64,000 nt of DNA from contig NC_017770.1 of NCBI RefSeq assembly GCF_000242635.2, positions 2,120,669-2,184,668 of the forward strand, read 5' to 3'. Shown here in pieces: positions 1 to 64,000 of the stretch. Each line of letters starts with the position of its first letter. The first letter of the stretch is position 1. A model generated the notes under the pieces. That model had not been told where the DNA came from. It saw only the letters and a list, made by a program, of their open reading frames with translations, and did not search any database. The DNA is from Solitalea canadensis DSM 3403. GTDB taxonomy: Bacteria; Bacteroidota; Bacteroidia; Sphingobacteriales; Sphingobacteriaceae. Made by a program: the position numbers and the translations under genes.

Positions 1-41
1 TATTTAATTCCAGGGTATTTACTGAAACAATCGAAGGTATA

Positions 42-335
42 ATGGCAGAGAAATTTGAAGAGCTGGATCCGGTATTGAATACACCGGTTCGTTTGGCCAT
101 TATTTCCATCCTTATTAAAGTTGAGCAAGCTGATTTTAGCCATCTGATGGAAGCGACTCAAACAACACAGGGAAATATGAGTCATCAGCTTAAACGCTTA
201 AACGAAGAGGAGTACGTAATTATAGAGAAAACGTTTAAAGGTAATTATCCTCAAACGATTTGTCGGATTACGATGAAGGGGAGAGAAGCATTTGAAAAAT
301 ACGTGGAATCAATAAAGAAATATTTGCATCTATGA
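42..335 (+). CDS. Small winged-helix transcriptional regulator
   Basis: A 97-residue protein made almost entirely of one winged helix-turn-helix domain (about residues 10-90) of the MarR/ArsR-like HTH_34 type. The recognition-helix region reads TTQGNMSHQLKRLNEE, typical for this fold, and a beta-wing follows (EKTFKGNYPQTICRITMKG). No ligand-binding extension or metal-binding cysteines are visible. It is followed after 86 bp by two small membrane-protein genes, and a perfect 19-bp palindrome lies in that gap, so it probably represses itself and/or those genes. The family is clear; the signal it senses is not. Confidence 0.8.
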   Translation: MAEKFEELDPVLNTPVRLAIISILIKVEQADFSHLMEATQTTQGNMSHQLKRLNEEEYVIIEKTFKGNYPQTICRITMKGREAFEKYVESIKKYLHL

Positions 336-356
336 TGCATATATTTTTTACCAGTT

Positions 357-375
357 TAGTTTGCAACGCAAACTA
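357..375. promoter_or_regulatory. Palindromic operator candidate TAGTTTGC-AAC-GCAAACTA
   Basis: Perfect 8-bp inverted repeat around a 3-bp centre, 21 bp after the wHTH regulator stop and 47 bp before the next start codon. Size and symmetry suit a dimeric wHTH protein. That the regulator at 42-335 binds it is inferred from position only. Confidence 0.5.
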
Positions 376-421
376 GATTAATATAAACATATATCGGAAA
401 AATCTTTAAACAACAAATAAT

Positions 422-898
422 ATGAAAACTAAATTAGCAACACCAATTTTGATAGTTTGCGCATTGCTCTTAGCAATCGGAAATGGGACAGGAGTTTATG
501 AACATTTATTCGGACTTCCAAAAATGCTTAGTACTGTAACTTCACTTAATGAAACCATCCACAGCACTACTAGTCAGCCACAAAAATTCTGGATACCATT
601 ACATGCAATGATCTTCATCACGCTGATATTGTCTATGGTAATGAACTGGAAGAACGAAGGTCGGAAAAAACTGATACTTACTGTTTTTATCAGTTATCTC
701 TACATTTCTATTGTAAGTATAGTGTTTGCCAAAATGCTCTTTACATTTCCGGATATAACTGATGCTGGTGAGTTTGCCAAACAAACGCACAGATGGATAT
801 TATTATCATGGCATCGACCATTAATTGGTTTAGCAGGTGCTATTCTTTTGATGATCGCTATCTCTCGTCCGGCATTAACTTCGTCTAAATCATCATGA
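422..898 (+). CDS. Uncharacterised four-helix membrane protein
   Basis: 158 residues with about four hydrophobic segments (near residues 5-22, 58-76, 84-106 and 127-148). I recognise no catalytic motif. Size and layout resemble small DUF1772-like or DoxX-neighbour membrane proteins of Bacteroidota. Its stop overlaps the start of the next gene (ATGA), so the two are co-translated. It follows a palindromic operator and a wHTH regulator that probably controls it. Function unknown. Confidence 0.7.
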   Translation: MKTKLATPILIVCALLLAIGNGTGVYEHLFGLPKMLSTVTSLNETIHSTTSQPQKFWIPLHAMIFITLILSMVMNWKNEGRKKLILTVFISYLYISIVSIVFAKMLFTFPDITDAGEFAKQTHRWILLSWHRPLIGLAGAILLMIAISRPALTSSKSS

Positions 899-1119
899 AA
901 GCATCAACAGAAAGAAAAATAATTCGTTGGATACATATTATATTGGGTATTCCAATAATTGGCTTTATTTATGGACCGGTATCTCAAATTCCACAAGCCA
1001 CGTTTATGGTAAGAGTTGTGTTCTTTCCGTTGATAATTTTATCAGGGCTTTGGTTGTGGAAAGGTCATATTATTAAGAAATGGAGCAAACAGCCATCGAT
1101 AAAGCCGAAAAAGCTATAG
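895..1119 (+). CDS. Small two-helix membrane protein
   Basis: 74 residues with two transmembrane helices (about residues 10-28 and 38-56) and a basic C-terminus (KKWSKQPSIKPKK). The start overlaps the stop of the preceding membrane-protein gene by 4 bp, and a terminator-like hairpin follows at 1133, so it is the last gene of the short regulator-controlled unit. It may act together with the upstream membrane protein. No named family recognised. Confidence 0.65.
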   Translation: MKASTERKIIRWIHIILGIPIIGFIYGPVSQIPQATFMVRVVFFPLIILSGLWLWKGHIIKKWSKQPSIKPKKL

Positions 1120-1132
1120 ATTTATAATTAAA

Positions 1133-1159
1133 AGCACCTTTTAACGAGGTGTTTTTTTT
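1133..1159 (+). terminator. Rho-independent terminator after the membrane-protein pair
   Basis: Short stem GCACCT / AGGTGT with a TTTAACG-type loop, followed directly by a run of T residues. Confidence 0.6.
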
Positions 1160-1244
1160 ATTGTTGGGGAGGATCATCCAAAAAGAAAAATAACTTTTAT
1201 GTTATATGACTTGTTTGAAAGTGCTGAATCACTATCTTTAATAT

Positions 1245-1943
1245 ATGCCACAACAACAAACAATAGAACCTTATTTAGATAGATCTTTAATAGATAGAAT
1301 AGACGAAGTGTGGAAAGATATTCCTGGGTTTGAAGGCTTTTATCAGGTGTCTAATCAGGGACGAGTAAAATCTTTAGACCGAACAGTAGAACATCCACGT
1401 TTATATAGCCAGTTTGTAAAAGGACAGGTATTAAGACATTCTATTGCAAAGAACCTGAATATAAAAACAGGAGAGCCGATGATTGATTTGAGGGTATGTC
1501 TCAACAAATACGGTAAATCGTATTATTTTAATACACGGAGAATTGTTTATGCCACGTTTATTGATCCAACGCTAGATTTTACGAAAGATGGAATGTATGT
1601 AATCAATGCGAACGGTAATGGATACGATTGTTCTGTAGGTAATTTGAAACTTGCTAGCAAAAGCGAAAAGCAACAACGTGTAATTAAACGCGACAGGCAT
1701 CATAATTACCTGGCAATTGCCGATCGTTCAGGTTGGACCAAAGCCTACGGGGGGGCTACCCGTCGAAAACCTATAGATAAGTACTCGCTGGAAGGAGAAT
1801 TAATAGCCAGTTATGAGAGTATCTCTCAGGCGTCGAAATTGAATAGTTTGGATGAAAAAAGTATCATCGCTGTTGCTAAAGGTCGTTACCGGCAATGGAA
1901 TGGATTTATTTGGAAGTACTCAACCGATATGCAGGACAAGTAA
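1245..1943 (+). CDS. NUMOD4/NUMOD1 protein with degenerate HNH core
   Basis: 232 residues. Near residues 22-50 is a NUMOD4 motif (VWKDIPGFEGFYQVSNQGRV), followed by an HNH_3-like core at about 105-145 and a NUMOD1 DNA-binding segment at about 175-230 (IDKYSLEGELIASYESISQA). This is the architecture of free-standing HNH homing endonucleases from phages and introns. In those, the core normally reads like HHxDGNxxNN...NL; here it reads VINANGNGYDCSVGNL, so the catalytic histidines seem lost. It may be a DNA-binding remnant rather than an active nuclease. It stands alone, with its own terminator after it. Confidence 0.75.
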   Translation: MPQQQTIEPYLDRSLIDRIDEVWKDIPGFEGFYQVSNQGRVKSLDRTVEHPRLYSQFVKGQVLRHSIAKNLNIKTGEPMIDLRVCLNKYGKSYYFNTRRIVYATFIDPTLDFTKDGMYVINANGNGYDCSVGNLKLASKSEKQQRVIKRDRHHNYLAIADRSGWTKAYGGATRRKPIDKYSLEGELIASYESISQASKLNSLDEKSIIAVAKGRYRQWNGFIWKYSTDMQDK

Positions 1944-1990
1944 AAAACTTTTCGGAAATACTAAGGATACTCTCAATCATAATAAAACAA

Positions 1991-2025
1991 AGCCCCTTAA
2001 TACTTAAAGTACTAAGGGGTTTTAA
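1991..2025 (+). terminator. Strong hairpin terminator after the NUMOD gene
   Basis: CCCCTTAATACTT pairs with AAGTACTAAGGGG (one mismatch), followed by a T-rich stretch. It could also end transcription of the minus-strand gene set that finishes at 2130. Confidence 0.75.
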
Positions 2026-2129
2026 TTTTATCTTGACTTTGTCTTAAGTCTTGAATTTCATTTGTTTACAGGTGCATCAATTCATGTTCGTTACCAGACA
2101 TAACGGCGATGTTGTGCTATCAGCATTCT

Positions 2130-2843
2130 TTACAAATGGGTTTTATTTTTTAATGGGCTTTTCTCATTATTCAGTAAATCGGCTGCAATTTGCATCATCC
2201 CATTGTTGTTTGAACCACCCCAAATTGCTCTTCCGAAAACATAACTGGTTGTGTATTCTTTCCAGGTACAGCAATGGTTTTTTATTCCTTTGTACGATTT
2301 TTCTAAATATTCTTTAAGTTCTTTTTCTGAAAAATAACCTAATTCATAACAACAACGCGATAAAAATGCACCTCTTCCATAATTCCAAGCACTATCTTTT
2401 GTCTTTTTTATTTGAGAAAAATCAGTGATTACTTTTTGTTCAATAAGGTCGGGTACTGTGTTGTTTAATTTTCTATATAAATCTAAATAATACTCAAAAA
2501 CACCTTCTTCTTTTGGTAATTCTGATTTCAAAATCTCCACATAGTTTTCTTTATTTTCAAACGCATGCTACACTATATCTATGTTTACATCCTGATTTCT
2601 TTCCTGCAAATCTTGAAGGATTTCAATGGCATCGTTTTGATTATATATTCCCCAATATTCTTCAGCTAATTTTCTAATATCAGACCTATTCAAGCCTGTT
2701 TCATAAGAATTTAAGAATGCCGATTGTTGTTCTGCATACATGGAGCCAATAAGTAAATAATCTAAAGGTTGGCCTATTACAGCATTCTTATCGTTCAGTC
2801 TAATACTTTTAAAAGAGTTGAAAATTTTTGAAAAAAAGCTCAT
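2130..2843 (-). pseudogene. DUF1266 protein interrupted by an in-frame TAG stop
   Basis: Two open segments, 2843-2568 (91 residues) and 2540-2130, lie in the same reading frame and are separated only by one TAG (2570-2568) and nine sense codons. Read through, they give about 237 residues, the usual length for DUF1266 proteins. The first half carries the helical start and the YWGIYNQNDAIEILQDL region; the second carries the DUF1266 signature AWNYGRGAFLSRCCYELGYFSEKE. The most economical reading is a nonsense mutation, since no frameshift is needed. The second half alone could only start at a GTG. DUF1266 proteins are of unknown function. It is the last gene of a minus-strand group. Confidence 0.7.
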
Positions 2844-2849
2844 AGATAT

Positions 2850-3548
2850 CTATGCTAATTTTAAATTCGGAAATTTGTCTTGCAATATGTCTACAAATTT
2901 TTCACCTACGACTTGATATTTGGCTCTTGTGATTAACTGTTTTTTCAAATTTAAAATATCAGTTGGGTCTGGTACGTAATTTAGTCTATCGTGAATTTCA
3001 AGGGATAAAGGGCTACCATCAATATTAAATGTAATGATATGTGTTTTAGGCAAATATTCTTCTGAAGATTTTGAATATACACCTAATTGTGATTTTAAGA
3101 CACCCCCATATTGAAGTTGGGCATCTTCGATTCTGAAATTATCAAAAACGATATGTTCGTCTAATTCGCCAACCGTATTGGTACTAAAAAAATGTAAATC
3201 GTTTCCACTTAATGCCAAAAAACAATCCGTTTCTATTCTTTTTAGTTTTACACCAATTGCAGACAAGGCAACGTTTTTAATGCCATCACTCACAATTTCC
3301 TGAACTTTATTGGCTGTCGATTGAGGTACAGATGCTGAAGTAAATGCATTTATAGATTTACCTTTCATCCATTGGCTTAATTGTGAAAAATCCTGAGTTA
3401 ATAGCTCTTGTTTGTAAGTATCGTACTTAGTTCTTTCAACGTCCAGGTCAATTTCTGTTTTTGCCGCGCTGTGTTTTTTATTCATAAATATCATAAAACA
3501 CACACCTGCAATTACTAATACTACTGGTATTAAAAATAATGGATTCAT
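2850..3548 (-). CDS. Membrane-anchored hypothetical protein
   Basis: 232 residues with one N-terminal transmembrane helix (residues 3-20) and a predicted cytoplasmic remainder. The mid region (about 95-190) alternates beta strands (CFLALSGNDLHFFSTNTVGELDEHIVFDNFRI), which may be a PH-like or DUF-type beta domain, but I cannot name it. Lies 6 bp upstream of the broken DUF1266 gene and 14 bp downstream of the next membrane protein, so the three were probably one operon. Function unknown. Confidence 0.65.
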   Translation of the reverse strand: MNPLFLIPVVLVIAGVCFMIFMNKKHSAAKTEIDLDVERTKYDTYKQELLTQDFSQLSQWMKGKSINAFTSASVPQSTANKVQEIVSDGIKNVALSAIGVKLKRIETDCFLALSGNDLHFFSTNTVGELDEHIVFDNFRIEDAQLQYGGVLKSQLGVYSKSSEEYLPKTHIITFNIDGSPLSLEIHDRLNYVPDPTDILNLKKQLITRAKYQVVGEKFVDILQDKFPNLKLA

Positions 3549-3562
3549 AGGAGTTATTTATT

Positions 3563-4018
3563 TTAAATGTTAATTTGTTTTACGTCTGTAGTTTTGTTTT
3601 TTGAAGGAATAACTCCCCAAATTAGTAGTACTATTATAATTGAAAAAACAAGCTTTCCGCCTATTTTTTTCCAAAATGACAAAGGATCATTAGCGGTTTC
3701 TACGTCAAAACTATGTTTCTCTTTTAATATTTTAGCTGCTTGAGTATCAATTTCAAAATACGTATTATTTGAAATGTCACTCAATACATATCTTCCGTTG
3801 GTGTTCCAAATAGACATCCAAAGAATGCCGTATTCATTATTAATATAAGATAGGTTTACTTTTTGCCCCGCTAATTTTTGAATTTCGGAATCAATAGGCA
3901 ATTCTTGAATAGGTTGAATTGTTTCACAAGGAATACAAACTGGAATTTTCGCTTTTGCTGATACAATATTTATTGTGAAAAATGCAATTATTGCAGTTAA
4001 AAGTATGTTTTTCATCAT
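3563..4018 (-). CDS. Secreted/membrane hypothetical protein
   Basis: 151 residues: an N-terminal signal peptide (cleavage likely after the SAKA region near residue 23), a pair of cysteines in PVCIPCE, a periplasmic middle part, and a C-terminal transmembrane helix (about 122-138) with a basic tail. It is first in the three-gene minus-strand group. MMKN gives two possible starts; the second Met (4015) is equally possible. No family recognised. Confidence 0.6.
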   Translation of the reverse strand: MMKNILLTAIIAFFTINIVSAKAKIPVCIPCETIQPIQELPIDSEIQKLAGQKVNLSYINNEYGILWMSIWNTNGRYVLSDISNNTYFEIDTQAAKILKEKHSFDVETANDPLSFWKKIGGKLVFSIIIVLLIWGVIPSKNKTTDVKQINI

Positions 4019-4390
4019 ATATTTTACGGGGTGTGAAAATAGCTTTTTTTATCATCAATATCCCATGAAACTTAAAGTCATTATTTTTTATTTATATTTA
4101 ATTAACATTCAATCTCTTGAGTTGTGATTTTTTAGTGATTTACAAAAAAGTCATCAAAAATGAGATTTGATTACTCTCTGCTTGATAGTAAATGGCTTCT
4201 AATCCCGATCCTTTTTTGCTTAAATCTTTCCTAAAGGTTTAGGAAATTTCTTTTTAAAAACCAAGGTGTCCAGATAGAAATATAAAGTGTTTCTGCCTGT
4301 ATTACTGATAGCGTCCTAGTTTTGTTCCGGCACCTGTTGGCACACCTTAAACTGCGAAAAAATTGTGCGATTTTGTTAGGGGGCTATAAA
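4019..4390. other. Intergenic stretch without a recognisable gene
   Basis: About 370 bp of AT-rich sequence between the start of the minus-strand hypothetical group and the tRNA-Ser terminator. The part near 4020-4090 should hold the promoter of the 4018 gene. Apart from short T runs I see no ORF with coding character and no repeat shared with the rest of the window. Confidence 0.5.
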
Positions 4391-4391
4391 C

Positions 4392-4423
4392 AAAAAAAAG
4401 CACCCTTTTGAGGTGCTTTTATT
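4392..4423 (-). terminator. Terminator of tRNA-Ser copy 1
   Basis: On the minus strand AAGCACC pairs with GGTGCTT around a TCAAAAG loop, followed by a T run. The same hairpin follows tRNA-Ser copy 2. Confidence 0.8.
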
Positions 4424-4430
4424 TTTTCCG

Positions 4431-4515
4431 CGGAAAGTGAGGGATTCGAACCCCCGGACCTGTAACAGTCAACGGTTTTCAAGACCGCCGCATTCGACCA
4501 CTCTGCCAACTTTCC
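4431..4515 (-). tRNA. tRNA-Ser (anticodon TGA)
   Basis: 85 nt. Acceptor stem GGAAAGT/ACTTTCC with discriminator G, long variable arm as in class II tRNAs, anticodon loop CTTGAAA with TGA, and the T-arm GGTTCGAATCC. CCA is not encoded. A matching promoter (TTTG, 19 bp, TACTTTTG) lies just upstream at 4521-4551. The copy at 23450-23534 has the same sequence. Confidence 0.97.
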
Positions 4516-4520
4516 GGAGG

Positions 4521-4551
4521 CAAAAGTACAAAAACAGGCCATACCTGCAAA
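4521..4551 (-). promoter_or_regulatory. Bacteroidota-type promoter of tRNA-Ser copy 1
   Basis: On the minus strand, -33 TTTG (4551-4548), a 19-bp spacer, and -7 TACTTTTG (4528-4521), which fits the phylum consensus TTTG-N19-TAnnTTTG. The tRNA begins 6 bp after the -7 box. Confidence 0.85.
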
Positions 4552-4654
4552 TATTTTTTAGTGTTAGTAGTACCATAAAGCGCTATATAACTCACTTTCA
4601 GTTAAATATTTTTTAATATAGCCTTAAAGAAATACTAAAAACCGCAATTTAACG

Positions 4655-5608
4655 TTAGAAAGAACTCGCTTTAGTTAGTTTTTCAAGAGCAGAAACATCT
4701 AATTTTATCCGAACTGCATCTAAAAGGTCATGCAACTGATTCACATTTGTTGCACTTGCAATAGGAGCGGTGATACTTTTTCTTGCTAACAGCCAAGCTA
4801 AGGCAATCTGAGCAGGTTTAGCTTTGTATTCTTTGGCTACTTCGTCTAAAGCATCTAAAATAGCCATTCCCCGAGGAGTGAGGTATTTTTGAACTCCAGC
4901 TCCACGCGCACTTTGCTTCAGATCGGCTTCGGAACGATATTTCCCTGTTAAAAAACCACTCGCTAAAGCGTAATAATTAATAACACCTACATTTTCTGCT
5001 AAAGTTAAAGGCTCAAGTAAACGTTCAAAATCGGCACGATCATATAAATTATAGTTTGGCTGTAAGCTTTCATAGCGTGGCAAACCAAACCTTTCGCTTG
5101 CTCTTAATGCTTTCGAAAAACGCTCAGCACTGAAATTCGAGGCACCGATAAAACGAACTTTTCCTTCCTTAATCAATTGTGCAAATGCCTCCAGCGTTTC
5201 TTCAACCGGGGTTTCCGGATCATCATAATGGGCCTGATACAAATCAATATAATCTGTTTGGAGTCGTTTTAATGAATCTTCCACAGCCTTTAAAATATGT
5301 GTTTTTGAAAGATCCTTCTTGGGCAAACCCTGCATGGAAGAACCCGCTTTGGTTGCAATAATGACTTTATCACGGTTGCCACGAGCTTTCTGCCATTTAC
5401 CAATAATTGTTTCAGATTCACCACCTGAATTACCCGGAGCCCAATACGAATAAACATCGGCCGTATCGATAAATGTAAAATCTGCCGCAACAAATGCATC
5501 TAATAATTCAAATGATGTTTTTTCATCAGCTGTCCAGCCGAAAACATTACCACCAAAGGCTAAGGGCAAAAATTCAAGTGAGGATCTTCCTAATTTTCTC
5601 TTTTCCAT
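4655..5608 (-). CDS. Aldo/keto reductase
   Basis: 317 residues, full length for the family. NADPH-dependent carbonyl reductase with a TIM-barrel fold. The catalytic tetrad is visible: Asp48 and Tyr53 in DTADVY, Lys87 in ATKAG, His127 in YQAHYDD. The cofactor-binding region near the C-terminus (PIASATNVNQL) is typical of the AKR11/12-like 'general stress' group. Substrate cannot be read from the sequence. It stands alone between the tRNA-Ser unit and the large polysaccharide gene. Confidence 0.93.
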   Translation of the reverse strand: MEKRKLGRSSLEFLPLAFGGNVFGWTADEKTSFELLDAFVAADFTFIDTADVYSYWAPGNSGGESETIIGKWQKARGNRDKVIIATKAGSSMQGLPKKDLSKTHILKAVEDSLKRLQTDYIDLYQAHYDDPETPVEETLEAFAQLIKEGKVRFIGASNFSAERFSKALRASERFGLPRYESLQPNYNLYDRADFERLLEPLTLAENVGVINYYALASGFLTGKYRSEADLKQSARGAGVQKYLTPRGMAILDALDEVAKEYKAKPAQIALAWLLARKSITAPIASATNVNQLHDLLDAVRIKLDVSALEKLTKASSF

Positions 5609-5746
5609 AATAATTGCTAACGTTCAATATTGAAGTGATAAGATTCCTGATTTAATATTCATTTAACAAAGAAGTAAATATACTTTTTTGTTTTAGAGGA
5701 AAACAGAATCAGTGTTATTGTTTAATCAAAAAAAATTCGTAAGTAC

Positions 5747-8700
5747 TTAAATCTCTTTTAGTTTTACATTGCCACTACGTTTCAGAACACCCCAACTCAT
5801 CAGCTCACCTTTAAGCGCATTATTAAACGCCTTTATTAAGATAATGTACATTAACTGGCGGTAAAAAAAGCGTTGTGGAATCAGTAGCCATAAACGGTAT
5901 AAAGGTTCGCGTTCAAATGAAAATGCAATGGCAGCACCTAATGCATCAACTAAAATGAATACCAGGTAATAACCCAACACAAATCCTGCGCCACCAGTAA
6001 ACAAAGCATATAACATCATAATATCTGCCAATGGAGATATTAGTGGCATTAACATTTGAAATATCAACAGGTTAGGCAAGGCAATCATTCCTAAAGATTT
6101 ATATCGAATATTAAAGCAAACATTACGATGTTTCCAGAAAGATTGCATAATACCGAATGTCCAACGGAAGCGTTGCTTCATAAACATTTTTAATGATTCA
6201 GGAGCCTCAGTAACTGCAATGGCTTTAGGAGCATAAACAACTTTACCGCCATCCTTAATCAATCGGATGGTTAGGTCGCAATCTTCTGCTAGTGTATCTG
6301 TTGTAAATCCTCCTGCATTAATTAACGCCTCTTTTTTAAATGCCCCAATCGCACCAGGAATTACAGTGATACAATTAAGGAGGTCAAAAGCGCGCCGATC
6401 AAAATTTTGTGAAGTAATATATTCTATTGATTGCCATTTAGTTAAAATATTTAATTCATTTCCAACTTTAACATTTCCTGCCACGCCTGCAACATCATCA
6501 CCAGTAAACTTTTTCATTAATTCACTTACTGCAGTTGAGTGCAATTGGGTGTCAGCATCAATACAGATTACATAGTCATAGTTCGCTTGGGATATCCCAT
6601 AGTTCAACGCGGAGGCTTTTCCTCCGTTTGCTTTCGTAAAGATTTTTACGGTAGAATTTAATTCGAACTCATCCAGCACAACTTTATAGGTATCATCCTT
6701 CGATCCATCATCTACAAAAATGATCTCAAGATCGGGATAATTGGTGTTTAATAAATTATGAATTGTTTTAACAACATTTACTTGTTCATTATAAGCCGGA
6801 ACAATAATACTCACACCCGGAGTTAACAAAGATGCGGTCCTTACTTTTCGCTGCTGGATAAAGGCAAGTATTCCAACAACCAACATCCGGGTTATAGCAA
6901 GGAAAATAGCCAGTATAAACAATGCTTCAAACAAGTGTTGGAAGTAAAACAATAGCATTGCCAACACATAATTCACTTTTGATAATAGTAAATCTTTTTT
7001 GTTGCTGATAGGCGGCATTAGATCGTCACGTGTTTTATTAACCAAATCTGATACGTTGATAAACTTATAACCCTTATTCTTAAAGTAATGAATAATACGT
7101 GGAAGTGCTTTAATGGTTTGTGTTCTATCACCACCAGCATCGTGAAGCAGGATGATGCTTCCTAAATTTTGTTGGTCAACCACACGTTGAAAAATGGTAT
7201 CAGCTGAAACCCCTTTTTCCCAGTCGCGGGGATCAATAGATTCTCCAATAGCCAGGTAATTGTCTTTTTTACTCATGGCAACCGGCTCAATTTCCGCATA
7301 ACTCTGCGGCTCGGAGTCGGCATTGAACGGAGGTCTGAATAAAACCGTGGAATGTCCTGTAATGCATTCTATTAACCTACGTGTTGCATTAAGCTCCAAT
7401 CGTTGACGTTGCAAACTTACTTCTGCCAGGTTTGGATGGGAAAAGGTGTGATTGCCAATCTCATAACCTTCTTTGTACAGCTCTTTTACAAGTGGAATAT
7501 TGTTCTCTGCATTCTGACCAATAATAAAAAATGTAGCAGGAACTTTTTCTTCTTGTAATATTTTGAGAATTTCCGGTGTATATTTTCCATCCGGACCATC
7601 ATCAAAAGTGAGAATCATTTGCTTAGTACCTACACCATATTTTTTTACTACATAAGAAGTTGGTAATGTTATATAATTTTGATTAGTAATGCGCTTATTT
7701 TTTGCGTCATAAGAAACGCTGATTTTACCCTGTTGAGGTTTACTCAGAATATCCAAAATTTCACCTTCACCAATGTAATCGACATTGGTTCCTCCTTTGA
7801 TAAACTCCATTTGATGAAGATCTATTAACGGAGATTTTGCATCCTTATCGCTCAGGTCTTTCTTGTAAAACGACCAAACCCGTGGATCTTCTGATCCTAA
7901 TCGCCACAACGAAACACCTGCCAAACCTTCTTCCTGTGCAGTCATCATCACATTAAAGTTAGTAGCCGCATCAGCAAAGTACACTTGGTGCTCAATAGCT
8001 GCATCATCAGTATAAGAGAAGGATAGGTTATAATCATCGCTATTGAATTTGATCTTCCCATCAGACTCTACTGCTGAAGTTAGTGCCTCTTGGTACGTAA
8101 CATCAGCTCCTTCACTATCTTTTGGCCAATCATAACCATATGCCGCTAAACATAAAATGATTTTCTCTTCCGGAATTTGAGCCTCCATATCATTGATCAC
8201 CGATTCAATCCACTTCTGTTGGCCAACAGGTCCGGGTTTACTGGTTGCATAATGCTGATCGTAGGCCATCACAAATACATAATCATTAGTTGCAGCGGTC
8301 GACTTTAAGTTATAATCCGTATTATTTGGCGGAATATCTTGCGTTACTAAATAATGACGGGTATGAAGCGCGGTGTAAAGTTCTCGCTGAAACTTGATCA
8401 GATTTTCATCTGTATTTTCATTCAATTCCTCAAAATCAATGTTTACGCCTTGAAACTTGTATTTAGCCAAAATATCAACCAAACTATTAATGAATTGGTG
8501 ACGTTTTAATGGCGAACTGATGATACGGTGAACATTATTTCCATTCCATTTATCGTTACTAAAGTTTGAAACCATCGGAACAATAGGCACCTTATGTTTC
8601 TTCATCAATTCCAGGGCCTGCGGATCAATAGCTGTTTGTACTACATCTGAAGTGTCTGTAATAAATAACCATTCTGGCAAAACCATATTTAACTGATCAA

Positions 8701-9091
8701 TATGATTTCTTAGTGTACTGTAGGATTGTGCATCCCAGTTTACATAAAAACCTGATCGAATTGCCATCACAGAGTCTGCAACCGGCTTACGCTTCGGATG
8801 CATCTTTATTTCACGCGTGGTTGAACGATAAATACCAGCTTTAAGTTTTTTATAAAGTTGATTTGCATCATTTTTGAACATCATCGGATCGTCTGGATTC
8901 AGAATCTTCTTATAGGTTAGATTTTTATTACTGAGTTTCGGCAATGAGGTGTTTGAATCTTTCCACAAGGCAATTCCAAATGTGATTCCAAGAACCACAA
9001 AGAAAAAAATACATAAACGAATAACCCACAAGAATCGTTTCCACCGCTTAGTATCGGATGTTTGAAAAACCTGATGATTTGTTCCAGCCAT
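5747..9091 (-). CDS. GH18-like / polysaccharide deacetylase / family 2 glycosyltransferase fusion
   Basis: 1114 residues carrying three enzyme units. A transmembrane helix lies at about 20-41. A GH18-type barrel (about 105-410) has the VNIDFEE signature near 218 and ends in SLWRLGSEDPR. A NodB/CE4 deacetylase (about 490-700) shows TFDDGPD near 498, HTFSH near 547 and LFRPPFN. After a helix at about 715-745 comes a processive GT2 domain with IVPAYNE, DDGS near 792, DAD near 843, AEDCD near 937 and QRFRW near 974, and then several C-terminal membrane helices. The set suits synthesis, deacetylation and trimming of a beta-linked N-acetylhexosamine polymer (PNAG- or chitin-like) at the inner membrane. 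Single gene; the divergent neighbour is a TPR protein. Confidence 0.9.
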   Translation of the reverse strand: MAGTNHQVFQTSDTKRWKRFLWVIRLCIFFFVVLGITFGIALWKDSNTSLPKLSNKNLTYKKILNPDDPMMFKNDANQLYKKLKAGIYRSTTREIKMHPKRKPVADSVMAIRSGFYVNWDAQSYSTLRNHIDQLNMVLPEWLFITDTSDVVQTAIDPQALELMKKHKVPIVPMVSNFSNDKWNGNNVHRIISSPLKRHQFINSLVDILAKYKFQGVNIDFEELNENTDENLIKFQRELYTALHTRHYLVTQDIPPNNTDYNLKSTAATNDYVFVMAYDQHYATSKPGPVGQQKWIESVINDMEAQIPEEKIILCLAAYGYDWPKDSEGADVTYQEALTSAVESDGKIKFNSDDYNLSFSYTDDAAIEHQVYFADAATNFNVMMTAQEEGLAGVSLWRLGSEDPRVWSFYKKDLSDKDAKSPLIDLHQMEFIKGGTNVDYIGEGEILDILSKPQQGKISVSYDAKNKRITNQNYITLPTSYVVKKYGVGTKQMILTFDDGPDGKYTPEILKILQEEKVPATFFIIGQNAENNIPLVKELYKEGYEIGNHTFSHPNLAEVSLQRQRLELNATRRLIECITGHSTVLFRPPFNADSEPQSYAEIEPVAMSKKDNYLAIGESIDPRDWEKGVSADTIFQRVVDQQNLGSIILLHDAGGDRTQTIKALPRIIHYFKNKGYKFINVSDLVNKTRDDLMPPISNKKDLLLSKVNYVLAMLLFYFQHLFEALFILAIFLAITRMLVVGILAFIQQRKVRTASLLTPGVSIIVPAYNEQVNVVKTIHNLLNTNYPDLEIIFVDDGSKDDTYKVVLDEFELNSTVKIFTKANGGKASALNYGISQANYDYVICIDADTQLHSTAVSELMKKFTGDDVAGVAGNVKVGNELNILTKWQSIEYITSQNFDRRAFDLLNCITVIPGAIGAFKKEALINAGGFTTDTLAEDCDLTIRLIKDGGKVVYAPKAIAVTEAPESLKMFMKQRFRWTFGIMQSFWKHRNVCFNIRYKSLGMIALPNLLIFQMLMPLISPLADIMMLYALFTGGAGFVLGYYLVFILVDALGAAIAFSFEREPLYRLWLLIPQRFFYRQLMYIILIKAFNNALKGELMSWGVLKRSGNVKLKEI

Positions 9092-9297
9092 AATAGTTGA
9101 GCATAAAAGATAATATGCAAAACAACCAAGACGTTATGAAGAAAAGATGAAGACTGACGCTATTATTGAACGACCATGTCTTCAATGAAAAACACATTAT
9201 AATTACTTAAAAGCAATATATTTGCATTCATTTTAAAGTTTTATTAGGAAAAGCAAGTCCCTTTCTTAACACCTACTTAATTGATTTTTTTATTTCA

Positions 9298-11571
9298 ATG
9301 ATTGACTTAGATTATTTACAGAATCTCTACAATGAGGGACAACTACAAGAGTGTCTTGAAGCAACTACTACTTTCTTACTTTTTAATAATAAGAATGTAG
9401 GTGCAATATTATTAAAGGCTAAATGTGAGTTTGAGTTTGCCCGTGAACAGGAAACCGAAGAAGAATGTGAAGCCATGTATGCATCGGCTTACAATCATTT
9501 TGAAACTGTTTTAACACATGAGCCGGCTAATGAAGATGCTTTGTTGTTTGCAGCCTATATCATTATCTACATTTTTAAAACCAATATTCAACAGGGGATA
9601 TTATACTGCAATCAGCTCCAATTATCAGACAACAACGACAAACGATTAAAAGCAGTCAATTATCGCCGTGAAGCCTATTATTTACTTGGAGAGTCGGATA
9701 AAGTACTGGAAGATATTGACTTGTTAATTGAGTCGTACAAAAGTTGTTTCAGCAACAGCAGCGACAGAAGTCTATTGGATGGCACATTAAGCAACATTTA
9801 TCTTCACAAAGCCTATGTTTATCTCGACCTCAAAAAAGAGGTGGCAAATGCATTGTTAACCTATAAAACAGGTTTTGCTTATCAATCTGAAGGCAGGGCA
9901 GAAGATGCTGCAATTGCAAAGTTGGCGTTTGAAAATAAAGACTATGAGTTTGGTACATTAGTGTATAGCCGTTTATTTCATAATGGATTTAGATGTGAGC
10001 CTGATGAATTGATTGAACTTTATAATCTTTCGTTGTCCCTATTAGAGAACGAGTATATAAGTGAAGATCTTGTTTATTCGGTAATCGTTACGCTAAGGAC
10101 ATTAGGAGAGGAGTATTTCGGAGCTGACTATGAAGCTGAGTTATTTAGTCTGGCAAAAAAATATATGCAATTACATCCCGAATGGAGCATCACTTATCAT
10201 TTTGCGGGAACAATATTGTATGAAGCCGGAAATTACAATGAGGCTTACCCTTATCTGGAGAAAGCTCTTGAACTAAAAGGAATGGCAGTAACCATCTACA
10301 GGTACATAGATGCGTATTACAGAACATTCAATGCATTACCTGTCATCAGCCGCTTGCCTGACGATCATCCAACCGAATACTATAATGCGGGTGTTTATCT
10401 TTCCGAAATTTTGGAGGGCATAAGAGATCATCATGACCAAACTACTATTAAAGAACTGAAATGCACCTTGTATGAAAAAGCTTATAATGGCTTCTATGAG
10501 TATTTCTGTAATGGCAACGGTCCCACTTTATTCACTGATAAACACATTTTCGCAATGTGTTGTAACAACTACGGCATCGCATTATCCGATTTACAAGCCT
10601 ATGAAAAAGCTGCTCAGGTGCATGAATTAGGTTATTCAATATCGCCTTTCTGGGAACAGCTTAGCAGCTGGAGTACAGCTTTGATACAATTGAACCGGAC
10701 TGAAGAAGCTATTAATGTTTTAAAAACGGCAATTTCATACAATGAAGAGTATTTAGACTTCCATAATTACCTGAAATTAAAAGGCGACTTATTGGATCAA
10801 ACTTTTAAAATTGGACGAACAGAGGAAGCGAAAACCTTATTAGCGGAAATTGAAAGTGAATACACGTCTTTTATTGAAGCGAATAAAGATGAGCTACCGG
10901 ATGAATATCTTTTTGAATTGGATCAAAGCTATATCACTATTCAAAATATTCGTTATGAATTCCTCAAAGATGTAAGTAAGGAAGAAGCAAATAAGGAATG
11001 GCATGAACAATTAAAGAAAAACCCTGACGACAATTCTGCCTGGTATATGCTGATGCAGAATTATTATGAGATGCAAGATTATGCTCAATGTATTGCCTGC
11101 GCCGATAATTATCAGAAAATTAAACAAGATACTGTTGCAGATTCTGACAATTTGTACCTGCACTACAAAAGAGGTGTTTCTTATTTAAAACTCAATCAGT
11201 ACGAAAAAGCTTTAGCTGATTTAAAGTTTGCGCTGAATATTCATCAAACAAAATACAGTGTAGATGAAACCAGCCAGGCTATACTGTATATCCATCTTTC
11301 AAATGTAACGTACCTATTAAAACATTGGATCGATTGTAAACAATACGCATGGGAGGGAATTGCTTGCTATAACCGTAATGATTGGGCTTTAGATGATGAT
11401 TCGGAATTATTAATGATTCAGTATGCTGATGCATGCAAGGAAACTGATGAAATTGAAGCAGCCCGAGAGACAATTGATAACTTGTTAGCGGTAAGACCTG
11501 ATTGCGAAGAGGCTTTAAAAAGAAAAGCAGAATGGAAATCCAAAGGTTTTTTCTCCTTTTTTAAAAAATAA
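9298..11571 (+). CDS. Large TPR-repeat protein
   Basis: 757 residues, almost wholly alpha-helical, with tetratricopeptide repeats that are clearest at about 285-320 (AGTILYEAGNYNEAYPYLEKALEL), 425-490, 570-600 and 625-650 (KRGVSYLKLNQYEKALADLKFAL). No signal peptide or catalytic domain is visible, so it is probably a cytoplasmic scaffold. The C-terminus is a hydrophobic/basic tail KGFFSFFKK. It is divergent from the polysaccharide fusion gene with a 206-bp shared promoter region, which hints at linked regulation but proves nothing. A strong bidirectional hairpin separates it from nosY. Confidence 0.85.
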   Translation: MIDLDYLQNLYNEGQLQECLEATTTFLLFNNKNVGAILLKAKCEFEFAREQETEEECEAMYASAYNHFETVLTHEPANEDALLFAAYIIIYIFKTNIQQGILYCNQLQLSDNNDKRLKAVNYRREAYYLLGESDKVLEDIDLLIESYKSCFSNSSDRSLLDGTLSNIYLHKAYVYLDLKKEVANALLTYKTGFAYQSEGRAEDAAIAKLAFENKDYEFGTLVYSRLFHNGFRCEPDELIELYNLSLSLLENEYISEDLVYSVIVTLRTLGEEYFGADYEAELFSLAKKYMQLHPEWSITYHFAGTILYEAGNYNEAYPYLEKALELKGMAVTIYRYIDAYYRTFNALPVISRLPDDHPTEYYNAGVYLSEILEGIRDHHDQTTIKELKCTLYEKAYNGFYEYFCNGNGPTLFTDKHIFAMCCNNYGIALSDLQAYEKAAQVHELGYSISPFWEQLSSWSTALIQLNRTEEAINVLKTAISYNEEYLDFHNYLKLKGDLLDQTFKIGRTEEAKTLLAEIESEYTSFIEANKDELPDEYLFELDQSYITIQNIRYEFLKDVSKEEANKEWHEQLKKNPDDNSAWYMLMQNYYEMQDYAQCIACADNYQKIKQDTVADSDNLYLHYKRGVSYLKLNQYEKALADLKFALNIHQTKYSVDETSQAILYIHLSNVTYLLKHWIDCKQYAWEGIACYNRNDWALDDDSELLMIQYADACKETDEIEAARETIDNLLAVRPDCEEALKRKAEWKSKGFFSFFKK

Positions 11572-11580
11572 ACCATAAAA

Positions 11581-11616
11581 AAATACCGGTTTCCAACAAA
11601 ATGGAACCGGTATTTA
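11581..11616. terminator. Bidirectional terminator between TPR gene and nosY
   Basis: AAATACCGGT pairs with ACCGGTATTT and the stem extends through TTCCA/TGGAA with one bulge. A-rich on one side and T-rich on the other, placed between convergent genes. Confidence 0.8.
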
Positions 11617-11642
11617 AGTAAGAAAGATGAATTAAAATTTAT

Positions 11643-12416
11643 TTAAAGATTTTTCTTCTTGAATAACTTCAACGAAATTATTAAGGGTACTACAAACCAA
11701 ATTATCATAATCAATATCGAAATCAAGGTTCCCCACTGATTTCCTAAAATGTTTTTATACAACGCTCCGGTGTAACCCATCAACGCCGATACATCCATTT
11801 TTAACATAATGATTATCCGTGCTAAGTCAATTGGATTTAATGCCGATAGTGTAATAATGGTTTTCTCTAAAGGATAATCACTAAAACTGAATAGAACACC
11901 CAGAATCAGCCCGTCATAAATTACGGAAAAGAAAAACCAGATCAGTAAGGATAGTCCTATGCCTTTAGCCTTATCACGTGTTAAAACAGAGCATAAAAAA
12001 GCTAATGAGGTAAAAATTAACGAAAGCAATAATCCTATAAAAAGCAGTGTAATTCCTAACGAAGTGAATGAATAGAAACAAATCGGAATGCCTAATCCAA
12101 TTGCGAGAGCAATTAATAATGATCCTGCAATTCCAATGTATTCTGCCATTAAAATGGTATTTCGCTTAAGCGGTTGCGATACTAGCAACTCGATAAACTC
12201 TGATGAATTATAGAAATAAGTAGTGGTAAAGATCATGGCAATTAAAGGAACAATGATCGTTACAATCGTTAACAGACTACTAATTGCTTTATCAGGATTT
12301 TCTTCCAGGTAAAACAAGCTGCATGAAAGGATCAGCAAAAAAACAGTATAAGCAAGTAATATTTTATTCCTCAGAATATCATACAGTACATATTTAGTGA
12401 TCTTAAGCATAAACAT
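11643..12416 (-). CDS. nosY: NosY-type ABC transporter permease
   Basis: 257 residues with six predicted membrane helices (about 13-30, 47-70, 95-118, 125-150, 157-178 and 230-250) and no periplasmic domain, as in ABC-2 permeases. Together with NosF it forms the transporter that, with NosD, supports maturation of the CuZ site of nitrous oxide reductase in the periplasm. Its start overlaps the end of nosF by 14 bp (or 8 bp if the second Met at 12410 is used). Identification rests on the conserved nosD-nosF-nosY order. Confidence 0.88.
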   Translation of the reverse strand: MFMLKITKYVLYDILRNKILLAYTVFLLILSCSLFYLEENPDKAISSLLTIVTIIVPLIAMIFTTTYFYNSSEFIELLVSQPLKRNTILMAEYIGIAGSLLIALAIGLGIPICFYSFTSLGITLLFIGLLLSLIFTSLAFLCSVLTRDKAKGIGLSLLIWFFFSVIYDGLILGVLFSFSDYPLEKTIITLSALNPIDLARIIIMLKMDVSALMGYTGALYKNILGNQWGTLISILIMIIWFVVPLIISLKLFKKKNL

Positions 12417-13113
12417 TCATTTTTAAATAGTTAATAATCGCCTTTCCTAATTTTTGCTCGCCTGTTATCGCTTTAAAATCGTCGACATCATAATTAAACC
12501 GGATGCTTCCTTCCATCATGTACAATACTTTATCGGCAAGTTCATCCACTTCACTCATAATATGAGAGGTTAGTAAAATTAGTTTACCATTTTCCTTTTC
12601 CTTATGGATTTTGGCTTTCAAAATTTCGGCAGCAACGGGATCCAATCCGGCAGTAGGTTCATCAAGTATTAGTACTTCAGGATTAAACATAAATGCCAAT
12701 ACTGCACTTACTTTTTGGCGAGTTCCACCAGATAATGTACGCATTGGTTTTTGATAGATGGAAGGCAAATCAAACTGTTCGAGTAATTCTTCATCAATCT
12801 TTTTAAAATTGCGAATATCCTTCATCATGTCTATTAATTGCCCAATTTTCATATTATCGGGATAGCGGCCAATTTGCGGCATGTAGCCGATATGGTTTTT
12901 GTAAGAAGGATTTGACTGAATATTTGTTCCGTTAAAGGTGATAGTACCTGAATCTGGAATAACCATGCCTAATATGGATTTGATAAGAGTCGTTTTACCA
13001 GATGAGTTAGGTCCCAACACAGAAATTACCTGTCCGGGCTCAAAAGAGGTAGTAATACCTTTCAAAACATGGAGCTTACCAAATGACTTCTTTAATTCAT
13101 TTATCTGGATCAT
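12403..13113 (-). CDS. nosF: NosF-type ABC transporter ATPase
   Basis: 236 residues, a complete ABC ATPase: Walker A GPNSSGKTT near residue 34, Q-loop YMPQIG near 93, signature LSGGTRQK near 128, Walker B VLILDEPTAGLDP near 150 and the switch His in LLTSH near 185. It powers the NosDFY assembly needed for copper/sulfur site formation in NosZ. The ATG overlaps the nosD stop by 4 bp, so translation is coupled. Family assignment to NosF rather than a generic exporter comes from the neighbours. Confidence 0.93.
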   Translation of the reverse strand: MIQINELKKSFGKLHVLKGITTSFEPGQVISVLGPNSSGKTTLIKSILGMVIPDSGTITFNGTNIQSNPSYKNHIGYMPQIGRYPDNMKIGQLIDMMKDIRNFKKIDEELLEQFDLPSIYQKPMRTLSGGTRQKVSAVLAFMFNPEVLILDEPTAGLDPVAAEILKAKIHKEKENGKLILLTSHIMSEVDELADKVLYMMEGSIRFNYDVDDFKAITGEQKLGKAIINYLKMNVYA

Positions 13114-14348
13114 CTTGCTATTGATTTAAGGAGTGGTTGTTCGTCCATTAAAGTTTCGGGAGTAATTGAAGGAATTGCTTTTTCAGCCTTATCAAGCAGA
13201 CTTACAATAAAACTTCTCATAAGTGTTACTGCATAAGGCATTTTTTCAAGGATTTGTGAATACAGACTTACAGGTCGGTAGGGGACATCACCTATTTTAT
13301 CTTTATTTAAATCATACCCTTCATACTTGTCCCAGTAATTTTGCTTAAAAGTGTTCAGGTTATGAGTGCCGTTTGTGGTTAGATCAAACGTGTTGCCGAT
13401 GAAATTATTCTTTTCAAACGTATCATTTTCACAATTAGCAAGCAGACGAACCGCCCAGCCGTTTTGCAAAAAATCGTTGTTAACAACTGTTATCCTGCTA
13501 GAACCTTCAAAATAAATGGCTGATGTATTTTTACGAAAAATATTATTCTCAATATGACTATCAGAAATATCTTTCAGCAGTAAGCCGTAAGAAGAATTAC
13601 CCCAATTGTTTTCAAATACGTTATTAAGCATTTTAATGCGCTTGGTGTACATAACTGCTACACCTGAACCATTATCCTTGAATGAATTTTCAATGTACTG
13701 ATCGTCGTCAGAAAACATAAAATGCAGGCCATATCTAATGTTACGTTCACTCTTATTCTTTTTAATAAGACTCTGCTTTACGAATTCGAAGTAAATTCCA
13801 TCCCTATGCTTTTTGATTGTATTATTTTCAATGACCACATTATTACATTTCCAAAGGTGAATACCATTTCCCGAATGCATGGGATGTCCTGAACCTATTA
13901 AGTCATTATTCTTAATCAGGCAATTATCCGCATCTGATAAATAAATACCAAAGAACGTATTTGTCAACTTATTATTCAGCACCTGAACATTGTTGGCCTT
14001 ATATACACGTATTCCCGCATAATCCTTCACCGATCCTGTATTGGTATTTCTTACAGCAAATCCTTTTATTACAACATTATCAGCCAAAATTGTTAAAACT
14101 TCATCCTTATTTTCACCATCCAATACAGGATAATTTTCACCGATAAGCTGTATGCTTTTATCGATAGTTACATTATTACAAGGATATTTTCCGGGCTTTA
14201 CAACTATTCGATCTCCATTTTTAGCTACTGTTAGTGCAGCTTGTATAGTTTTATACTTTTCATTCGGACCAACAGTGATTTGCTGAGCATAAGAAGAAAG
14301 TGTAATAATCAAGCAAAATAACAGAGCGTATATATTTTCTTTGGTCAT
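13110..14348 (-). CDS. nosD: NosD, periplasmic maturation factor of nitrous oxide reductase
   Basis: 412 residues from the chosen Met at 14348, which begins MTKENIYALLF and gives a proper signal peptide ending in SSYAQQ; an upstream TTG-type extension to 14384 would spoil it and run toward the operator. The rest is a right-handed parallel beta-helix (CASH/PbH1 repeats, for example NNVVIENNTIKKHRDGIYFE, DSHIENNIFRKNTSAIYFEG). NosD delivers copper/sulfur to NosZ with the NosFY transporter. Divergent from the gene at 14438, sharing an 89-bp region with the nos-type inverted repeat. Confidence 0.95.
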   Translation of the reverse strand: MTKENIYALLFCLIITLSSYAQQITVGPNEKYKTIQAALTVAKNGDRIVVKPGKYPCNNVTIDKSIQLIGENYPVLDGENKDEVLTILADNVVIKGFAVRNTNTGSVKDYAGIRVYKANNVQVLNNKLTNTFFGIYLSDADNCLIKNNDLIGSGHPMHSGNGIHLWKCNNVVIENNTIKKHRDGIYFEFVKQSLIKKNKSERNIRYGLHFMFSDDDQYIENSFKDNGSGVAVMYTKRIKMLNNVFENNWGNSSYGLLLKDISDSHIENNIFRKNTSAIYFEGSSRITVVNNDFLQNGWAVRLLANCENDTFEKNNFIGNTFDLTTNGTHNLNTFKQNYWDKYEGYDLNKDKIGDVPYRPVSLYSQILEKMPYAVTLMRSFIVSLLDKAEKAIPSITPETLMDEQPLLKSIAR

Positions 14349-14391
14349 TATTGATACTCTTTGGTAGTGCAAATATATAATCAAAAAAATA

Positions 14392-14417
14392 AATAAAAGA
14401 CCTTTTTATCTTTTATT
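14392..14417. promoter_or_regulatory. Nos-regulon inverted repeat, copy 1 (between nosD and the copper genes)
   Basis: AATAAAAGAC, six bases, ATCTTTTATT. Nine of ten arm positions pair. It lies in the divergent gap, 7 bp before a TATATTTG -7 box (14425-14432) that reads toward 14438. The same repeat precedes ric (perfect) and nosZ (weaker). Binding by the Rrf2 regulator at 21889-22332 is an inference. Confidence 0.65.
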
Positions 14418-14437
14418 ATTTATTTATATTTGCCTCT

Positions 14438-14815
14438 GTGAAAATCATTGCCTACATAAGCTTAGCACTTTTTCTATTGGGACAAACTTTGTCGCAATAC
14501 ACGATGCTTATCGCATATGAGCTAAACAAAAATGAAATCACGAATCGCTTTTGTATTAATAAGAATAATCTTATGAAACATTGCTCGGGTAAATGTTACT
14601 TAGCCAAGCAATTGAAAAAGTATGCAGAGGAAGAGGAGAGGAGAAATAAGAAGAACGAAAAAACCGAACTCCTCGAAGTATATAACAATATAAGTGTATT
14701 TGAGGTCCCAACTCAATTATATTCCTTTGAAATTAAGCAAGAGATGATCCCCGATCATATTGCCTATTATTTTCAGGTTCTTACCTCGATATTCCATCCA
14801 CCTACCACAGGATAA
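14438..14815 (+). CDS. Small secreted cysteine-motif protein of the nos/copper cluster
   Basis: 125 residues with an N-terminal signal or anchor segment (about 3-20), then CINKNNLMKHCSGKCYL, a three-cysteine motif near residues 38-54, and a charged coiled stretch (KKYAEEEERRNKKNEK). Such small proteins are commonly found beside copper-related TonB receptors in Bacteroidota, so a copper-binding role is plausible but not shown. The start is GTG; a TATATTTG promoter box ends only 6 bp before it, so the message may be leaderless. Followed by a YtkA-like lipoprotein and a copper receptor gene. Confidence 0.65.
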   Translation: MKIIAYISLALFLLGQTLSQYTMLIAYELNKNEITNRFCINKNNLMKHCSGKCYLAKQLKKYAEEEERRNKKNEKTELLEVYNNISVFEVPTQLYSFEIKQEMIPDHIAYYFQVLTSIFHPPTTG

Positions 14816-14902
14816 TCCCCTTTTTATTCTTTACACAAATTATTTTTTTTAGCGAACTAACTTTAAAGTATCGCATTGGATATCTATTGTATTTTATTTA
14901 TT

Positions 14903-15763
14903 ATGAACACCTTATATATTACAAAATATACACTTATTGCTATTACATTCATCTTTTCATTAACACAAATGTCGTGCAGCAAAAGCAGTGATGAAGCCAT
15001 TGTACCTGATAATCAATTACCTGAGTTAAGTGTAATAGGTCAAGCTACACTTGCCACAGAGGGCATTAAGGCAGAAATTCTTGCTGAGAATGAATTCAAG
15101 CAAGGCTATAACGTATTTTATATAAAACTAACTGATTTACAAACAAATAAGACGATTGAAAAGGCTAATATTTCAGTTAATCCAATGATGTCAATGAAGA
15201 TGGATAATGGTATGATTCACAAGCATTCATCTCCATCAATACAACCAAAATCTGACAATACAACCCAAGGCCTGGTTAAAGGTGCATTTTTCTTTACAAT
15301 GGCTAGCACTGCAACTGGTGATTGGGTGATCGAAGTAAATGCAACGGTAGCGAATAAGCAATATCAATTAACCATTCCGGTTACCGTATCTAATAATAAA
15401 TATGGTGAGGTGATCTACAAGCGAACCAATACGCTAAAACTAGCTGATGGCTCAAGGATCATCTTATCTTATATGGAACCTGTTAAACCTAAGGTAGGAA
15501 CAAATGACCTGCAGCTAGCTATTCACACCACTAACGACATGATGACATTTTCTGAAGCTGCTGATTTTACAGTAGAAATGGTAACAGAAATGCCTTCAAT
15601 GGGACATGGTTCGCCGAATAATGTAAATCCTGTTGCAATTTCATCAGGACTGTATAAAGGTAAAGTAAACTTTACGATGCCTGGCGATTGGAAACTTCAC
15701 TTTAAACTACTCAAAAACGGAGTTGCCATAGCTGAAGATGTTCCTGTAGAACTTTATTTCTAA
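14903..15763 (+). CDS. YtkA/FixH-like lipoprotein of the copper-receptor locus
   Basis: 286 residues from the ATG at 14903, chosen because it gives a clean lipoprotein signal (TQMSCSKSS, acylated Cys near residue 24); a TTG nine codons upstream is less likely. The mature part seems to hold two immunoglobulin-like beta domains (about 50-160 and 165-285), both ending in a similar pattern (GAFFFTMASTATGDWVIEV and GKVNFTMPGDWKLHFKLL), as in YtkA-like domains. The MMSMKMDNGMIHKH segment is Met/His-rich, which suits copper binding. It sits between the small Cys protein and the OprC-like receptor. Confidence 0.7.
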   Translation: MNTLYITKYTLIAITFIFSLTQMSCSKSSDEAIVPDNQLPELSVIGQATLATEGIKAEILAENEFKQGYNVFYIKLTDLQTNKTIEKANISVNPMMSMKMDNGMIHKHSSPSIQPKSDNTTQGLVKGAFFFTMASTATGDWVIEVNATVANKQYQLTIPVTVSNNKYGEVIYKRTNTLKLADGSRIILSYMEPVKPKVGTNDLQLAIHTTNDMMTFSEAADFTVEMVTEMPSMGHGSPNNVNPVAISSGLYKGKVNFTMPGDWKLHFKLLKNGVAIAEDVPVELYF

Positions 15764-15770
15764 CCAATTA

Positions 15771-15807
15771 CAGCCACTTGGAAGCTATAAAGCCTTTTAA
15801 GTGGCTG
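15771..15807 (+). other. Hairpin between the lipoprotein and TonB receptor genes
   Basis: CAGCCACTT pairs with AAGTGGCTG around a 19-nt loop. No T run follows, so it may be an RNA-stability element or a weak attenuator rather than a true terminator. Confidence 0.4.
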
Positions 15808-15823
15808 TATCAATTGCAATCTT

Positions 15824-17851
15824 ATGCGAATTCGTTTAAAAAACATTGCAGTACTTGTTCCTTTAGTATCTACTCTTGTAGTAAACGCACAAACAGCAAA
15901 GCCTGAACCAGCAGCATGCGATAGTGTTTGTCACCAGTTACAAGAAGTAACCATTACTGCAAAAAATAATATACATAACAAGTATTTCAAGCATTACCTT
16001 GCAAGTACTACTAGTTCCGTTGATGATATTATGGCCCGGTTGCCGGGTATTACCTTAATCAAGCGTGGTAATTATGCGTTAGAACCTACTGTTAGGGGTT
16101 ATTCTGCCGGACAAATTAATCTTACAATTGACGGAATGAAAATTATGGGTGCCTGTACCGACAAAATGGATCCGGCAACTTCCTACATTGAAACAGCTAA
16201 CTTAAAGCAACTACAACTGCAAACAAGTGGCGAATCATTACAATTTGGATCGAACATAGGTGGTTCACTAAATTTCAAATCACAGGAACCGGTTATTGGA
16301 GGGGAGAAGAAGCTTTCGGGCTTTATAGCAAGCGGTGTACAAAGTTCTGGAACACAAAACAACAATCAATTATTACTGAATTGGTCGGAGCAAAAGTTTG
16401 GTGCAAAACTAAATGCGACCTATCGTAAATCCGAAAATTACAAAGCCGGAAATAATCAAACAATACCATTTTCTCAATACAATAAATTTAACCTGAACCT
16501 GGCTTTTAATTATTTACTTGCTGATAATTCAACGTTAAAAACAGATTTTATTTATGATGATGCGTGGGATATTGGTTATCCAGCATTACCAATGGATGTA
16601 AAATCAGCAAAAGCAATCATTGGTGGAGTTACCTACCGGAAATATTTCTCCAATTCATTATTCGAATCCATCGAAGCTAAGATCTATGCAAATGCTGTAC
16701 ACCATGAAATGGATGATACAAAACGTCCGGATATTGCCATGCATATGGATATGCCGGGTAAGAATAATACGCTCGGTTCATATATTGAAACCTCAATCGT
16801 ACCCTTTTCGTCTCATCAACTAACAATTAAAGGTGATGTTTATACCACTTATTCGCAAGCAGAGATGACGATGTATGCAAACAATCTGCCGATGTATATG
16901 CTTACGTTACCTGATAACAGGAGAACAGCTGTTGGTATCTTTGTTAAAGATGATTGGCAAGTTGACAGGACTAAACTATTAACATTCAATGCAAGAGCGG
17001 AGTATACACAAACATCTCTTATTAGTGATTTAGGCTTACAACAGCAACAAGCGATTGGGCTTAAACCTCAAAAAGTGATGACAGATTGGTTAAAGAGTGC
17101 AGGTACTCAGTTTAACTATCGTTTTTTACCTAAAGTAAGTCTTTTAGCTTCATTGCAATATGCTGAAAGGGCTCCGGCATCAATCGAGTATTTGGGATAT
17201 TATCTCTTTAATCGTTATGATAATTATGATTATTTAGGCAATCCCGACATTAAAACTGAAACAGCTTTAAAAAGTGAATTAAAATTTCAATACAATAACG
17301 ACAAGCTGTTGTTAAGCCTGACAGGGTTTTATGATCGTATTAATCATTATATAACTAGTACTGTTTTAAAGGACTATAGCAGCATGACCGCAGGTGCCAA
17401 TGGTGTGAAAATGTATACCAATAGTGACTATGCAATTGTAAGTGGGGCAGAAGCAACTATTTTATGGCAACCTTCAACTTCGTTCGAGTTTATTGCTTCT
17501 TCAAAATATACACGGGGGAAAGATAATACCGGAATGCATTTACCCTTAATTCCGCCATTAAAGTTAAGCTCATCAGTTAGCTATTCACTTAAGAAATTAA
17601 AAATGGAATTGGAAAATGAATGGGCCGCGGCACAAAAAAATGTGAATCCTAATTTCGGCGAAACCCCGACTTCATCATGGTATATTATGAATCTTCGCCT
17701 GAAATATGACCTTAAGTTATTAAAAACCGATTTGGGACTAACAACTGGCGTTGATAATCTATTTGATAAAACCTATGCAGAACATCTTGACTGGGGGAAA
17801 ATTCCAAGAACCGGAAGGAATTTCTATTTGTCGGCAATATTGAATTTTTAG
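15824..17851 (+). CDS. nosA: NosA/OprC-like TonB-dependent copper receptor
   Basis: 675 residues: signal peptide (about 1-23, VVNAQ), plug domain (about 45-155) and a 22-strand barrel ending in an aromatic residue (NF). The plug contains GACTDKMDPATSY: Cys111 and Met115 form the CxxxM pattern that binds copper in Pseudomonas OprC and its relative NosA. Further Met/His clusters (HHEMDD near 293, MHMDMPG near 306) face what should be extracellular loops. OprC/NosA proteins import copper for the CuA and CuZ sites of NosZ, which fits the location inside this nos cluster. No classical TonB box was pinned down. Confidence 0.85.
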   Translation: MRIRLKNIAVLVPLVSTLVVNAQTAKPEPAACDSVCHQLQEVTITAKNNIHNKYFKHYLASTTSSVDDIMARLPGITLIKRGNYALEPTVRGYSAGQINLTIDGMKIMGACTDKMDPATSYIETANLKQLQLQTSGESLQFGSNIGGSLNFKSQEPVIGGEKKLSGFIASGVQSSGTQNNNQLLLNWSEQKFGAKLNATYRKSENYKAGNNQTIPFSQYNKFNLNLAFNYLLADNSTLKTDFIYDDAWDIGYPALPMDVKSAKAIIGGVTYRKYFSNSLFESIEAKIYANAVHHEMDDTKRPDIAMHMDMPGKNNTLGSYIETSIVPFSSHQLTIKGDVYTTYSQAEMTMYANNLPMYMLTLPDNRRTAVGIFVKDDWQVDRTKLLTFNARAEYTQTSLISDLGLQQQQAIGLKPQKVMTDWLKSAGTQFNYRFLPKVSLLASLQYAERAPASIEYLGYYLFNRYDNYDYLGNPDIKTETALKSELKFQYNNDKLLLSLTGFYDRINHYITSTVLKDYSSMTAGANGVKMYTNSDYAIVSGAEATILWQPSTSFEFIASSKYTRGKDNTGMHLPLIPPLKLSSSVSYSLKKLKMELENEWAAAQKNVNPNFGETPTSSWYIMNLRLKYDLKLLKTDLGLTTGVDNLFDKTYAEHLDWGKIPRTGRNFYLSAILNF

Positions 17852-17852
17852 G

Positions 17853-18160
17853 TTTTTAACCGCAGAGACGCGAAGGCGCTAAGTTTCTCTTTGTGACTTG
17901 GCGCCTTTTTAGGTTTTAACCGCAGAGACGCGAAGACGCTAAGTTTCTTATTGTGACTTGGCGCCTTCGCGTTAAAATTTATGAAATTTCTTTAGGATTT
18001 ACTCCAGAAACACAAAGGCGCTAAGTCTCTCTTTTTGACTTAGCGCCTTTGCTATAAATTTCTATATAGAGGTGAAGGAATATTTTAATCTGTTAAGACT
18101 TTAACCGCGAAGGCACAAAGTATCAAATTTCTTAGCGACTTGGTGCCTTCGCGGTAAAAA
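17853..18160. repeat. Four imperfect palindromic repeat units between convergent genes
   Basis: Units at about 17853-17912, 17913-17977, 18001-18056 and 18100-18160. Each starts like ACCGCAGAGACGCGAAGGCG and ends like CTTGGCGCCTTCGCGGT, so each can fold into a long hairpin (the last has CGCGAAGGCAC... GTGCCTTCGCG). They lie between the receptor gene (plus) and nosL (minus). Related single units occur at 28508 and 43208. This is a REP-like intergenic repeat family. Confidence 0.85.
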
Positions 18161-18162
18161 AA

Positions 18163-18594
18163 CTATTTCTTCCTTAACACCTTCACTTCTTCCCAGGTCA
18201 ATAAATCACCTTTAAGTTCCTGTTGCATTTTTGCGGCATCATCTTTGGAACTAAAAGCAGCAATATTTCCTCCCATAGGACTTTTAACGTTTTCTCCATG
18301 AAGAAAAACAGCCTCACGAGCACTGATGTAGCTACCGGCTTTAGAAAAATCAGTAACAAAATAAGAATCACTATGCTCAGGCTTCTCATTAGAATAATCG
18401 ATCATACATTCGGCCGAATCAAACTTAAACGACTTACCGTTTTTATTTAGCATTACAGCTCCGAACTTATTATCCATTATGGTCATTTTACAATGAACAC
18501 ATTCATCCGAACCATAATTAATTGCTTCGGGAGATTTGGCTGAGCAACTATACAGTAGCAGTAATAATACTACTCCAAGCTTATAATATTTCAT
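18163..18594 (-). CDS. nosL: NosL, copper-binding lipoprotein
   Basis: 143 residues. Lipoprotein signal LLLYSCSAKS, then the NosL core with DECVHCKMTIMDNKFGA (CxxCxM, Cu(I) ligands), FDSAECMIDY, and a C-terminal half typical of the family. NosL is a copper chaperone handing Cu(I) to the NosD/NosZ maturation path on the outer face of the cytoplasmic membrane or in the periplasm. Its start overlaps the upstream membrane-protein gene by 4 bp, so the two are co-translated; nosZ lies further upstream in the same unit. Confidence 0.94.
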   Translation of the reverse strand: MKYYKLGVVLLLLLYSCSAKSPEAINYGSDECVHCKMTIMDNKFGAVMLNKNGKSFKFDSAECMIDYSNEKPEHSDSYFVTDFSKAGSYISAREAVFLHGENVKSPMGGNIAAFSSKDDAAKMQQELKGDLLTWEEVKVLRKK

Positions 18595-19163
18595 CTTGTA
18601 GTTCTTTTTCTTTTAAATTCAACAAAACCAACGGAAATGGCAAGGAAAATTGAAGAAATTACCATCCATCCACCTGTATCAGGAAATGAAGCAGCTAAAA
18701 AGTTTAATAATTGCTTATAACCTAAAAGAGGTGGCTGATAAGCCATTCCCGGAACCTTAATAGCAGCCATAGGGTCTAGATTGTGTCCGTAATCATATTC
18801 CCAATGATAGAAATCAATTGCACCAACAACACCAAAAATCAGCAATAATGCAATCCAGGCATATAATAATTTTTTATTGTTTTTCCAGTAAGTGAGAAAG
18901 CCAAATCCAATTAAAATGGCCATTACATAAGGTAGAAGCTTAAATTCATAAAACTCTTCCACTATAATGTGTTTCATTCCTATATAATGGTTCAGTCCAT
19001 TGATTTTTTGCACATCGCCAGTAATATTATTGATCCAGATTTTCATTTCAAGTCCTTCTGGATACTGCGGTGCTTCAAGGGCTATTTTCCATAATGGGAA
19101 TATGTATGCTCCAAATAGTAAAAGAGTACATACCAGAACAAGCATTCGGGATGATTTTTTCAT
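18591..19163 (-). CDS. Polytopic membrane protein of clade II nos clusters
   Basis: 190 residues with about four to five membrane helices (about 8-24, 72-92, 98-116, 150-172). It sits between nosZ and nosL, the position occupied by a conserved membrane protein in clade II (Sec-type) nos operons, sometimes called NosB. The N-terminal periplasmic loop contains the pattern WINNITGDVQKINGLNHYIGMKHI, which I take as family-specific. The exact role is unknown; electron transfer or NosZ assembly are suggested for such proteins. Confidence 0.75.
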   Translation of the reverse strand: MKKSSRMLVLVCTLLLFGAYIFPLWKIALEAPQYPEGLEMKIWINNITGDVQKINGLNHYIGMKHIIVEEFYEFKLLPYVMAILIGFGFLTYWKNNKKLLYAWIALLLIFGVVGAIDFYHWEYDYGHNLDPMAAIKVPGMAYQPPLLGYKQLLNFLAASFPDTGGWMVISSIFLAISVGFVEFKRKRTTR

Positions 19164-19296
19164 ATCATTAAAATTTTAGCATAAAAGATATGCATACCAT
19201 AGAGAGCGATTAAAATAAATGAAGCTATGTGCAGAAAATGCTGCTCATAGCTTCATTTCAATAATTCATAAAATAAGTTTGAGCGCTTTATAGCAT

Positions 19297-21291
19297 CTAT
19301 TTCTTAGCTATTTCGTTTTTAGGAGCAGCATCACCTGTTCCGAATTTTAGTGCTACATTAGATCCTGCAGGAGAAACCCTTGCATAACCTTGCATTTCCT
19401 GGTGTAGTGCAGAACAGAAGTCTGTACAGTAGAAAGGAAATACTCCGGTTGCTTTAGGTGTCCATTTTATGGTTTGAGTTTCACCAGGCATAACCAGCAA
19501 TTCTGAGTTTTCAGCACCTTTAATTGCAAAACCATGTGGAACATCCCAATCTTGCTCAAGGTTGGTAACATGGAAATAAACCTCATCGCCTAATTTAATA
19601 CCTTCAATATTATCAGGTGTTAAGTGAGAACGAATTGCAGTCATGTACACATCTACACGGTTACCGTTTCTGGTAATCTTGGTTTCCTTCTCATTTTTAG
19701 CAGCGTAAGGGTGGTGATTTTCTTCCAGATTGTAGATTTTCTTCTGATTTTTAAGAATGATGTCTGCTGCACATGCTTGCGCATAATGCGGTTCACCAAT
19801 GGTAGGGAAGTCAAGCAACAGGCTCATTTTTTCACCTGTAATATCGATCAACTGAGCTGACTGAGTTAACTCAGGTCCTGTTGGCAAATAACGGTCTTTA
19901 GTAATTTTGTTAAGGGCAATAACGTATTTACCATAAGGTTTTTTATTATCACCACCAACCACACATAAGTGACCAATTGAATAATAAGTTGGAATTCTGT
20001 CGACTACTTCTAATGTTTTAAGGTTCCATTTTACAATTTCAGATGAAACAAACATTGAAGTATAGGCATTTCCTTTATCATCAAACTCGGTGTGAAGAGG
20101 ACCTAAGCCTGGTTTTTGTACTTCACCACGTAAAGCAGCTTCATATTTAATAACCGGAACAGCATCAAATTCACCTTCGAATGCTTTGTTTGCAATTGCT
20201 TCTGTTATTTTCTTGAAGGAGAATACAGGAATAGTAGCAGCTAATTTACCACTGGCAACAATGCTTTCTCCATCAGGACTAACATCAGCACCGTGTGGTG
20301 ATTTAGGACAAGGAAGGAAGTAAACGATGTCTTTTAGTTCTCTTGTATCAAGCGTTAATACTTCTTTCATTATGTTAGAAGTTGCACTATGCGTTTTTTC
20401 ATCATATTTGTTATGATAATAGGTCGCAGGCATTTTCTTTCCTTTTCCTTGTTTAATGTATTCCTCTGCTTTTTTCCAGTTTACAGCCATCACAAAATCT
20501 TTATCACGCTGGCTTGCATTTACTTCTAATAGCGTATTAGCTTGTTCAGAATTATAGCAAGTGAAAAACATCCATCCGTGAGAAACACCTTTTCCACTTC
20601 TTACCAGGTCATAATCGACACCCGGAACTAATAACTGGAACGCAAGGTTCATATTTCCATTTGCTTGATCAACATTTACAAATGAAAGAGCTCCTCTAAA
20701 GTTTTCTTTATAAGTACTGATCGGAACATCTGTATTGCCACCAATTGGAACGCTAAAACGAGTACCAGCTACCACATATTCAGTATTTTCGGTACAATAA
20801 GGTGAAGAGTGGTTACCTCCTGAGTTAGGTAATTCAATAATCTCTTCTGTTTTAAACGTTGCCAGATTAATACGGGCGATACGTGGCGTGTTATTTCCGT
20901 TAATAAACAACCAACGTCCATCATCTGCTCCGTCAGTTTTTGATAACTGAGGGTGGTGAGCATCATCCCAAGGAATAAAACCGTGAGACGTGTTTAACAT
21001 CGCTTTTGTTTCCTCTGAATAGCCCCAGCCATTTTCAGGGTTTTGAGCAAATACAGGAATAACTTTTAATAATCTTCCCGACGGCAACCCATAGGCAGCT
21101 ACCTGTCCGCTAAATCCTCCGGAAGCGAACATATAAACCTCATCTAACTTGCCGGGAGCAACGTATACTTTTTGTGCGGCATCACCTGAAACCACACTTT
21201 CTGCTTTTTTAGGCTTACATCCTGTCGCAAAAGTGACCGACAGCACTGCTGTCGCCATCATTAGCCGGGTGTAATTTGTAGAAATATTCAT
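19297..21291 (-). CDS. nosZ: Nitrous oxide reductase, clade II (Sec-exported)
   Basis: 664 residues. Reduces N2O to N2 in the periplasm. The N-terminus is a lipoprotein-type Sec signal (TFATGCKPKK) without a twin-arginine motif, the hallmark of clade II. A seven-bladed beta-propeller (about 50-530) carries the CuZ histidines (for example DDAHHPQLS, GGNHSSPYC, SPHGADVSPDG, GPLHTEF). The C-terminal cupredoxin holds the CuA site CTDFCSALHQEM near 622-633. Upstream in the same direction are a cytochrome c and an Rrf2 regulator; an inverted repeat lies in the 51-bp gap before it, suggesting its own controlled promoter. Downstream: a membrane protein and nosL. Confidence 0.97.
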   Translation of the reverse strand: MNISTNYTRLMMATAVLSVTFATGCKPKKAESVVSGDAAQKVYVAPGKLDEVYMFASGGFSGQVAAYGLPSGRLLKVIPVFAQNPENGWGYSEETKAMLNTSHGFIPWDDAHHPQLSKTDGADDGRWLFINGNNTPRIARINLATFKTEEIIELPNSGGNHSSPYCTENTEYVVAGTRFSVPIGGNTDVPISTYKENFRGALSFVNVDQANGNMNLAFQLLVPGVDYDLVRSGKGVSHGWMFFTCYNSEQANTLLEVNASQRDKDFVMAVNWKKAEEYIKQGKGKKMPATYYHNKYDEKTHSATSNIMKEVLTLDTRELKDIVYFLPCPKSPHGADVSPDGESIVASGKLAATIPVFSFKKITEAIANKAFEGEFDAVPVIKYEAALRGEVQKPGLGPLHTEFDDKGNAYTSMFVSSEIVKWNLKTLEVVDRIPTYYSIGHLCVVGGDNKKPYGKYVIALNKITKDRYLPTGPELTQSAQLIDITGEKMSLLLDFPTIGEPHYAQACAADIILKNQKKIYNLEENHHPYAAKNEKETKITRNGNRVDVYMTAIRSHLTPDNIEGIKLGDEVYFHVTNLEQDWDVPHGFAIKGAENSELLVMPGETQTIKWTPKATGVFPFYCTDFCSALHQEMQGYARVSPAGSNVALKFGTGDAAPKNEIAKK

Positions 21292-21310
21292 GACTTTTAG
21301 AATTAATAAA

Positions 21311-21335
21311 AATAAAGGTCTTTTTATCTTTTATT
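21311..21335 (-). promoter_or_regulatory. Nos-regulon inverted repeat, copy 3 (before nosZ)
   Basis: On the minus strand AATAAAAGAT, five bases, GACCTTTATT: weaker than the other two copies (three differences from the consensus arms, one base shorter spacer). It lies in the short gap between the cytochrome gene and nosZ. Confidence 0.5.
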
Positions 21336-21342
21336 AGATAAA

Positions 21343-21867
21343 CTATTTTGCACCATCATTTTGACGCAAGTACTCTAAAATATCACGCGCTTCATCATCC
21401 GAAACATTTTGGAAAGTCATTTGAGTTAAATGCTCTTCCAAAAGTGCTTTTGCAACAGGATCTTTTTTAGTCATTTCTTCAGGGTTGGTAATCATGTTCA
21501 TGATCCACTCAGGAGTACGGCGTTGGGTAACACCTTTCAATCCAGGTCCAACAATTTTCTGATCATCTACCTTATGACAAGCTGAACATTTGGCTTCAAA
21601 AACAGTTTTACCTTTGGTTGCCACATCTGATTTAAATGCCGCAACATCAACAGAAGTGAATTTTCCAACGCCTTTACTGTCGCTATGTTCATGAGTGTTT
21701 ACAGAAGCAGTTGCAGCGGTGCTTTCGGTAGCAGTGTTTTCTGCCTGGGCTGAAGACTCAGTAGTGGTTTGTTGATTACCTCCACATGAAGCTAAAATGA
21801 GAGAGGAAAGAAGCATAAAAGGAAATAAAGCCCTTTTACTCTTTTTTTCGGTTTTATGGATTTTCAT
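21343..21867 (-). CDS. Lipoprotein c-type cytochrome, likely electron donor to NosZ
   Basis: 174 residues. Lipobox LILASCGGN near residue 28, a low-complexity Ala/Thr/Ser linker (about 30-60), then a class I cytochrome c domain with the heme motif CSACHKVD near residue 86 and candidate axial Met in HLTQMTFQNVSD near 148. It lies directly upstream of nosZ in the same direction and 21 bp after the Rrf2 gene. Small membrane-anchored cytochromes are common in clade II nos clusters and probably deliver electrons to the CuA site. Confidence 0.9.
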   Translation of the reverse strand: MKIHKTEKKSKRALFPFMLLSSLILASCGGNQQTTTESSAQAENTATESTAATASVNTHEHSDSKGVGKFTSVDVAAFKSDVATKGKTVFEAKCSACHKVDDQKIVGPGLKGVTQRRTPEWIMNMITNPEEMTKKDPVAKALLEEHLTQMTFQNVSDDEARDILEYLRQNDGAK

Positions 21868-21888
21868 ATTACTTATTTGGTTAAAATA

Positions 21889-22332
21889 TTATTGATGATT
21901 TAAAATATTAGTGAGCACATTCCCTTCAGAAACAGCCACGGCCAATTCCTGAACAGTTTTGGTGGAAAAAAGCTTTACCAGCTGAATTTTAATCGGCTTA
22001 TAATTATCGTGAAGAGGGCAGGGGTGCGTATCATCACATTCTTTAAGTCCTAAAACACAACTGCTGAAAGGATTTGGTCCATCGATAGCAAAAACAACGT
22101 CCAAAATTGATATTGGTGATGCATTCTTCTCCACATAAAACCCACCGTTTGGACCTTTAGTTGATGAAACCAAACCTTGCTTAGAAAGCGTTTGAAGAAT
22201 TTTAGCTATAAAATGTTCGGGAGAGCCTGTTTCCTTGGCAATATCCTTTATACCTAATTTATTGCCGTCTTTGCTTTTGTAGACGATATAAATCAGTGCC
22301 CTGATACCGTATTCACATGCTTTTGAAAACAT
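21889..22332 (-). CDS. Rrf2-family regulator, NsrR-like
   Basis: 147 residues. Winged helix at about 1-65 (GIKDIAKETGSPEHFIAKILQTLSKQGLVSSTKGPNGGF) followed by the dimer helix and three cysteines in CVLGLKECDDTHPCPLH (spacing C-x6-C-x5-C), able to hold an Fe-S cluster. Such proteins sense nitric oxide (NsrR) or Fe-S status (IscR). Being the first gene of the cytochrome-nosZ-nosL unit and next to the NO-damage repair gene ric argues for NO sensing. It is the best candidate for the protein binding the shared inverted repeat. Confidence 0.85.
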   Translation of the reverse strand: MFSKACEYGIRALIYIVYKSKDGNKLGIKDIAKETGSPEHFIAKILQTLSKQGLVSSTKGPNGGFYVEKNASPISILDVVFAIDGPNPFSSCVLGLKECDDTHPCPLHDNYKPIKIQLVKLFSTKTVQELAVAVSEGNVLTNILNHQ

Positions 22333-22400
22333 TCTTATAGAGTTAATCTAAAATTATCGTAAATCTTCACAAAAATTACAGGATAAAAAAATCTTTTTAC

Positions 22401-23135
22401 CTAATTATTTAACAATTCTGCTTCTAGCAATGCTGCTTTTGGAAACAAGATATTGTTTTCTAAGTGTATATGAGTGTGAAGATCATTTTCAAATTCCTCA
22501 AGCTTCGCATATAGTACCATATAGGTGTTGCAGGCATGAGCAGGAGGGGTATAATCATTTGAAAGAGTTTTAATCTGTTTAGTAAGATCTCCAGCTGAGT
22601 CATGCTCAATTTCCATCATGTTAATTGGATTTTTAACAGTTCCAAAATGTGGAGTATTAGGAGCTGTTTGCTCTTTTTTACTTTTTACCAATTCTTTGAT
22701 ATAAGGGAATAATATGCGTTCCTCTTTTAATAAGTGAGTATTTAACTCAGCAGCTAACTCCTGTAATACTACTAATATCTTAATATTTTCAGGGTTGTGT
22801 TCACCATGCACACGAGCTACCTTTTGGCAGTATTCTAATAATAACGGCAACGATTCGTTCACATAATTATGGTGTTTATTTACAATATAATCAGCAAGGA
22901 AATCAAGTTCCCATTTATCGTAATTTTCAATTCCGTTATCAACTTGTTCTACAGCAAGCAAGGCTGATTTTAATTTTTCGAAGTCGATACCTTTATTCTG
23001 GCAAACCTGCTGAACAGATATTTTGCCTCCACAGCAAAAATCAATTCCATACTTTTTAAATACATCGGCTTTTCTATAATCCTTAGCCACCAATTCGCCA
23101 ATTGTTAGTTCGTTTAACTCTGATAAAGTATTCAT
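22401..23135 (-). CDS. ric: Di-iron Fe-S cluster repair protein (RIC/ScdA/YtfE family)
   Basis: 244 residues. N-terminal ScdA_N domain with GIDFCCGGKISVQQVC (about 30-45), then a hemerythrin-like four-helix bundle (about 85-240) with His/Glu ligands for two irons (HHNYV, HLLKEERILFPY, EHDSAG, HIHLENNILFP). Repairs Fe-S clusters damaged by nitric oxide or oxidants in the cytoplasm. It has its own promoter (TATATTTG -7 box at 23159-23166, minus strand) overlaid upstream by the perfect copy of the nos-type inverted repeat, so it is probably co-regulated with nosZ. Confidence 0.94.
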   Translation of the reverse strand: MNTLSELNELTIGELVAKDYRKADVFKKYGIDFCCGGKISVQQVCQNKGIDFEKLKSALLAVEQVDNGIENYDKWELDFLADYIVNKHHNYVNESLPLLLEYCQKVARVHGEHNPENIKILVVLQELAAELNTHLLKEERILFPYIKELVKSKKEQTAPNTPHFGTVKNPINMMEIEHDSAGDLTKQIKTLSNDYTPPAHACNTYMVLYAKLEEFENDLHTHIHLENNILFPKAALLEAELLNN

Positions 23136-23149
23136 ACTATTTTGTTTTT

Positions 23150-23166
23150 TTGACCAGTCAAATATA
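23150..23166 (-). promoter_or_regulatory. ric promoter -7 box with adjacent TTGAC/GTCAA palindrome
   Basis: Minus strand TATATTTG (23166-23159) matches TAnnTTTG. It partly overlaps the small palindrome TTGACTGGTCAA (23161-23150), which would lie around the transcription start. Confidence 0.55.
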
Positions 23167-23180
23167 AAGAGTTATTTTAT

Positions 23181-23206
23181 AATAAAAGACAAATTAGTCT
23201 TTTATT
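23181..23206. promoter_or_regulatory. Nos-regulon inverted repeat, copy 2 (before ric), perfect
   Basis: AATAAAAGAC, spacer AAATTA, GTCTTTTATT: ten of ten arm positions pair. It lies 46 bp before the ric start codon and 14 bp upstream of the -7 box, about where the -33 element should be, so a bound protein would block transcription. Confidence 0.75.
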
Positions 23207-23413
23207 TTTTATTTTGATTTATATCATAGAATAGGGGGCCTTTTAACACCGGAATTGAACTTTTTTATTATAGAAATAAAACGATCGACTACCTTAAATA
23301 ATGGATTATAACAGTACAGAGCCTTTAACGCTCTTTATATATACTTAAGCAGAAATTTATTCAGCTGAATTTTAACCTGATAGAACCAAAACTGACCAAA
23401 AGCATAAAAAATA

Positions 23414-23444
23414 TTTGCAGGTATGGCCTGTTTTTGTACTTTTG
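23414..23444 (+). promoter_or_regulatory. Promoter of tRNA-Ser copy 2
   Basis: TTTG, exactly 19 bp, TACTTTTG: a textbook Bacteroidota sigma-factor promoter ending 5 bp before the tRNA. Confidence 0.85.
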
Positions 23445-23449
23445 CCTCC

Positions 23450-23534
23450 GGAAAGTTGGCAGAGTGGTCGAATGCGGCGGTCTTGAAAACCGTTGACTGT
23501 TACAGGTCCGGGGGTTCGAATCCCTCACTTTCCG
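23450..23534 (+). tRNA. tRNA-Ser (anticodon TGA), second copy
   Basis: 85 nt and identical to the gene at 4431-4515: class II tRNA with a long variable arm and TGA anticodon. CCA not encoded. Confidence 0.97.
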
Positions 23535-23547
23535 CGAAAAAAATAAA

Positions 23548-23573
23548 AGCACCTCAAAAGGGTGCTTTTTTTT
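23548..23573 (+). terminator. Terminator of tRNA-Ser copy 2
   Basis: AAGCACC / GGTGCTT hairpin with a TCAAAAG loop and a run of T. Confidence 0.8.
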
Positions 23574-24189
23574 ATGGCCAAAGTGTGTTCTTTGATCAGG
23601 TGCAAAAGTTGTGGATTAAGGATATCATAAAATAATGCCGAAGTATAAGCAGAAGAGAAATTATAACTAAATAAAAATCTCGATCCGTTTATTCCGATCG
23701 GGACAATATTATTTATCTTCATTGAAGGCATTCTTTTTATCCTTTCTTTTTAAGATGGCATTCGCAATTATCAACTAGGTAATTGATGCTAATACGCTGA
23801 CGATTATTGCCCCTATTAACTCTTCCCCTAAGAGGTATTGAACTAAGGTTATAACTATTGCCATTAATAAAAAAATCTCAATATTTTTTCTTAAACCTCT
23901 TGGCGCCTCCAGGCTTGTAGTTCATCTAATATATTCATGTTCTTATTGTATATGTCAAATGTATTAAAGTGTAATTAAGCTTTATTCTAATATTGGTTCG
24001 TCAGGCGGTAATAGTGGTTTCCTTAATAATTTCATAATTAAACGTTTTTAGTAATGATTTATTTACTATAAGACAAATAAGTACCCTCTTAACCACTAGT
24101 CAATTATTATAACTCAGTAAGCGCCCTTACACGCTAAATCAGGGTGTGTTTGAGTTTATTTTTGTCTGTTAAATCAAAATAAATAATTT
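23574..24189. other. Gene-poor stretch after tRNA-Ser
   Basis: About 600 bp without a convincing gene. On the minus strand 23864-23775 could encode a 29-residue hydrophobic peptide (starting MAIVITLVQYLLGEELIGA), and other short frames around it look like remains of a slightly longer small protein, but I cannot support a gene. No repeat or promoter box stands out. Confidence 0.4.
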
Positions 24190-24669
24190 ATGAAGAACTA
24201 TGGTGTAACCTATGTTAGAGAAATAGCTGGAAGACCTGTCGTTTTAGAGGTCCAAGAATGTTTATTGCATCTCCACCAATATTTAGTGAGAGTGGATTTA
24301 ACGGGTTATTATTATAGTTGGACAAGGCAATCGATCAATTATTCAACTAAATGATGCACAAAAAGTAATAAAAAGAAAATAAGCGAACAAGGCTATGAAA
24401 TCATTGAAGGTACCCCACTTTGCAAATTGGGCTGGTTACCAGGTAAAAATGGATACGAATATAATGGTGAAGAAAACCCTGAATCAAGAAAATTATCATT
24501 AACTTTTTGGAATACTTATGCAGAATCTATTCATACTATGACAAAAGCACTGATTGATAATGAAGTTACAATTATGGCTGGAACAGATGCTAATGTATCC
24601 GCTGTTGTTCCAGGATTTTCTCTTCATGATGAATTAGCACCTTTGCCTATAATAAAAATAGGAATATAA
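24190..24669 (+). pseudogene. Frameshifted remnant of an amidohydrolase
   Basis: Pieces of an imidazolonepropionase-like amidohydrolase lie in order but in different frames. They are: KNYGVTYVREIAG from 24193; GPRMFIASPPIFSESGFNG around 24250; VGQGNRSIIQLNDAQKVIK around 24315; and, from 24427, an 80-codon frame with the metal-site signature IMAGTDANVSAVVPGFSLHDEL. At least two or three frameshifts are needed and the N- and C-terminal parts are missing. A functional protein is unlikely. The family is inferred from these motifs. Confidence 0.7.
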
Positions 24670-24814
24670 AAATTGACGAATATCTTAAGTGAAAAAATAC
24701 ACGATCTGCCAACAGCAGTTTTAGTAATTGGGTTTTTAGGACGTTAGACATCCGTGCATTGCGAAACCCTTCGCTCAAACATTTGGAATAAGAAACAAAT
24801 AAAAAATATAAATT

Positions 24815-25252
24815 ATGGCACTTATCAATCCGCACATTAACTTCAACGGAAATGCCGAAGAAGCATTCAATTTTTACAAATCTGTATTTGGTGGAGAGTT
24901 CACGAAGATTATATACCTCAAAGATATATCAAGCCCTGAATATCCAGTAGCAGAAAATGATGCAAATAAGATAATGTACATTGCTTTGCCAATTGGCAAA
25001 AACATTTTAATTGCCAATGACATTCCAGAAAGTATGGGACAAGTAAATGAAAATGAAAACAGGTCAAAGATATCTATTAGTGCAGAAAGTCGTGAAGAAG
25101 CTGACAAATTATTTAGCGGACTTTCAGCAGGCGGAAATATTGAAGTGCCTATTGACGACAGTCCTTGGGGTTCCTATTTTGGAATGTTTAGAGACAAATT
25201 CGGTATTGAATGGATAGTGGATTTTGACCCAAACTATAACGCAAAAATATAA
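24815..25252 (+). CDS. VOC-family protein, PhnB-like
   Basis: 145 residues, complete vicinal-oxygen-chelate fold of the PhnB/3-demethylubiquinone-methyltransferase-like group: begins with MALINPHINFNGNAEEAFNFYKSVFGGEF and ends with GSYFGMFRDKFGIEWIVDF, both typical. Such proteins are often of unknown substrate. It stands alone, after the amidohydrolase remnant and before a gene-free gap. Confidence 0.88.
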   Translation: MALINPHINFNGNAEEAFNFYKSVFGGEFTKIIYLKDISSPEYPVAENDANKIMYIALPIGKNILIANDIPESMGQVNENENRSKISISAESREEADKLFSGLSAGGNIEVPIDDSPWGSYFGMFRDKFGIEWIVDFDPNYNAKI

Positions 25253-25584
25253 GCGAAAAACCACGAACACCTAACAGCGGTTTGGCAAAAAAAGGAGTGA
25301 CGTGCTTCTGGATCATTCACTCAAATTTATTGCTCTTGCATTAGTTAATCTTCGGAGGAGATTAACCTTCGAAGGTTATGCATTGGTCTAAAACATAAGC
25401 CCGGATAGGGCGAAACTTATTCTCTGTTTAGTTTCACTGCATCCGGAATTAACTATTCAAATCTTTCTATTTCTATTAAGGTTAAACTTCTCCAAAGTTT
25501 TCACTTTATAACTGAAATTATCTCCTTTTGCCCCAACATTTCCTGTCGGTCCATTCAAAACCTCACTCTGCATATTAGATCATC
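25253..25584. other. Intergenic stretch with overlapping palindromes
   Basis: No gene. It holds two hairpins that share bases: TTAATCT/AGATTAA (25345-25351 with 25359-25365) and the perfect 16-bp palindrome TAACCTTCGAAGGTTA (25363-25378). Because the arms overlap by three bases, both cannot form fully at once. No downstream plus-strand gene is present for them to control. Confidence 0.45.
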
Positions 25585-25953
25585 CTAACTTTTAAAAAAC
25601 TCACCAAAATGCCAAAGAATCCCTGAAGGATCGTGCAAAAAACATTCTCGTCCCCAATAATCTTCACGGATCGGGGTTAGCTTTGCTTCCTGATAGTTAG
25701 CAGTCAGGTTTAATGCTACTAATTCCTCCCAAAAACGATTTACATCATCCACCTCTAAAAAAATCATTGTATTATCTATCCAATCCTTAACATAAGCGTC
25801 TTGCAGGTAAAAACTAAGTCCATCAGTTTTAAAAACAGACATATTATGAGAGAGGATTGTTTCCTCAAAACCAAGATCGCGATAAAAACTTCTGGATAAT
25901 TCAAAATCTTTAGCTCCAATAAAAGGACGGATGGATATTGCTTTATGTTCCAT
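25585..25953 (-). CDS. VOC-family protein, bleomycin-resistance/glyoxalase-like
   Basis: 122 residues. One glyoxalase/bleomycin-resistance fold: AISIRPFIGAKDFELSRSFYRDLGFEE at the start, VFLEVDDVNRFWEEL in the middle, and YWGRECFLHDPSGILWHFGEF at the end. Fold is clear, substrate unknown. Monocistronic on the minus strand. Confidence 0.87.
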   Translation of the reverse strand: MEHKAISIRPFIGAKDFELSRSFYRDLGFEETILSHNMSVFKTDGLSFYLQDAYVKDWIDNTMIFLEVDDVNRFWEELVALNLTANYQEAKLTPIREDYWGRECFLHDPSGILWHFGEFFKS

Positions 25954-26171
25954 GGGTTTTGTGTGTTATTAATAGTTGACCAAACTTACTAAATACTTCT
26001 GTGTAAAAAACTTTAGCATTCATAATTAAAAACCGAATAAAAAACAACATAAATCAAACAAAATGAGTATATTAAATCAAAAACATGCATAAACTTATGA
26101 GAGTTCAATAGAATAAATTGACTTTGATCCTATTGATCTTCCCTGGTAACCTTTAATCTAAAAACTTGTAT

Positions 26172-26777
26172 ATGAAACAGTTTATTTTTATTGTAGTTAT
26201 GGCCCTAGGACTAGCTGGTTGCAGTCCTTCTACACAAATTGTAAAAAGCTGGAAAGACCCAAATTCAACTTTGGAAAAGACTGAAAGCACTAAAATTTTT
26301 GTATTAGCAATGATAAAAGATGAAGCATCCCGAAGGGTAATTGAAGATGAATTGGTGAAACGAATGGCTCCGTACGCCTTTGCTTCATATAATTTTATTA
26401 CATCTGACATGTTAAAAGAAGCCAGTGCAGAAAAACTTACTGAAAAGTTAAAACTGGAAAAATATACGCATGCGTTGTTCATGCGCTTGGCCGACATTGA
26501 GAAAGAAACTTCTTACGTGCCGGGCACTACCTCTTATGGTTATTATGGCGGCTATGGAAGATACTATGGTTATGGAGCAAGTATGTATTCTACACCTGGC
26601 TATTATTCAACAAGCAAAAACTACTTTGTTGAAACAACAGTTTATTCAGTTGACCAGGATAAACTACTGTGGACAGGTACCACAAAAACAGTTGATCCTT
26701 CAAAAATTGATAAAGCTGTAAATGACATTGCAACTGTAGTTGCTGAAAAAATGCGAAAGGATGGCTTTATAAAATAA
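26172..26777 (+). CDS. Lipoprotein with Gly/Tyr-rich stretch
   Basis: 201 residues from the ATG at 26172. Lipobox ALGLAGCSPS (Cys near residue 18). The mature part starts with a small alpha/beta domain (about 20-105) like the DUF4136-type lipoproteins of Bacteroidota, interrupted by a Gly/Tyr-rich loop (about 115-145, YGYYGGYGRYYGYGASMYS), and ends with VNDIATVVAEKMRKDGFIK. Probably anchored to the outer membrane. Function unknown. Confidence 0.7.
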   Translation: MKQFIFIVVMALGLAGCSPSTQIVKSWKDPNSTLEKTESTKIFVLAMIKDEASRRVIEDELVKRMAPYAFASYNFITSDMLKEASAEKLTEKLKLEKYTHALFMRLADIEKETSYVPGTTSYGYYGGYGRYYGYGASMYSTPGYYSTSKNYFVETTVYSVDQDKLLWTGTTKTVDPSKIDKAVNDIATVVAEKMRKDGFIK

Positions 26778-26953
26778 TACTGACTGTTATTATTGAGTTT
26801 TTCAAAGTAGTTGAATTTTGTTGATTCCAAAAGTATCCTACTCCTCAACGGTAGCAGGATAATTACAGGCTATTGCTTAAGAATCTTCATTTTTTATAAA
26901 ATTATAAATTAGATGAGTATGTGTAAAGAGCTCACCTAATTTTCAAGGTTTTA

Positions 26954-27970
26954 TTAACTAGTCTTCAACTTATTTCGTTGTCCTGATACATTTCCACGAC
27001 GTTTCCATTCTGGAATTTCGCTTTCGGCAGCAATCACCAAGCTTCTTTTTGACAAAACAATGCTGGCATTTAACTCATAACCAATCAAAATGATCATGGA
27101 GTTTAGGTAAAGCCAGATCATTATAACGATTAACGTACCAATAGAACCGTAGAGTTTATTATAAGCACCAAAATGGTTGATGTAATAGGCAAACCCTACT
27201 GATACAGTAATGGCCAGTAATGTAGCTAGCACCGAGCCTGGTGTGATAAACCTCTTCGAACGAGTGGTCGATGGTCCGAAATAATAGAGCAGGGAAGTAG
27301 AAAACAAGAAAAGTAGTGAAATCACCAACCACCTGAATGTTTGCAATGCAAATTTGAGAAACCAACCTTTAATAAAATCCTCTCTCTCCAGAAAATTAAT
27401 GATGTATTCACCTGCAATCAAAAAGAAAATTCCTACCACCAGCGAGATCGCAATATAAAGTGTTAGCAGCAATGCAATCGTTCTTTTCTTAATAAAACTC
27501 CGTCGCTCTGCTACTAATGAAGCCTTATTAAAAGCCCGCATTAACGAGTTAACGCCATTCGTTGAGAAAAATAATGCGGCAATAAAACCGAACGACAATA
27601 AGCTAACATTTTGCTTTTTGATAATATCAAAAAGCGTTTCTTCTGCAGCCTTGTAAGCATTATAAGGTAATATTTGCATCAGGATCGACAACAATTGATC
27701 CTGAAAGCCGTCAAAAGGAATATAGGGGATAAGTGTAAACAAAAAAATAATAGCCGGAAAGATGGCTAATAAGAAGCTATAGGCCAATGAAGAAGATTTA
27801 GTAACCAATGCTTCTTTTTTGAGTTCATTGATAAAGAAAACTCCAACTGTATAAATGGGTAATTGCTGAAAACCGGGCAGTGCTGTTCTTTTAGTCCATT
27901 GAATGAACCAACGATACAAGCTGATCTGGTTTAAATACTTTTCAATTTTACCCATTGAGTGATGCGTCAA
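26954..27970 (-). CDS. YihY/BrkB-family membrane protein
   Basis: 338 residues with about six membrane helices (about 62-85, 105-128, 165-190, 205-228, 245-265 and 275-300). The family signature (SLAYSFLLAIFPAIIFLFTLIPYIP, TNGVNSLMRAFNK, WLYLNSMIILIGYELNA) is plain. Once mis-named ribonuclease BN; now regarded as a membrane protein of unclear transport role. The basic C-terminal tail is cytoplasmic. Alone in its unit. Confidence 0.92.
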   Translation of the reverse strand: MTHHSMGKIEKYLNQISLYRWFIQWTKRTALPGFQQLPIYTVGVFFINELKKEALVTKSSSLAYSFLLAIFPAIIFLFTLIPYIPFDGFQDQLLSILMQILPYNAYKAAEETLFDIIKKQNVSLLSFGFIAALFFSTNGVNSLMRAFNKASLVAERRSFIKKRTIALLLTLYIAISLVVGIFFLIAGEYIINFLEREDFIKGWFLKFALQTFRWLVISLLFLFSTSLLYYFGPSTTRSKRFITPGSVLATLLAITVSVGFAYYINHFGAYNKLYGSIGTLIVIMIWLYLNSMIILIGYELNASIVLSKRSLVIAAESEIPEWKRRGNVSGQRNKLKTS

Positions 27971-28085
27971 TTTAAAAATAAGATTATTTTCCGCGATAAG
28001 CGGGGTTTAATGTTAACTATTTAAGCAAGTTGATGTTTAGTGGAAATGTCGTTTTTAAAAGGTGATCAAACGACCAGGGCTGTTT

Positions 28086-28490
28086 TTAAAAGAATGCCTT
28101 TAATTTTTCCATAAAAACTTCCGGACCGTGACAAGGTTTGTTTGTCTTCATGTCCACAAATACCAATTTAGTATGAGCAATGGTCAGTAATTCTCCCTGT
28201 TCATTAAACAATTCATAATCAAAATGAATTCTGATGGCAGGAAGCGTTTTTAATGTTGTTTTTATAGTTATTTCATCATCGTAACGTGCCGGTTTAATAT
28301 ATTTTATGTTTAGCTCCAGAACCGGCATCATTATTCCCGATTCTTCAAAACTCTTATACGATAAACCAAGATTTCTGAGCATCTCAACACGGGCAACCTC
28401 TAAAAATTCGGCGTAGTTACCGTAATACATATAACCCATCTGATCTGTTTCACCGTAACGAACGCGCAATTTTGTTTCGTGTATATACAT
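28086..28490 (-). CDS. Acyl-CoA thioesterase, YbgC/FadM type
   Basis: 134 residues, one hotdog domain. RVRYGETDQMGYMYYGNYAEFLEVARVEML holds the 4HBT signature with the catalytic Asp in TDQMG and the expected Tyr/Asn-Tyr partners. Hydrolyses short acyl-CoA or hydroxybenzoyl-CoA-like thioesters in the cytoplasm; the substrate cannot be deduced. A palindromic repeat unit lies directly upstream, so its promoter must fall inside or beside it. Confidence 0.9.
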   Translation of the reverse strand: MYIHETKLRVRYGETDQMGYMYYGNYAEFLEVARVEMLRNLGLSYKSFEESGIMMPVLELNIKYIKPARYDDEITIKTTLKTLPAIRIHFDYELFNEQGELLTIAHTKLVFVDMKTNKPCHGPEVFMEKLKAFF

Positions 28491-28507
28491 TGTTTATTTA
28501 TTATTAA

Positions 28508-28610
28508 TCACGCAGAGCCACGAAGGCGCTAAGTTTTATTTAATTTATGAACTGCTTGTTAAGTCCTGTTGAATCAAATTATCTTTGCGCCTCAGCGGCT
28601 TTACGTGCTT
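28508..28610. repeat. REP-like palindromic unit
   Basis: CACGCAGAGCCACGAAGGCGCTAAG at one end and CTTTGCGCCTCAGCGGCTTTACGTG at the other resemble the arms of the units at 17853-18160, here with a longer (about 55 bp) centre. Confidence 0.7.
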
Positions 28611-28620
28611 TTTTTCTTTT

Positions 28621-30885
28621 TTATTTATTTGGCGGACAATGTTGTACAAGAAAATTGGTCAACAGCTGATATAAATGCTCTGTTGTTCCTTCTCCTTCGT
28701 TTATTGAATGTGTACGATTAGGATAAGCCATCATACTGAATGGCTTTTTAGCTTTAATCAACGCATTTACCAGCATTTCGTGGTTTTGATAATGAACGTT
28801 GTCATCACCAGTGCCATGAATTAACAGTAAATTACCTTTTAATCCATCCACATAATTAATCGACGAACCTTCTTTATAAGCATTAGCACTTTCAGGAATC
28901 AGTCCCATGTAACGTTCTTCGTAAACATTATCATAGGTAAGTAGGTTAGCAACTCCGGCAACAGCCATTCCAGTTTTGTAAATATCAGAATATTTGAACA
29001 TCAGGTTTTGAGTTGATGAGCCACCGCCACTCCATCCCCAAACTGCAATACGATCGCTATCCACCCATTTCCATTTCAGAATTTCTTTGGCAGCCATTGC
29101 TTGGTCGCGCACATTAAGAATGCCAATATTCTTAAAAACTGCTTTGCGCCACTTACGTCCTTTGGCAACAGGTGTACCACGATTATCTAAAGAAATGATC
29201 ACATAACCCATACTTGCCAATTGCTGATGCCAACCGTTGGGAGCAAACTGATCTTTAACAGTAGCCGCTGCAGGTTCACCGTAGATATCGAACAAAACAG
29301 GGTATTTTTTAGTTTCATCAAAATTTGCCGGCTTAATCATCCATCCATCAATGGTAACACCATCTACTGTAGTTACATGGAAGAAACTTTGCGGATTCGG
29401 CAAATATTGCTTTATCTGGTCAGGTGTTAATTCAAAGCTTGCACCAGATCTCAATTGTTTGTGTCCGGCAAGAACAACAAACTCTTCTTGTGGAGCTGTG
29501 GTGTGATTGGAAAAACGATGAACACCATACAGTGCGTCGGGAGAGAGGTTGTAAGTATGAGTACCAGATTGTACCGCCGGTGATAATTGCACAAGTGTTC
29601 CTTTTCCATCTAACGATACCGAATACAAATATTGTTGGGTGGCATTCTTTTGTGAGCCGTAAAAATACAATACACCTTTTTTCTCATCAATGCCGGCAAC
29701 ATCCATCACGTCGTAATTTCCTTTTGAAATCAAACGTTCATTTGATCCATCACGGTTTAAACGAAATACATGTTTCCATCCGTCTTTTTCAGATGTCCAT
29801 AAAAATTCCTTTCCACCATTGATCCAATCCCATCCCGGTCTGTCATATTGCCAGAAATAGCTCAAATCAATCCATGCAGCATCACTCTCCTGGTAAATTT
29901 TCTTACCTAAGCCAGTCTGAACATTTACCATAAACAATCTGCAGGTATCCTGTTTACGATTTAATTGTTGAACCATTAGCTCGTTGTTGTTTCCGGCCCA
30001 GTCTAAACGAGTGATATAGTTTTTAATTGGATCTCCCGGTATATTCATCCATTTAGTTGAAGCTGAATTAACATCAACAACTCCGACTCTAACATTAGAT
30101 GGATTATAACCAACTTTTGGATATTCAACAGGGGTTATTCTCGAATAAATAGAGTCCGTATTATTAATCATCAGGAAATTGCCAATTTTTGAAGCATCAA
30201 CCTGCCAGTAAGCAATCGATTTACTGTCGGGACTCCAACGGAATCCGTCACGACAAAACAGCTCTTCTTCATACACCCAATCAAAAGTACCGTTGATTAT
30301 TCTGTCGGTTCCATCTGTTGTTAATTGCTTTCTATTTCCGCTTTGCAAATCTTCCACATAAATATTGTGTTTGCTTACATAGGCCGCTTTAGTACCGTCA
30401 TCTGATATTTTCGCAAACTGTAATGAAGAAGAAGGCAAACCTTTTCCTAATTGCACTAATTTCTTTGTTGTCACATTAAGCACCCAAAAATCACCTCTTG
30501 TATTAGCCCGCCAAACCTTTTTTGAGTTGGTAAAAAGTAGCATCTGCTGTTTTGCCGGATACCAGGTATAGGATTCAACCTCTAATGGTTGTGCCCCTTG
30601 TGGAGTAAGATCATTTGATGACACTAATACCTTTCGTGCAAAATTAGCCGATGGGTCATACTGTGCGATCTCAAAACCAGCACCGGAAGGCTCCATATTG
30701 GTAAACAAATGTCCGTCTTTGTTCCACACAATACTGCTGAAGTTCATTGCTTCAGGGTCGACAGGAGTGAGGTTTAAGTTTTGTTTTAAACGCAGGTGTT
30801 CTGGCAAAGGCTGAGCTTCAACACTTACGCAACAACCTATTACAGCCAAAACTGCAATAAATAATTTGGGTGAAATCAACTTCAT
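28621..30885 (-). CDS. S9-family dipeptidyl peptidase (DPP IV-like)
   Basis: 754 residues. Signal peptide (about 1-24, CCVSVEAQ), N-terminal beta-propeller (about 50-490) and a C-terminal alpha/beta-hydrolase. Nucleophile Ser in GWSGGG near 618-622, Asp in GTGDDNVHY near 696 and His in NRTHSINEG near 729. The propeller holds DWVYEEELF, the Glu-Glu substrate N-terminus clamp of DPP IV. It cleaves X-Pro/X-Ala dipeptides from peptide N-termini, in the periplasm. Same strand as, but separated from, mltG. Confidence 0.93.
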   Translation of the reverse strand: MKLISPKLFIAVLAVIGCCVSVEAQPLPEHLRLKQNLNLTPVDPEAMNFSSIVWNKDGHLFTNMEPSGAGFEIAQYDPSANFARKVLVSSNDLTPQGAQPLEVESYTWYPAKQQMLLFTNSKKVWRANTRGDFWVLNVTTKKLVQLGKGLPSSSLQFAKISDDGTKAAYVSKHNIYVEDLQSGNRKQLTTDGTDRIINGTFDWVYEEELFCRDGFRWSPDSKSIAYWQVDASKIGNFLMINNTDSIYSRITPVEYPKVGYNPSNVRVGVVDVNSASTKWMNIPGDPIKNYITRLDWAGNNNELMVQQLNRKQDTCRLFMVNVQTGLGKKIYQESDAAWIDLSYFWQYDRPGWDWINGGKEFLWTSEKDGWKHVFRLNRDGSNERLISKGNYDVMDVAGIDEKKGVLYFYGSQKNATQQYLYSVSLDGKGTLVQLSPAVQSGTHTYNLSPDALYGVHRFSNHTTAPQEEFVVLAGHKQLRSGASFELTPDQIKQYLPNPQSFFHVTTVDGVTIDGWMIKPANFDETKKYPVLFDIYGEPAAATVKDQFAPNGWHQQLASMGYVIISLDNRGTPVAKGRKWRKAVFKNIGILNVRDQAMAAKEILKWKWVDSDRIAVWGWSGGGSSTQNLMFKYSDIYKTGMAVAGVANLLTYDNVYEERYMGLIPESANAYKEGSSINYVDGLKGNLLLIHGTGDDNVHYQNHEMLVNALIKAKKPFSMMAYPNRTHSINEGEGTTEHLYQLLTNFLVQHCPPNK

Positions 30886-30983
30886 AGTTTAAGATTTAGG
30901 ATAGTATCAGCTATAGTTATTACAAACAATGCAGCACTTACGTAGATAAGGCTGCATTGCAAATAACTAAAATAACTTGTCTA

Positions 30984-32012
30984 TTAATTAATCCCACGCT
31001 CATTTAATGCTTTTTGGAATCTTTTCGCATTTGCCAAATGTTGTGCTAACGTTTCGGCAAAGGCGTGATAACCAGAAAAGTCATCTTTGGCACAGAAATA
31101 CAAATAATCATGTTTTTGGTGATTCAATACCGCGTCAATAGCTGTTACAGATGGCATTGAGATGGGCCCTGGAGGCAAACCGGTATGCACATACGTATTA
31201 TAAGGAGACGGGTTTGACATCATCTTTCCACGAACTCTTTTAATAGAGAAATCGCCTTCGGCAAAAATAACCGTTGGGTCAGCTTCCAGTTTCATGCCCT
31301 TGTTCAGTCGATTTAAATAAACCCCTGCTACAACAGGCATTTCATCCGGCTTTTTGGTTTCCCAATAAACTATTGAAGCTAAAGTGCTTACTTTCTCCGG
31401 ACTCATTCCTAATTCTTCAGCTTTCTTTTTACGGTCTGCTGTCCAGAATTTCTGATGCTCATCATACATTCTGCTGAAAAACTTCTGCTGATTAGTGTTC
31501 CAGAACAGTTCATAAGTATTAGGGATGAAAACCGTGAAAACAGTTTCGGTATTAAAACCAAACTTTCCAACGAATTGCTCATCATTTAACAATTCCAGAA
31601 ACTTAACAGAATCAATTTCCAATTTTCGACCAATATAACCTGCAAACTGCGCCTTCGTTCTGATATTATTAAAAGTTAAGCGAACGGCTTCTTGAGTTCC
31701 AGACTTTAAACGATTAACAATGGCACGGTTGTTCATGCCTTTATTAATACGATAACGACCAGCTTTAATATTGCTATCGTTATATTTCATAAAGTCTGCG
31801 CTCCATTTAAAGCTTTCAATATTATTAAGTAATTGATTTTTCTCCAGACTATCGATTACATTTTTAAATGTTCCACCGGTAGGAATATAGAGATATGCTT
31901 TTTCTTCAAACTTTCCGGTATTCGGCTTCAACAATTTAATATAAAAGAAAAAACCTACTCCCAATGCTGCCAACAGTACAACTGCTAACACTGATAAAAT
32001 TATCTTTTTCAA
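30984..32012 (-). CDS. mltG: Endolytic murein transglycosylase MltG
   Basis: 342 residues: one N-terminal membrane helix (about 5-26), a LysM-like segment (about 40-110, IPTGGTFKNVIDSLEKNQLL) and the YceG catalytic domain. The catalytic Glu is in IVYWETKKPDEMPVVAGVYLNRL near residue 217, and the family motif EADPTVIFA follows. It cuts nascent peptidoglycan strands at the membrane and sets glycan length. The rhodanese and PASTA genes lie just upstream on the same strand. Confidence 0.95.
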   Translation of the reverse strand: MKKIILSVLAVVLLAALGVGFFFYIKLLKPNTGKFEEKAYLYIPTGGTFKNVIDSLEKNQLLNNIESFKWSADFMKYNDSNIKAGRYRINKGMNNRAIVNRLKSGTQEAVRLTFNNIRTKAQFAGYIGRKLEIDSVKFLELLNDEQFVGKFGFNTETVFTVFIPNTYELFWNTNQQKFFSRMYDEHQKFWTADRKKKAEELGMSPEKVSTLASIVYWETKKPDEMPVVAGVYLNRLNKGMKLEADPTVIFAEGDFSIKRVRGKMMSNPSPYNTYVHTGLPPGPISMPSVTAIDAVLNHQKHDYLYFCAKDDFSGYHAFAETLAQHLANAKRFQKALNERGIN

Positions 32013-32060
32013 TTCTTGTTTATAATTGATTTTACTATAAATTCATTTAACAGGCTCAGC

Positions 32061-32360
32061 TTAACTATTTAATTTCCTGTAAGCCAAAATTCCACCTTTT
32101 AGATTACGAACATTGGAAAAGCCCGATTGTTTAAGCACATCAACAGCCGTTTTACTTCTGATACCATGCGCGCAGATCACAATCAGTTCTTCATCCTTTT
32201 CCATATCCAGTTCTTCAGCTTCAATGGAAAGGCGTCCGAGAGGAATGTGTAAACCTCCTAAATTGAAGGTAGCAAACTCCAGTTTATCCCTAACGTCAAT
32301 AATTGTTAGCTGTTCTTTGTTTTTTAACCTTTCCGTCAATTCAACTGCACTGATATCCAT
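32061..32360 (-). CDS. Single-domain rhodanese-like protein
   Basis: 99 residues. Rhodanese fold with active-site Cys in VICAHGIRSKTA near residue 67 and an N-terminal TIIDVRDKLEF motif. Likely sulfurtransferase or sulfur carrier in the cytoplasm. Only 4 bp separate it from the PASTA gene and 48 bp from mltG, so the three are probably one unit, though no functional link is obvious. Confidence 0.9.
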   Translation of the reverse strand: MDISAVELTERLKNKEQLTIIDVRDKLEFATFNLGGLHIPLGRLSIEAEELDMEKDEELIVICAHGIRSKTAVDVLKQSGFSNVRNLKGGILAYRKLNS

Positions 32361-32364
32361 TTTA

Positions 32365-33135
32365 TTATTGCTGACGAATAAAAATATTGATCATTGAACC
32401 CTGAGTGATCGTTGTTGTATCACCTTCAATATATGGAGGATCTTGTTTAAATACTTTTGCTTGTGTTGAATCTGAAATTTCTCCTTCATAGATCACTTTT
32501 CCTAAGAACAACGAACTACCACGAATGGCAAAAATTGCTTCTTGCAAGGTTAAACCCGTTAAATCAGGAATTTTAATTTCAGCAGCACCAAAACCATCAC
32601 CTAAAACCAAACCAATCGTTGAACCTCTTAACAAGCCGGTACCTGGATTTATTGACATGCCTTTATAGGTTACGGCTAAAACCACATCTTTTGCAATATC
32701 CGGTTTATACGTTTGGTCACCCAATTTTAATCCATAACTATTAATAATGGCTTTCGCTTCTGTTAACGTTTTACCTTCAAGATCAGGTAATCTTAATTGA
32801 GGAGGGGTTAACGACTGGATTAGCAAATATACCGTTCGTCCTTCTTTAACTTCTGTTTTAGCATCCGGATCTTGCTGTACAATTGTTCCGGGAGTTTTTC
32901 CCTCAATATAAACCGTATCAACTTTAAATGTAATATTACCTGAGGCAACTAATTCCTGCGCCTGATCTACTGTCATACCAGTTAACACAGGAAGTGTTAA
33001 ACTTTCTCCGTGTTTAGTAAATGTTCTGAGTGAAAAAATAGTGGCAAAAACCAAAAATAGCACCAGTAAAACTGCGAATATTAAATTTTTACGAAATTCA
33101 GGTGTAAGGATAAAAGCGAATAGTTTTTTAAGCAT
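32365..33135 (-). CDS. Membrane-anchored PASTA-domain protein
   Basis: 256 residues: a transmembrane helix at about 17-38, then three PASTA repeats (about 45-110, 112-182, 190-256; each with a TLPVLTGMTVDQAQELV / RLPDLEGKTLTEAKAII / KIPDLTGLTLQEAIFAI start). Unlike Firmicutes PASTA kinases it has no kinase domain. PASTA modules bind peptidoglycan or regulate cell-wall enzymes, which fits the nearby MltG and divergent D-Ala ligase genes. Confidence 0.9.
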   Translation of the reverse strand: MLKKLFAFILTPEFRKNLIFAVLLVLFLVFATIFSLRTFTKHGESLTLPVLTGMTVDQAQELVASGNITFKVDTVYIEGKTPGTIVQQDPDAKTEVKEGRTVYLLIQSLTPPQLRLPDLEGKTLTEAKAIINSYGLKLGDQTYKPDIAKDVVLAVTYKGMSINPGTGLLRGSTIGLVLGDGFGAAEIKIPDLTGLTLQEAIFAIRGSSLFLGKVIYEGEISDSTQAKVFKQDPPYIEGDTTTITQGSMINIFIRQQ

Positions 33136-33301
33136 GTGTTTTTGTGGTTCTATCTGACTTCAAACTTAATTAAAGTTTTATAAAATTAAAGTGTATCGAT
33201 CGTAAGATACTTGAACTCAAAACGATAAAATTAAGTTACACGTATATTAATAATGATTAAAAATACTATCAACTATTCTCCCTAAACTATCTACATCTGT
33301 T

Positions 33302-33309
33302 TATATTTG
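33302..33309 (+). promoter_or_regulatory. -7 box of the ddl promoter
   Basis: TATATTTG matches TAnnTTTG exactly, 26 bp before the ddl start codon. A clear -33 element was not found. Confidence 0.55.
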
Positions 33310-33334
33310 CTCGGGCCAAAAACGGAACATACAA

Positions 33335-34318
33335 ATGAAAAAAAATATCGCTTTATTGGCCGGAGGATACTCCGGAGAATCAGTAGTTTCTTTAAAATCA
33401 GCTGCACAAATTGAAAAAAGTATACCTGCTGATAAATACACCGTTTATAAGATCATTATCACCCGTGATAGTTGGTCGTATACTGATGCTTCCGGTAAAG
33501 TGAATGAGATCGACAGAAACGATTTTTCATTGAACCTTGAAAATCAAAAAGTAAAATTTGACTGCGTTTTCATTGCCATCCATGGTACGCCTGGAGAAGA
33601 TGGAATGTTACAAGGTTATTTTGAAATGTTAGGTATACCTTATACCACTTGTGATAGCTTTACATCCGCTTTAACGTTTAATAAGAGTTATACGAACTGT
33701 GTAATTGCGGCAGCTGGGGTAAATGTAGCCAAGTCGATGCCGTTATTTGAAGGTCAGCCTGTTACTGAAGCAGAAATTCTTGCTAAACTAACCTTGCCTG
33801 TTTTTGTAAAACCAAATAATGGTGGCTCAAGTTTAGGTACTTCAAAAGTTAAAGAAGCAGGAGAATTAAAAGAAGCGATTGAACGTGCCTTTAAAGAAGA
33901 CAAGCAGGTTTTGGTAGAGGAATTTATCAAAGGTCGTGAATTTACCTGTGGAGTTGTAAAACGCAACAATGAGGTAACTGTACTTCCTGTTACTGAAATT
34001 AAGAGCTCAAAAGAATTCTTCGATTTTGAAGCAAAATATACTCCAGGCCTTACAGAAGAAATTACACCGGCAGATATTGATCCTGAACTATTAAAAACGG
34101 TTCATCTGAATCTGAAACGCTCGTACCTGGCATTAAACTGTAGGGGAGTAGTTCGTATTGATTTTTTCTTACAGGAAGGCACCAACAAGTTTTATTTCTT
34201 AGAAGTAAATACCGTTCCCGGACAAACCGAAACCAGCCTTATTCCGCAGCAGGTTGCAGCAATGGGTTGGAATATAAGTGATTTTTATTCGTCGCTGATT
34301 GAAGAGGCCGTTAGGTAA
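33335..34318 (+). CDS. ddl: D-alanine--D-alanine ligase
   Basis: 327 residues, full-length ATP-grasp enzyme making the D-Ala-D-Ala terminus of peptidoglycan. Features seen: LAGGYSGESVVS at the N-terminus, HGTPGEDGMLQGYFEMLGIPYT, LPVFVKPNNGGSSLGTSKV (ATP binding), DFEAKYTPG (omega loop), RIDFFLQEG and LEVNTVPGQTETS (Mg2+ ligands). Divergent from the PASTA gene. Confidence 0.97.
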   Translation: MKKNIALLAGGYSGESVVSLKSAAQIEKSIPADKYTVYKIIITRDSWSYTDASGKVNEIDRNDFSLNLENQKVKFDCVFIAIHGTPGEDGMLQGYFEMLGIPYTTCDSFTSALTFNKSYTNCVIAAAGVNVAKSMPLFEGQPVTEAEILAKLTLPVFVKPNNGGSSLGTSKVKEAGELKEAIERAFKEDKQVLVEEFIKGREFTCGVVKRNNEVTVLPVTEIKSSKEFFDFEAKYTPGLTEEITPADIDPELLKTVHLNLKRSYLALNCRGVVRIDFFLQEGTNKFYFLEVNTVPGQTETSLIPQQVAAMGWNISDFYSSLIEEAVR

Positions 34319-34321
34319 TTA

Positions 34322-34370
34322 TGAGTTGCGGGTTGTTTAATTACGAGTTGCGGGTTGCGAATTACGGGTT
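34322..34370. repeat. G-rich inverted words facing the heptamer array
   Basis: Several copies of GAGTTGCGGGTT and TTACGGGTT, the reverse complement of the array unit CCCGTAA that starts 80 bp further on. The two parts could pair as a stem. Confidence 0.65.
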
Positions 34371-34447
34371 CTTATATTGTTTATTAATTAGCTATTATTT
34401 TTTAAGTAATCGGATTTTATTCCGAAATTGATGGGTCAAAAATTTAT

Positions 34448-34567
34448 CCGTAACCCGTAACCCGTAACCCGTAACCCGTAACCCGTAACCCGTAACCCGT
34501 AACCCGTAACCCGTAACCCGTAACCCGTAACCCGTAACCCGTAACCCGTAACCCGTAACCCGTAACC
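34448..34567. repeat. Perfect 7-bp tandem array (CCCGTAA)n, about 17 copies
   Basis: About 120 bp of uninterrupted CCCGTAA. On the minus strand this is GGGTTAC repeated, with four or more GGG runs spaced by four bases, which is the standard pattern for G-quadruplex formation and close to telomere repeats. It lies between the convergent ddl and thioesterase genes and ends 4 bp before the thioesterase stop codon. Confidence 0.95.
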
Positions 34568-34570
34568 GAA

Positions 34571-34990
34571 TTAAATACTATACTTTTCAATAATCCATTC
34601 TGGAATAGCTTCTGAACGTCCTGTTTTGGTATTCACCATTGTATAATCAAACCAACCGTTACTGCATAATTTTCCGGTTTTGTTTCGATGGATTTCAAAG
34701 CCAACTTTCAGATCTTTTTTAGCAACGCTCATAATCCAGGTCTTTACCGTAAAGCGATCACCTAGTAATAAAGGTCGTTTATACTCAACAAAAGCCGTAT
34801 TTATTACCCAGCCATAATTCAGTGCCAGAAACTCTTCCATTGGCATTTTATAAAAACGCTCCATTTGGTCATACCGAGCGGCCAATACATAATCAAAATA
34901 TTTACTGTTATGGACATGATTGTTCATATCTATATCGTCTGGACGAACCTGTAACTCGCTTTCAAAGACAGAATATTTTTTTTCACTCAT
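34571..34990 (-). CDS. Acyl-CoA thioesterase (hotdog fold)
   Basis: 139 residues. One 4HBT-type hotdog domain: ELQVRPDDIDMNNHVHNSKYFDYVLAARYDQM carries the acyl-thioesterase signature with Asp and Asn-His. The FatA/YbgC-like layout suggests a cytoplasmic acyl-CoA or acyl-ACP thioesterase. The substrate cannot be told. Its 3' end abuts the heptamer array. Confidence 0.9.
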   Translation of the reverse strand: MSEKKYSVFESELQVRPDDIDMNNHVHNSKYFDYVLAARYDQMERFYKMPMEEFLALNYGWVINTAFVEYKRPLLLGDRFTVKTWIMSVAKKDLKVGFEIHRNKTGKLCSNGWFDYTMVNTKTGRSEAIPEWIIEKYSI

Positions 34991-35070
34991 GATCGATAAA
35001 TCTAATTGACAGCTGCAAAACTAAATGAAAAAAGCCGGATACAAATCCGGCTTTCCTATTTTATTACATT

Positions 35071-35601
35071 TTAATGGTGTCTTCCATGTCCGCGGTGGTG
35101 GTGATGATCATCGTCATCATCCCAATCTCTATCTCTATCCCTGTCGCGATGCTTGTATTCTTTCCATTTACCATTTTTCCAATGACCAGGAGGAACTCTT
35201 CTGTAATAATCCTCATGACGATGGTACTCACGGTAAGTTATCTGGCGAGTTCCACAATATCCTCTCGGATATCTTTCTCTGTGCATAGAGAAATGCAGAT
35301 AAGGAGAAGGGCCTCCATAATCCAAAACAACCTTATAACCCGAATACAAATCATAACCTCTGTAACGCGAAGGCAATGAGGAAACTCTTACCCAGGCATG
35401 CCCATTGTTGTAGATAAAGCGAGATTCATACACATCATAATAACAGGCTACATCCGGTAAATAATAATACCTAACCTCACTATAACCATAAGGAGCCCAC
35501 ATAGGTGGTGTTCCAATGTTAACATTCACAGACACTTGTGCATTTACTTTGGTAAGGCCAAGAGCAACGATCATTAATCCTAATAGAAATGCTTTATTCA
35601 T
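35071..35601 (-). CDS. Secreted protein with Arg/Asp/His-rich tail
   Basis: 176 residues. Signal peptide (about 1-21, TKVNAQ), a Tyr-rich middle (YYYLPDVACYYDVYESRFIYNNGHAWVRVSSLP) seen in many small Bacteroidota envelope proteins, and a C-terminal tail with RDRDRDRD, DDDDD and HHHH runs (about 150-176). The His cluster could bind metal ions. No catalytic motif. It is divergent from a Spy/CpxP-like gene. Confidence 0.75.
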   Translation of the reverse strand: MNKAFLLGLMIVALGLTKVNAQVSVNVNIGTPPMWAPYGYSEVRYYYLPDVACYYDVYESRFIYNNGHAWVRVSSLPSRYRGYDLYSGYKVVLDYGGPSPYLHFSMHRERYPRGYCGTRQITYREYHRHEDYYRRVPPGHWKNGKWKEYKHRDRDRDRDWDDDDDHHHHRGHGRHH

Positions 35602-35782
35602 AACTCTACATTTTATACCTAATAGATGCCAAAAACAACACCAAAGGTTGCATGCTAATCCTAAATTTTAAAAATAGTTTCTGTGAAGAAAGTCCATCGC
35701 ATTATAACAGAAATTCAATTCATTGAAAGACAATTTTTTAGAAAAATTTAACTAGATTAAAGGTGTTAAATAAACTCTTATT

Positions 35783-36253
35783 ATGAAAAAGACAGCTCTC
35801 TTATTACTACCACTATTTTTTAGTGTTTTAATTTTACAAAAGGCAAATGCCCAAGATTCAAAATCTGAACTTGAACTAACACGAAGTGCGTTGCAAACCA
35901 TGAAGCAAGATGTAGTTACGCAAGTAATGAATCTAAGTGACGATCAATCTGAAAAATTTTGGCCATTATATAAAGAATATCAAGCAGCCAAAGCAGGATT
36001 AAACGATAAAAGCATTAAACTAATTGAAGACTATGCGAAGGTTTATGACAGTATTACCGATGAACAGGCAAATGCTTTAGTTCGTCAATTTCAAAGCATT
36101 CAGAAACAACAATTGTCCCTAGAAAACAAATACATTAAAAAATTTCAGAAACAGTTACCGGGTAAAGTAGTGGCCAAATATTTCCAAACAGAAAATAAAC
36201 TAGATGCTATTGCCCGGTATGATCTGGCCGGTTCTATTCCATTGGTAAAATAG
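35783..36253 (+). CDS. Secreted helical protein, Spy/CpxP-like
   Basis: 156 residues: signal peptide (about 1-23, KANAQ), then an all-helical domain with LSDDQSEKFWPLYKEYQAAKAGLNDKSIKLIEDYA, resembling the helical repeats of Spy/CpxP-type periplasmic proteins common in Bacteroidota. A chaperone-like or stress role would fit but is unproved. Just upstream of rpsO, which has its own promoter. Confidence 0.72.
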   Translation: MKKTALLLLPLFFSVLILQKANAQDSKSELELTRSALQTMKQDVVTQVMNLSDDQSEKFWPLYKEYQAAKAGLNDKSIKLIEDYAKVYDSITDEQANALVRQFQSIQKQQLSLENKYIKKFQKQLPGKVVAKYFQTENKLDAIARYDLAGSIPLVK

Positions 36254-36302
36254 AATAGAAACTTTATTTAAGTAAGTATTTTAAATTTAGTTGGATAAGT
36301 TC

Positions 36303-36310
36303 TATCTTTG
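36303..36310 (+). promoter_or_regulatory. -7 box of the rpsO promoter
   Basis: TATCTTTG matches TAnnTTTG, 45 bp upstream of the rpsO start. Confidence 0.5.
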
Positions 36311-36354
36311 CACCTCAATTAATTATTTGTTTAACGCTTTAATACTATTCAAGA

Positions 36355-36624
36355 ATGTATTTAAGTTCAGAAGTAAAGAAAGAAATCTTTAAGAAACACG
36401 GCCAGAGTGAAACTAACACTGGTTCAGCAGAAGGTCAGATCGCGTTGTTTACGCACCGCATCAAACATTTGACTGAGCACTTGAAGAAAAACAAAAAAGA
36501 CTTTGGCACTCAATTAGCCGTTCAGAAACTAGTTGGTAAACGTCGTTCACAATTAGATTATCTAATGAAGAAAGACATTGCTCGTTACCGTGCAATTATC
36601 AAAGAACTAGATTTAAGAAGATAG
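36355..36624 (+). CDS. rpsO: Ribosomal protein S15
   Basis: 89 residues, full length. The S15 signature TGSAEGQIALFTHRIKHLTEHLKKNKKDFGTQLAVQKLVGKRRSQLDYLMKKD is intact; it binds the 16S rRNA central domain in the 30S subunit. Followed by a strong hairpin and then pnp, the same rpsO-pnp order as in many bacteria. Confidence 0.98.
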   Translation: MYLSSEVKKEIFKKHGQSETNTGSAEGQIALFTHRIKHLTEHLKKNKKDFGTQLAVQKLVGKRRSQLDYLMKKDIARYRAIIKELDLRR

Positions 36625-36631
36625 TTTTTTC

Positions 36632-36670
36632 AAAAAAAGAGCCGTTAGTTTATACCAACGGCTCTTTTAC
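36632..36670 (+). terminator. Terminator after rpsO
   Basis: AAAGAGCCGTT pairs with AACGGCTCTTT, followed by T-rich sequence. It separates rpsO from pnp, which starts 163 bp later. Confidence 0.85.
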
Positions 36671-36832
36671 TTTTACCTTCTGTTTACATATAGCGCATTA
36701 ACCCCCAGAAAAACAAAGCGTTATAGCAAATCATTAGAACGATAAAAGTCCTAAATATAAAATCGCGACTAAGCGAATAAGTATTGAAGTTTTACTTATT
36801 TTTAGTCGCAAATAAGTTGTAGAAAAAAATAT

Positions 36833-39001
36833 ATGTCGCAAATTGGAATTACTAAAACGTTTGATATCGGCGATGGAAGACTGATATCAATCGAAACCGG
36901 AAAGCTGGCGAAACAAGCTGATGGTAGCGTAGTAGTAAAAATGGGAAACACCATGTTACTAGCTACTGTCGTTTCGGCAAAAGAAGCTAAACCGGGAACT
37001 GACTTTTTACCCCTGTCTGTAGATTATCAAGAAAAATATGCCGCTGCCGGACGTATTCCTGGTGGCTTTTTACGTCGTGAAGCAAAACTTTCTGACTATG
37101 AAGTACTAATCAGCCGTTTGGTTGACCGTGCACTTCGTCCTTTATTCCCTGATGATTATCACGCTGATACACAAGTAATGATCAGCTTAATTTCTGCTGA
37201 TAAAGATATCGCTCCTGATGCATTAGCTGCTTTAGCTGCATCTGCTGCTTTAACGATCAGTGATATTCCTTTCAATGGCCCTATCTCTGAAGTACGTGTT
37301 GCACGTATTGACGGTAAATATGTGGTTAACCCTGGAATTAAAGAACTTGAACAAGCTGATATGGATATCATGCTTGCTGGTTCTGCTAAAGACATCGTAA
37401 TGATGGAAGGGGAGATGAAAGAATGTTCAGAACAAGATATGATTGAGGCCATTAAAGTTGGTCACGAGGCTATCAAAGTTCAGATCAATGCACAGTTGGA
37501 ATTACGCGAATTGACCGGAAACAAACCAAAACGCGAATACAACCACGAAGAAAATGATGCTGATCTTAAAAACCGTATCAGAGAAGAACTTTACGCAGCG
37601 ATTTACAATGTTGCTAAATCTGGTGGAAACAAAGATGAGCGTGGCGAAGCTTTCAAAGCTGTTCGTGATGCATTTATTGAGAAAGTAACGTTAGAAAAAG
37701 GTGAAGAAGGTATTGATGATGTAACGTTAATGCTTATTAAACGTTACTACCACGATATCGAAAAAGAGGCAATGCGTAACATGATCTTAAACGAAGGTAT
37801 TCGTTTAGATGGTCGTACTGTTACCCAAATTCGTCCAATCTGGTCGGAAGTTAACTATTTACCTTCTGCACATGGTTCGGCAGTATTTACTCGTGGTGAA
37901 ACTCAATCATTAACTACTGTTACCTTAGGTGCAAAAGATGATGAGCAAATGATCGACGGAGCATTATTCTTCGGATATAACAAATTCTTATTGCACTATA
38001 ACTTCCCAGGTTTCTCAACAGGTGAAGTTCGCCCTAACCGCGGTCCTGGTCGTCGTGAAATTGGTCACGGTAACCTTGCAATGCGTTCATTGAAACAAGT
38101 TTTACCAATCGAAGGCGAAAATCCATATACCATCCGTGTTGTTTCTGATATTTTGGAGTCAAACGGTTCTTCATCAATGGCTACCGTTTGTGCGGGTGCA
38201 TTAGCATTGATGGATGCAGGTATTAAACTTAAAGCTCCTGTTTCAGGTATTGCGATGGGTTTAATTTCTGAAGGAGATAAATATGCCATTCTTTCAGACA
38301 TCTTAGGTGATGAAGATCATTTAGGAGATATGGACTTTAAAGTTACCGGAACTACTAAAGGTATTACCGGTTGCCAAATGGACATTAAGATTGATGGTTT
38401 ATCATACGAAACTTTAACGCAAGCATTAGAGCAGGCTCGTCAGGGACGTTTACACATCCTTGGTGAAATGGCGAAAACACTTTCTGAACCACGTGAAGAT
38501 TACAAACCACATGCACCACGCATTGTTGAGATATTAATTCCTCGTGAATTTATCGGTGCAGTAATTGGCCCAGGTGGTAAAGTTATCCAGGAAATGCAAC
38601 GCGAAACCGGAGCAGATATCAATATCGAAGAAGTTGGTGAATTTGGTAAAGTTCAAATCTTTGGTACAGAGAAAGAAAGTGTAGACAAAGCAATGGCAAG
38701 GATCAAAGGTATTACTACTGTTCCTGAAATTGGTGAAGTTTACGAAGGTACAGTTAAAAACATTCAACCTTTTGGTGCGTTTGTAGAGATTTTGCCTGGT
38801 AAAGATGGTTTATTACACATTTCTGAAATCGACTGGAAGCGTTTTGAGACAATGGATGGGGTTTTAGAAATTGGCGAGACAATCAAAGTTAAATTACTTG
38901 ATATCGATAAGAAAACAGGTAAATTGAAACTTTCACGCAAAGTGTTGCTTCCTCGTCCGGAGCGTCCTGCACAAGAAAAGAAAGAAGAAAACAAACAATA
39001 A
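36833..39001 (+). CDS. pnp: Polynucleotide phosphorylase
   Basis: 722 residues, standard length. Two RNase PH domains (about 10-230 and 310-545), the second with the phosphate-site region [18 protein letters not shown]; a KH domain (about 555-615, [18 protein letters not shown]) and an S1 domain (about 620-690, [31 protein letters not shown]). Degrades RNA 3'-5' by phosphorolysis in the cytoplasm. Ends with a charged KKEENKQ tail and is followed by a clear terminator. Confidence 0.98.
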
Positions 39002-39022
39002 TAATTTGTTTCTAATCCTATT

Positions 39023-39049
39023 AAAACCGGCTTTATGCCGGTTTTTTTG
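39023..39049 (+). terminator. Terminator after pnp
   Basis: AAAACCGGC / GCCGGTTTT stem with a TTTAT loop and a seven-T run. Confidence 0.9.
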
Positions 39050-39139
39050 TTTCTATGGGATTAGGTATGTTAGCTATCACCAAGAGTAGACATATATCTA
39101 CATGATTGCAAAAAACAATAGACGAAGTAATCAAGGAGC

Positions 39140-39280
39140 TTGGAAAAATTAGCCAAAGAAATATTTCGTTTTATCATATGGTTTATCCACCTGTTTGAAT
39201 GGAAGAACCCGGCAAAAATCATCAATGCGTTAAGGACTTACGAGAAAAATGTTTTTCAGTTAAAAAGGAGAGAAGAATAG
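39140..39280 (+). CDS. Possible 46-residue membrane peptide
   Basis: Open frame starting with TTG right after AAGGAGC. It would encode a peptide beginning MEKLAKEIFRFIIWFIHLFE with one hydrophobic helix and a basic tail that ends KRREE. It lies between pnp and the YceI gene, where no other gene is visible, but the TTG start and short length make it doubtful; it could be the end of a decayed gene. Confidence 0.25.
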   Translation: MEKLAKEIFRFIIWFIHLFEWKNPAKIINALRTYEKNVFQLKRREE

Positions 39281-39300
39281 TATAGTTGCAGAGCCTTTTA

Positions 39301-39855
39301 TTAGTTCTTAGCAAAGTACAAACTAAAGTCGCCGTTTACTCTCACTTTAACAGTATCTGCTATTTTCTCTTCTACGATTTTAGGGATTTTGATGTTATGA
39401 TCTTCACAGTCGATAGTAAAATCAGCATTCAGGCTTACCATTCCGTTTTTAACTACCAGTGTTCCGGGAATAACCCTAGGTTTTTCAATTCCCCTAACTG
39501 ATAGTTTTCCCTCCACAACTATGGGATAAACACCATCTTTTGTTAAATCGATTGAATCCTTGAATTTCCCACGAAAAGAAGCTTTAGGAAACCGGTCGCT
39601 GTCAAGGTAGTTTTCATTAAAATGCTCCTGCATCAATGAAATGTCAAACCGAAAGGTTCTTACAGCCACCTCAAACACAAACTCACCTTTTTCAAAATTT
39701 AACACACCCACACCCATTTTAGAAGAAGCTTCGATGTCTTCCAGAGGTGCATTTGAAATAAATGAGATCGCTACATTTTTAGAGGCATATAGCGTTTGTG
39801 CATTACTTCCCACAGTAATGCATAAGCATAACAATAGTGTAGATAAGAGCTTCAT
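39301..39855 (-). CDS. YceI-family protein
   Basis: 184 residues from the Met at 39855, which begins a signal peptide (MKLLSTLLLCLCITVGSNAQ). The YceI lipocalin-like beta-barrel follows (FEVAVRTFRFDISLMQEHFNENYLDSDRFPKASFRG; GKLSVRGIEKPRVIPGTLVV). The family binds isoprenoid or polyisoprenoid lipids in the periplasm. Alone on the minus strand. Confidence 0.88.
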   Translation of the reverse strand: MKLLSTLLLCLCITVGSNAQTLYASKNVAISFISNAPLEDIEASSKMGVGVLNFEKGEFVFEVAVRTFRFDISLMQEHFNENYLDSDRFPKASFRGKFKDSIDLTKDGVYPIVVEGKLSVRGIEKPRVIPGTLVVKNGMVSLNADFTIDCEDHNIKIPKIVEEKIADTVKVRVNGDFSLYFAKN

Positions 39856-40022
39856 ACTATACAATACGTTAAATTATGGCAGAATGTTTTAAATAGGTAT
39901 GTAAATATTTTACATGATCAAATTTAGCACTTTCTTAGCATATAACGTTAGCATTAAGTATTTTTGCGGCAGATGTAAAAATCAATTATCCATGGGATGA
40001 TTACATCTGTTAAAAAAACGAT

Positions 40023-40694
40023 ATGAAACATATAATTGCCCCTTCTGTTCTGTCAGCTGATTTTGCCAACCTGCAGGATGATGTAGAAATGTTAAATGAA
40101 AGTTCGGCAGATTGGTTACACGTAGATGTTATGGACGGAGTTTTTGTTCCGAACATTTCATTCGGATTTCCGGTTGTAGCAGCTATTAACCATCATGCTA
40201 AAAAACCTTTGGATGTGCACTTAATGATCGTGGATCCGGATCGTTACCTTGAAGATTTCAAGAAGGTAGGGGCGAAGATCCTTACTGTACACTACGAAGC
40301 TTGTACTCATTTACATCGTACAATTGCTAAAATTAAAGAATTGGGAATGAAGGCAGGTGTAGCACTTAACCCTCATACTCCGGTAAGTGTGCTTGAAGAT
40401 ATTTTGGAAGATGTGGATTTAGTATTGATCATGTCTGTAAACCCGGGCTTTGGCGGACAAAAATTCATTGAGAATACTTATAATAAGATTAAGGCTTTGC
40501 GTGAGTTATGTGCAAAGAGAAATGCAGAAGTTATTATTGAGGTTGACGGTGGTGTAAACAAACACAATGCATTAGCATTATTAAAAGCAGGAGCAGATGC
40601 TTTAGTTGCCGGAAACGCAGTGTTTTCTGCGGAAGATCCAATCGCCGAAATAGCTGAGCTTAAAAAATTAAATATTGAAGCAATACAGGCATAA
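40023..40694 (+). CDS. rpe: Ribulose-phosphate 3-epimerase
   Basis: 223 residues, complete TIM barrel. APSVLSADFANL, DVMDGVFVPNISFG, DVHLMI, MSVNPGFGGQKFI and EVDGGVN are the family motifs with metal ligands His and Asp. Interconverts ribulose-5-P and xylulose-5-P in the pentose phosphate pathway. Single gene with a strong terminator after it. Confidence 0.97.
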   Translation: MKHIIAPSVLSADFANLQDDVEMLNESSADWLHVDVMDGVFVPNISFGFPVVAAINHHAKKPLDVHLMIVDPDRYLEDFKKVGAKILTVHYEACTHLHRTIAKIKELGMKAGVALNPHTPVSVLEDILEDVDLVLIMSVNPGFGGQKFIENTYNKIKALRELCAKRNAEVIIEVDGGVNKHNALALLKAGADALVAGNAVFSAEDPIAEIAELKKLNIEAIQA

Positions 40695-40712
40695 GTACTT
40701 TTTGCTTATAGT

Positions 40713-40750
40713 AAAAAGTCCATCTTCTTAATAGTAGATGGACTTTTTTT
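40713..40750 (+). terminator. Terminator after rpe
   Basis: AAAAAGTCCATCT pairs with AGATGGACTTTTT, ending in a T run. Confidence 0.9.
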
Positions 40751-41138
40751 ATGCATTTTATTGTTTTGACACCATCAAAAAACAAAAAATAAAAACAGTA
40801 TAATAATCTGATTATCTATGATATAGATCATTTAAAATACAAAAACTATCACTTTTATAGTCTTTAGCCATCGGAATTGATGGACACGGAATTTAAATAC
40901 TTCATTCCTAAATAGTATTTTTGCACTTTCAAAACTGGGAAGTAGTCTTACTTTGTATCATTTATAAATCAACCAAAACCTTATTTTCTTTAATTTCGTA
41001 GTGTGCAATAAACACTATTAATTTAAACTTTTTTTAACATTTTGGTTTATAAATAATAAATTTGACAACAAAAGTTCACAATTATTAAAATAACAAACTA
41101 TAAAACTACCATTTTTGTAGATAATTATAACTGTATAC
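40751..41138. other. Long leader region before serC
   Basis: About 390 bp, very AT-rich, without a gene. It should contain the serC promoter, but I find no exact TAnnTTTG box close to the start and no riboswitch I recognise. Confidence 0.4.
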
Positions 41139-42206
41139 ATGAAACACAATTTCGGAGCCGGACCTGGTATTTTACCCCAGGAAGTATTAAAACAAGCCGC
41201 AGAGGCCGTTTTAAATTTTAATAACAGCGGATTATCCATTTTGGAGATCTCCCATCGTACTGCCGACTTTGAATCCGTTGTCTCCGAAGCTTGTAGTTTA
41301 GTTAAAGAGTTATTGAGCCTTAATGACGATTATGCGATCACTTTTTTACACGGTGGTGCTAGTACCCAGTTTGCGATGGTTCCATACAATCTTTTAGGCG
41401 AGGGAGAGACTGCAGCTTATTTAGATTCAGGAACTTGGGCAAGCAAAGCGATTAAGGAAGCAAAATTCTTTGGAAATGTGAACGTTGTAGCATCTTCAAA
41501 AGAATCAAACTATACGTTTATTCCTAAGGATTATACAATTCCTGCTGATGCTAACTATTTTCACGTTACTTCTAATAACACCATTTACGGAACACAATTA
41601 CATGAGTTCCCTGAATCTCCGGTGCCATTGGTAAGTGATATGTCATCAGACATTTTCAGTCGTGTTTTTGACGCAAATAAATTCGGTTTGATCTATGCTG
41701 GTGCTCAGAAAAATATGGGTCCTGCAGGTGTCGCTTTAGCAATTGTTAGAAAAGACTTGTTAGGCAAAGTAGACCGTAAAATTCCTTCCATGTTCAATTA
41801 TCAGTTACATATTGATAATGGTTCAATGTACAATACACCTCCGGTTTTTGCCCTTTACGTTTCGATGCTTACACTTCGTTGGGTAAAAGAGCAGGGCGGT
41901 GTTGCTGCAATGGAAAAGATCAATAACAAAAAAGCAGCTACCTTGTACGCTGAGATCGATCGTAATCCGTTGTTTAAAGGTACTTGTGCGGTTGAAGATC
42001 GTTCACGTATGAATGTTTGCTTTGTGATGGACAATCCTGAGATTGAAAAAGAATTCCTGGATTTTGCTAAGAAAGCAGATATCGTTGGCTTAAAGGGTCA
42101 TAGAAGCGTGGGTGGTTTCCGTGCATCTATTTACAATGCATTACCTCAATCAAGTGTTGATCACCTGGTAAGCACCATGCAAGCTTTCGAACAATTAAAA
42201 AAATAG
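41139..42206 (+). CDS. serC: Phosphoserine aminotransferase
   Basis: 355 residues, family length. [13 protein letters not shown] at the N-terminus, [16 protein letters not shown], and the PLP lysine in [19 protein letters not shown] near residue 195. Converts 3-phosphohydroxypyruvate to phosphoserine (and takes part in pyridoxal phosphate synthesis). serA follows 38 bp downstream, giving the first two steps of serine synthesis. Confidence 0.97.
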
Positions 42207-42244
42207 TTTGTTGACCATTCTTAATTATAGATAAAAGTTTTTTT

Positions 42245-43195
42245 ATGGCTAAAATATTAGCAAACGACGGTATTGATCCGGTTGGTAAAGCATTATTAGA
42301 AAGAGCCGGTTTTACGGTAGATACACAAAACATTCCGCAAGATCAGTTAGCTTCCCGCTTAAATGAGTATGATGCGATCACCGTTCGTTCGGCAACTAAA
42401 GTTCGTAAAGAGTTGATCGATGCTTGTCCAAACCTCAAATTGATTGGAAGGGGAGGTGTTGGTATGGATAATATCGATGTTGATTACGCTAAAAGTAAAG
42501 GATTAGCAGTTGTAAATACTCCTGCTTCCTCATCGCTTTCTGTAGCTGAATTAGTATTTGCTCACTTATTTACCGGTGTTCGTTTTTTACAAGATGCGAA
42601 CCGTAAAATGCCTGTAGAAGGTGCAGAAAAATTTAACGACCTTAAAAAAGCATATACTAAAGGGATTGAATTACGCGGTAAAACCATTGGTATTCTTGGT
42701 TTTGGCCGTATTGGTCGCGAAGTAGCTAAAATTGCCTTAGGACTTGGTATGGAGGTTTTAGCGTATGATCTATACGAATTTAACCCTGAAGTAGAACTTT
42801 CATTTATGGGTGCTTCAAAGGTGAAGCTGTATGTAAAGGTTGCTACCAAAGATGAATTATTGAAAAACAGTGATTTCATCTCGGTACATACTCCTGCGGT
42901 TGACAAACCTGAAATTGGAGCCACTGAGTTTGCACTATTAAAAGACGGTGCTTTTATCGTAAATGCTTCTCGTGGAGGTGTTATCGATGAAAATGCATTA
43001 TTAGCTGCGTTAAATAGTGGTAAAATTGCATTTGCTGGTTTAGATGTTTTTGAAAATGAGCCTAAACCATTAGAGGCTCTGTTAAAACATCCTAAAATTT
43101 CATTAACTCCACACATTGGCGCTTCAACCAACGAGGCTCAAGAGCGAATCGGGACTGAACTAGCAAACTTAATTATTGATTTCTTTAAGAAATAA
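42245..43195 (+). CDS. serA: D-3-phosphoglycerate dehydrogenase (short form)
   Basis: 316 residues: NAD-binding Rossmann fold (GKTIGILGFGRIGREVAKIALGLGMEVLAYD), substrate site VRSATKVRK and IGRGGVGMDNID, catalytic Arg in NASRGGVIDE and His in TPHIGASTNEAQ. It lacks the C-terminal ACT domain, so allosteric serine inhibition of the E. coli type is not expected. Co-directional with serC. Confidence 0.95.
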   Translation: MAKILANDGIDPVGKALLERAGFTVDTQNIPQDQLASRLNEYDAITVRSATKVRKELIDACPNLKLIGRGGVGMDNIDVDYAKSKGLAVVNTPASSSLSVAELVFAHLFTGVRFLQDANRKMPVEGAEKFNDLKKAYTKGIELRGKTIGILGFGRIGREVAKIALGLGMEVLAYDLYEFNPEVELSFMGASKVKLYVKVATKDELLKNSDFISVHTPAVDKPEIGATEFALLKDGAFIVNASRGGVIDENALLAALNSGKIAFAGLDVFENEPKPLEALLKHPKISLTPHIGASTNEAQERIGTELANLIIDFFKK

Positions 43196-43207
43196 AAGAT
43201 TTAAATA

Positions 43208-43256
43208 GCACGCAAAGCCGCAAAGATGCTAAGTTTTTAGCTCTTTTGCGGCTTTG
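43208..43256. repeat. REP-like unit / terminator after serA
   Basis: AAGCCGCAAAGA pairs with TCTTTTGCGGCTT. The start (CACGCAAAGCCGCAAAG) resembles the palindromic units at 17853-18160 and 28508, and the hairpin can terminate the serCA message. Confidence 0.65.
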
Positions 43257-43304
43257 TTGGTTATTAGCTATTAGCATTTAGTTTTTTAGCTAATAGCTTG
43301 CCGT
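43257..43304. repeat. TTAGCTA word cluster with inverted copy
   Basis: ATTAGCTATTAGCATTTAG, a T run, then AGCTAATAGC. The same words recur after fic (44370-44400) and, inverted, at 44531-44567. Confidence 0.55.
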
Positions 43305-43380
43305 TAATGCCTATTATTGCAGGTAAGGTAATCTGAATATGGTTGAAGATACCTTTGTTGCGGATTATTTTTATACATTT

Positions 43381-43402
43381 GATAGTATCATATGATACTA
43401 TC
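43381..43402. promoter_or_regulatory. Perfect 22-bp palindrome abutting the fic start
   Basis: GATAGTATCAT followed at once by its reverse complement ATGATACTATC. Its last base is directly before the ATG at 43403, so a bound protein would cover the start of transcription or translation. The Fic protein itself ends in a winged-helix domain and is the first candidate. Confidence 0.7.
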
Positions 43403-44368
43403 ATGTTAAAACCTCCTTATTCAATAACTTCACTTATATTAGAACAGACCGCTTCAATTTTCGAAAAATTGGGCGAAATTAAATCTGCTAATCTTCAAAA
43501 AGCACCTACGGAATTACGAAAAAAAAACAGAATAAAAACAATACAATCTTCTTTAGAGATCGAAGGAAATACACTAAGCACGGCACAAATAACTGCTCTT
43601 TTAGAGGGTAAAAGAATTCTAGCTCCTGAAAAAGATATTCTGGAAGTAAAGAACGCCATTAAAGCCTATGAGCTGTTAAATGAGTATGAACCATATAAAT
43701 TAGCGTCATTATGTAAAGCTCATAAAATTTTAATGACTGAATTGGTAAAAAATCCAGGGAAGCTCCGTACTCAACAAGTAGGTATAGCTCATGGAGAGTC
43801 AATTAAGCATATCGCTCCGCCACATAGCATGGTAGAGTCTCTGTTAAACAACCTCCTTGCTTATTTAAAAAATGATTCCGATTTGTTATTGATAAAAAGT
43901 TGTGTGTTTCATTATGAGTTTGAGTTTATCCATCCTTTTATGGATGGTAATGGCAGAATGGGACAATTATGGCAACCTGTTATTCTGAAAGATAAATATC
44001 CCGTTTTTGAATTTTTACCCATTGAAACATTAATTAAAAAGGAACAGAAGAGCTATTATAAAGCACTTGCATTATCTGATTCCTTAGGACATTCAACTCC
44101 ATTTATTGAGTTTATGCTAAACATAATAAAGCAGGCTTTGGAAGAATTACTACAATCTCAAAACATAAGCTTAACAGGAAAAGATAGAATTCAATTGTAT
44201 AAAAATGATATAGGCCTGAACAATTTCAGCAGACAGGAATATATGCGGTATTTCAAAACGATTTCATCTGCTACAGCAAGCAGAGATCTTAAAGATGCTG
44301 TAGCAGAAAAAATAATTGAAAAAACCGGGGATAAACGTTTAACGATCTATAAATACTTTCCGGATTGA
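43403..44368 (+). CDS. Class II Fic protein with C-terminal winged helix
   Basis: 321 residues from the ATG at 43403 (an upstream in-frame start would place the palindrome inside the gene). The inhibitory motif SSLEIEGN (about 50-57, S-x3-EG type) precedes the Fic domain, so it is class II, self-inhibited. The active loop is HPFMDGNGRMGQLW at about 177-190; the usual final GR is GQ here, which may alter ATP binding. A wHTH domain follows (about 255-321, SATASRDLKDAVAEKIIEKTGDKRLTIYKYF). Fic enzymes transfer AMP to target proteins; the target here is unknown. Confidence 0.9.
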   Translation: MLKPPYSITSLILEQTASIFEKLGEIKSANLQKAPTELRKKNRIKTIQSSLEIEGNTLSTAQITALLEGKRILAPEKDILEVKNAIKAYELLNEYEPYKLASLCKAHKILMTELVKNPGKLRTQQVGIAHGESIKHIAPPHSMVESLLNNLLAYLKNDSDLLLIKSCVFHYEFEFIHPFMDGNGRMGQLWQPVILKDKYPVFEFLPIETLIKKEQKSYYKALALSDSLGHSTPFIEFMLNIIKQALEELLQSQNISLTGKDRIQLYKNDIGLNNFSRQEYMRYFKTISSATASRDLKDAVAEKIIEKTGDKRLTIYKYFPD

Positions 44369-44369
44369 T

Positions 44370-44562
44370 TTAGCTATTAGCCATTAGCTTTTAGCATTTA
44401 GCAATTTCTTAATTGGATATTTTACACGACTAACTGTTAATAACAGTTAGTCGTGTGTTTTTAGATAACCGGGCCAAAAGCTACTTGTCAAATGACTAAC
44501 ACTTAACCAAGTTAACTTTTCTTTTTTCAGAAAGCTAAAAGCCAACTACCAATAGCTAACTG
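44370..44562. repeat. Word repeats and hairpin between convergent fic and helicase genes
   Basis: Plus-strand words (TTAGCTATTAGCCATTAGC...) at 44370-44400, the hairpin at 44424-44456, then inverted words (AGCTAAAAGCC, AATAGCTAACTGC) at about 44531-44567, running up to the helicase stop codon. Confidence 0.6.
44424..44456. terminator. Perfect 15-bp hairpin, bidirectional terminator
   Basis: ACACGACTAACTGTT, loop AAT, AACAGTTAGTCGTGT. Followed by GTTTTTAG on one side and preceded by AATATTTT-type sequence on the other. Confidence 0.75.
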
Positions 44563-46491
44563 CTATCCCAAATAACTTAATTCCCAGGCACTTTGGTATG
44601 CACTGTTATTTTGAACATGATCTAAGAAACTGGCATAAAATGGATGAGACGATAATGTAGCGCTATCACCGATAATCAAAAGTTTCTTCTTTGCACGGGT
44701 AATAGCTACATTCATCCGTCGGGTATCTGCTAAAAAGCCGATTTCATTTTTCTCATTACTTCTTACCAGGCTAATTGCTATTAAATCACATTCTTGTCCC
44801 TGGAAGCCGTCCACAGTATTGAAGCTGATTTTTTTGCCTAAAGAGGCCAGCGTTTCAAAATTTTCTAATTGCTCTGTTAAGAAACTTACTTGTGCCTTAT
44901 AGGGAGAAATAACGCCTACACGACGAATTTTATCCATAACTTCATTATCATAGTTGGTTAACTGCTGTAAATAATCATTCAGATAATTCATCAACAGATT
45001 TCCTTCTTCCGGATTGCTGGCACTTCGCCCGTTTTCTGTACGCTCATTAAAGCCACAACCTGCTGTGTCAATAAATAATAATGGATTTTCGTCTTCCTTC
45101 ACCAGTTTTCGGTTCGCTACAGTTTCAAAGGCAGTCAGTTTACCGCGATAAAACTGCTGATTCGAAAATTCCATAATCGCTTTGTTCATTCGGTACTGAA
45201 CCTCCAGTAAGGTATCAACCTTTTGTCGTTCGATTACCTTTTCAAATAGCGTTACATTTAGTCCTTGCTTACCAGCCTCATAAGATTTTACAGTAGGAGG
45301 TAACTGACAATGGTCGCCCGCCATGATCACTCGTTGCGCTTTCATGATAGGAATCCAGCATGCCGGTTCTAAAGCCTGAGCCGCTTCATCAATGAAAACA
45401 GTTTTAAACTGACGATCCCGTAATACTGAATTATTCGAACCCACTAATGTACAAGCAATTACTTGTGCTTCTGAAAGTATATCACTGACAATATAGTCTT
45501 CCAGCTTGATCGCTTCTTGCTTTAATGAACGAGCCTCATTAAACAATAGCTGTCGCTGCCGGCTTTCTTCTTTTCCAAAGTTCCGCTTGTACTTAAAGGC
45601 CATATTTCTAAATTCTTCGGCCTTCTTACGGATGCTTTTTATATCGTTAAAATATTCATGCTGACTGATCTTATTATCAATCACCAAATCAGCCAGGTGA
45701 TCTCCTACACGCGCCGGATGTCCGATACGAACAACATTTAAACCCTGAGCAGATAAACGCTCACATAGCAAGTCTACAGCTGTGTTACTCGGCGCTGTTA
45801 CCAATACTTGTTTCTCTTTTAGGGTAACTTGCTTAATTGCTTCCACAAAGGTGGTAGTTTTTCCAGTTCCCGGTGGCCCATGTACAATGGCGACATCATT
45901 AGCATTAAGAATGTTATGAACTGCCGAATTTTGAGAAGTATTTAACTGCTGACTTTCAGATGTATAAAAATCGGCAGAGAAACTGGCAGGGGAGTGGCCT
46001 AACAAAATTTCCCTTAACTCTGCCAATCGATTATTTTGTGCTTCGGCAACAATACGAAGCGTATCATCCATTTCTTTATAAGACGTTTCGTCAAACAACA
46101 GATCAATACCGATTTTACCATCATTAATCCATTCCGGAAGCTCATCTGCGTTTAAATATAACCGTAAACGATCTTTCAAGGCTGTTCCAATAACACCTTC
46201 AACACGCAATTTAGAAGCCTGATTGTTGGTATTACAAAACAATGAAGCCCGTTTTCCTGTTTGTAACTGGTGATCGCTATTTTTGGAATTGGTTCGCTCT
46301 AGTTCAACAAAAACCTGTTCACCGCGACCATAACCTGTTTGGGTAATTTTAACCGGGTACCAGCTGCTGCCATTTTTTACACGCTCACTGATTTCGGATT
46401 CAACAACAAACTTCCGGTATTGTTGTAAATCTTCCTCTTTCTCGATCTTAAGTATTTTCCGTAAATGCTTTAACTCTTCAGCAGCAGTCAT
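44563..46491 (-). CDS. UPF1/IGHMBP2-like superfamily 1 helicase
   Basis: 642 residues. N-terminal beta-barrel (about 40-175), then two RecA folds with Walker A GPPGTGKTTT near 204, motif II DEAAQALEP near 368, motif III GDHCQLPPT near 397, motif IV/V ISPYKAQVSFL and VDGFQGQECDLIAISLVRS, and motif VI NVAITRAKKKLL. The DExxQ form and overall length put it in the UPF1-like SF1B group (5'-3' on RNA/DNA). Cellular role in bacteria unknown. Divergent from map with a 104-bp gap. Confidence 0.92.
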   Translation of the reverse strand: MTAAEELKHLRKILKIEKEEDLQQYRKFVVESEISERVKNGSSWYPVKITQTGYGRGEQVFVELERTNSKNSDHQLQTGKRASLFCNTNNQASKLRVEGVIGTALKDRLRLYLNADELPEWINDGKIGIDLLFDETSYKEMDDTLRIVAEAQNNRLAELREILLGHSPASFSADFYTSESQQLNTSQNSAVHNILNANDVAIVHGPPGTGKTTTFVEAIKQVTLKEKQVLVTAPSNTAVDLLCERLSAQGLNVVRIGHPARVGDHLADLVIDNKISQHEYFNDIKSIRKKAEEFRNMAFKYKRNFGKEESRQRQLLFNEARSLKQEAIKLEDYIVSDILSEAQVIACTLVGSNNSVLRDRQFKTVFIDEAAQALEPACWIPIMKAQRVIMAGDHCQLPPTVKSYEAGKQGLNVTLFEKVIERQKVDTLLEVQYRMNKAIMEFSNQQFYRGKLTAFETVANRKLVKEDENPLLFIDTAGCGFNERTENGRSASNPEEGNLLMNYLNDYLQQLTNYDNEVMDKIRRVGVISPYKAQVSFLTEQLENFETLASLGKKISFNTVDGFQGQECDLIAISLVRSNEKNEIGFLADTRRMNVAITRAKKKLLIIGDSATLSSHPFYASFLDHVQNNSAYQSAWELSYLG

Positions 46492-46595
46492 TTAATATGG
46501 GTTATTTTTATAATAAAGTGCAAAGATGACCATTTGGTTTGAGAAAGGAGAGCAATTAATTAGTTTTGAACGATAAAACCGCTAAATATATAAAC

Positions 46596-47360
46596 ATGTC
46601 TATATCATCAGATAATGATCTTTTAGGAATGAAAAAGATCAGCGAAGCTGTTGCAACAACCTTAAAAGCGATGCGTGAATACGCAAAACCAGGTATGACT
46701 ACCAAAGAGTTGGACGAATATGGAGGGCAGTTGCTGGAGCAATTGGGAGCTAAGTCGGCACCAAAATTAACTTATGATTTTCCGGGGTGGACCTGTATCA
46801 GCATTAACAATGAAATTGCACATGGAATTCCTTCAGAAACAACCATTTTAAAGAATGGAGACCTTATAAATATTGACGTTTCGGCAGAATTAGATGGTTT
46901 TTGGGCTGATAATGGTGGTTCATTTGTGCTTGGGGAAGATATTAACAATTATGAGCCTTTGGTAAAAGCATCTAAAGAGATCTTGCTAAAAGCTATTCAA
47001 CAAATAAAAGGTGGCGTAAAAATATCGGATATTGGGTTACTGATCGAAACAGAAGCCAAAAAACGTGGCTATAAGGTAATTAAAAATCTTACCGGACATG
47101 GTGTTGGTCGTAGTTTACACGAAGATCCACATGAAATTGCCAATTATTGTGATCGCGAAAATAAGGCTCGTTTTCGCAAAAATTCTGTAATAGCTGTTGA
47201 AACATTTATTGCCACCGATTCAACTTATGCAGAGGAACAAGAAGACGGCTGGACTTTGTTAGGTAATAAAGGAGGTTTTGTGGCTCAACATGAGCATACA
47301 ATCATTGTAACCGATGGAAAACCAGTTATTTTGACGGAAGCAAACGAGATCTGGAATTAA
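46596..47360 (+). CDS. map: Type I methionine aminopeptidase
   Basis: 254 residues from the ATG at 46596 (a TTG ten codons upstream is unlikely). Five metal ligands are in place: Asp in NIDVSAELDGF and DNGGSF, His in TGHGVGRSLHEDP, Glu in AVETFIAT and QHEHTIIV. Removes initiator methionine. Housekeeping map genes usually sit in ribosomal-protein operons; this isolated copy could be a second one, which the window cannot tell. A VOC gene follows 13 bp later. Confidence 0.94.
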   Translation: MSISSDNDLLGMKKISEAVATTLKAMREYAKPGMTTKELDEYGGQLLEQLGAKSAPKLTYDFPGWTCISINNEIAHGIPSETTILKNGDLINIDVSAELDGFWADNGGSFVLGEDINNYEPLVKASKEILLKAIQQIKGGVKISDIGLLIETEAKKRGYKVIKNLTGHGVGRSLHEDPHEIANYCDRENKARFRKNSVIAVETFIATDSTYAEEQEDGWTLLGNKGGFVAQHEHTIIVTDGKPVILTEANEIWN

Positions 47361-47373
47361 CGAGCTAACAGCA

Positions 47374-47754
47374 ATGAAGATTAAAATAACAAGTGTGTTT
47401 GTAGACGATCAGGATAAAGCGCTTAAATTTTACACTGAAATTTTAGGCTTTGTAAAGAAGCATGAAATTCCGCTCGGAAAATTTAAATGGTTAACTGTTA
47501 CCGAACCAGATAATGATCATGTTGAACTTTTATTAGAACCCAACGAAAATCCGACAGCCTCAACATATCAGCAATCGCTTGTACAGCAAAATATTCCGTG
47601 TACCACATTTTTTGTTGAGGATGTTGATCAGGAATTCGATCGCTTAACAAAACTCGGTGTTAACTTCACGAAAACCCCAACAGTTATGGGTCCCGTTAAA
47701 ATAGCCGTGTTTGATGATACATGTGGTAACCTGATTCAGATTACGCAAGTTTAA
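47374..47754 (+). CDS. VOC-family protein (glyoxalase-like)
   Basis: 126 residues. VOC fold: KITSVFVDDQDKALKFYTEILGFVKKHEIPLG at the start, TTFFVEDVDQEFDRLTKLGVNFTKTP and VAVFDDTCGNLIQITQV-type end (Glu/Asp metal positions partly kept). Substrate unknown. Co-directional with map, 13 bp apart. A small hairpin (CAGCCTG/CAGGCTG, 47775-47800) follows. Confidence 0.88.
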   Translation: MKIKITSVFVDDQDKALKFYTEILGFVKKHEIPLGKFKWLTVTEPDNDHVELLLEPNENPTASTYQQSLVQQNIPCTTFFVEDVDQEFDRLTKLGVNFTKTPTVMGPVKIAVFDDTCGNLIQITQV

Positions 47755-48069
47755 ATTATTTATATGATTGAAGGCAGCCTGGTTCTAATGAGTCAGGCTG
47801 TTGTGTTTAAGGTCAAATTCGAGGTAAAGGGGATAATTGAAATATTCTATTTAACATAATATCAATTATAGGAATTTATATAAAATAAGCTTTGAGTGGA
47901 ATTATTATAATCAATTTTCCGTTCAACATTTTAACTGTGTTTTTTTACATAATCCAATAGTTAAATTACCGTGGTTTTATGCAAGAAATTTGTACTTTAC
48001 GGCAATTAAAAAATCTACATTTACAATCATAGATTACACGAAGGTCGCAATATATAAATTGTGCTATGT
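47755..48069. other. Gap upstream of the nuclease-like gene
   Basis: About 315 bp. Holds the hairpin at 47775-47800, probably the terminator for the map-VOC unit, and AT-rich sequence that should contain the promoter of the 48070 gene. No gene seen. Confidence 0.4.
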
Positions 48070-49758
48070 ATGACTCCGTCAGAAGAATTATCTTTTATAT
48101 TAAACGAAAAGAGTAAGATAATTGGCAAGACATATGTTGGTCCAAGCTACCATGTGATCCAAAACATTATTCGTTGTATAGACAATCTCTTACCTTTCCC
48201 TCCTAGTTTAAATGAGCTTTCCGCTGGGCAAATAGAGCACATCCAAGAATTGATAAGTTTTGGCTGGCCTCGACTTTTAAAGCCCTATTACGACGATATT
48301 AATATAGAGACTCATTTACCATTCCAAGTAATGACAGATGATCTAATCCAGTGGACGATTTCCAATCTAATTTTTTCTGGAAAAATAGAACTATGCAGGC
48401 AACTGATTTCATATGAAAAGGCCGGGCTACTAATAATCGACAAACATGCAGAAAATAGTTTCACCTTTTCTTATTCCAATGAATTTACTGGCATTGAGCA
48501 ATATGATAGGGAAAGTGCAGAGTTTTATAAAATAGAAATAGTTAACAAAATTGTTGATGAAAGAAGAAAAGCGAAGCCTTTTGATGAAAAGAAAATAAAA
48601 TCAGAGTTCGAAAAGCTAATCTTAAATCCTTTAGGACAATTAATAAGTTATGATACTACTCCTGAGATAGACGACTATTATAATGAAGAAGGGCATTACA
48701 GGCTATTGATGATGCAAGGATATGATGATTTTGATAATAAGGACATTTTTGGTGGAATAGAATACAGTAAATATATTGATGTTGTTGAGCTGATTATTGG
48801 AGTTGGTATTAAACATTCTGAGGCTTGCTTTATGGTAAAGCAAAGGAATAACAAGGTGAATCTTGAAAATCTATTGACCTATACACAGACTAAAGCAAGA
48901 GCTATAAACGACTATGCTAACTACTTAGGATGGGATACTGCAGTGGTGCAGCAAATTTTTGAAACAATCACATTAACCAAAGAGAATTACGATTACTACC
49001 TGGAATACCCCGCTACTCCACCGCCTATTTTTGTAGAAGTAGGTGGCCAATTATTAATGAGATCAATTGCTGGCTGTTTTGCTAATCCTTTTTCTATCCT
49101 TAACCGGGAATTAAAACGTAAGTATAAGAAGGATTATGACAAGGCATTGAACAATAGGGAAAACAGGTTTAGAAAAGAACTGTTCCTATTCTTTCCACAA
49201 GAACAGATCGTGAAAATCCAGAGAGAGATTAAGATATCATTTGAAGGAATCAAAACAGATATTGATGCCATTGTTTTTGATAAGCAAACTGGAACATTAG
49301 GCTTGTTCCAATTAAAATGGCAAGACCCTTATGCTCATTCTATGAAGGAGAGATTTAGTCGCATTACCAATTTATTTCCTAAAGCGAATGAGTGGATTTC
49401 TAAAATAAGACAGTGGATAGCTGCTAATACGGAGCAAACAATATTAAATTCTTTACAGATCGATAAGGAGCTTGTCAAACCTGTGAAGATAAACGAAATC
49501 TGTGTGTTTATTCTCTCAAGAAATCAAATCAATTTTACGGGTGTAGAATTGGACAACACCGTAGCATGGAGTTCCTGGTACCAATTAATTGAAAGTAACG
49601 CAAAGATTAAGACCATGTTCGATGATCCAATAAGGGAAATGTATGTTAAGATTAAAGCTTTCCGACCAGAATTTAGAAGTTCAATGGAAGGAAAGAAAGA
49701 AAAACCTGGCGAACTTGAGATCGATCTGGGGGATGTTAAACTATCGCACAAAAAATAG
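48070..49758 (+). CDS. Predicted PD-(D/E)XK nuclease-like protein
   Basis: 562 residues from the ATG at 48070. Most of it is a helical N-terminal region I cannot assign. Residues about 380-440 have strand-rich TDIDAIVFD... LGLFQLKWQDP: Asp399 and, fifteen residues on, Q414-L-K416, the D-x(n)-QxK pattern of Mrr/NERD-like PD-(D/E)XK enzymes. It converges on the methyltransferase operon with 22 bp between the stop codons, so it is its likely nuclease partner but is transcribed separately. An HJR/competence or repair role is also possible. Confidence 0.6.
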   Translation: MTPSEELSFILNEKSKIIGKTYVGPSYHVIQNIIRCIDNLLPFPPSLNELSAGQIEHIQELISFGWPRLLKPYYDDINIETHLPFQVMTDDLIQWTISNLIFSGKIELCRQLISYEKAGLLIIDKHAENSFTFSYSNEFTGIEQYDRESAEFYKIEIVNKIVDERRKAKPFDEKKIKSEFEKLILNPLGQLISYDTTPEIDDYYNEEGHYRLLMMQGYDDFDNKDIFGGIEYSKYIDVVELIIGVGIKHSEACFMVKQRNNKVNLENLLTYTQTKARAINDYANYLGWDTAVVQQIFETITLTKENYDYYLEYPATPPPIFVEVGGQLLMRSIAGCFANPFSILNRELKRKYKKDYDKALNNRENRFRKELFLFFPQEQIVKIQREIKISFEGIKTDIDAIVFDKQTGTLGLFQLKWQDPYAHSMKERFSRITNLFPKANEWISKIRQWIAANTEQTILNSLQIDKELVKPVKINEICVFILSRNQINFTGVELDNTVAWSSWYQLIESNAKIKTMFDDPIREMYVKIKAFRPEFRSSMEGKKEKPGELEIDLGDVKLSHKK

Positions 49759-49780
49759 ATTCTATCTTACTTATCTCATA

Positions 49781-50695
49781 TCATAAGCATTCCTTCAATT
49801 CCATCAAAGAATCGCGATGTTTCTTTAAGTTTATCCTTATTTCTTTGAAGGATTCTTCATTAAATTCAAAATGATTATCACCAATCTGAGCTTTTAAAAA
49901 CTCTTTGCCATCTCCATTTATTATAACCTTAGAATGAGCAAACTTGTTTCTCACATCGATCACTTCTGACTGATATGGAGCATTGACCTTAATAAAGCTT
50001 GGAATATACTGATGTTTCTCTTTGTTTTTTTTCAAAATTCCTCTTAGTAGTTCCAATTTTCTTATTGCATCAAGTCGAGGTAGAATAGCGGTTATCCCTC
50101 CCTTTTCATATTCTGCCTTCAACCATTTACATTTTCCTTGTTCTTTCTCTAAAATCTGTTCATTGAAAAATTTATCAATATCAAAGGCTTTAGCAATATC
50201 TAATTCCGTGCATTGTTGTAGTCTTTCTTCAATCATTTCATCAAGATCAGACGTTTCACCTACAATTAAGCCACGCATTGAATTGATTTCTTCAATTTTC
50301 TTGATGGTGGTAAGAAATACTTTTTCAAATTTATCTTCAATCTCTTTCCTGTCAGAATGATAAACACCTTCAAGTTCTCTTTCTTTAATCGATTCTATAA
50401 TGGTTTGCTTATCGCTCGAATAGAAGATGATGTCCGTATATATATTTTTCTCCCGTAAAAAATCAATAATAGAACTGCCATCTGCAGAGTTTCTTAAATT
50501 GAAATCAATCAGGAAAATATCATATTTCTTTAACCCATCGTCAACAAGTTCCTGGATCACTTCATCAAGCGTTTTCTTCCTTTTAATTATTGGATTAAAT
50601 CCATGGCCCTCAACAGTTTCCCTGAATAATTCGGTAGTTGTTTCATACCATGAATTATCGTCTTCTACCCAAAGAATGTAATAGTTTAGTTTCAT
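49781..50695 (-). CDS. Receiver domain fused to HEPN-like domain
   Basis: 304 residues. Residues 1-125 are a response-regulator receiver: acidic pair in WVEDDNSW (Glu11, Asp12, Asp13), phospho-acceptor Asp64 in FLIDFNL, and the conserved Ser in FYSSDKQ near 93. The C-terminal part (about 130-304) is alpha-helical and contains DVRNKFAHSKV with R249-N250-xxx-H254, the RNxxxH signature of HEPN RNases. No DNA-binding domain is present. Its start overlaps the stop of the upstream dual-ATPase gene (ATGA), so the two are made together. I infer an RNase-type or toxin-like output switched by phosphorylation. Confidence 0.65.
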   Translation of the reverse strand: MKLNYYILWVEDDNSWYETTTELFRETVEGHGFNPIIKRKKTLDEVIQELVDDGLKKYDIFLIDFNLRNSADGSSIIDFLREKNIYTDIIFYSSDKQTIIESIKERELEGVYHSDRKEIEDKFEKVFLTTIKKIEEINSMRGLIVGETSDLDEMIEERLQQCTELDIAKAFDIDKFFNEQILEKEQGKCKWLKAEYEKGGITAILPRLDAIRKLELLRGILKKNKEKHQYIPSFIKVNAPYQSEVIDVRNKFAHSKVIINGDGKEFLKAQIGDNHFEFNEESFKEIRINLKKHRDSLMELKECL

Positions 50696-53244
50696 TGTTT
50701 AAACTCGATAATTAACTCAAAACCTTTTTTGTAAGTTGGGTTATATACAATAGATGCATTAAAATCTTTTTCAAGAATACGCTTAACATGGCTTAGCCCA
50801 AGGCCAGCTCCTTTTGTAGATGTTACTCCTTCTTCAAAAATCAATTCCTCATCCATATTACTATCCAGCACCTTACCAACATCTTTTATTGATAAAATAA
50901 TGTTGCGTCCTTTTTTAGAAAATTCGAAAATACTTTTGGAGGCGTCTTTTTTCCTGGAATTACCCAATATATTATCCAACACTACAGATAATTCAATGGG
51001 TTGAAAGTCCCTAACGAACTCTACCCCATTATCAATAACTTCAATTTTCATGTCCTTATGTAGTACAGAATATATATTGTCTATATAGTTCTTCATGTAC
51101 TTCACAATATCTTCTTCAGTTGAAAGCTGAGCCTGTAAGAAGTTGGATTTGGTCGTGAACTTAGTGATCGTATTTATTTTTTCGTTGGCCAAGCTTATTC
51201 CTTGCAGCATAGAAAGAATATCTTCTTTCTTCATGTTTGGATTTTTGTCAAGCTTAGTTTTAAATAGCTTTATTTTTTTTGAAATATCGTCTGCATACAC
51301 ACCAATAATATGGTTAGAATCCCGAAGGTCTTTGTATGTTACAGTTTCGGCAGACCGAAATCTCTCTAATTGCCGCTTTTGATTATCGGCAATTTTTTCT
51401 GCTTGTTTACGAGCTTCTTCTTCTTTGCGGGTCTGTTCTTGTGCTTTTAACTTATCTAATTCAGCTTGTAATCGTTCTTTCTCTTTACGTTCAGTCGCCA
51501 ATTCTGCCTTGCGTCTTCGCTCCTCTTCTTGCTGGTGTTTCTTCTCGGCTTCCAGTCTCTTTTTTTCTTCTTCTTTAGCTTTTTCTTCTGCCTCTATTCT
51601 TCTTTGTCGCTCTTCTTGCTCACGCCTTTCCGCTTTTTCTTTTTCTTTAAGTATGTTATTAAAATTCTCTTCTGTTAGCTTAACCTGGTTGAGTAAATCG
51701 GGGTCGCTTGTTTTCTCGGCAATTTTCTCAAGATCTTGAATAAACTTTGGTTGAACAATATCAAGTTGTTCATTCACAAAATCGACAAGTTTTTTATCAT
51801 AGGATATAATCCTGATGTTCTTATCATCTGATAAAGATTTAATCAGGTTCACGAAATCTATTTTACTTCCTACATTCGCAGTAACATCTTCGTACGTATC
51901 TTTGTCTTTATCTCCTTTCAGATTTTCCCTTATTTCGTATGCGATTTCATCACTTATAAAATAATTCCTTCTACGGAAAGCTTCTCCCCAAAGGACGCCT
52001 GTTACATAGCGTTCCAAACGTTTCAATGCTTTTTCTTCAAACAACTCAAAAAGCACCTTTTTGCCTAATGTTTCTACCAGACCGCCATCTCTACTTGAAA
52101 CCTCTCTAAATTCATTGAATGCTTCTGTTATCAGCTCTACACTTCCAAAAAGCTCCCTTGTACCTAAATTTCGACCAAATCCTTGTTGTTTATTTTTATC
52201 CAAGCCCCAACTGTCATCCCCTGCATTACCATAAGGTTGTACTCTAAAGCCATTTTTAAATAAGAATACATTACCATAGTTAACAGGTTCAATGTCCATT
52301 ATTTTGCCAAAATTAACTTTAGCACTCCTGTTAAGAAAGTAAAGACCAATATCAAGATCGTCAATAAGTTTTTTGTGCTTATTAGGTTCTTCTATATAGT
52401 AGATTAAACTTCCTCGGTCAAATAATTTGGTAGTGATTTTATTGTCTTTGACCTCGACATTTACTTGCGTAGTTTTTATATCGAGAACCTTCAATATGCT
52501 GTTATGAATTGCTCCATTAATCTTTTGAGCATCTGGTCTATCGGCATCACGTTCTAAAAACTCTTCCGCAATAATTTCAATTTCGAAGTCTTCTCCTTTT
52601 GAAAATGGGTTGATAAGTTTCTCCAGCGACCTTTTAAGTTCTACTAATTTTCCTTCTGTCCAGATGGAGTTAAGGTTACTAATTCTCAGAAAAGTTCCAT
52701 GAGGTTTATTATTGGGGAACTCAATTTTTCCAGTGTACCCATCTAAAGGGATTTGAATATCGCCAAAGCTCTGTCTTGCATCAACATCGAATTGATCCCA
52801 ATTCACATCAATCGAATAAACTGCACTTTCTCCATCCTTACGAGTGATAAGTTCAAGTTGGCTTCCTAACCTATCGCATGAAAAACGGCCAACTCCTTTG
52901 GCCCCAGCGTAAAATCTTTTCGACTTTAAATTATTTAAATGGCGGCCTCGTTTCGAGGTTTCAGCTTCGTTTTCATTTTCTTCGAGGTCTTCTGAACCAT
53001 CCTTCTTAGCAGAATAAGCGACAGCAAACCATTTATTTTTTAAATCCTTCTTAGACATGCCCTTGCCGTTATCTGCAATTATTACCTCATCGCTTTTGAA
53101 GGTTAACGTTACGTTCGTTGCATGGGCATCGTAAGAATTTTTTACAAGTTCATAAATAGCAATAAAATCATCGGTAATTAAATCTCTACCGATAATATTT
53201 TTCATCCCTGTCTTTACATCAAAAGAAATAAATTCTTTAGTCAT
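50692..53244 (-). CDS. Dual GHKL protein: MORC/Hsp90-like ATPase plus histidine-kinase-like ATPase
   Basis: 850 residues. The N-terminal GHL ATPase shows the N-box ELVKNSYDAHA (32-42), DNGKGM (58-63) and GAKGVGR (114-120), followed by an S5-like transducer (about 330-390, NVFLFKNGFRVQPYG). A long charged coiled coil spans about 530-635. The C-terminus resembles a sensor kinase: possible phospho-His645 in SNHIIGVYADDI, N-box LDNILGNS near 757, and G2 box GAGLGLSH near 812. MORC-like GHL ATPases are known companions of restriction-modification genes; the added kinase half and the receiver gene next to it are the unusual part. Start overlaps the methyltransferase gene by 8 bp. Confidence 0.75.
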   Translation of the reverse strand: MTKEFISFDVKTGMKNIIGRDLITDDFIAIYELVKNSYDAHATNVTLTFKSDEVIIADNGKGMSKKDLKNKWFAVAYSAKKDGSEDLEENENEAETSKRGRHLNNLKSKRFYAGAKGVGRFSCDRLGSQLELITRKDGESAVYSIDVNWDQFDVDARQSFGDIQIPLDGYTGKIEFPNNKPHGTFLRISNLNSIWTEGKLVELKRSLEKLINPFSKGEDFEIEIIAEEFLERDADRPDAQKINGAIHNSILKVLDIKTTQVNVEVKDNKITTKLFDRGSLIYYIEEPNKHKKLIDDLDIGLYFLNRSAKVNFGKIMDIEPVNYGNVFLFKNGFRVQPYGNAGDDSWGLDKNKQQGFGRNLGTRELFGSVELITEAFNEFREVSSRDGGLVETLGKKVLFELFEEKALKRLERYVTGVLWGEAFRRRNYFISDEIAYEIRENLKGDKDKDTYEDVTANVGSKIDFVNLIKSLSDDKNIRIISYDKKLVDFVNEQLDIVQPKFIQDLEKIAEKTSDPDLLNQVKLTEENFNNILKEKEKAERREQEERQRRIEAEEKAKEEEKKRLEAEKKHQQEEERRRKAELATERKEKERLQAELDKLKAQEQTRKEEEARKQAEKIADNQKRQLERFRSAETVTYKDLRDSNHIIGVYADDISKKIKLFKTKLDKNPNMKKEDILSMLQGISLANEKINTITKFTTKSNFLQAQLSTEEDIVKYMKNYIDNIYSVLHKDMKIEVIDNGVEFVRDFQPIELSVVLDNILGNSRKKDASKSIFEFSKKGRNIILSIKDVGKVLDSNMDEELIFEEGVTSTKGAGLGLSHVKRILEKDFNASIVYNPTYKKGFELIIEFKQ

Positions 53245-54475
53245 TAATTATCTTGTTTAATACAATACCGGCTTGTTCCCCAAACAACGGAGGAATAGCA
53301 TTACCGATTTGTGTGTAACGAGGGACTTCCTGAACTCGTCTTTTCCCTCCTGTAGTGTACTTTCCTTGGAAATGATACCAATCCGGAAAGCTTTGTATAC
53401 GAGCATATTCCCTTACTGTTAGAATACGCGGCTCTGAATAATGAATATAATCGTCGGGTAAAGTAGTAATGGTAGGCGCAACTTTTTTTGACGCTAAAGG
53501 AATAATAACATGCTTATTAATATTCATTTGCTCTTTAATTTTAGTATCCAAATTTTTTCCTTTGGGAGCCTTCAAATAAAAAGCAAATTTCTGTTCAACA
53601 TCTGGTCTATGGTTAGGAAAACTATGACTATTAGGAATAGCATCACTACACCCATTTCTTAAAAAATGTTGATAAGGAGACTGTGGTTTTATATACTTAC
53701 CACTAAAGAATTTCTTGCCTCTATCTGGAGTTTGTTCTAACCCATTGCTTTTGAGTAGATCAGAAATTGCATCTATTAATTTTGGATTTTGAGGAAGGTC
53801 TTTGCTGAATAAAAACTGCTTTTTATTTTGAGTAATTTTTTTAAAGAAATAAGTGGCGTCTAATTTCTTTTTCTCGGCAACATCATTTCTAATTCCAACT
53901 AATATAAATCGCGTTCTTTTTTGAGGAATTCCATAGTTTGAAAAATCTATCATTTGCCCCTTTACGTTATAACCCAAACGTGTCAAGACACCGACCACAA
54001 GTTCTGAATAAGCTTTCTTTTTTGACCGAATTTCATTAACAGATGTTTTATTTTTTTTAAACTGAAGTGTAAAACCTTTTACATTTTCAAAAAAAATAAT
54101 TTTAGGCCGAGTGTACATAATAAATTTAAGATAAGATCGAATCAATCCATTCCTGACATCATCTTCTTTACGTCTTCCTGCCATTGAAAATCCCTGGCAG
54201 GGAGGACCTCCAGCCACCATATCTACCCTGTCTCTTAAATTTATTAGTTCATCTTTATATTCTTTTAATACTTTATCTATTTCTAATTCATTTTTGGGTA
54301 GCCAAGATGGCCAATCAAAATGGTTCTTATTTTCAATTAAATTGTACTCTAGTGTTTTAAATGCATCAGGACTTTTTTCAATGGCGAAAAGACCTTTCCA
54401 ACCAGCGTTATGTAGGCCAAGTGATAACCCTCCGCATCCTGCGAATAAATCTATGTAGGAAAAAGATGGCATCAT
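53237..54475 (-). CDS. Cytosine-5 DNA methyltransferase
   Basis: 412 residues from the Met at 54475; the frame is open further upstream but that part overlaps the glycosylase gene and has no motif character. Motifs seen: I SYIDLFAGCGGLSLGLHNAG, IV GGPPCQGFSMAGRR with catalytic Cys near 92, VI ENVKGF, VIII QKRTRFILVG, IX REYARIQSFPD and X QIGNAIPP. The target-recognition region lies at about 220-330. Lies 31 bp after the glycosylase gene and overlaps the dual-ATPase gene. Recognition sequence unknown. Confidence 0.92.
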   Translation of the reverse strand: MMPSFSYIDLFAGCGGLSLGLHNAGWKGLFAIEKSPDAFKTLEYNLIENKNHFDWPSWLPKNELEIDKVLKEYKDELINLRDRVDMVAGGPPCQGFSMAGRRKEDDVRNGLIRSYLKFIMYTRPKIIFFENVKGFTLQFKKNKTSVNEIRSKKKAYSELVVGVLTRLGYNVKGQMIDFSNYGIPQKRTRFILVGIRNDVAEKKKLDATYFFKKITQNKKQFLFSKDLPQNPKLIDAISDLLKSNGLEQTPDRGKKFFSGKYIKPQSPYQHFLRNGCSDAIPNSHSFPNHRPDVEQKFAFYLKAPKGKNLDTKIKEQMNINKHVIIPLASKKVAPTITTLPDDYIHYSEPRILTVREYARIQSFPDWYHFQGKYTTGGKRRVQEVPRYTQIGNAIPPLFGEQAGIVLNKIIND

Positions 54476-54506
54476 AGTTAGATATAATATTATGGTATAA
54501 ACGGGC

Positions 54507-55193
54507 CTAAAATAAGTTTTTTTTATAAAAGGTGCAAGTATCCGCCAACAAACAGGACGTGCATAAAGGTACACGAGCTTTGCAAATACTAGCTGCAAAA
54601 TCCAGTATAGCCCAATTGATTTCTTTTGATCTTGGGTGGTTTATAACTCTAAATGCCAAACTTTGTAAATAAGGATCGCATCGTATATCAGCCAACTGTC
54701 GTTCTTCAAAATAACGTTCCAATACCCGTGTCATGTTCACATCTATTAATGGCCTTGGCTTGTTGAATAGTTGAAGTTCTATGGCGTTTACAATGTATTG
54801 TCCTAAAAAAGGTATTTGTTCCAGTGATTTCCGATCCGAAGGAAAACGTCCTTCTCTGCCAACCATTTCAAGTGCTAAATCTTTAAGCCGTTTAGCACGC
54901 TGACGATATAGTCCAACTGGCTGAAGTTGCTGTTCAATAAAACTATTGTCAGCTTTTGCGATTGCTTCCCAACTTGGGAATGTTTCAAGAAATAATGCAT
55001 GGAATTTTTCAACTGTTTCGGCTTTGGTTCTCTGTAATAATACTTCTGCTATAACTATTTCATAAGAACTTAGTCCTTCTTGCCTCCATGGTAGATGATG
55101 GCGACCAAAAACACCAAACCAACCTAACATTTTATCCTGAAATAAAATAATCCGGGCTTTAACTATTCTTTTACGTCCATCGACCTTTATCAT
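54507..55193 (-). CDS. HhH-GPD DNA glycosylase, MIG-like T/G mismatch type
   Basis: 228 residues from the ATG at 55193 (a TTG four codons earlier is possible). Helix-hairpin-helix IPFLGQYIVNAI with Tyr133, catalytic Asp151 in PLIDVNMTRV, and the four-Cys cluster Cys204-x6-Cys211-x2-Cys214-x5-Cys220 for [4Fe-4S]. In MutY the Tyr position is Ser and in endonuclease III it is Lys; Tyr is found in Mig.Mth, the T/G mismatch glycosylase that accompanies a cytosine methyltransferase. The gene precedes the methyltransferase here, so it most likely repairs deaminated 5-methylcytosine. A C-terminal MutY recognition domain is absent. Confidence 0.85.
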   Translation of the reverse strand: MIKVDGRKRIVKARIILFQDKMLGWFGVFGRHHLPWRQEGLSSYEIVIAEVLLQRTKAETVEKFHALFLETFPSWEAIAKADNSFIEQQLQPVGLYRQRAKRLKDLALEMVGREGRFPSDRKSLEQIPFLGQYIVNAIELQLFNKPRPLIDVNMTRVLERYFEERQLADIRCDPYLQSLAFRVINHPRSKEINWAILDFAASICKARVPLCTSCLLADTCTFYKKNLF

Positions 55194-55399
55194 GAATAAT
55201 TCCAAAATATCAATTTAATTCTCTAAGGATATTCATTGTGCTCGAACCTAAGTTTGACTTTAAGATTAAAGATCACCAATTCACTTATCTATATAAACAC
55301 CTTTTATCCTTCCAGAGTCATTTAAACACAAAAGTAAACCGTTGCAATTAAAAAAGTAATTATTTTAAAATCAATAGTTTATTGTTTTTTTAAAATAAA

Positions 55400-55431
55400 T
55401 TTGCGTAGTCAAATAACTACATATATATTTG
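55400..55431 (+). promoter_or_regulatory. Promoter of the ArsR operon
   Basis: TTTG (55400-55403), 20 bp, TATATTTG (55424-55431). Matches the Bacteroidota consensus. It is interleaved with two operator-like repeats. Confidence 0.75.
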
Positions 55432-55448
55432 TGTAGTTAAATGACTAC
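55405..55448. promoter_or_regulatory. Twin 16-bp ArsR-type operators
   Basis: GTAGTCAAATAACTAC at 55405-55420 and GTAGTTAAATGACTAC at 55433-55448, each with GTAGT/ACTAC arms and 28 bp apart. The first lies between the -33 and -7 boxes and the second just after the -7 box, ending 3 bp before the ArsR start. They also form a larger inverted repeat with each other. Confidence 0.7.
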
Positions 55449-55451
55449 GCA

Positions 55452-55772
55452 ATGAATTTACGACGCGATGTATTCCAGGCTATAGCTGATCCCACCAGAA
55501 GGGCTATACTCGTATTGGTTGCTGCTCAGGCAATGACCGCTGGTGCAATAGCCTCTAATTTTGACACGGCTAGGCCGACTGTTTCAAAACACTTGCAAAT
55601 ACTTACCGAATGCGAATTGCTTAAACAAGAGCAAACCGGAAGGGAAATCTACTATCACTTAAATCCTCAAAAAATGAAGGAAATAGCCGACTTTATTGAG
55701 CCGTTCCGCCAAATGTGGGACGACCGATTTAATAAACTGGAAAGTATCATGAAAACCTACATCAAAAAATAA
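55452..55772 (+). CDS. ArsR-family repressor
   Basis: 106 residues, one winged helix: [70 protein letters not shown]. No metal-binding CxC is visible. This subgroup typically represses itself and SRPBCC/DoxX genes, exactly what follows here. Two 16-bp operators overlap its promoter. Confidence 0.92.
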
Positions 55773-55776
55773 TCTT

Positions 55777-56241
55777 ATGGAACTGAAAACTAAAATCAAT
55801 GCTGAAAACGGCAAGCAGGAAATATTAATTACACGAGAATTTGAGTTGCCTTTGGAGCTGCTTTTCAGAGCGTATGCAGAATCTGAAATTGTAGAACAAT
55901 GGATGGGAACGAAAGTGCTGAAACTCGATAGTAAAAAGCATGGCAGTTACCAATTCGAAACCACTGATCCTAAAGGAAATAAACACGGTTTTAGCGGTGT
56001 GATCCATGAGTTCGTTGCGAACCAAAAAATCACTCGGACTTTTGAAATGGAGAATACGCCTTATGGTATTCAGCTTGAATTCTATGAGTTTGAACCATTA
56101 ACCGACAGCACTTGTAAACTCAGCATGCGTGTACTGTATGAATCGGCTAAGCAAAGAGACGAAGTGTTGAAATTACCGTTCGCTCAGGGCATTAATATGG
56201 CACATAATCGCATTCAGGAAATTCTAAACAAATTAAACTAA
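55777..56241 (+). CDS. SRPBCC (AHSA1-like) protein
   Basis: 154 residues. START/Bet v1-like fold: TREFELPLELLFRAYAESEIVEQWMGTKVLKLD, then YQFETTDPKGNKHGFSGVIHEF and FEMENTPYGIQLEFYEF. Family of small ligand-binding or Hsp90-activator-like proteins; the role here is unknown. It follows the ArsR gene by 4 bp. Confidence 0.88.
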   Translation: MELKTKINAENGKQEILITREFELPLELLFRAYAESEIVEQWMGTKVLKLDSKKHGSYQFETTDPKGNKHGFSGVIHEFVANQKITRTFEMENTPYGIQLEFYEFEPLTDSTCKLSMRVLYESAKQRDEVLKLPFAQGINMAHNRIQEILNKLN

Positions 56242-56247
56242 TATATC

Positions 56248-56640
56248 ATGACTAAGAGAAACAAAATCATCTATTGGATTTCTACCCTTTGGCTTGCATT
56301 GGGAATGCTGTCGACAGGGATTGTCCAGCTACTTAAAGTAAAAGAGAACATTGAGCCTGTTTTAAACCTAGGCTACCCTATTTACTTCCTGACACTGATC
56401 GGTATCTGGAAAATGTTAGGTGTGATAGCGATACTGATCCCTAAATTTCCTTTACTGAAGGAATGGACCTATGCTGGCTTTTTCTTTTTAATGACCGGAG
56501 CAATGTTTTCACATATTGTAGCAGGAAACCCTTTCAAAGAAATTGCACCATCATTGCTGTTATTAACACTAACTGTAGTATCTTGGTACTTCAGACCTGT
56601 GGATAGAAAAATCATGACGGTAAATGTCGGGACGGTTTAA
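56248..56640 (+). CDS. DoxX-like membrane protein
   Basis: 130 residues with four membrane helices (about 8-28, 45-68, 76-95 and 98-114). IYFLTLIGIWKMLGVIAILIPKFPLLKEWTYAGFFFLMTGAMFSHI is typical of the DoxX-like DUF4267/DoxX_2 group. Function unknown. Third gene of the ArsR operon, 6 bp after the SRPBCC gene. Confidence 0.88.
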   Translation: MTKRNKIIYWISTLWLALGMLSTGIVQLLKVKENIEPVLNLGYPIYFLTLIGIWKMLGVIAILIPKFPLLKEWTYAGFFFLMTGAMFSHIVAGNPFKEIAPSLLLLTLTVVSWYFRPVDRKIMTVNVGTV

Positions 56641-56714
56641 TCAATGATCATCCACAACATCCTTTAAAATTCCTGATAATTAATAGTGTTAGTATTGTTT
56701 AAACAAAAATCACC

Positions 56715-57161
56715 ATGTCAAACAGCGTAACATTACACAGAGTTCTTAAAGCAACTCCCGAAAAGGTTTATCGTGCCTTCATCGACCCTAATGCACTTGC
56801 ATCGTGGATTCCTCCCTACGGTTTTCTTTGTACTGTTCACAGTATGGAAGTAAGAATGGGTGGCAAATACAAAATGTCTTTCACTAATTTTTCTACCGGC
56901 AATAGTCATTCTTTCGGTGGTGAATACCTTGAACTTAAACCTAATGAGTTCTTAAAGTACACCGACCAATTTGACGATCCTAATTTGCCTGGTGAAATGA
57001 TCACTACAGTTTGGCTTACAAAGGTTTCTGTAGGTACAGAGGTTAAAATTACGCAGGAAGGCATTCCAGATGTAATTCCGGCTGAGATGTGCTACTTAGG
57101 ATGGCAGGAATCATTAGAAAAATTAATAAAATTAGTTGAACCAGAAATTCCTGATGCCTGA
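56715..57161 (+). CDS. Second SRPBCC (AHSA1-like) protein
   Basis: 148 residues. HRVLKATPEKVYRAFIDPNALASWIPPYGFLCTVHSMEVRMGGKYKMSFTNFSTGNSHSFGGEY and the end CYLGWQESLEKLIKLVEPEIP mark the AHSA1/START-like fold. Probably part of, or coordinated with, the ArsR operon though 74 bp further on. Ligand unknown. Confidence 0.88.
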   Translation: MSNSVTLHRVLKATPEKVYRAFIDPNALASWIPPYGFLCTVHSMEVRMGGKYKMSFTNFSTGNSHSFGGEYLELKPNEFLKYTDQFDDPNLPGEMITTVWLTKVSVGTEVKITQEGIPDVIPAEMCYLGWQESLEKLIKLVEPEIPDA

Positions 57162-57208
57162 TCAGGAATTTTGAAAACCTACATAAACCTAAAACACCAA
57201 CAAAAACT

Positions 57209-57648
57209 ATGAATCCTAAAGTTGATTTCTTTTTTAAAGCCAAACAGTGGCAGGAAGAGTATGAAAAATTAAGAACGATCATACTTGCGGCGTGCTGATC
57301 CAGCAAACGGAAAATGTTCAGGCAGCCCGTCAAATGCGTTTTGTTAATCTAATGGATCTCCTTGAAAAGGAAGCTATTTTAAAAACCTATATCCATGAAG
57401 CTATTGAGGTGGAAAAAGCAGGTTTAAAAGTGGAGTTAAAACAAACCTCGGAATTTAAAATGGTAGAAGAGTTTCAGCACAGATTAGACACCTTCCCTGC
57501 CCTAAAAACTGCTTTTGAAGGCTTGACTCCCGGACGCCAGAGAGGTTATTTGCTTCATTTTTCACAAGCCAAACAAGCTAAAACCCGTGAATCAAGAATT
57601 GATAAATCTATTCCGCAAATTCTGAATGGCAAAGGATTGGATGATTAG
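57209..57648 (+). pseudogene. YdeI-like protein with internal deletion and frameshift
   Basis: The first 29 codons (MNPKVDFFFKAKQWQEEYEK) match the start of YdeI/OmpD-associated proteins. At about 57283-57290 the sequence jumps in another frame to the middle of the same family (VLIQQTENVQAARQMRF) and runs to the usual C-terminus (PGRQRGYLLHFSQAKQAKTRESRI). The segment that should hold the central motif, by memory of the family about 45-50 residues, is missing. The downstream piece could only start internally. A broken gene is the simplest explanation. Confidence 0.75.
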
Positions 57649-58145
57649 TAATAAGCAACTTATTGCGACAAAGGAACTTGTTTACGATAAGTGTGGTATT
57701 GAAATTACGCAGATTCAAAAACAAGAAGAAAGCTCAGAATATGAAGCACATACGTTTAATATAAATAACAAGAAGATAGCATTCAGAGCTGCTAAAATTA
57801 CCCCGACCAAAGTTGGCCAATTTGTTACTTTATGGAAGCGAATTGAAAACGGGCCTATTCAGCCTTACAATAGTGCGGATGATATTGATTTTTTTATCGT
57901 TAGTGTTTGTAACGATGAAAGTTTTGGTCAGTTTGTATTCCCTAAGCATGTGTTAGTTGAAAAAGATATAGTAGCAAAAGATAATATAGGTGGAAAAAGA
58001 GGGGATACGTGTATATCCTCCATGGGATACAACCAATAGCAAACAAGCTCAAAAAACTCAAAATTGGCAACTGGCCTATTTTTTAAATGTGTCTAAAGAT
58101 GATCAGATTGATTTTTCGCATGTAAAAGCTCTTTATCATCTATAA
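57641..58145 (+). pseudogene. MepB-like protein broken by a one-base frameshift
   Basis: From the ATG at 57641 a frame runs to 58039 and is MepB-like up to GQFVFPKHVLVEKDI and GKRG. At GGGG (58001-58004) the reading changes; in the next frame the expected end appears: IRVYPPWDTTNSKQAQKTQ, then NWQLAYF, to the stop at 58145. One extra G explains it. MepB proteins are of unclear function. A sequencing error in the G run is possible. Confidence 0.8.
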
Positions 58146-58207
58146 AAAAATAAAAGCATTTGCTGAAAAAGATTTTGAAAGCATTGAAAATTAGATTGTA
58201 AAATTGA

Positions 58208-58672
58208 ATGATTAAAGATTGGATAAACAGAAAATTCGGCAAGAAAACCGAATCTGAATCAACAATAAAAGATAAGAATTTTGACATTGATTATGATAAA
58301 AATGCAAGTTTTTATCATTCAAATTTGATCAATTCCATTATCCTTTTTTCATTAACTAAAAGCGATCTTGAAAAACTAATTTCACCAACATTTAATCCGT
58401 TTTTTGAACTCGAAACTGAAATTGATTATGCTTTTATGCCAGTTTGTTTTGAAACAGTTTTCAGAAACGGATTAATAAACAGCTCATTTAGAAGTGAGCT
58501 ATTAGAATTTAAATTACTTACGCATGGAATTCCAAGTGAAATTTGGGATTGGGAATATATAGATATTCACCCGACATGGATTCAGATAAGACAGAAAGCA
58601 ATTAATATATTAGATAAACTTGAGGTCAAGAATCGCATTTACAGCGATGATTATATAATCCATGAAAAGTGA
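58208..58672 (+). CDS. Hypothetical protein
   Basis: 154 residues, no signal peptide or membrane helix, mixed alpha/beta. Acidic middle (FFELETEIDYAFMPVCFETVF) and WDWEYIDIHPTWIQIRQKA near the end. I recognise no family. Same strand as the small accessory genes around it, which are probably independent insertions. Confidence 0.55.
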   Translation: MIKDWINRKFGKKTESESTIKDKNFDIDYDKNASFYHSNLINSIILFSLTKSDLEKLISPTFNPFFELETEIDYAFMPVCFETVFRNGLINSSFRSELLEFKLLTHGIPSEIWDWEYIDIHPTWIQIRQKAINILDKLEVKNRIYSDDYIIHEK

Positions 58673-58703
58673 TCAAAACAAACTTAAGATTTAAAAAACT
58701 ATC

Positions 58704-59273
58704 ATGACTAACATAAAAAAACAATTATCACCAGATCAACAACAAGAACTGCTTAAAACACTCAAAACCCGTTTTGAGAAACACATGGATCGTCATAAAG
58801 GTGTTGAATGGGCGAAAGTTCAGGCAAAACTGGAGGCTAATCCGGATAAATTATGGTCGCTGAACGAAATGGAATTTACAGGCGGCGAACCGGATGTTGT
58901 CAGTTTTGAAAATACTAAAGCAGATGAATATATTTTCTGTGATTGTTCAGCAGAAAGTCCGAAAGGCCGTAGAAGCATTTGTTACGACCATGAAGCATTG
59001 GAAAAACGAAAAGAACATAAACCGGACGACAGCGCCATAAATATGGCAGCTGATATGGGAGTTGAGCTTTTAACCGAAGAACAATACCGTGAATTACAAA
59101 AACATGGCAATTTTGATTTAAAAACTTCCAGCTGGGTGGTTACCCCTACCGATGTTCGCAAACTTGGTGGCGCGCTCTTTTGCGACCGTCGTTATAATAC
59201 TGTTTTTCTATATCATAACGGGGCAGATTCTTACTATGCAGCAAGAGGATTTCGGGGTTTGCTGAAGGTTTAG
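58704..59273 (+). CDS. DUF4256 protein
   Basis: 189 residues, full length. The family is clear from RFEKHMDRHKGVEWAKVQAKLEANPDKLWSLNEMEFTGGEPDVV, FCDCSAESPKGRRSICYD and LGGALFCDRRYNTVFLYHNGADSYYAARGFRG. Function not known. Followed by a good terminator. Confidence 0.9.
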   Translation: MTNIKKQLSPDQQQELLKTLKTRFEKHMDRHKGVEWAKVQAKLEANPDKLWSLNEMEFTGGEPDVVSFENTKADEYIFCDCSAESPKGRRSICYDHEALEKRKEHKPDDSAINMAADMGVELLTEEQYRELQKHGNFDLKTSSWVVTPTDVRKLGGALFCDRRYNTVFLYHNGADSYYAARGFRGLLKV

Positions 59274-59398
59274 AAAAGTAAGCGACGAAAGAAATAAAGT
59301 ACTTAATAATGCTAAATGTGATGTTTTTTGACATTGCGTCAATTTTGAACCAGAAGCTTCCCTCCTTCCCAAACATCCTTCCGTAACAAAATACAAGC

Positions 59399-59425
59399 AA
59401 AGCCGATGATCCATCGGCTTTAATT
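59399..59425 (+). terminator. Terminator after DUF4256 gene
   Basis: AAAGCCGATG / CATCGGCTTT stem with a three-base loop. Confidence 0.75.
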
Positions 59426-59453
59426 ATATTTGAACGAATTTAGACCAAACTTA

Positions 59454-60728
59454 ATGGAAATTATTATTATTTTCTTTCTTACACTATTAAACGGATTTTT
59501 TGCTTTATCGGAAATTGCTCTTGTTTCAGTGAAAAGAAGTCGGATGGAACATTTAGCGCTTCAGGGTAAGTCGAGTGCTAAAACCGTTCTCGGCCTTCTT
59601 GAAAATCCTGAACATTTTCTTTCTTCTGTTCAGGTTGGAATAACCTTAATCGGAATTATATCCGGTGCGTATGGAGGTGCTACACTTACTGATAATTTAG
59701 AACAATATGTCGTTCAGTTCAATGTATTAAAACCCCATGCACATACTATTTCATTAATTATTGTTATTGGAGCAATTACCTATTTTTCCATCGTTATTGG
59801 CGAATTAGTACCTAAATCTATCGCGATGAATAATGCAGAACGTATTGCATTGTTTTGCGCTCCGATCATAAAAGTATTTACCTCTATAACCTTTCCTTTT
59901 GTTAAGTTATTATCGGTTTCAACTACTGTAATTCTAAAAGTTTTTAGGATAAAGGATAATGGATCTGATACCATCAGCGAAGATGAGCTACGTTTTATGC
60001 TGAAAACAGCCGGCACGCAAGGCGTGTTAGAAAAAGAAGAAAGCGAAGTGCATCAGAATCTTTTTTCATTTACAGATCAGATCGCCAAAACGTTAATGAC
60101 ACATAGTTCTGAATTGGAATGGATCGATGTTAATGATTCAGCTGAAGAAATCTATGACAAAGTAATGCATAGTGCACATTCAAAGTTTCCGGTTTGCGAC
60201 GGAGATATCGATCAAGTTTTGGGTTTCATGACCATTCGTGATTTTCTGGGTAAACGTAAAGATGATGATTTTAAACTGAACAACATTTTACAAGAGCCTA
60301 TTTTTATCTCAGGTAACACCCCTGCTTTTACCATTCTTAATTTGTTTAAGAAACACAAAAAGCATTTGGCATTTGTCGTGGACGAATACGGAGCTATTAA
60401 AGGAATGATTACTCTTCATGATTTAACTGAAGCCATTGTTGGTGATTTACCTGATGAGGATGAAATAGATGATCAGGATATTTTTGCCCGTGAAGACGGT
60501 AGTTTACTTTTAAACGGCAAAACATCCATTTATGACCTAAATCAATACCTTAATAAAGAAATCATCGAAAACAGACCTAATCGTTATACTACGATTTCAG
60601 GGTTCATCATTTATAATTTAAAGCGTTTGCCGCAAACCGGTGATGTATTCGTACATGAAAATTATCGTTTTGAAATTATCGATATGGATGGCCGAAAAGT
60701 TGATAAAATATTAATGGTCGCTGAATAA
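59454..60728 (+). CDS. CNNM/CorC (HlyC) family membrane protein
   Basis: 424 residues from the ATG at 59454 (a TTG eight codons upstream is unlikely). The DUF21 membrane domain (about 1-190: LNGFFALSEIALVSVKRSRMEHLA, QVGITLIGIISGAYGGATL, GELVPKSIAMNNAE) is followed by two CBS domains (about 200-325) and a CorC_HlyC domain (about 340-424). This family is linked to Mg2+ or Co2+ efflux or regulation. Single gene with a hairpin after it. Confidence 0.94.
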   Translation: MEIIIIFFLTLLNGFFALSEIALVSVKRSRMEHLALQGKSSAKTVLGLLENPEHFLSSVQVGITLIGIISGAYGGATLTDNLEQYVVQFNVLKPHAHTISLIIVIGAITYFSIVIGELVPKSIAMNNAERIALFCAPIIKVFTSITFPFVKLLSVSTTVILKVFRIKDNGSDTISEDELRFMLKTAGTQGVLEKEESEVHQNLFSFTDQIAKTLMTHSSELEWIDVNDSAEEIYDKVMHSAHSKFPVCDGDIDQVLGFMTIRDFLGKRKDDDFKLNNILQEPIFISGNTPAFTILNLFKKHKKHLAFVVDEYGAIKGMITLHDLTEAIVGDLPDEDEIDDQDIFAREDGSLLLNGKTSIYDLNQYLNKEIIENRPNRYTTISGFIIYNLKRLPQTGDVFVHENYRFEIIDMDGRKVDKILMVAE

Positions 60729-60756
60729 TTTGCTTAGTTAATTCCCTAAACATTCA

Positions 60757-60797
60757 AACACCTCAAAATGCTGGCCTAATCAATATTTTGAGGTGTT
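60757..60797. terminator. Hairpin after the CNNM gene
   Basis: AACACCTCAAAAT pairs with ATTTTGAGGTGTT (13 bp). No long T run follows. Confidence 0.6.
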
Positions 60798-60939
60798 ATG
60801 TTACTATTCCTTTTTATCCTTCAAAAATTAAGTCTGTAAAATTCTGATTCTCTAAATTATTCTACCCAGTTGTGCGATTTAAAATAAATCCAAAAAGGCC
60901 TAATAGTGCAATAAACATAGTTTGATGAATTATTTTCTT

Positions 60940-61085
60940 CCACCGCTTTCAGCGGGACTCACTTTTTTTCTTCAGCAAAAAAAAGTAAGCAAAAAATGCC
61001 GTCGCTGCGTACAGTTCTCCGAAAATTAGTGCCAGTATTTAAACCATTTCTTCCGAACTGTACAAGGCGAATTTTGCTCATATGA
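60940..61085. repeat. Hairpin-forming intergenic element
   Basis: In the 520-bp gap without a gene. CACTTTTTTTCTTCAGC can pair with the following GCAAAAAAAAGTAAG, and GTACAGTTC (61008) pairs with GAACTGTAC (61065) over about 50 bp. The GC-rich GCTTTCAGCGGGACTCAC start resembles mobile repeat debris in other Bacteroidota. No second copy is seen in this window. Confidence 0.5.
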
Positions 61086-61248
61086 TAGTTTATGCATTAC
61101 ATTCACAAAAACTAAATTCAAATCGCACAAACTAAATTTCCAAATCCGAATAAATCCCGGAGTTATATTCCCCTTGCCTCCTCCCCTATAATTTTTTTAC
61201 TATATTTACTCAAATCGCAATCTTTTTAAATTTAATGTCTCTCGCATC

Positions 61249-61947
61249 ATGAAATCTTTTATTCTTTCTACGCTCATCCTCATCATTACATTTAATGTAG
61301 TTACCGCTCAAGAAATCAAGACTGGTAATGACACTTCAAAAGCAACCCAGTCCGTTCCGGCCAATCCCGAAAATAAAGGCAAAATTGCCATCTTACCGTT
61401 CCATTACATTTATGATCAAAAAAATGATTCTGAAGAAATGGGCTATAAAGTTCAAAATGAGGCCTATGATTTTCTGAATGGTCATACCGGAGAGTTGCAA
61501 ATACAAGATCCAATTAATACAAATGCTACTTTACTGAAAGGTGGAATTACACCAGATAACATCCGTGCATTAACAACAACTGAACTATGTAATATGCTAG
61601 GGGTTGAGTATTTAATCATGGGAACTGTTGGCGAAGACTTTACAGGAGTAAATAATTACACCACTAAAACCAACACTACCAACAACAAAAAAGGCAATAA
61701 AAATGATCAGCCTGTAGTTGATAAAAACGGAGTTGTTCTAGCTACACCTTCCACAACCACCACGCGTACAACCTCAACTGTTACTACCAGTACAGAGCAA
61801 TATGATACTAATTTCAATCTGAAAATTATTAACGACAAGGGAGAAACTGTTTATAATCAAAACAGAACCAGTATGTTAAAAACTGCCGATGCCTATAGGT
61901 CAACGCTTCAATATTTATTAAAAAGAATTCCGTTATATAAGAAATAG
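61249..61947 (+). CDS. Secreted TolB/CsgG-like protein
   Basis: 232 residues. Signal peptide (about 1-20, FNVVTAQ). KIAILPFHYIYDQKND... TTTELCNMLGVEYLIMGTVGEDF resembles the N-terminal domain of TolB or CsgG-type proteins, which gather around complex-forming outer-membrane systems. A Thr/Ser/Lys-rich low-complexity segment (about 140-185) breaks the domain. The last part (FNLKIINDKGETVYNQNRTSM... YLLKRIPLYKK) completes the fold. Function unknown; 3' end faces the heptamer array. Confidence 0.65.
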   Translation: MKSFILSTLILIITFNVVTAQEIKTGNDTSKATQSVPANPENKGKIAILPFHYIYDQKNDSEEMGYKVQNEAYDFLNGHTGELQIQDPINTNATLLKGGITPDNIRALTTTELCNMLGVEYLIMGTVGEDFTGVNNYTTKTNTTNNKKGNKNDQPVVDKNGVVLATPSTTTTRTTSTVTTSTEQYDTNFNLKIINDKGETVYNQNRTSMLKTADAYRSTLQYLLKRIPLYKK

Positions 61948-61949
61948 TT

Positions 61950-61983
61950 TAGCTTATAGTTCATGGTTCATAGTTCATAGCCC
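61950..61983. repeat. Inverted GGTTCAT words facing the 62 kb array
   Basis: TTCATGGTTCATAGTTCATAG, the reverse complement of the array unit, separated from the array by about 20 bp, so the two could pair as a stem. Confidence 0.65.
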
Positions 61984-62003
61984 AATATAATTTAACATAA
62001 TGC

Positions 62004-62109
62004 TATGAACCATGAACCATGAACCATGAACCATGAACCATGAACCATGAACCATGAACCATGAACCATGAACCATGAACCATGAACCATGAACCATGAA
62101 CCATGAACT
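62004..62109. repeat. 7-bp tandem array (ATGAACC)n, about 15 copies
   Basis: About 105 bp of perfect ATGAACC repeats between convergent genes, running directly into the stop codon of the cytochrome gene at 62108-62110. Confidence 0.95.
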
Positions 62110-62719
62110 ATTTCAACTTCTTCATTTCTTCAGAAGAAACCGGAGCCGGAACCTGATTTTTCACCGGAGGTAATGAACGTAGGTAAGCATACACCGCTTT
62201 TAAATCATCATCCGTCATCATTCCAATAAAATTCCAAGGCATTGGCGGTAGCACTTTGCGACCTCCCTCCTGTCCTAAATGTTTACCGGTTCTTAATGTT
62301 TTTATAAAAGCTTCTTCCGTCCAAGCACCAATGCCTGTTGTGGTATCAGGGGTTAAATTGGCAGTGTAAGATATCCCCCACGGACCAGCAAAGGCAGTCA
62401 TATCCAAACTCATCAATACCCAGTCGCTCTTTTTAGTTAAGGTTGAGTCTATTTTTAAGTTAATTTTAGACAAAACAGCACTTTCCGGATGGCCCGACAA
62501 CAATCGGGTACTGTCGACAATAAGTCCTTCAAAAGGGGTCGATAATTTAGGAGAATGACAATAATTACAAGAACCTATAGTAACAAGATATTCGCCTCTG
62601 GCAACTTGATTGGTGGCCGATTTTTCTGTATTCGCACCTTGCTCACCACCACCACATCCAATAAATACGAAAAACAAACAGGTACATAAGGCAAAAGCTA
62701 TTTTTATTTTTGTTCTCAT
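62108..62719 (-). CDS. Lipoprotein cytochrome c
   Basis: 203 residues. Lipobox CLFFVFIGCGGG near residue 22, then one class I cytochrome c domain: heme motif SCNYCHSPK near 53-57, and MPWNFIGMMTDDDLKAVYAYLRSLPPVKNQVPAP at the end with the axial Met. The group, often with an extended loop, is found as a subunit or donor for periplasmic dehydrogenases; no partner gene is next to it. The stop codon touches the repeat array. Confidence 0.88.
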   Translation of the reverse strand: MRTKIKIAFALCTCLFFVFIGCGGGEQGANTEKSATNQVARGEYLVTIGSCNYCHSPKLSTPFEGLIVDSTRLLSGHPESAVLSKINLKIDSTLTKKSDWVLMSLDMTAFAGPWGISYTANLTPDTTTGIGAWTEEAFIKTLRTGKHLGQEGGRKVLPPMPWNFIGMMTDDDLKAVYAYLRSLPPVKNQVPAPVSSEEMKKLK

Positions 62720-62817
62720 AGCTAACAGCAGATAAGTATTGCACTTAAAGTTACATAATTAAAACACTAAACAGCAATTAACTAATTGAATAATAAATAG
62801 TTATAATTATAAAATTA

Positions 62818-64000
62818 TTACTCAGCTTCTACTTTCAGTTTACCTTTTTTGATTTCCTTTATAAAGGCATTGTAATCTGCTTCAGTCTGATCTGCATACG
62901 ATAAGGCAAATTTGCTAACGCTATCTTCCAGGATATCACTTTTGCCCATATAACCAGCTAAAACTGGAGCATCGCTGGTTTTAACATGTGCCCGCGCCAA
63001 CATCCGTCCACATAATCGTGCATAACTTTTTAAAAGCTCCTCATCAAACTTATCTATTTCAGGTGCAATTTTCCGGTCTCTCAGTTGCCTGAAATAGAAA
63101 TGGCGACCCGCTGGACCAGTTGACCAACCCAAAAATATATCGCTTGCTGCCTGCACCAGGCGTTGCCCTTGCACCACCCGTTGCCCCTGGTGAGTAAATT
63201 GCCTTTTAACATTCGAAACATAAGGAGCTAAAACACTGATTCTGGCTTCCTTTACCTGGAGAAATAATGGATCTAAATGCTGATTGATAAACAATGTCAC
63301 ATAACAACGAGTTCCCACGCTTCCCACTCCTACCACTTTCAATGCCACATCGATAATATTGAACTGCTCAAACAAATACCTTCTATCGGGAGCCAGTGTT
63401 TGAGCATATTTACCAACAAAATTCTCTATAGTTGTTTTAGCATCTTTCATATCAAAAGGATGATATACTAACGGTCGCTGCTCGGCAATTTCAAAACCAC
63501 CCAATACGCTTTGAGTTATCTTATAAAATATTCTTTCATTGGTACCCTTCTGCGCCTTTTCAATTGCGTCAGTTAATAGTTTTCTCGCTTTATTGTTTTT
63601 AGCCTCTTTCAGTATCCGTTCAACATCAAATTTCATATACCATAAATCCAGTAAATTCATTTGAGAGAATTCGATGAAGTTTTCCCGATAGGAATTTGAA
63701 AGGATGTAGGCTGTTTCCTGTGCAGTTTTTTCGGACAAATTCAAGAAACGAGCCGCTAGTATAAAACTGGTAGCCAATCGTTTGACATCCCATTCCCAAG
63801 GAGCCGGGTAAGTTTCATCAAAATCATTTATATCAAATACCAACGTCCGTTCAGGAGTTGCATAACCACCGAAATTCATTAAGTGACAGTCGCCGATTGC
63901 CTGTACTTTAAAATTGGAATGAGGCAGAAAGGAAAGATCTTGAGCCATAATGCCGGCAGTTGCTCTGTAAAACGCAAAAGGGGAAGCACTCATCCGATAA
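62818..64000 (-). CDS. DUF2252 protein, 5' end beyond the window
   Basis: At least 393 residues seen. Family signatures: MSASPFAFYRATAGIMAQDL, GDCHLMNFGGYATPERTLVFDINDFDET and a C-terminal GRMLARAHVKTSDAPVLAGYMGKS. The frame is still open at the window edge and the two codons before the first Met read Tyr-Arg, as expected from the family's internal (Y)RM-xx-SPFxFxR motif, so the true start is outside. Role unknown, but the fold resembles phosphotransferases (GDxHxxNF...DxNDFDE). Confidence 0.9.
   Translation of the reverse strand, partial: YRMSASPFAFYRATAGIMAQDLSFLPHSNFKVQAIGDCHLMNFGGYATPERTLVFDINDFDETYPAPWEWDVKRLATSFILAARFLNLSEKTAQETAYILSNSYRENFIEFSQMNLLDLWYMKFDVERILKEAKNNKARKLLTDAIEKAQKGTNERIFYKITQSVLGGFEIAEQRPLVYHPFDMKDAKTTIENFVGKYAQTLAPDRRYLFEQFNIIDVALKVVGVGSVGTRCYVTLFINQHLDPLFLQVKEARISVLAPYVSNVKRQFTHQGQRVVQGQRLVQAASDIFLGWSTGPAGRHFYFRQLRDRKIAPEIDKFDEELLKSYARLCGRMLARAHVKTSDAPVLAGYMGKSDILEDSVSKFALSYADQTEADYNAFIKEIKKGKLKVEAE

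What the first reader, a model, noticed from the sequence alone, without database searches (positions are those of the whole stretch)
48070..55193. Candidate two-component restriction/abortive defence island
Seen: four minus-strand genes with 31 bp, 8-bp-overlap and 4-bp-overlap junctions encode a MIG-like glycosylase, a cytosine-5 methyltransferase, a protein with GHKL ATPases at both ends, and a receiver domain fused to a helical domain with RNxxxH; a D-x14-QxK nuclease-like gene converges on them. Known: MORC/Hsp90-like GHL ATPases accompany restriction-modification genes; HEPN proteins are common RNase toxins. Inference: the ATPase/kinase senses invading or damaged DNA and a phosphorelay turns on the HEPN effector, while methylation marks self and the glycosylase repairs its mutagenic by-product. 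I know of no named defence system with this exact set.
Basis: partly seen in the sequence, partly recalled or inferred. Interest (0 to 1): 0.88.

Follow-up and report, generated by a model that had tools for sequence, protein, structure and literature searches.

The report
Methylase-linked two-component suicide system
A bacterial gene block in which a DNA-marking enzyme travels with a clamp-like sensor kinase and a switch protein carrying a predicted RNA-cutting toxin; in relatives the toxin is repeatedly exchanged for a caspase-like protease, which suggests a modular antiviral 'alarm and suicide' device.

Summary
In 100 loci holding the kinase, a C5-methyltransferase is directly upstream in 80, convergent just downstream in 14, elsewhere in 4, absent in 2. 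The proposed relay residues are invariant: His645 in 99/99 kinases, Asp64 and R-x4-H in 70/70 receivers. AlphaFold2 gives a confident receiver plus mainly helical domain; HEPN identity rests on the motif, only weakly on profiles, not on fold. New here: in 21 of 100 loci the HEPN receiver is replaced by a homologous receiver (HHalign 97.8%) plus a separate caspase/CHAT-like protein (His/Cys in 16/16 aligned; VIA Z 12.6 to a SAVED-CHAT protease), at least five changes on the kinase tree. A parallel linkage (HEF_HK/Response_reg_2 with C5-methylases) was published in 2021; the proteins tested here do not match those Pfam models and have other outputs, so this is a new variant of a known kind. Best reading: a methylation-guarded two-component abortive-infection system. 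Defence, trigger, phosphotransfer and RNase activity are inferred.

The parts
54507..55205 (-). MIG-like (T/G mismatch) HhH-GPD DNA glycosylase, predicted repair partner of the methyltransferase
   Evidence: Pfam HhH-GPD 1.3e-14; mutY model 4.8e-43 but below its cut-off; PADLOC 'Type II nicking endonuclease' model 1.1e-31; Tyr in GQY and Asp in LxDxN in 10 of 10 homologues found in the 100 loci
53237..54475 (-). C5-cytosine DNA methyltransferase (the only PF00145 match in the genome at E<=0.001)
   Evidence: Pfam DNA_methylase 1.6e-55; 1 match in own genome; same BLAST cluster present in 98 of 100 loci
50692..53244 (-). Sensor kinase: N-terminal paraMORC/MutL-like GHKL ATPase, coiled coil, DHp-like His645, C-terminal HATPase_c
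   Evidence: Pfam; N36, D58, G60, G62, H645, N762, G812, G814, G816 each in 99 of 99 homologues; N-terminal part resembles BbrUII/HgiDII restriction enzymes (2.9e-18, far below that model's cut-off)
49781..50695 (-). Response regulator: receiver domain (Asp64) fused to HEPN-like helical domain (R249-N-K-F-A-H254)
   Evidence: D64, R249, H254 in 70 of 70; AlphaFold2 pLDDT 92.6, residues 5-134 receiver fold Z 15.9
48061..49758 (+). Accessory PD-(D/E)XK-like nuclease candidate (D-x14-QxK), convergent
   Evidence: Homologues in 4 of 100 loci (window included) and in 8 of 201 order genomes; no significant Pfam match and no PADLOC match

Best explanation
A methylation-guarded, two-component abortive-infection system. 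The C5-methyltransferase marks host DNA; the MIG-like glycosylase (or Vsr elsewhere) repairs T:G mismatches from deaminated 5-methylcytosine. The kinase's N-terminal GHKL ATPase acts as a MutL/MORC-like DNA clamp that engages unmodified or otherwise invading DNA; clamp closure lets the DHp-CA module autophosphorylate His645. Phosphotransfer to Asp64 of the receiver releases the fused HEPN domain, a metal-independent RNase with R249/H254, which stops translation and aborts infection. In sister systems the same relay ends in a receiver that controls a caspase/CHAT-like protease. Shown: gene order, linkage, invariant residues, predicted receiver fold, repeated exchange of the output module. Inferred: DNA sensing, phosphotransfer, RNase and protease activity, defence.
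For: Linkage: a C5-methyltransferase directly upstream in 80 and convergent in 14 of 100 loci; kinase-receiver gap <=10 bp in 97 of 99. Pairwise distances of kinase and methyltransferase (r 0.45, 91 loci), kinase and receiver (r 0.78, 72 loci), methyltransferase and receiver (r 0.56, 64 loci) correlate, 0 of 2000 permutations as high. His645 99/99; Asp64 and R-x4-H 70/70, Asn after R 66/70, the motif described for HEPN RNases (PMC3710099, passages). The receiver of the caspase-like variant is homologous over the receiver region (HHalign 97.8%, E 1.3e-12) and is followed by a protein with invariant GHG and Cys in 16/16 aligned, predicted fold nearest a SAVED-CHAT protease (Z 12.6, rmsd 3.2, 163 aligned). 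At least 5 changes of output on the kinase tree. Patchy: receiver in 7 of 250 order genomes (own included), kinase in 9 of 251 family genomes (own included) and in none of three congeners; 12 of 31 viral contigs matches hold the kinase with a receiver gene.
Against: No experiment. No PADLOC model matches the window receiver, and none convincingly the caspase-like protein (two weak single hits). HEPN by profile is weak: HHalign probability 12%, although 0 of 100 column shuffles reach its score; the C-terminal profile found no HEPN in the PDB by sequence, and in 296 genomes its hits outside this family are two HEPN-like proteins (E 0.002) but also two that look false, one with a better E-value (1.1e-5 and 0.005). 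No fold match for that half, because the receiver fills the lists. Only 1 of 18 short receivers matches Pfam Response_reg. Three loci have a receiver with no recognised output (L082, L083, L164). No match of the receiver in plasmid or phage records. GC content of the block is within the local range.
Confidence: 0.55

Rival explanations
1. A regulator of a conventional restriction-modification system: the two-component pair senses a cytoplasmic cue (for example nucleotide levels) and tunes the R-M genes, as Bellieny-Rabelo et al. suggested for their pair.
For: PMC8011034 (parts 1-5 of 7 read) speculates that the sister family controls R-M systems; that family has the order methyltransferase-kinase-receiver in 6 of 6 loci fetched.
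Against: Here the receiver is fused to a domain with an invariant RNase-like motif, not to a recognised DNA-binding domain, and the output is exchanged for a caspase-like protein.
Confidence: 0.12
2. An ordinary type II R-M island: the convergent 565-aa protein is the cognate restriction enzyme and the kinase-receiver pair is a second, back-up layer (as PrrC is to EcoprrI).
For: The 565-aa family lies in the system locus in L012, L074, L163 and the window, and near Vsr, a C5-MTase-like or GHKL genes in other genomes (L192, L193, L195, partly read by eye). A cluster whose scanned member is HNH_2 occurs in 7 of 100 loci, and one whose scanned member matches restriction-enzyme models in 6 of 100.
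Against: 96 of 100 loci lack the 565-aa gene in the DNA held, and apart from Vsr no nuclease family that I identified recurs in more than 7 of 100; divergent restriction enzymes may have been missed.
Confidence: 0.15
3. An addiction module: the kinase monitors loss of the methyltransferase (undermethylated host DNA) and kills segregants, so the block maintains itself rather than protecting against phage.
For: Same parts; a methyltransferase is nearly always linked.
Against: Not distinguishable from defence by sequence; both may hold.
Confidence: 0.12
4. The receiver works as a phosphorylation-independent switch: the GHKL protein is a MORC-like clamp that binds the receiver-effector directly, and His645 is structural.
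For: Receiver domains in conflict systems have been proposed to work without histidine kinases (PMC8195603, passages).
Against: His645, the C-terminal N and G box residues and Asp64 are all invariant.
Confidence: 0.06

Closest known systems
HEF_HK (PF19191) / Response_reg_2 (PF19192) two-component-like elements linked to R-M (Bellieny-Rabelo et al. 2021, PMC8011034)
   Same: Gene order C5-methylase, GHKL-HATPase kinase, receiver (6 of 6 loci fetched); Vsr in 1 of those 6 and widely in the paper; kinases homologous over both ATPase regions (E 3.9e-30 to 7.2e-38 with our kinase profile in 6 of 6)
   Different: The four kinases tested here (window, L016, L076, L018) give no HEF_HK match at E<=1 while three true members give 1.4e-20 to 8.8e-29; receivers there are 525-567 aa in the six loci, do not match our receiver profile at E<=0.01, and the three scanned have no other Pfam domain; no HEPN or caspase-like output was reported in the parts read
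Detocs (defensive two-component system)
   Same: Three-gene two-component defence system ending in an effector that destroys ATP (glossary passage in PMC11249213); its kinase/receiver anatomy and exchangeable effectors are recalled
   Different: PNP effector in the best-described system; absence of a methyltransferase and of a paraMORC ATPase is recalled; no Detocs protein was compared here
PrrC-EcoprrI and RloC
   Same: HEPN RNase controlled by an NTPase, PrrC also held in check by a DNA modification system (PMC3710099, passages)
   Different: ABC ATPase control and, for PrrC, a type Ic R-M; no phosphorelay
paraMORC GHKL ATPases in R-M operons, including VcSduA (paraMORC3/Shedu) and paraMORC-Ymh (HEPN) fusions
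   Same: GHKL ATPase proposed or shown to act with a nuclease in defence (PMC2292703, PMC12137116, PMC3710099, passages)
   Different: Effector fused to or beside the ATPase; no kinase-receiver relay in the passages read

Membership tests
HEF_HK / Response_reg_2 system (PMC8011034) | Kinase matches Pfam PF19191 HEF_HK | tested here: not met
   No match at E<=1 in the four kinases tested (window, L016, L076, L018); true members L199, L200, L204 match at 1.4e-20 to 8.8e-29
HEF_HK / Response_reg_2 system (PMC8011034) | Receiver matches Pfam PF19192 | tested here: not met
   Window protein none at E<=1; 5 of 70 relatives at E<=0.1, best 0.0023, below the cut-off of 27 bits in the three seen
HEF_HK / Response_reg_2 system (PMC8011034) | C5-methylase gene beside adjacent kinase and receiver genes; HATPase_c_3 + HATPase_c architecture | tested here: met
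Two-component phosphorelay | Conserved DHp His, CA N/G boxes, receiver Asp and fold | tested here: met
   H645, N762, G812/G814/G816 99/99, D788 98/99; D64 70/70; receiver fold Z 15.9, rmsd 2.0, 127 aligned
Two-component phosphorelay | Phosphotransfer | not testable with these tools
   Needs biochemistry
HEPN RNase superfamily | Rx4-6H with polar residue after R | tested here: met
   R-x4-H in 70/70, Asn after R in 66/70
HEPN RNase superfamily | HEPN fold / profile match | tested here: inconclusive
   C-terminal part modelled mainly as helices at high confidence but not compared alone with known folds; weak Pfam HEPN hits in some of 70 (Swt1 6, Abi_2 4, HepT-like 2); HHalign to a HEPN_Swt1 set probability 12%, score above all of 100 shuffles; C-terminal profile hits two HEPN-like proteins at E 0.002 but also two apparently false ones at 1.1e-5 and 0.005
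HEPN RNase superfamily | RNase activity | not testable with these tools
   Needs assay
Caspase/CHAT-like protease (alternative output in relatives) | His-Cys dyad and caspase fold | tested here: met
   GHG and Cys in 16/16 aligned of 21 loci; model of L018 protein pLDDT 93.4; Z 12.6 to 8tl0_I SAVED-CHAT, then MALT1 10.6, Craspase TPR-CHAT 10.0. Foldseek alone gave no E<0.001; Pfam only Peptidase_C25 weakly in 3 of 16 (best 0.028)
Type II restriction-modification system | C5-methyltransferase | tested here: met
Type II restriction-modification system | Cognate restriction endonuclease | tested here: inconclusive
   565-aa candidate in 4 of 100 loci, HNH cluster in 7, REase_II-like cluster in 6
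PADLOC-DB 2.0.0 defence systems | Match of the receiver protein to any model | tested here: not met
   0 families at E<=1 for the window receiver
Detocs | Three-gene two-component set with PNP or related effector | not tested
   No Detocs member was compared here; definition from PMC11249213 glossary and recall
MIG-type T/G glycosylase | HhH-GPD with Tyr and Asp at the catalytic positions (positions recalled) | tested here: met
   GQY and LxDxN in 10 of 10; HhH-GPD in the window protein

The most novel reading that the evidence does not exclude
A class of restriction in which the DNA endonuclease is replaced by signalling: a methyltransferase defines self, a MutL/MORC-like clamp kinase senses non-self DNA, and a phosphorelay fires an exchangeable suicide enzyme (HEPN RNase or caspase-like protease). 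It would be a DNA-methylation-guarded alarm with plug-in death effectors; the record titles of the 80 genomes examined name eleven bacterial and archaeal phyla or groups (some are metagenome bins).
Probability: 0.38. Interest if true: 0.85.

Novelty: new variant of a known kind. Interest (0 to 1): 0.68.

Why it matters
If right, it joins three themes: DNA-methylation self marking, MutL/MORC-type DNA clamps as sensors, and two-component phosphorelays that fire suicide effectors. It gives a concrete, testable function to the kind of R-M-linked two-component pair published in 2021 without a known function, and to kinases built on paraMORC-type ATPases. The repeated exchange of an RNase-like domain for a caspase-like protease behind a conserved relay is the kind of modularity known (recalled) from CBASS and type III CRISPR, and the residues for point mutants are already identified. 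The window's receiver is missed by PADLOC-DB 2.0.0 and by the Pfam Response_reg_2 model.

Tried and rejected
Considered and set aside: (1) that the SF1 helicase at 44563-46491 belongs to the system because it matches Mokosh MkoA (E 5e-91): in a congener in which the kinase and receiver were not found (L161) the same helicase sits beside the same methionine aminopeptidase gene, so it is probably housekeeping. (2) That the island is compositionally foreign: GC 34.7% against 34.6-37.7% in equal windows nearby. (4) Vsr/glycosylase exclusion as proof of shared function: 0 of 100 with both, but P=0.095, and some Vsr genes lie several kb away.

Led nowhere: protein searches of the receiver in plasmids and phages (no match); PHROGs (no match for the receiver); PF19192 in 13 genomes that hold related loci (0 of 13, but nothing rang in the controls either); PDB sequence search of the caspase-like profile (nothing relevant) and of the C-terminal receiver profile (nothing relevant). 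The C-terminal profile's hits L185 (coiled-coil ATPase, E 1.1e-5) and L188 (helicase-like, E 0.005) look false by eye and count against the weight of its HEPN-like hits. HEPN chains did not appear in the fold lists, which the receiver domain fills. Literature: ten searches of the held library (two were aimed at Detocs) gave PMC8011034 as the parallel set; passages of PMC7159879, PMC12839542, PMC8195603 and PMC12137116 do not describe this one. Most subscription papers are not held.

Rows dropped: the search for related loci returned the best 80 of 258 confirmed relatives, so linkage counts are for the nearest 80. Of 31 viral-contig hits, 19 weaker GHKL proteins (L107-L125) were left out of the 100-locus survey; none of the 19 has the HEPN-type receiver by our profile, and the short receiver was not looked for there. 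L009 and L013 were left out as the same places as L080 and L091. A5 holds 16 of 21 caspase-like proteins (not L035, L036, L048, L162, L163). L103 (broken kinase) was dropped from the kinase alignment and tree. L102 is HEPN-type by A4 but unclassified by the script; L051 is counted as caspase-like in the tree only (contig ends inside the gene).
Full report
Observation. The four minus-strand genes and the convergent gene are present with the stated junctions. Pfam gives HhH-GPD, DNA_methylase, and HATPase_c_3 plus HATPase_c in one 850-aa protein. The methyltransferase is the only PF00145 match at E<=0.001 in the 5.2-Mb genome. The window's receiver protein and the 565-aa protein have no PADLOC match at E<=1 and no significant Pfam match of their own. 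The kinase's N-terminal part resembles BbrUII/HgiDII-type restriction enzymes and MutL, far below those models' cut-offs.

Recurrence. The receiver protein occurs in 7 of 250 genomes of the order (own included, one partial) and the kinase in 9 of 251 of the family (own included), in none of three congeners. One genome-collection scan with the kinase alignment returned the best 80 of 258 relatives and one viral-contig scan 31. A C5-methyltransferase of one BLAST cluster is directly upstream on the same strand in 80, convergent just downstream of the receiver in 14, elsewhere in 4 and absent in 2 (one of these at a contig end). The kinase-receiver gap is at most 10 bp in 97 of 99, median -4; the methyltransferase-kinase gap has median -8 over 80. 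The record titles of the 80 genomes give 49 Bacteroidota, 17 Pseudomonadota, 4 Planctomycetota, 2 Bacillota, 2 archaea and single members of six other groups; several are metagenome bins. Pairwise distances of kinase and methyltransferase (r 0.45, 91 loci) and of kinase and receiver (r 0.78, 72 loci) correlate beyond 2000 permutations. The block is therefore a unit that diverges together. These counts concern the relatives nearest to the query.

Relay anatomy. In 99 kinases (one broken one dropped) the N-terminal ATP-binding residues, a His in the stretch before the C-terminal ATPase (His645), and the C-terminal N and G boxes are invariant or nearly so: N36, D58, G60, G62, H645, N762, G812, G814, G816 99/99, D788 98/99. 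In 70 full-length receivers, chosen by family and length, Asp64, Arg249 and His254 are invariant with exact R-x4-H spacing and Asn after Arg in 66. AlphaFold2 on the 70-row alignment gives pLDDT 92.6; residues 5-134 are a receiver domain (Z 15.9 to ComE, rmsd 2.0, 127 aligned). The C-terminal half is mostly helices, with the motif at the end of helix 241-253, three short strands after it and a last long helix.

Is it HEPN? For: the motif and its polar second residue are as described for HEPN RNases (PMC3710099, passages); scattered weak Pfam hits to several HEPN families among the 70 (Swt1 6, Abi_2 4, HepT-like 2); profile comparison with HEPN_Swt1 domains fetched from the order aligns the RN..AH motifs with score 24.3, while 100 column shuffles reach at most 12.5 and three alignments without this domain at most 14.4. 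A genome search with the C-terminal profile (296 genomes, E<=0.01) gave six members of the receiver family, a CBS-HEPN-like protein (0.0019), a HepT-like protein (0.0022; Pfam HepT-like 3.4e-11) after a gene that reads like a minimal nucleotidyltransferase, and two hits that look false, one of them better (1.1e-5 and 0.0054). Against: HHalign probability only 12%; no fold test of this half alone; no PDB sequence match. I treat HEPN as likely, not proven.

Effector exchange. In 21 of 100 loci the kinase is followed by a shorter receiver (median 232 aa) and a separate protein (median 221 aa). The short receivers are homologous to the receiver half of the window family only (HHalign 97.8%, E 1.3e-12), although Pfam Response_reg sees only 1 of 18; their Asp is invariant in 18 of 18. 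The extra protein has invariant GHG and Cys in the 16 of 21 that I aligned; the model of one (pLDDT 93.4) is nearest to the SAVED-CHAT protease (Z 12.6, rmsd 3.2, 163 aligned), then MALT1 (10.6), Craspase TPR-CHAT (10.0) and caspases, although Foldseek alone gave no hit under 0.001. On the kinase tree (99 rows, quick method) the HEPN/caspase-like label needs at least five changes, all five forced by starred branches; shuffled labels need about 20, so the label is also clustered, and stars of a quick tree with a few long rows deserve some reserve. Different outputs on one relay argue that the output enzyme, and not a gene-regulatory domain, is the business end.

Repair gene. The exclusion itself is not significant (P 0.095), and some Vsr genes lie several kb away.

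Nuclease. The 565-aa gene has relatives in 3 other loci of the survey, beside the methyltransferase or Vsr (L012, L163, L074), and in 8 of 201 order genomes, some beside Vsr, methyltransferase-like or GHKL genes; five of those eight genomes are not among the receiver-positive ones nor the kinase-positive ones. It looks like an accessory restriction-type nuclease. A cluster whose scanned member is a HNH_2 endonuclease occurs in 7 of 100 loci, and one whose scanned member matches restriction-enzyme models in 6.

Known relatives. Bellieny-Rabelo et al. 2021 (PMC8011034; abstract, introduction, results, discussion and part of the methods read) described two-component-like elements (HEF_HK, Response_reg_2) with 91.6% linkage over 644 regions, near C5-methylases and Vsr, related to paraMORCs, and found Response_reg_2 in proteins without other known domains. 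I fetched six Bacteroidota loci with true PF19192 members: all six have a methyltransferase, a 967-1001-aa kinase and a 525-567-aa receiver in the same order. Their kinases are homologous to ours, but our receiver profile finds none of their receivers at E<=0.01, and the four kinases of our family that were tested do not match PF19191. So the window belongs to a sister branch with its own output modules. No paper that joins HEPN or CHAT outputs to this pair came up in the searches made.

Mechanism and limits. I infer clamp-based sensing of unmodified DNA from the family (MutL/MORC GHKL ATPases) and from linkage to the methyltransferase; phosphotransfer and effector firing from invariant residues; defence from patchy spread, R-M-type partners and neighbours, viral contigs and exchangeable suicide-type outputs. 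None of these is shown. The three receiver-only loci (L082, L083, L164) are unexplained.

Noticed in passing
L082:11198-11623, L164:9476-9856, L083:11313-11717: Systems whose kinase is followed only by a bare receiver domain (126-141 aa) with no recognised output enzyme nearby.
   Followed up: partly
L031, L033: The methyltransferase-kinase-receiver/HEPN set in two archaeal (Methanimicrococcus) metagenome-assembled genomes.
   Followed up: partly
L086:11298-13443; L103:7992-11975: Receiver gene (Gluconacetobacter) and kinase gene (viral contig) are interrupted; described only.
   Followed up: no
L199-L204: Published-type Response_reg_2 receivers are 525-567 aa with a long C-terminal part that has no Pfam name in the three scanned: a possible third output domain.
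   Followed up: partly
L193:33-1463: GHKL ATPase with C-terminal Hypoth_Ymh (a HEPN family per PMC3710099) directly beside a relative of the 565-aa nuclease-like protein.
   Followed up: no
window 34448-34567 and 62005-62108: Perfect heptamer tandem arrays, CCGTAAC x17 and ATGAACC x15.
   Followed up: no
window 55395-55448: Imperfect 28-bp direct repeat between the glycosylase gene and the ArsR-type gene, at the edge of the block.
   Followed up: no
window 43343-44368: Fic-like protein (by eye: HPFMDGNGR) with an inhibitory-helix-like SSLEIEGN motif (motifs recalled) upstream of the helicase gene.
   Followed up: no
L025:12977-14197, L010:9951-11684, L017:12487-13263: Neighbours of related systems match PADLOC restriction or defence models (REase_II, Orf5/HEC-06, HNH); 5 of the 10 hand-picked proteins had such a match, a sixth matched the transposase TnsB and 4 none.
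   Followed up: partly
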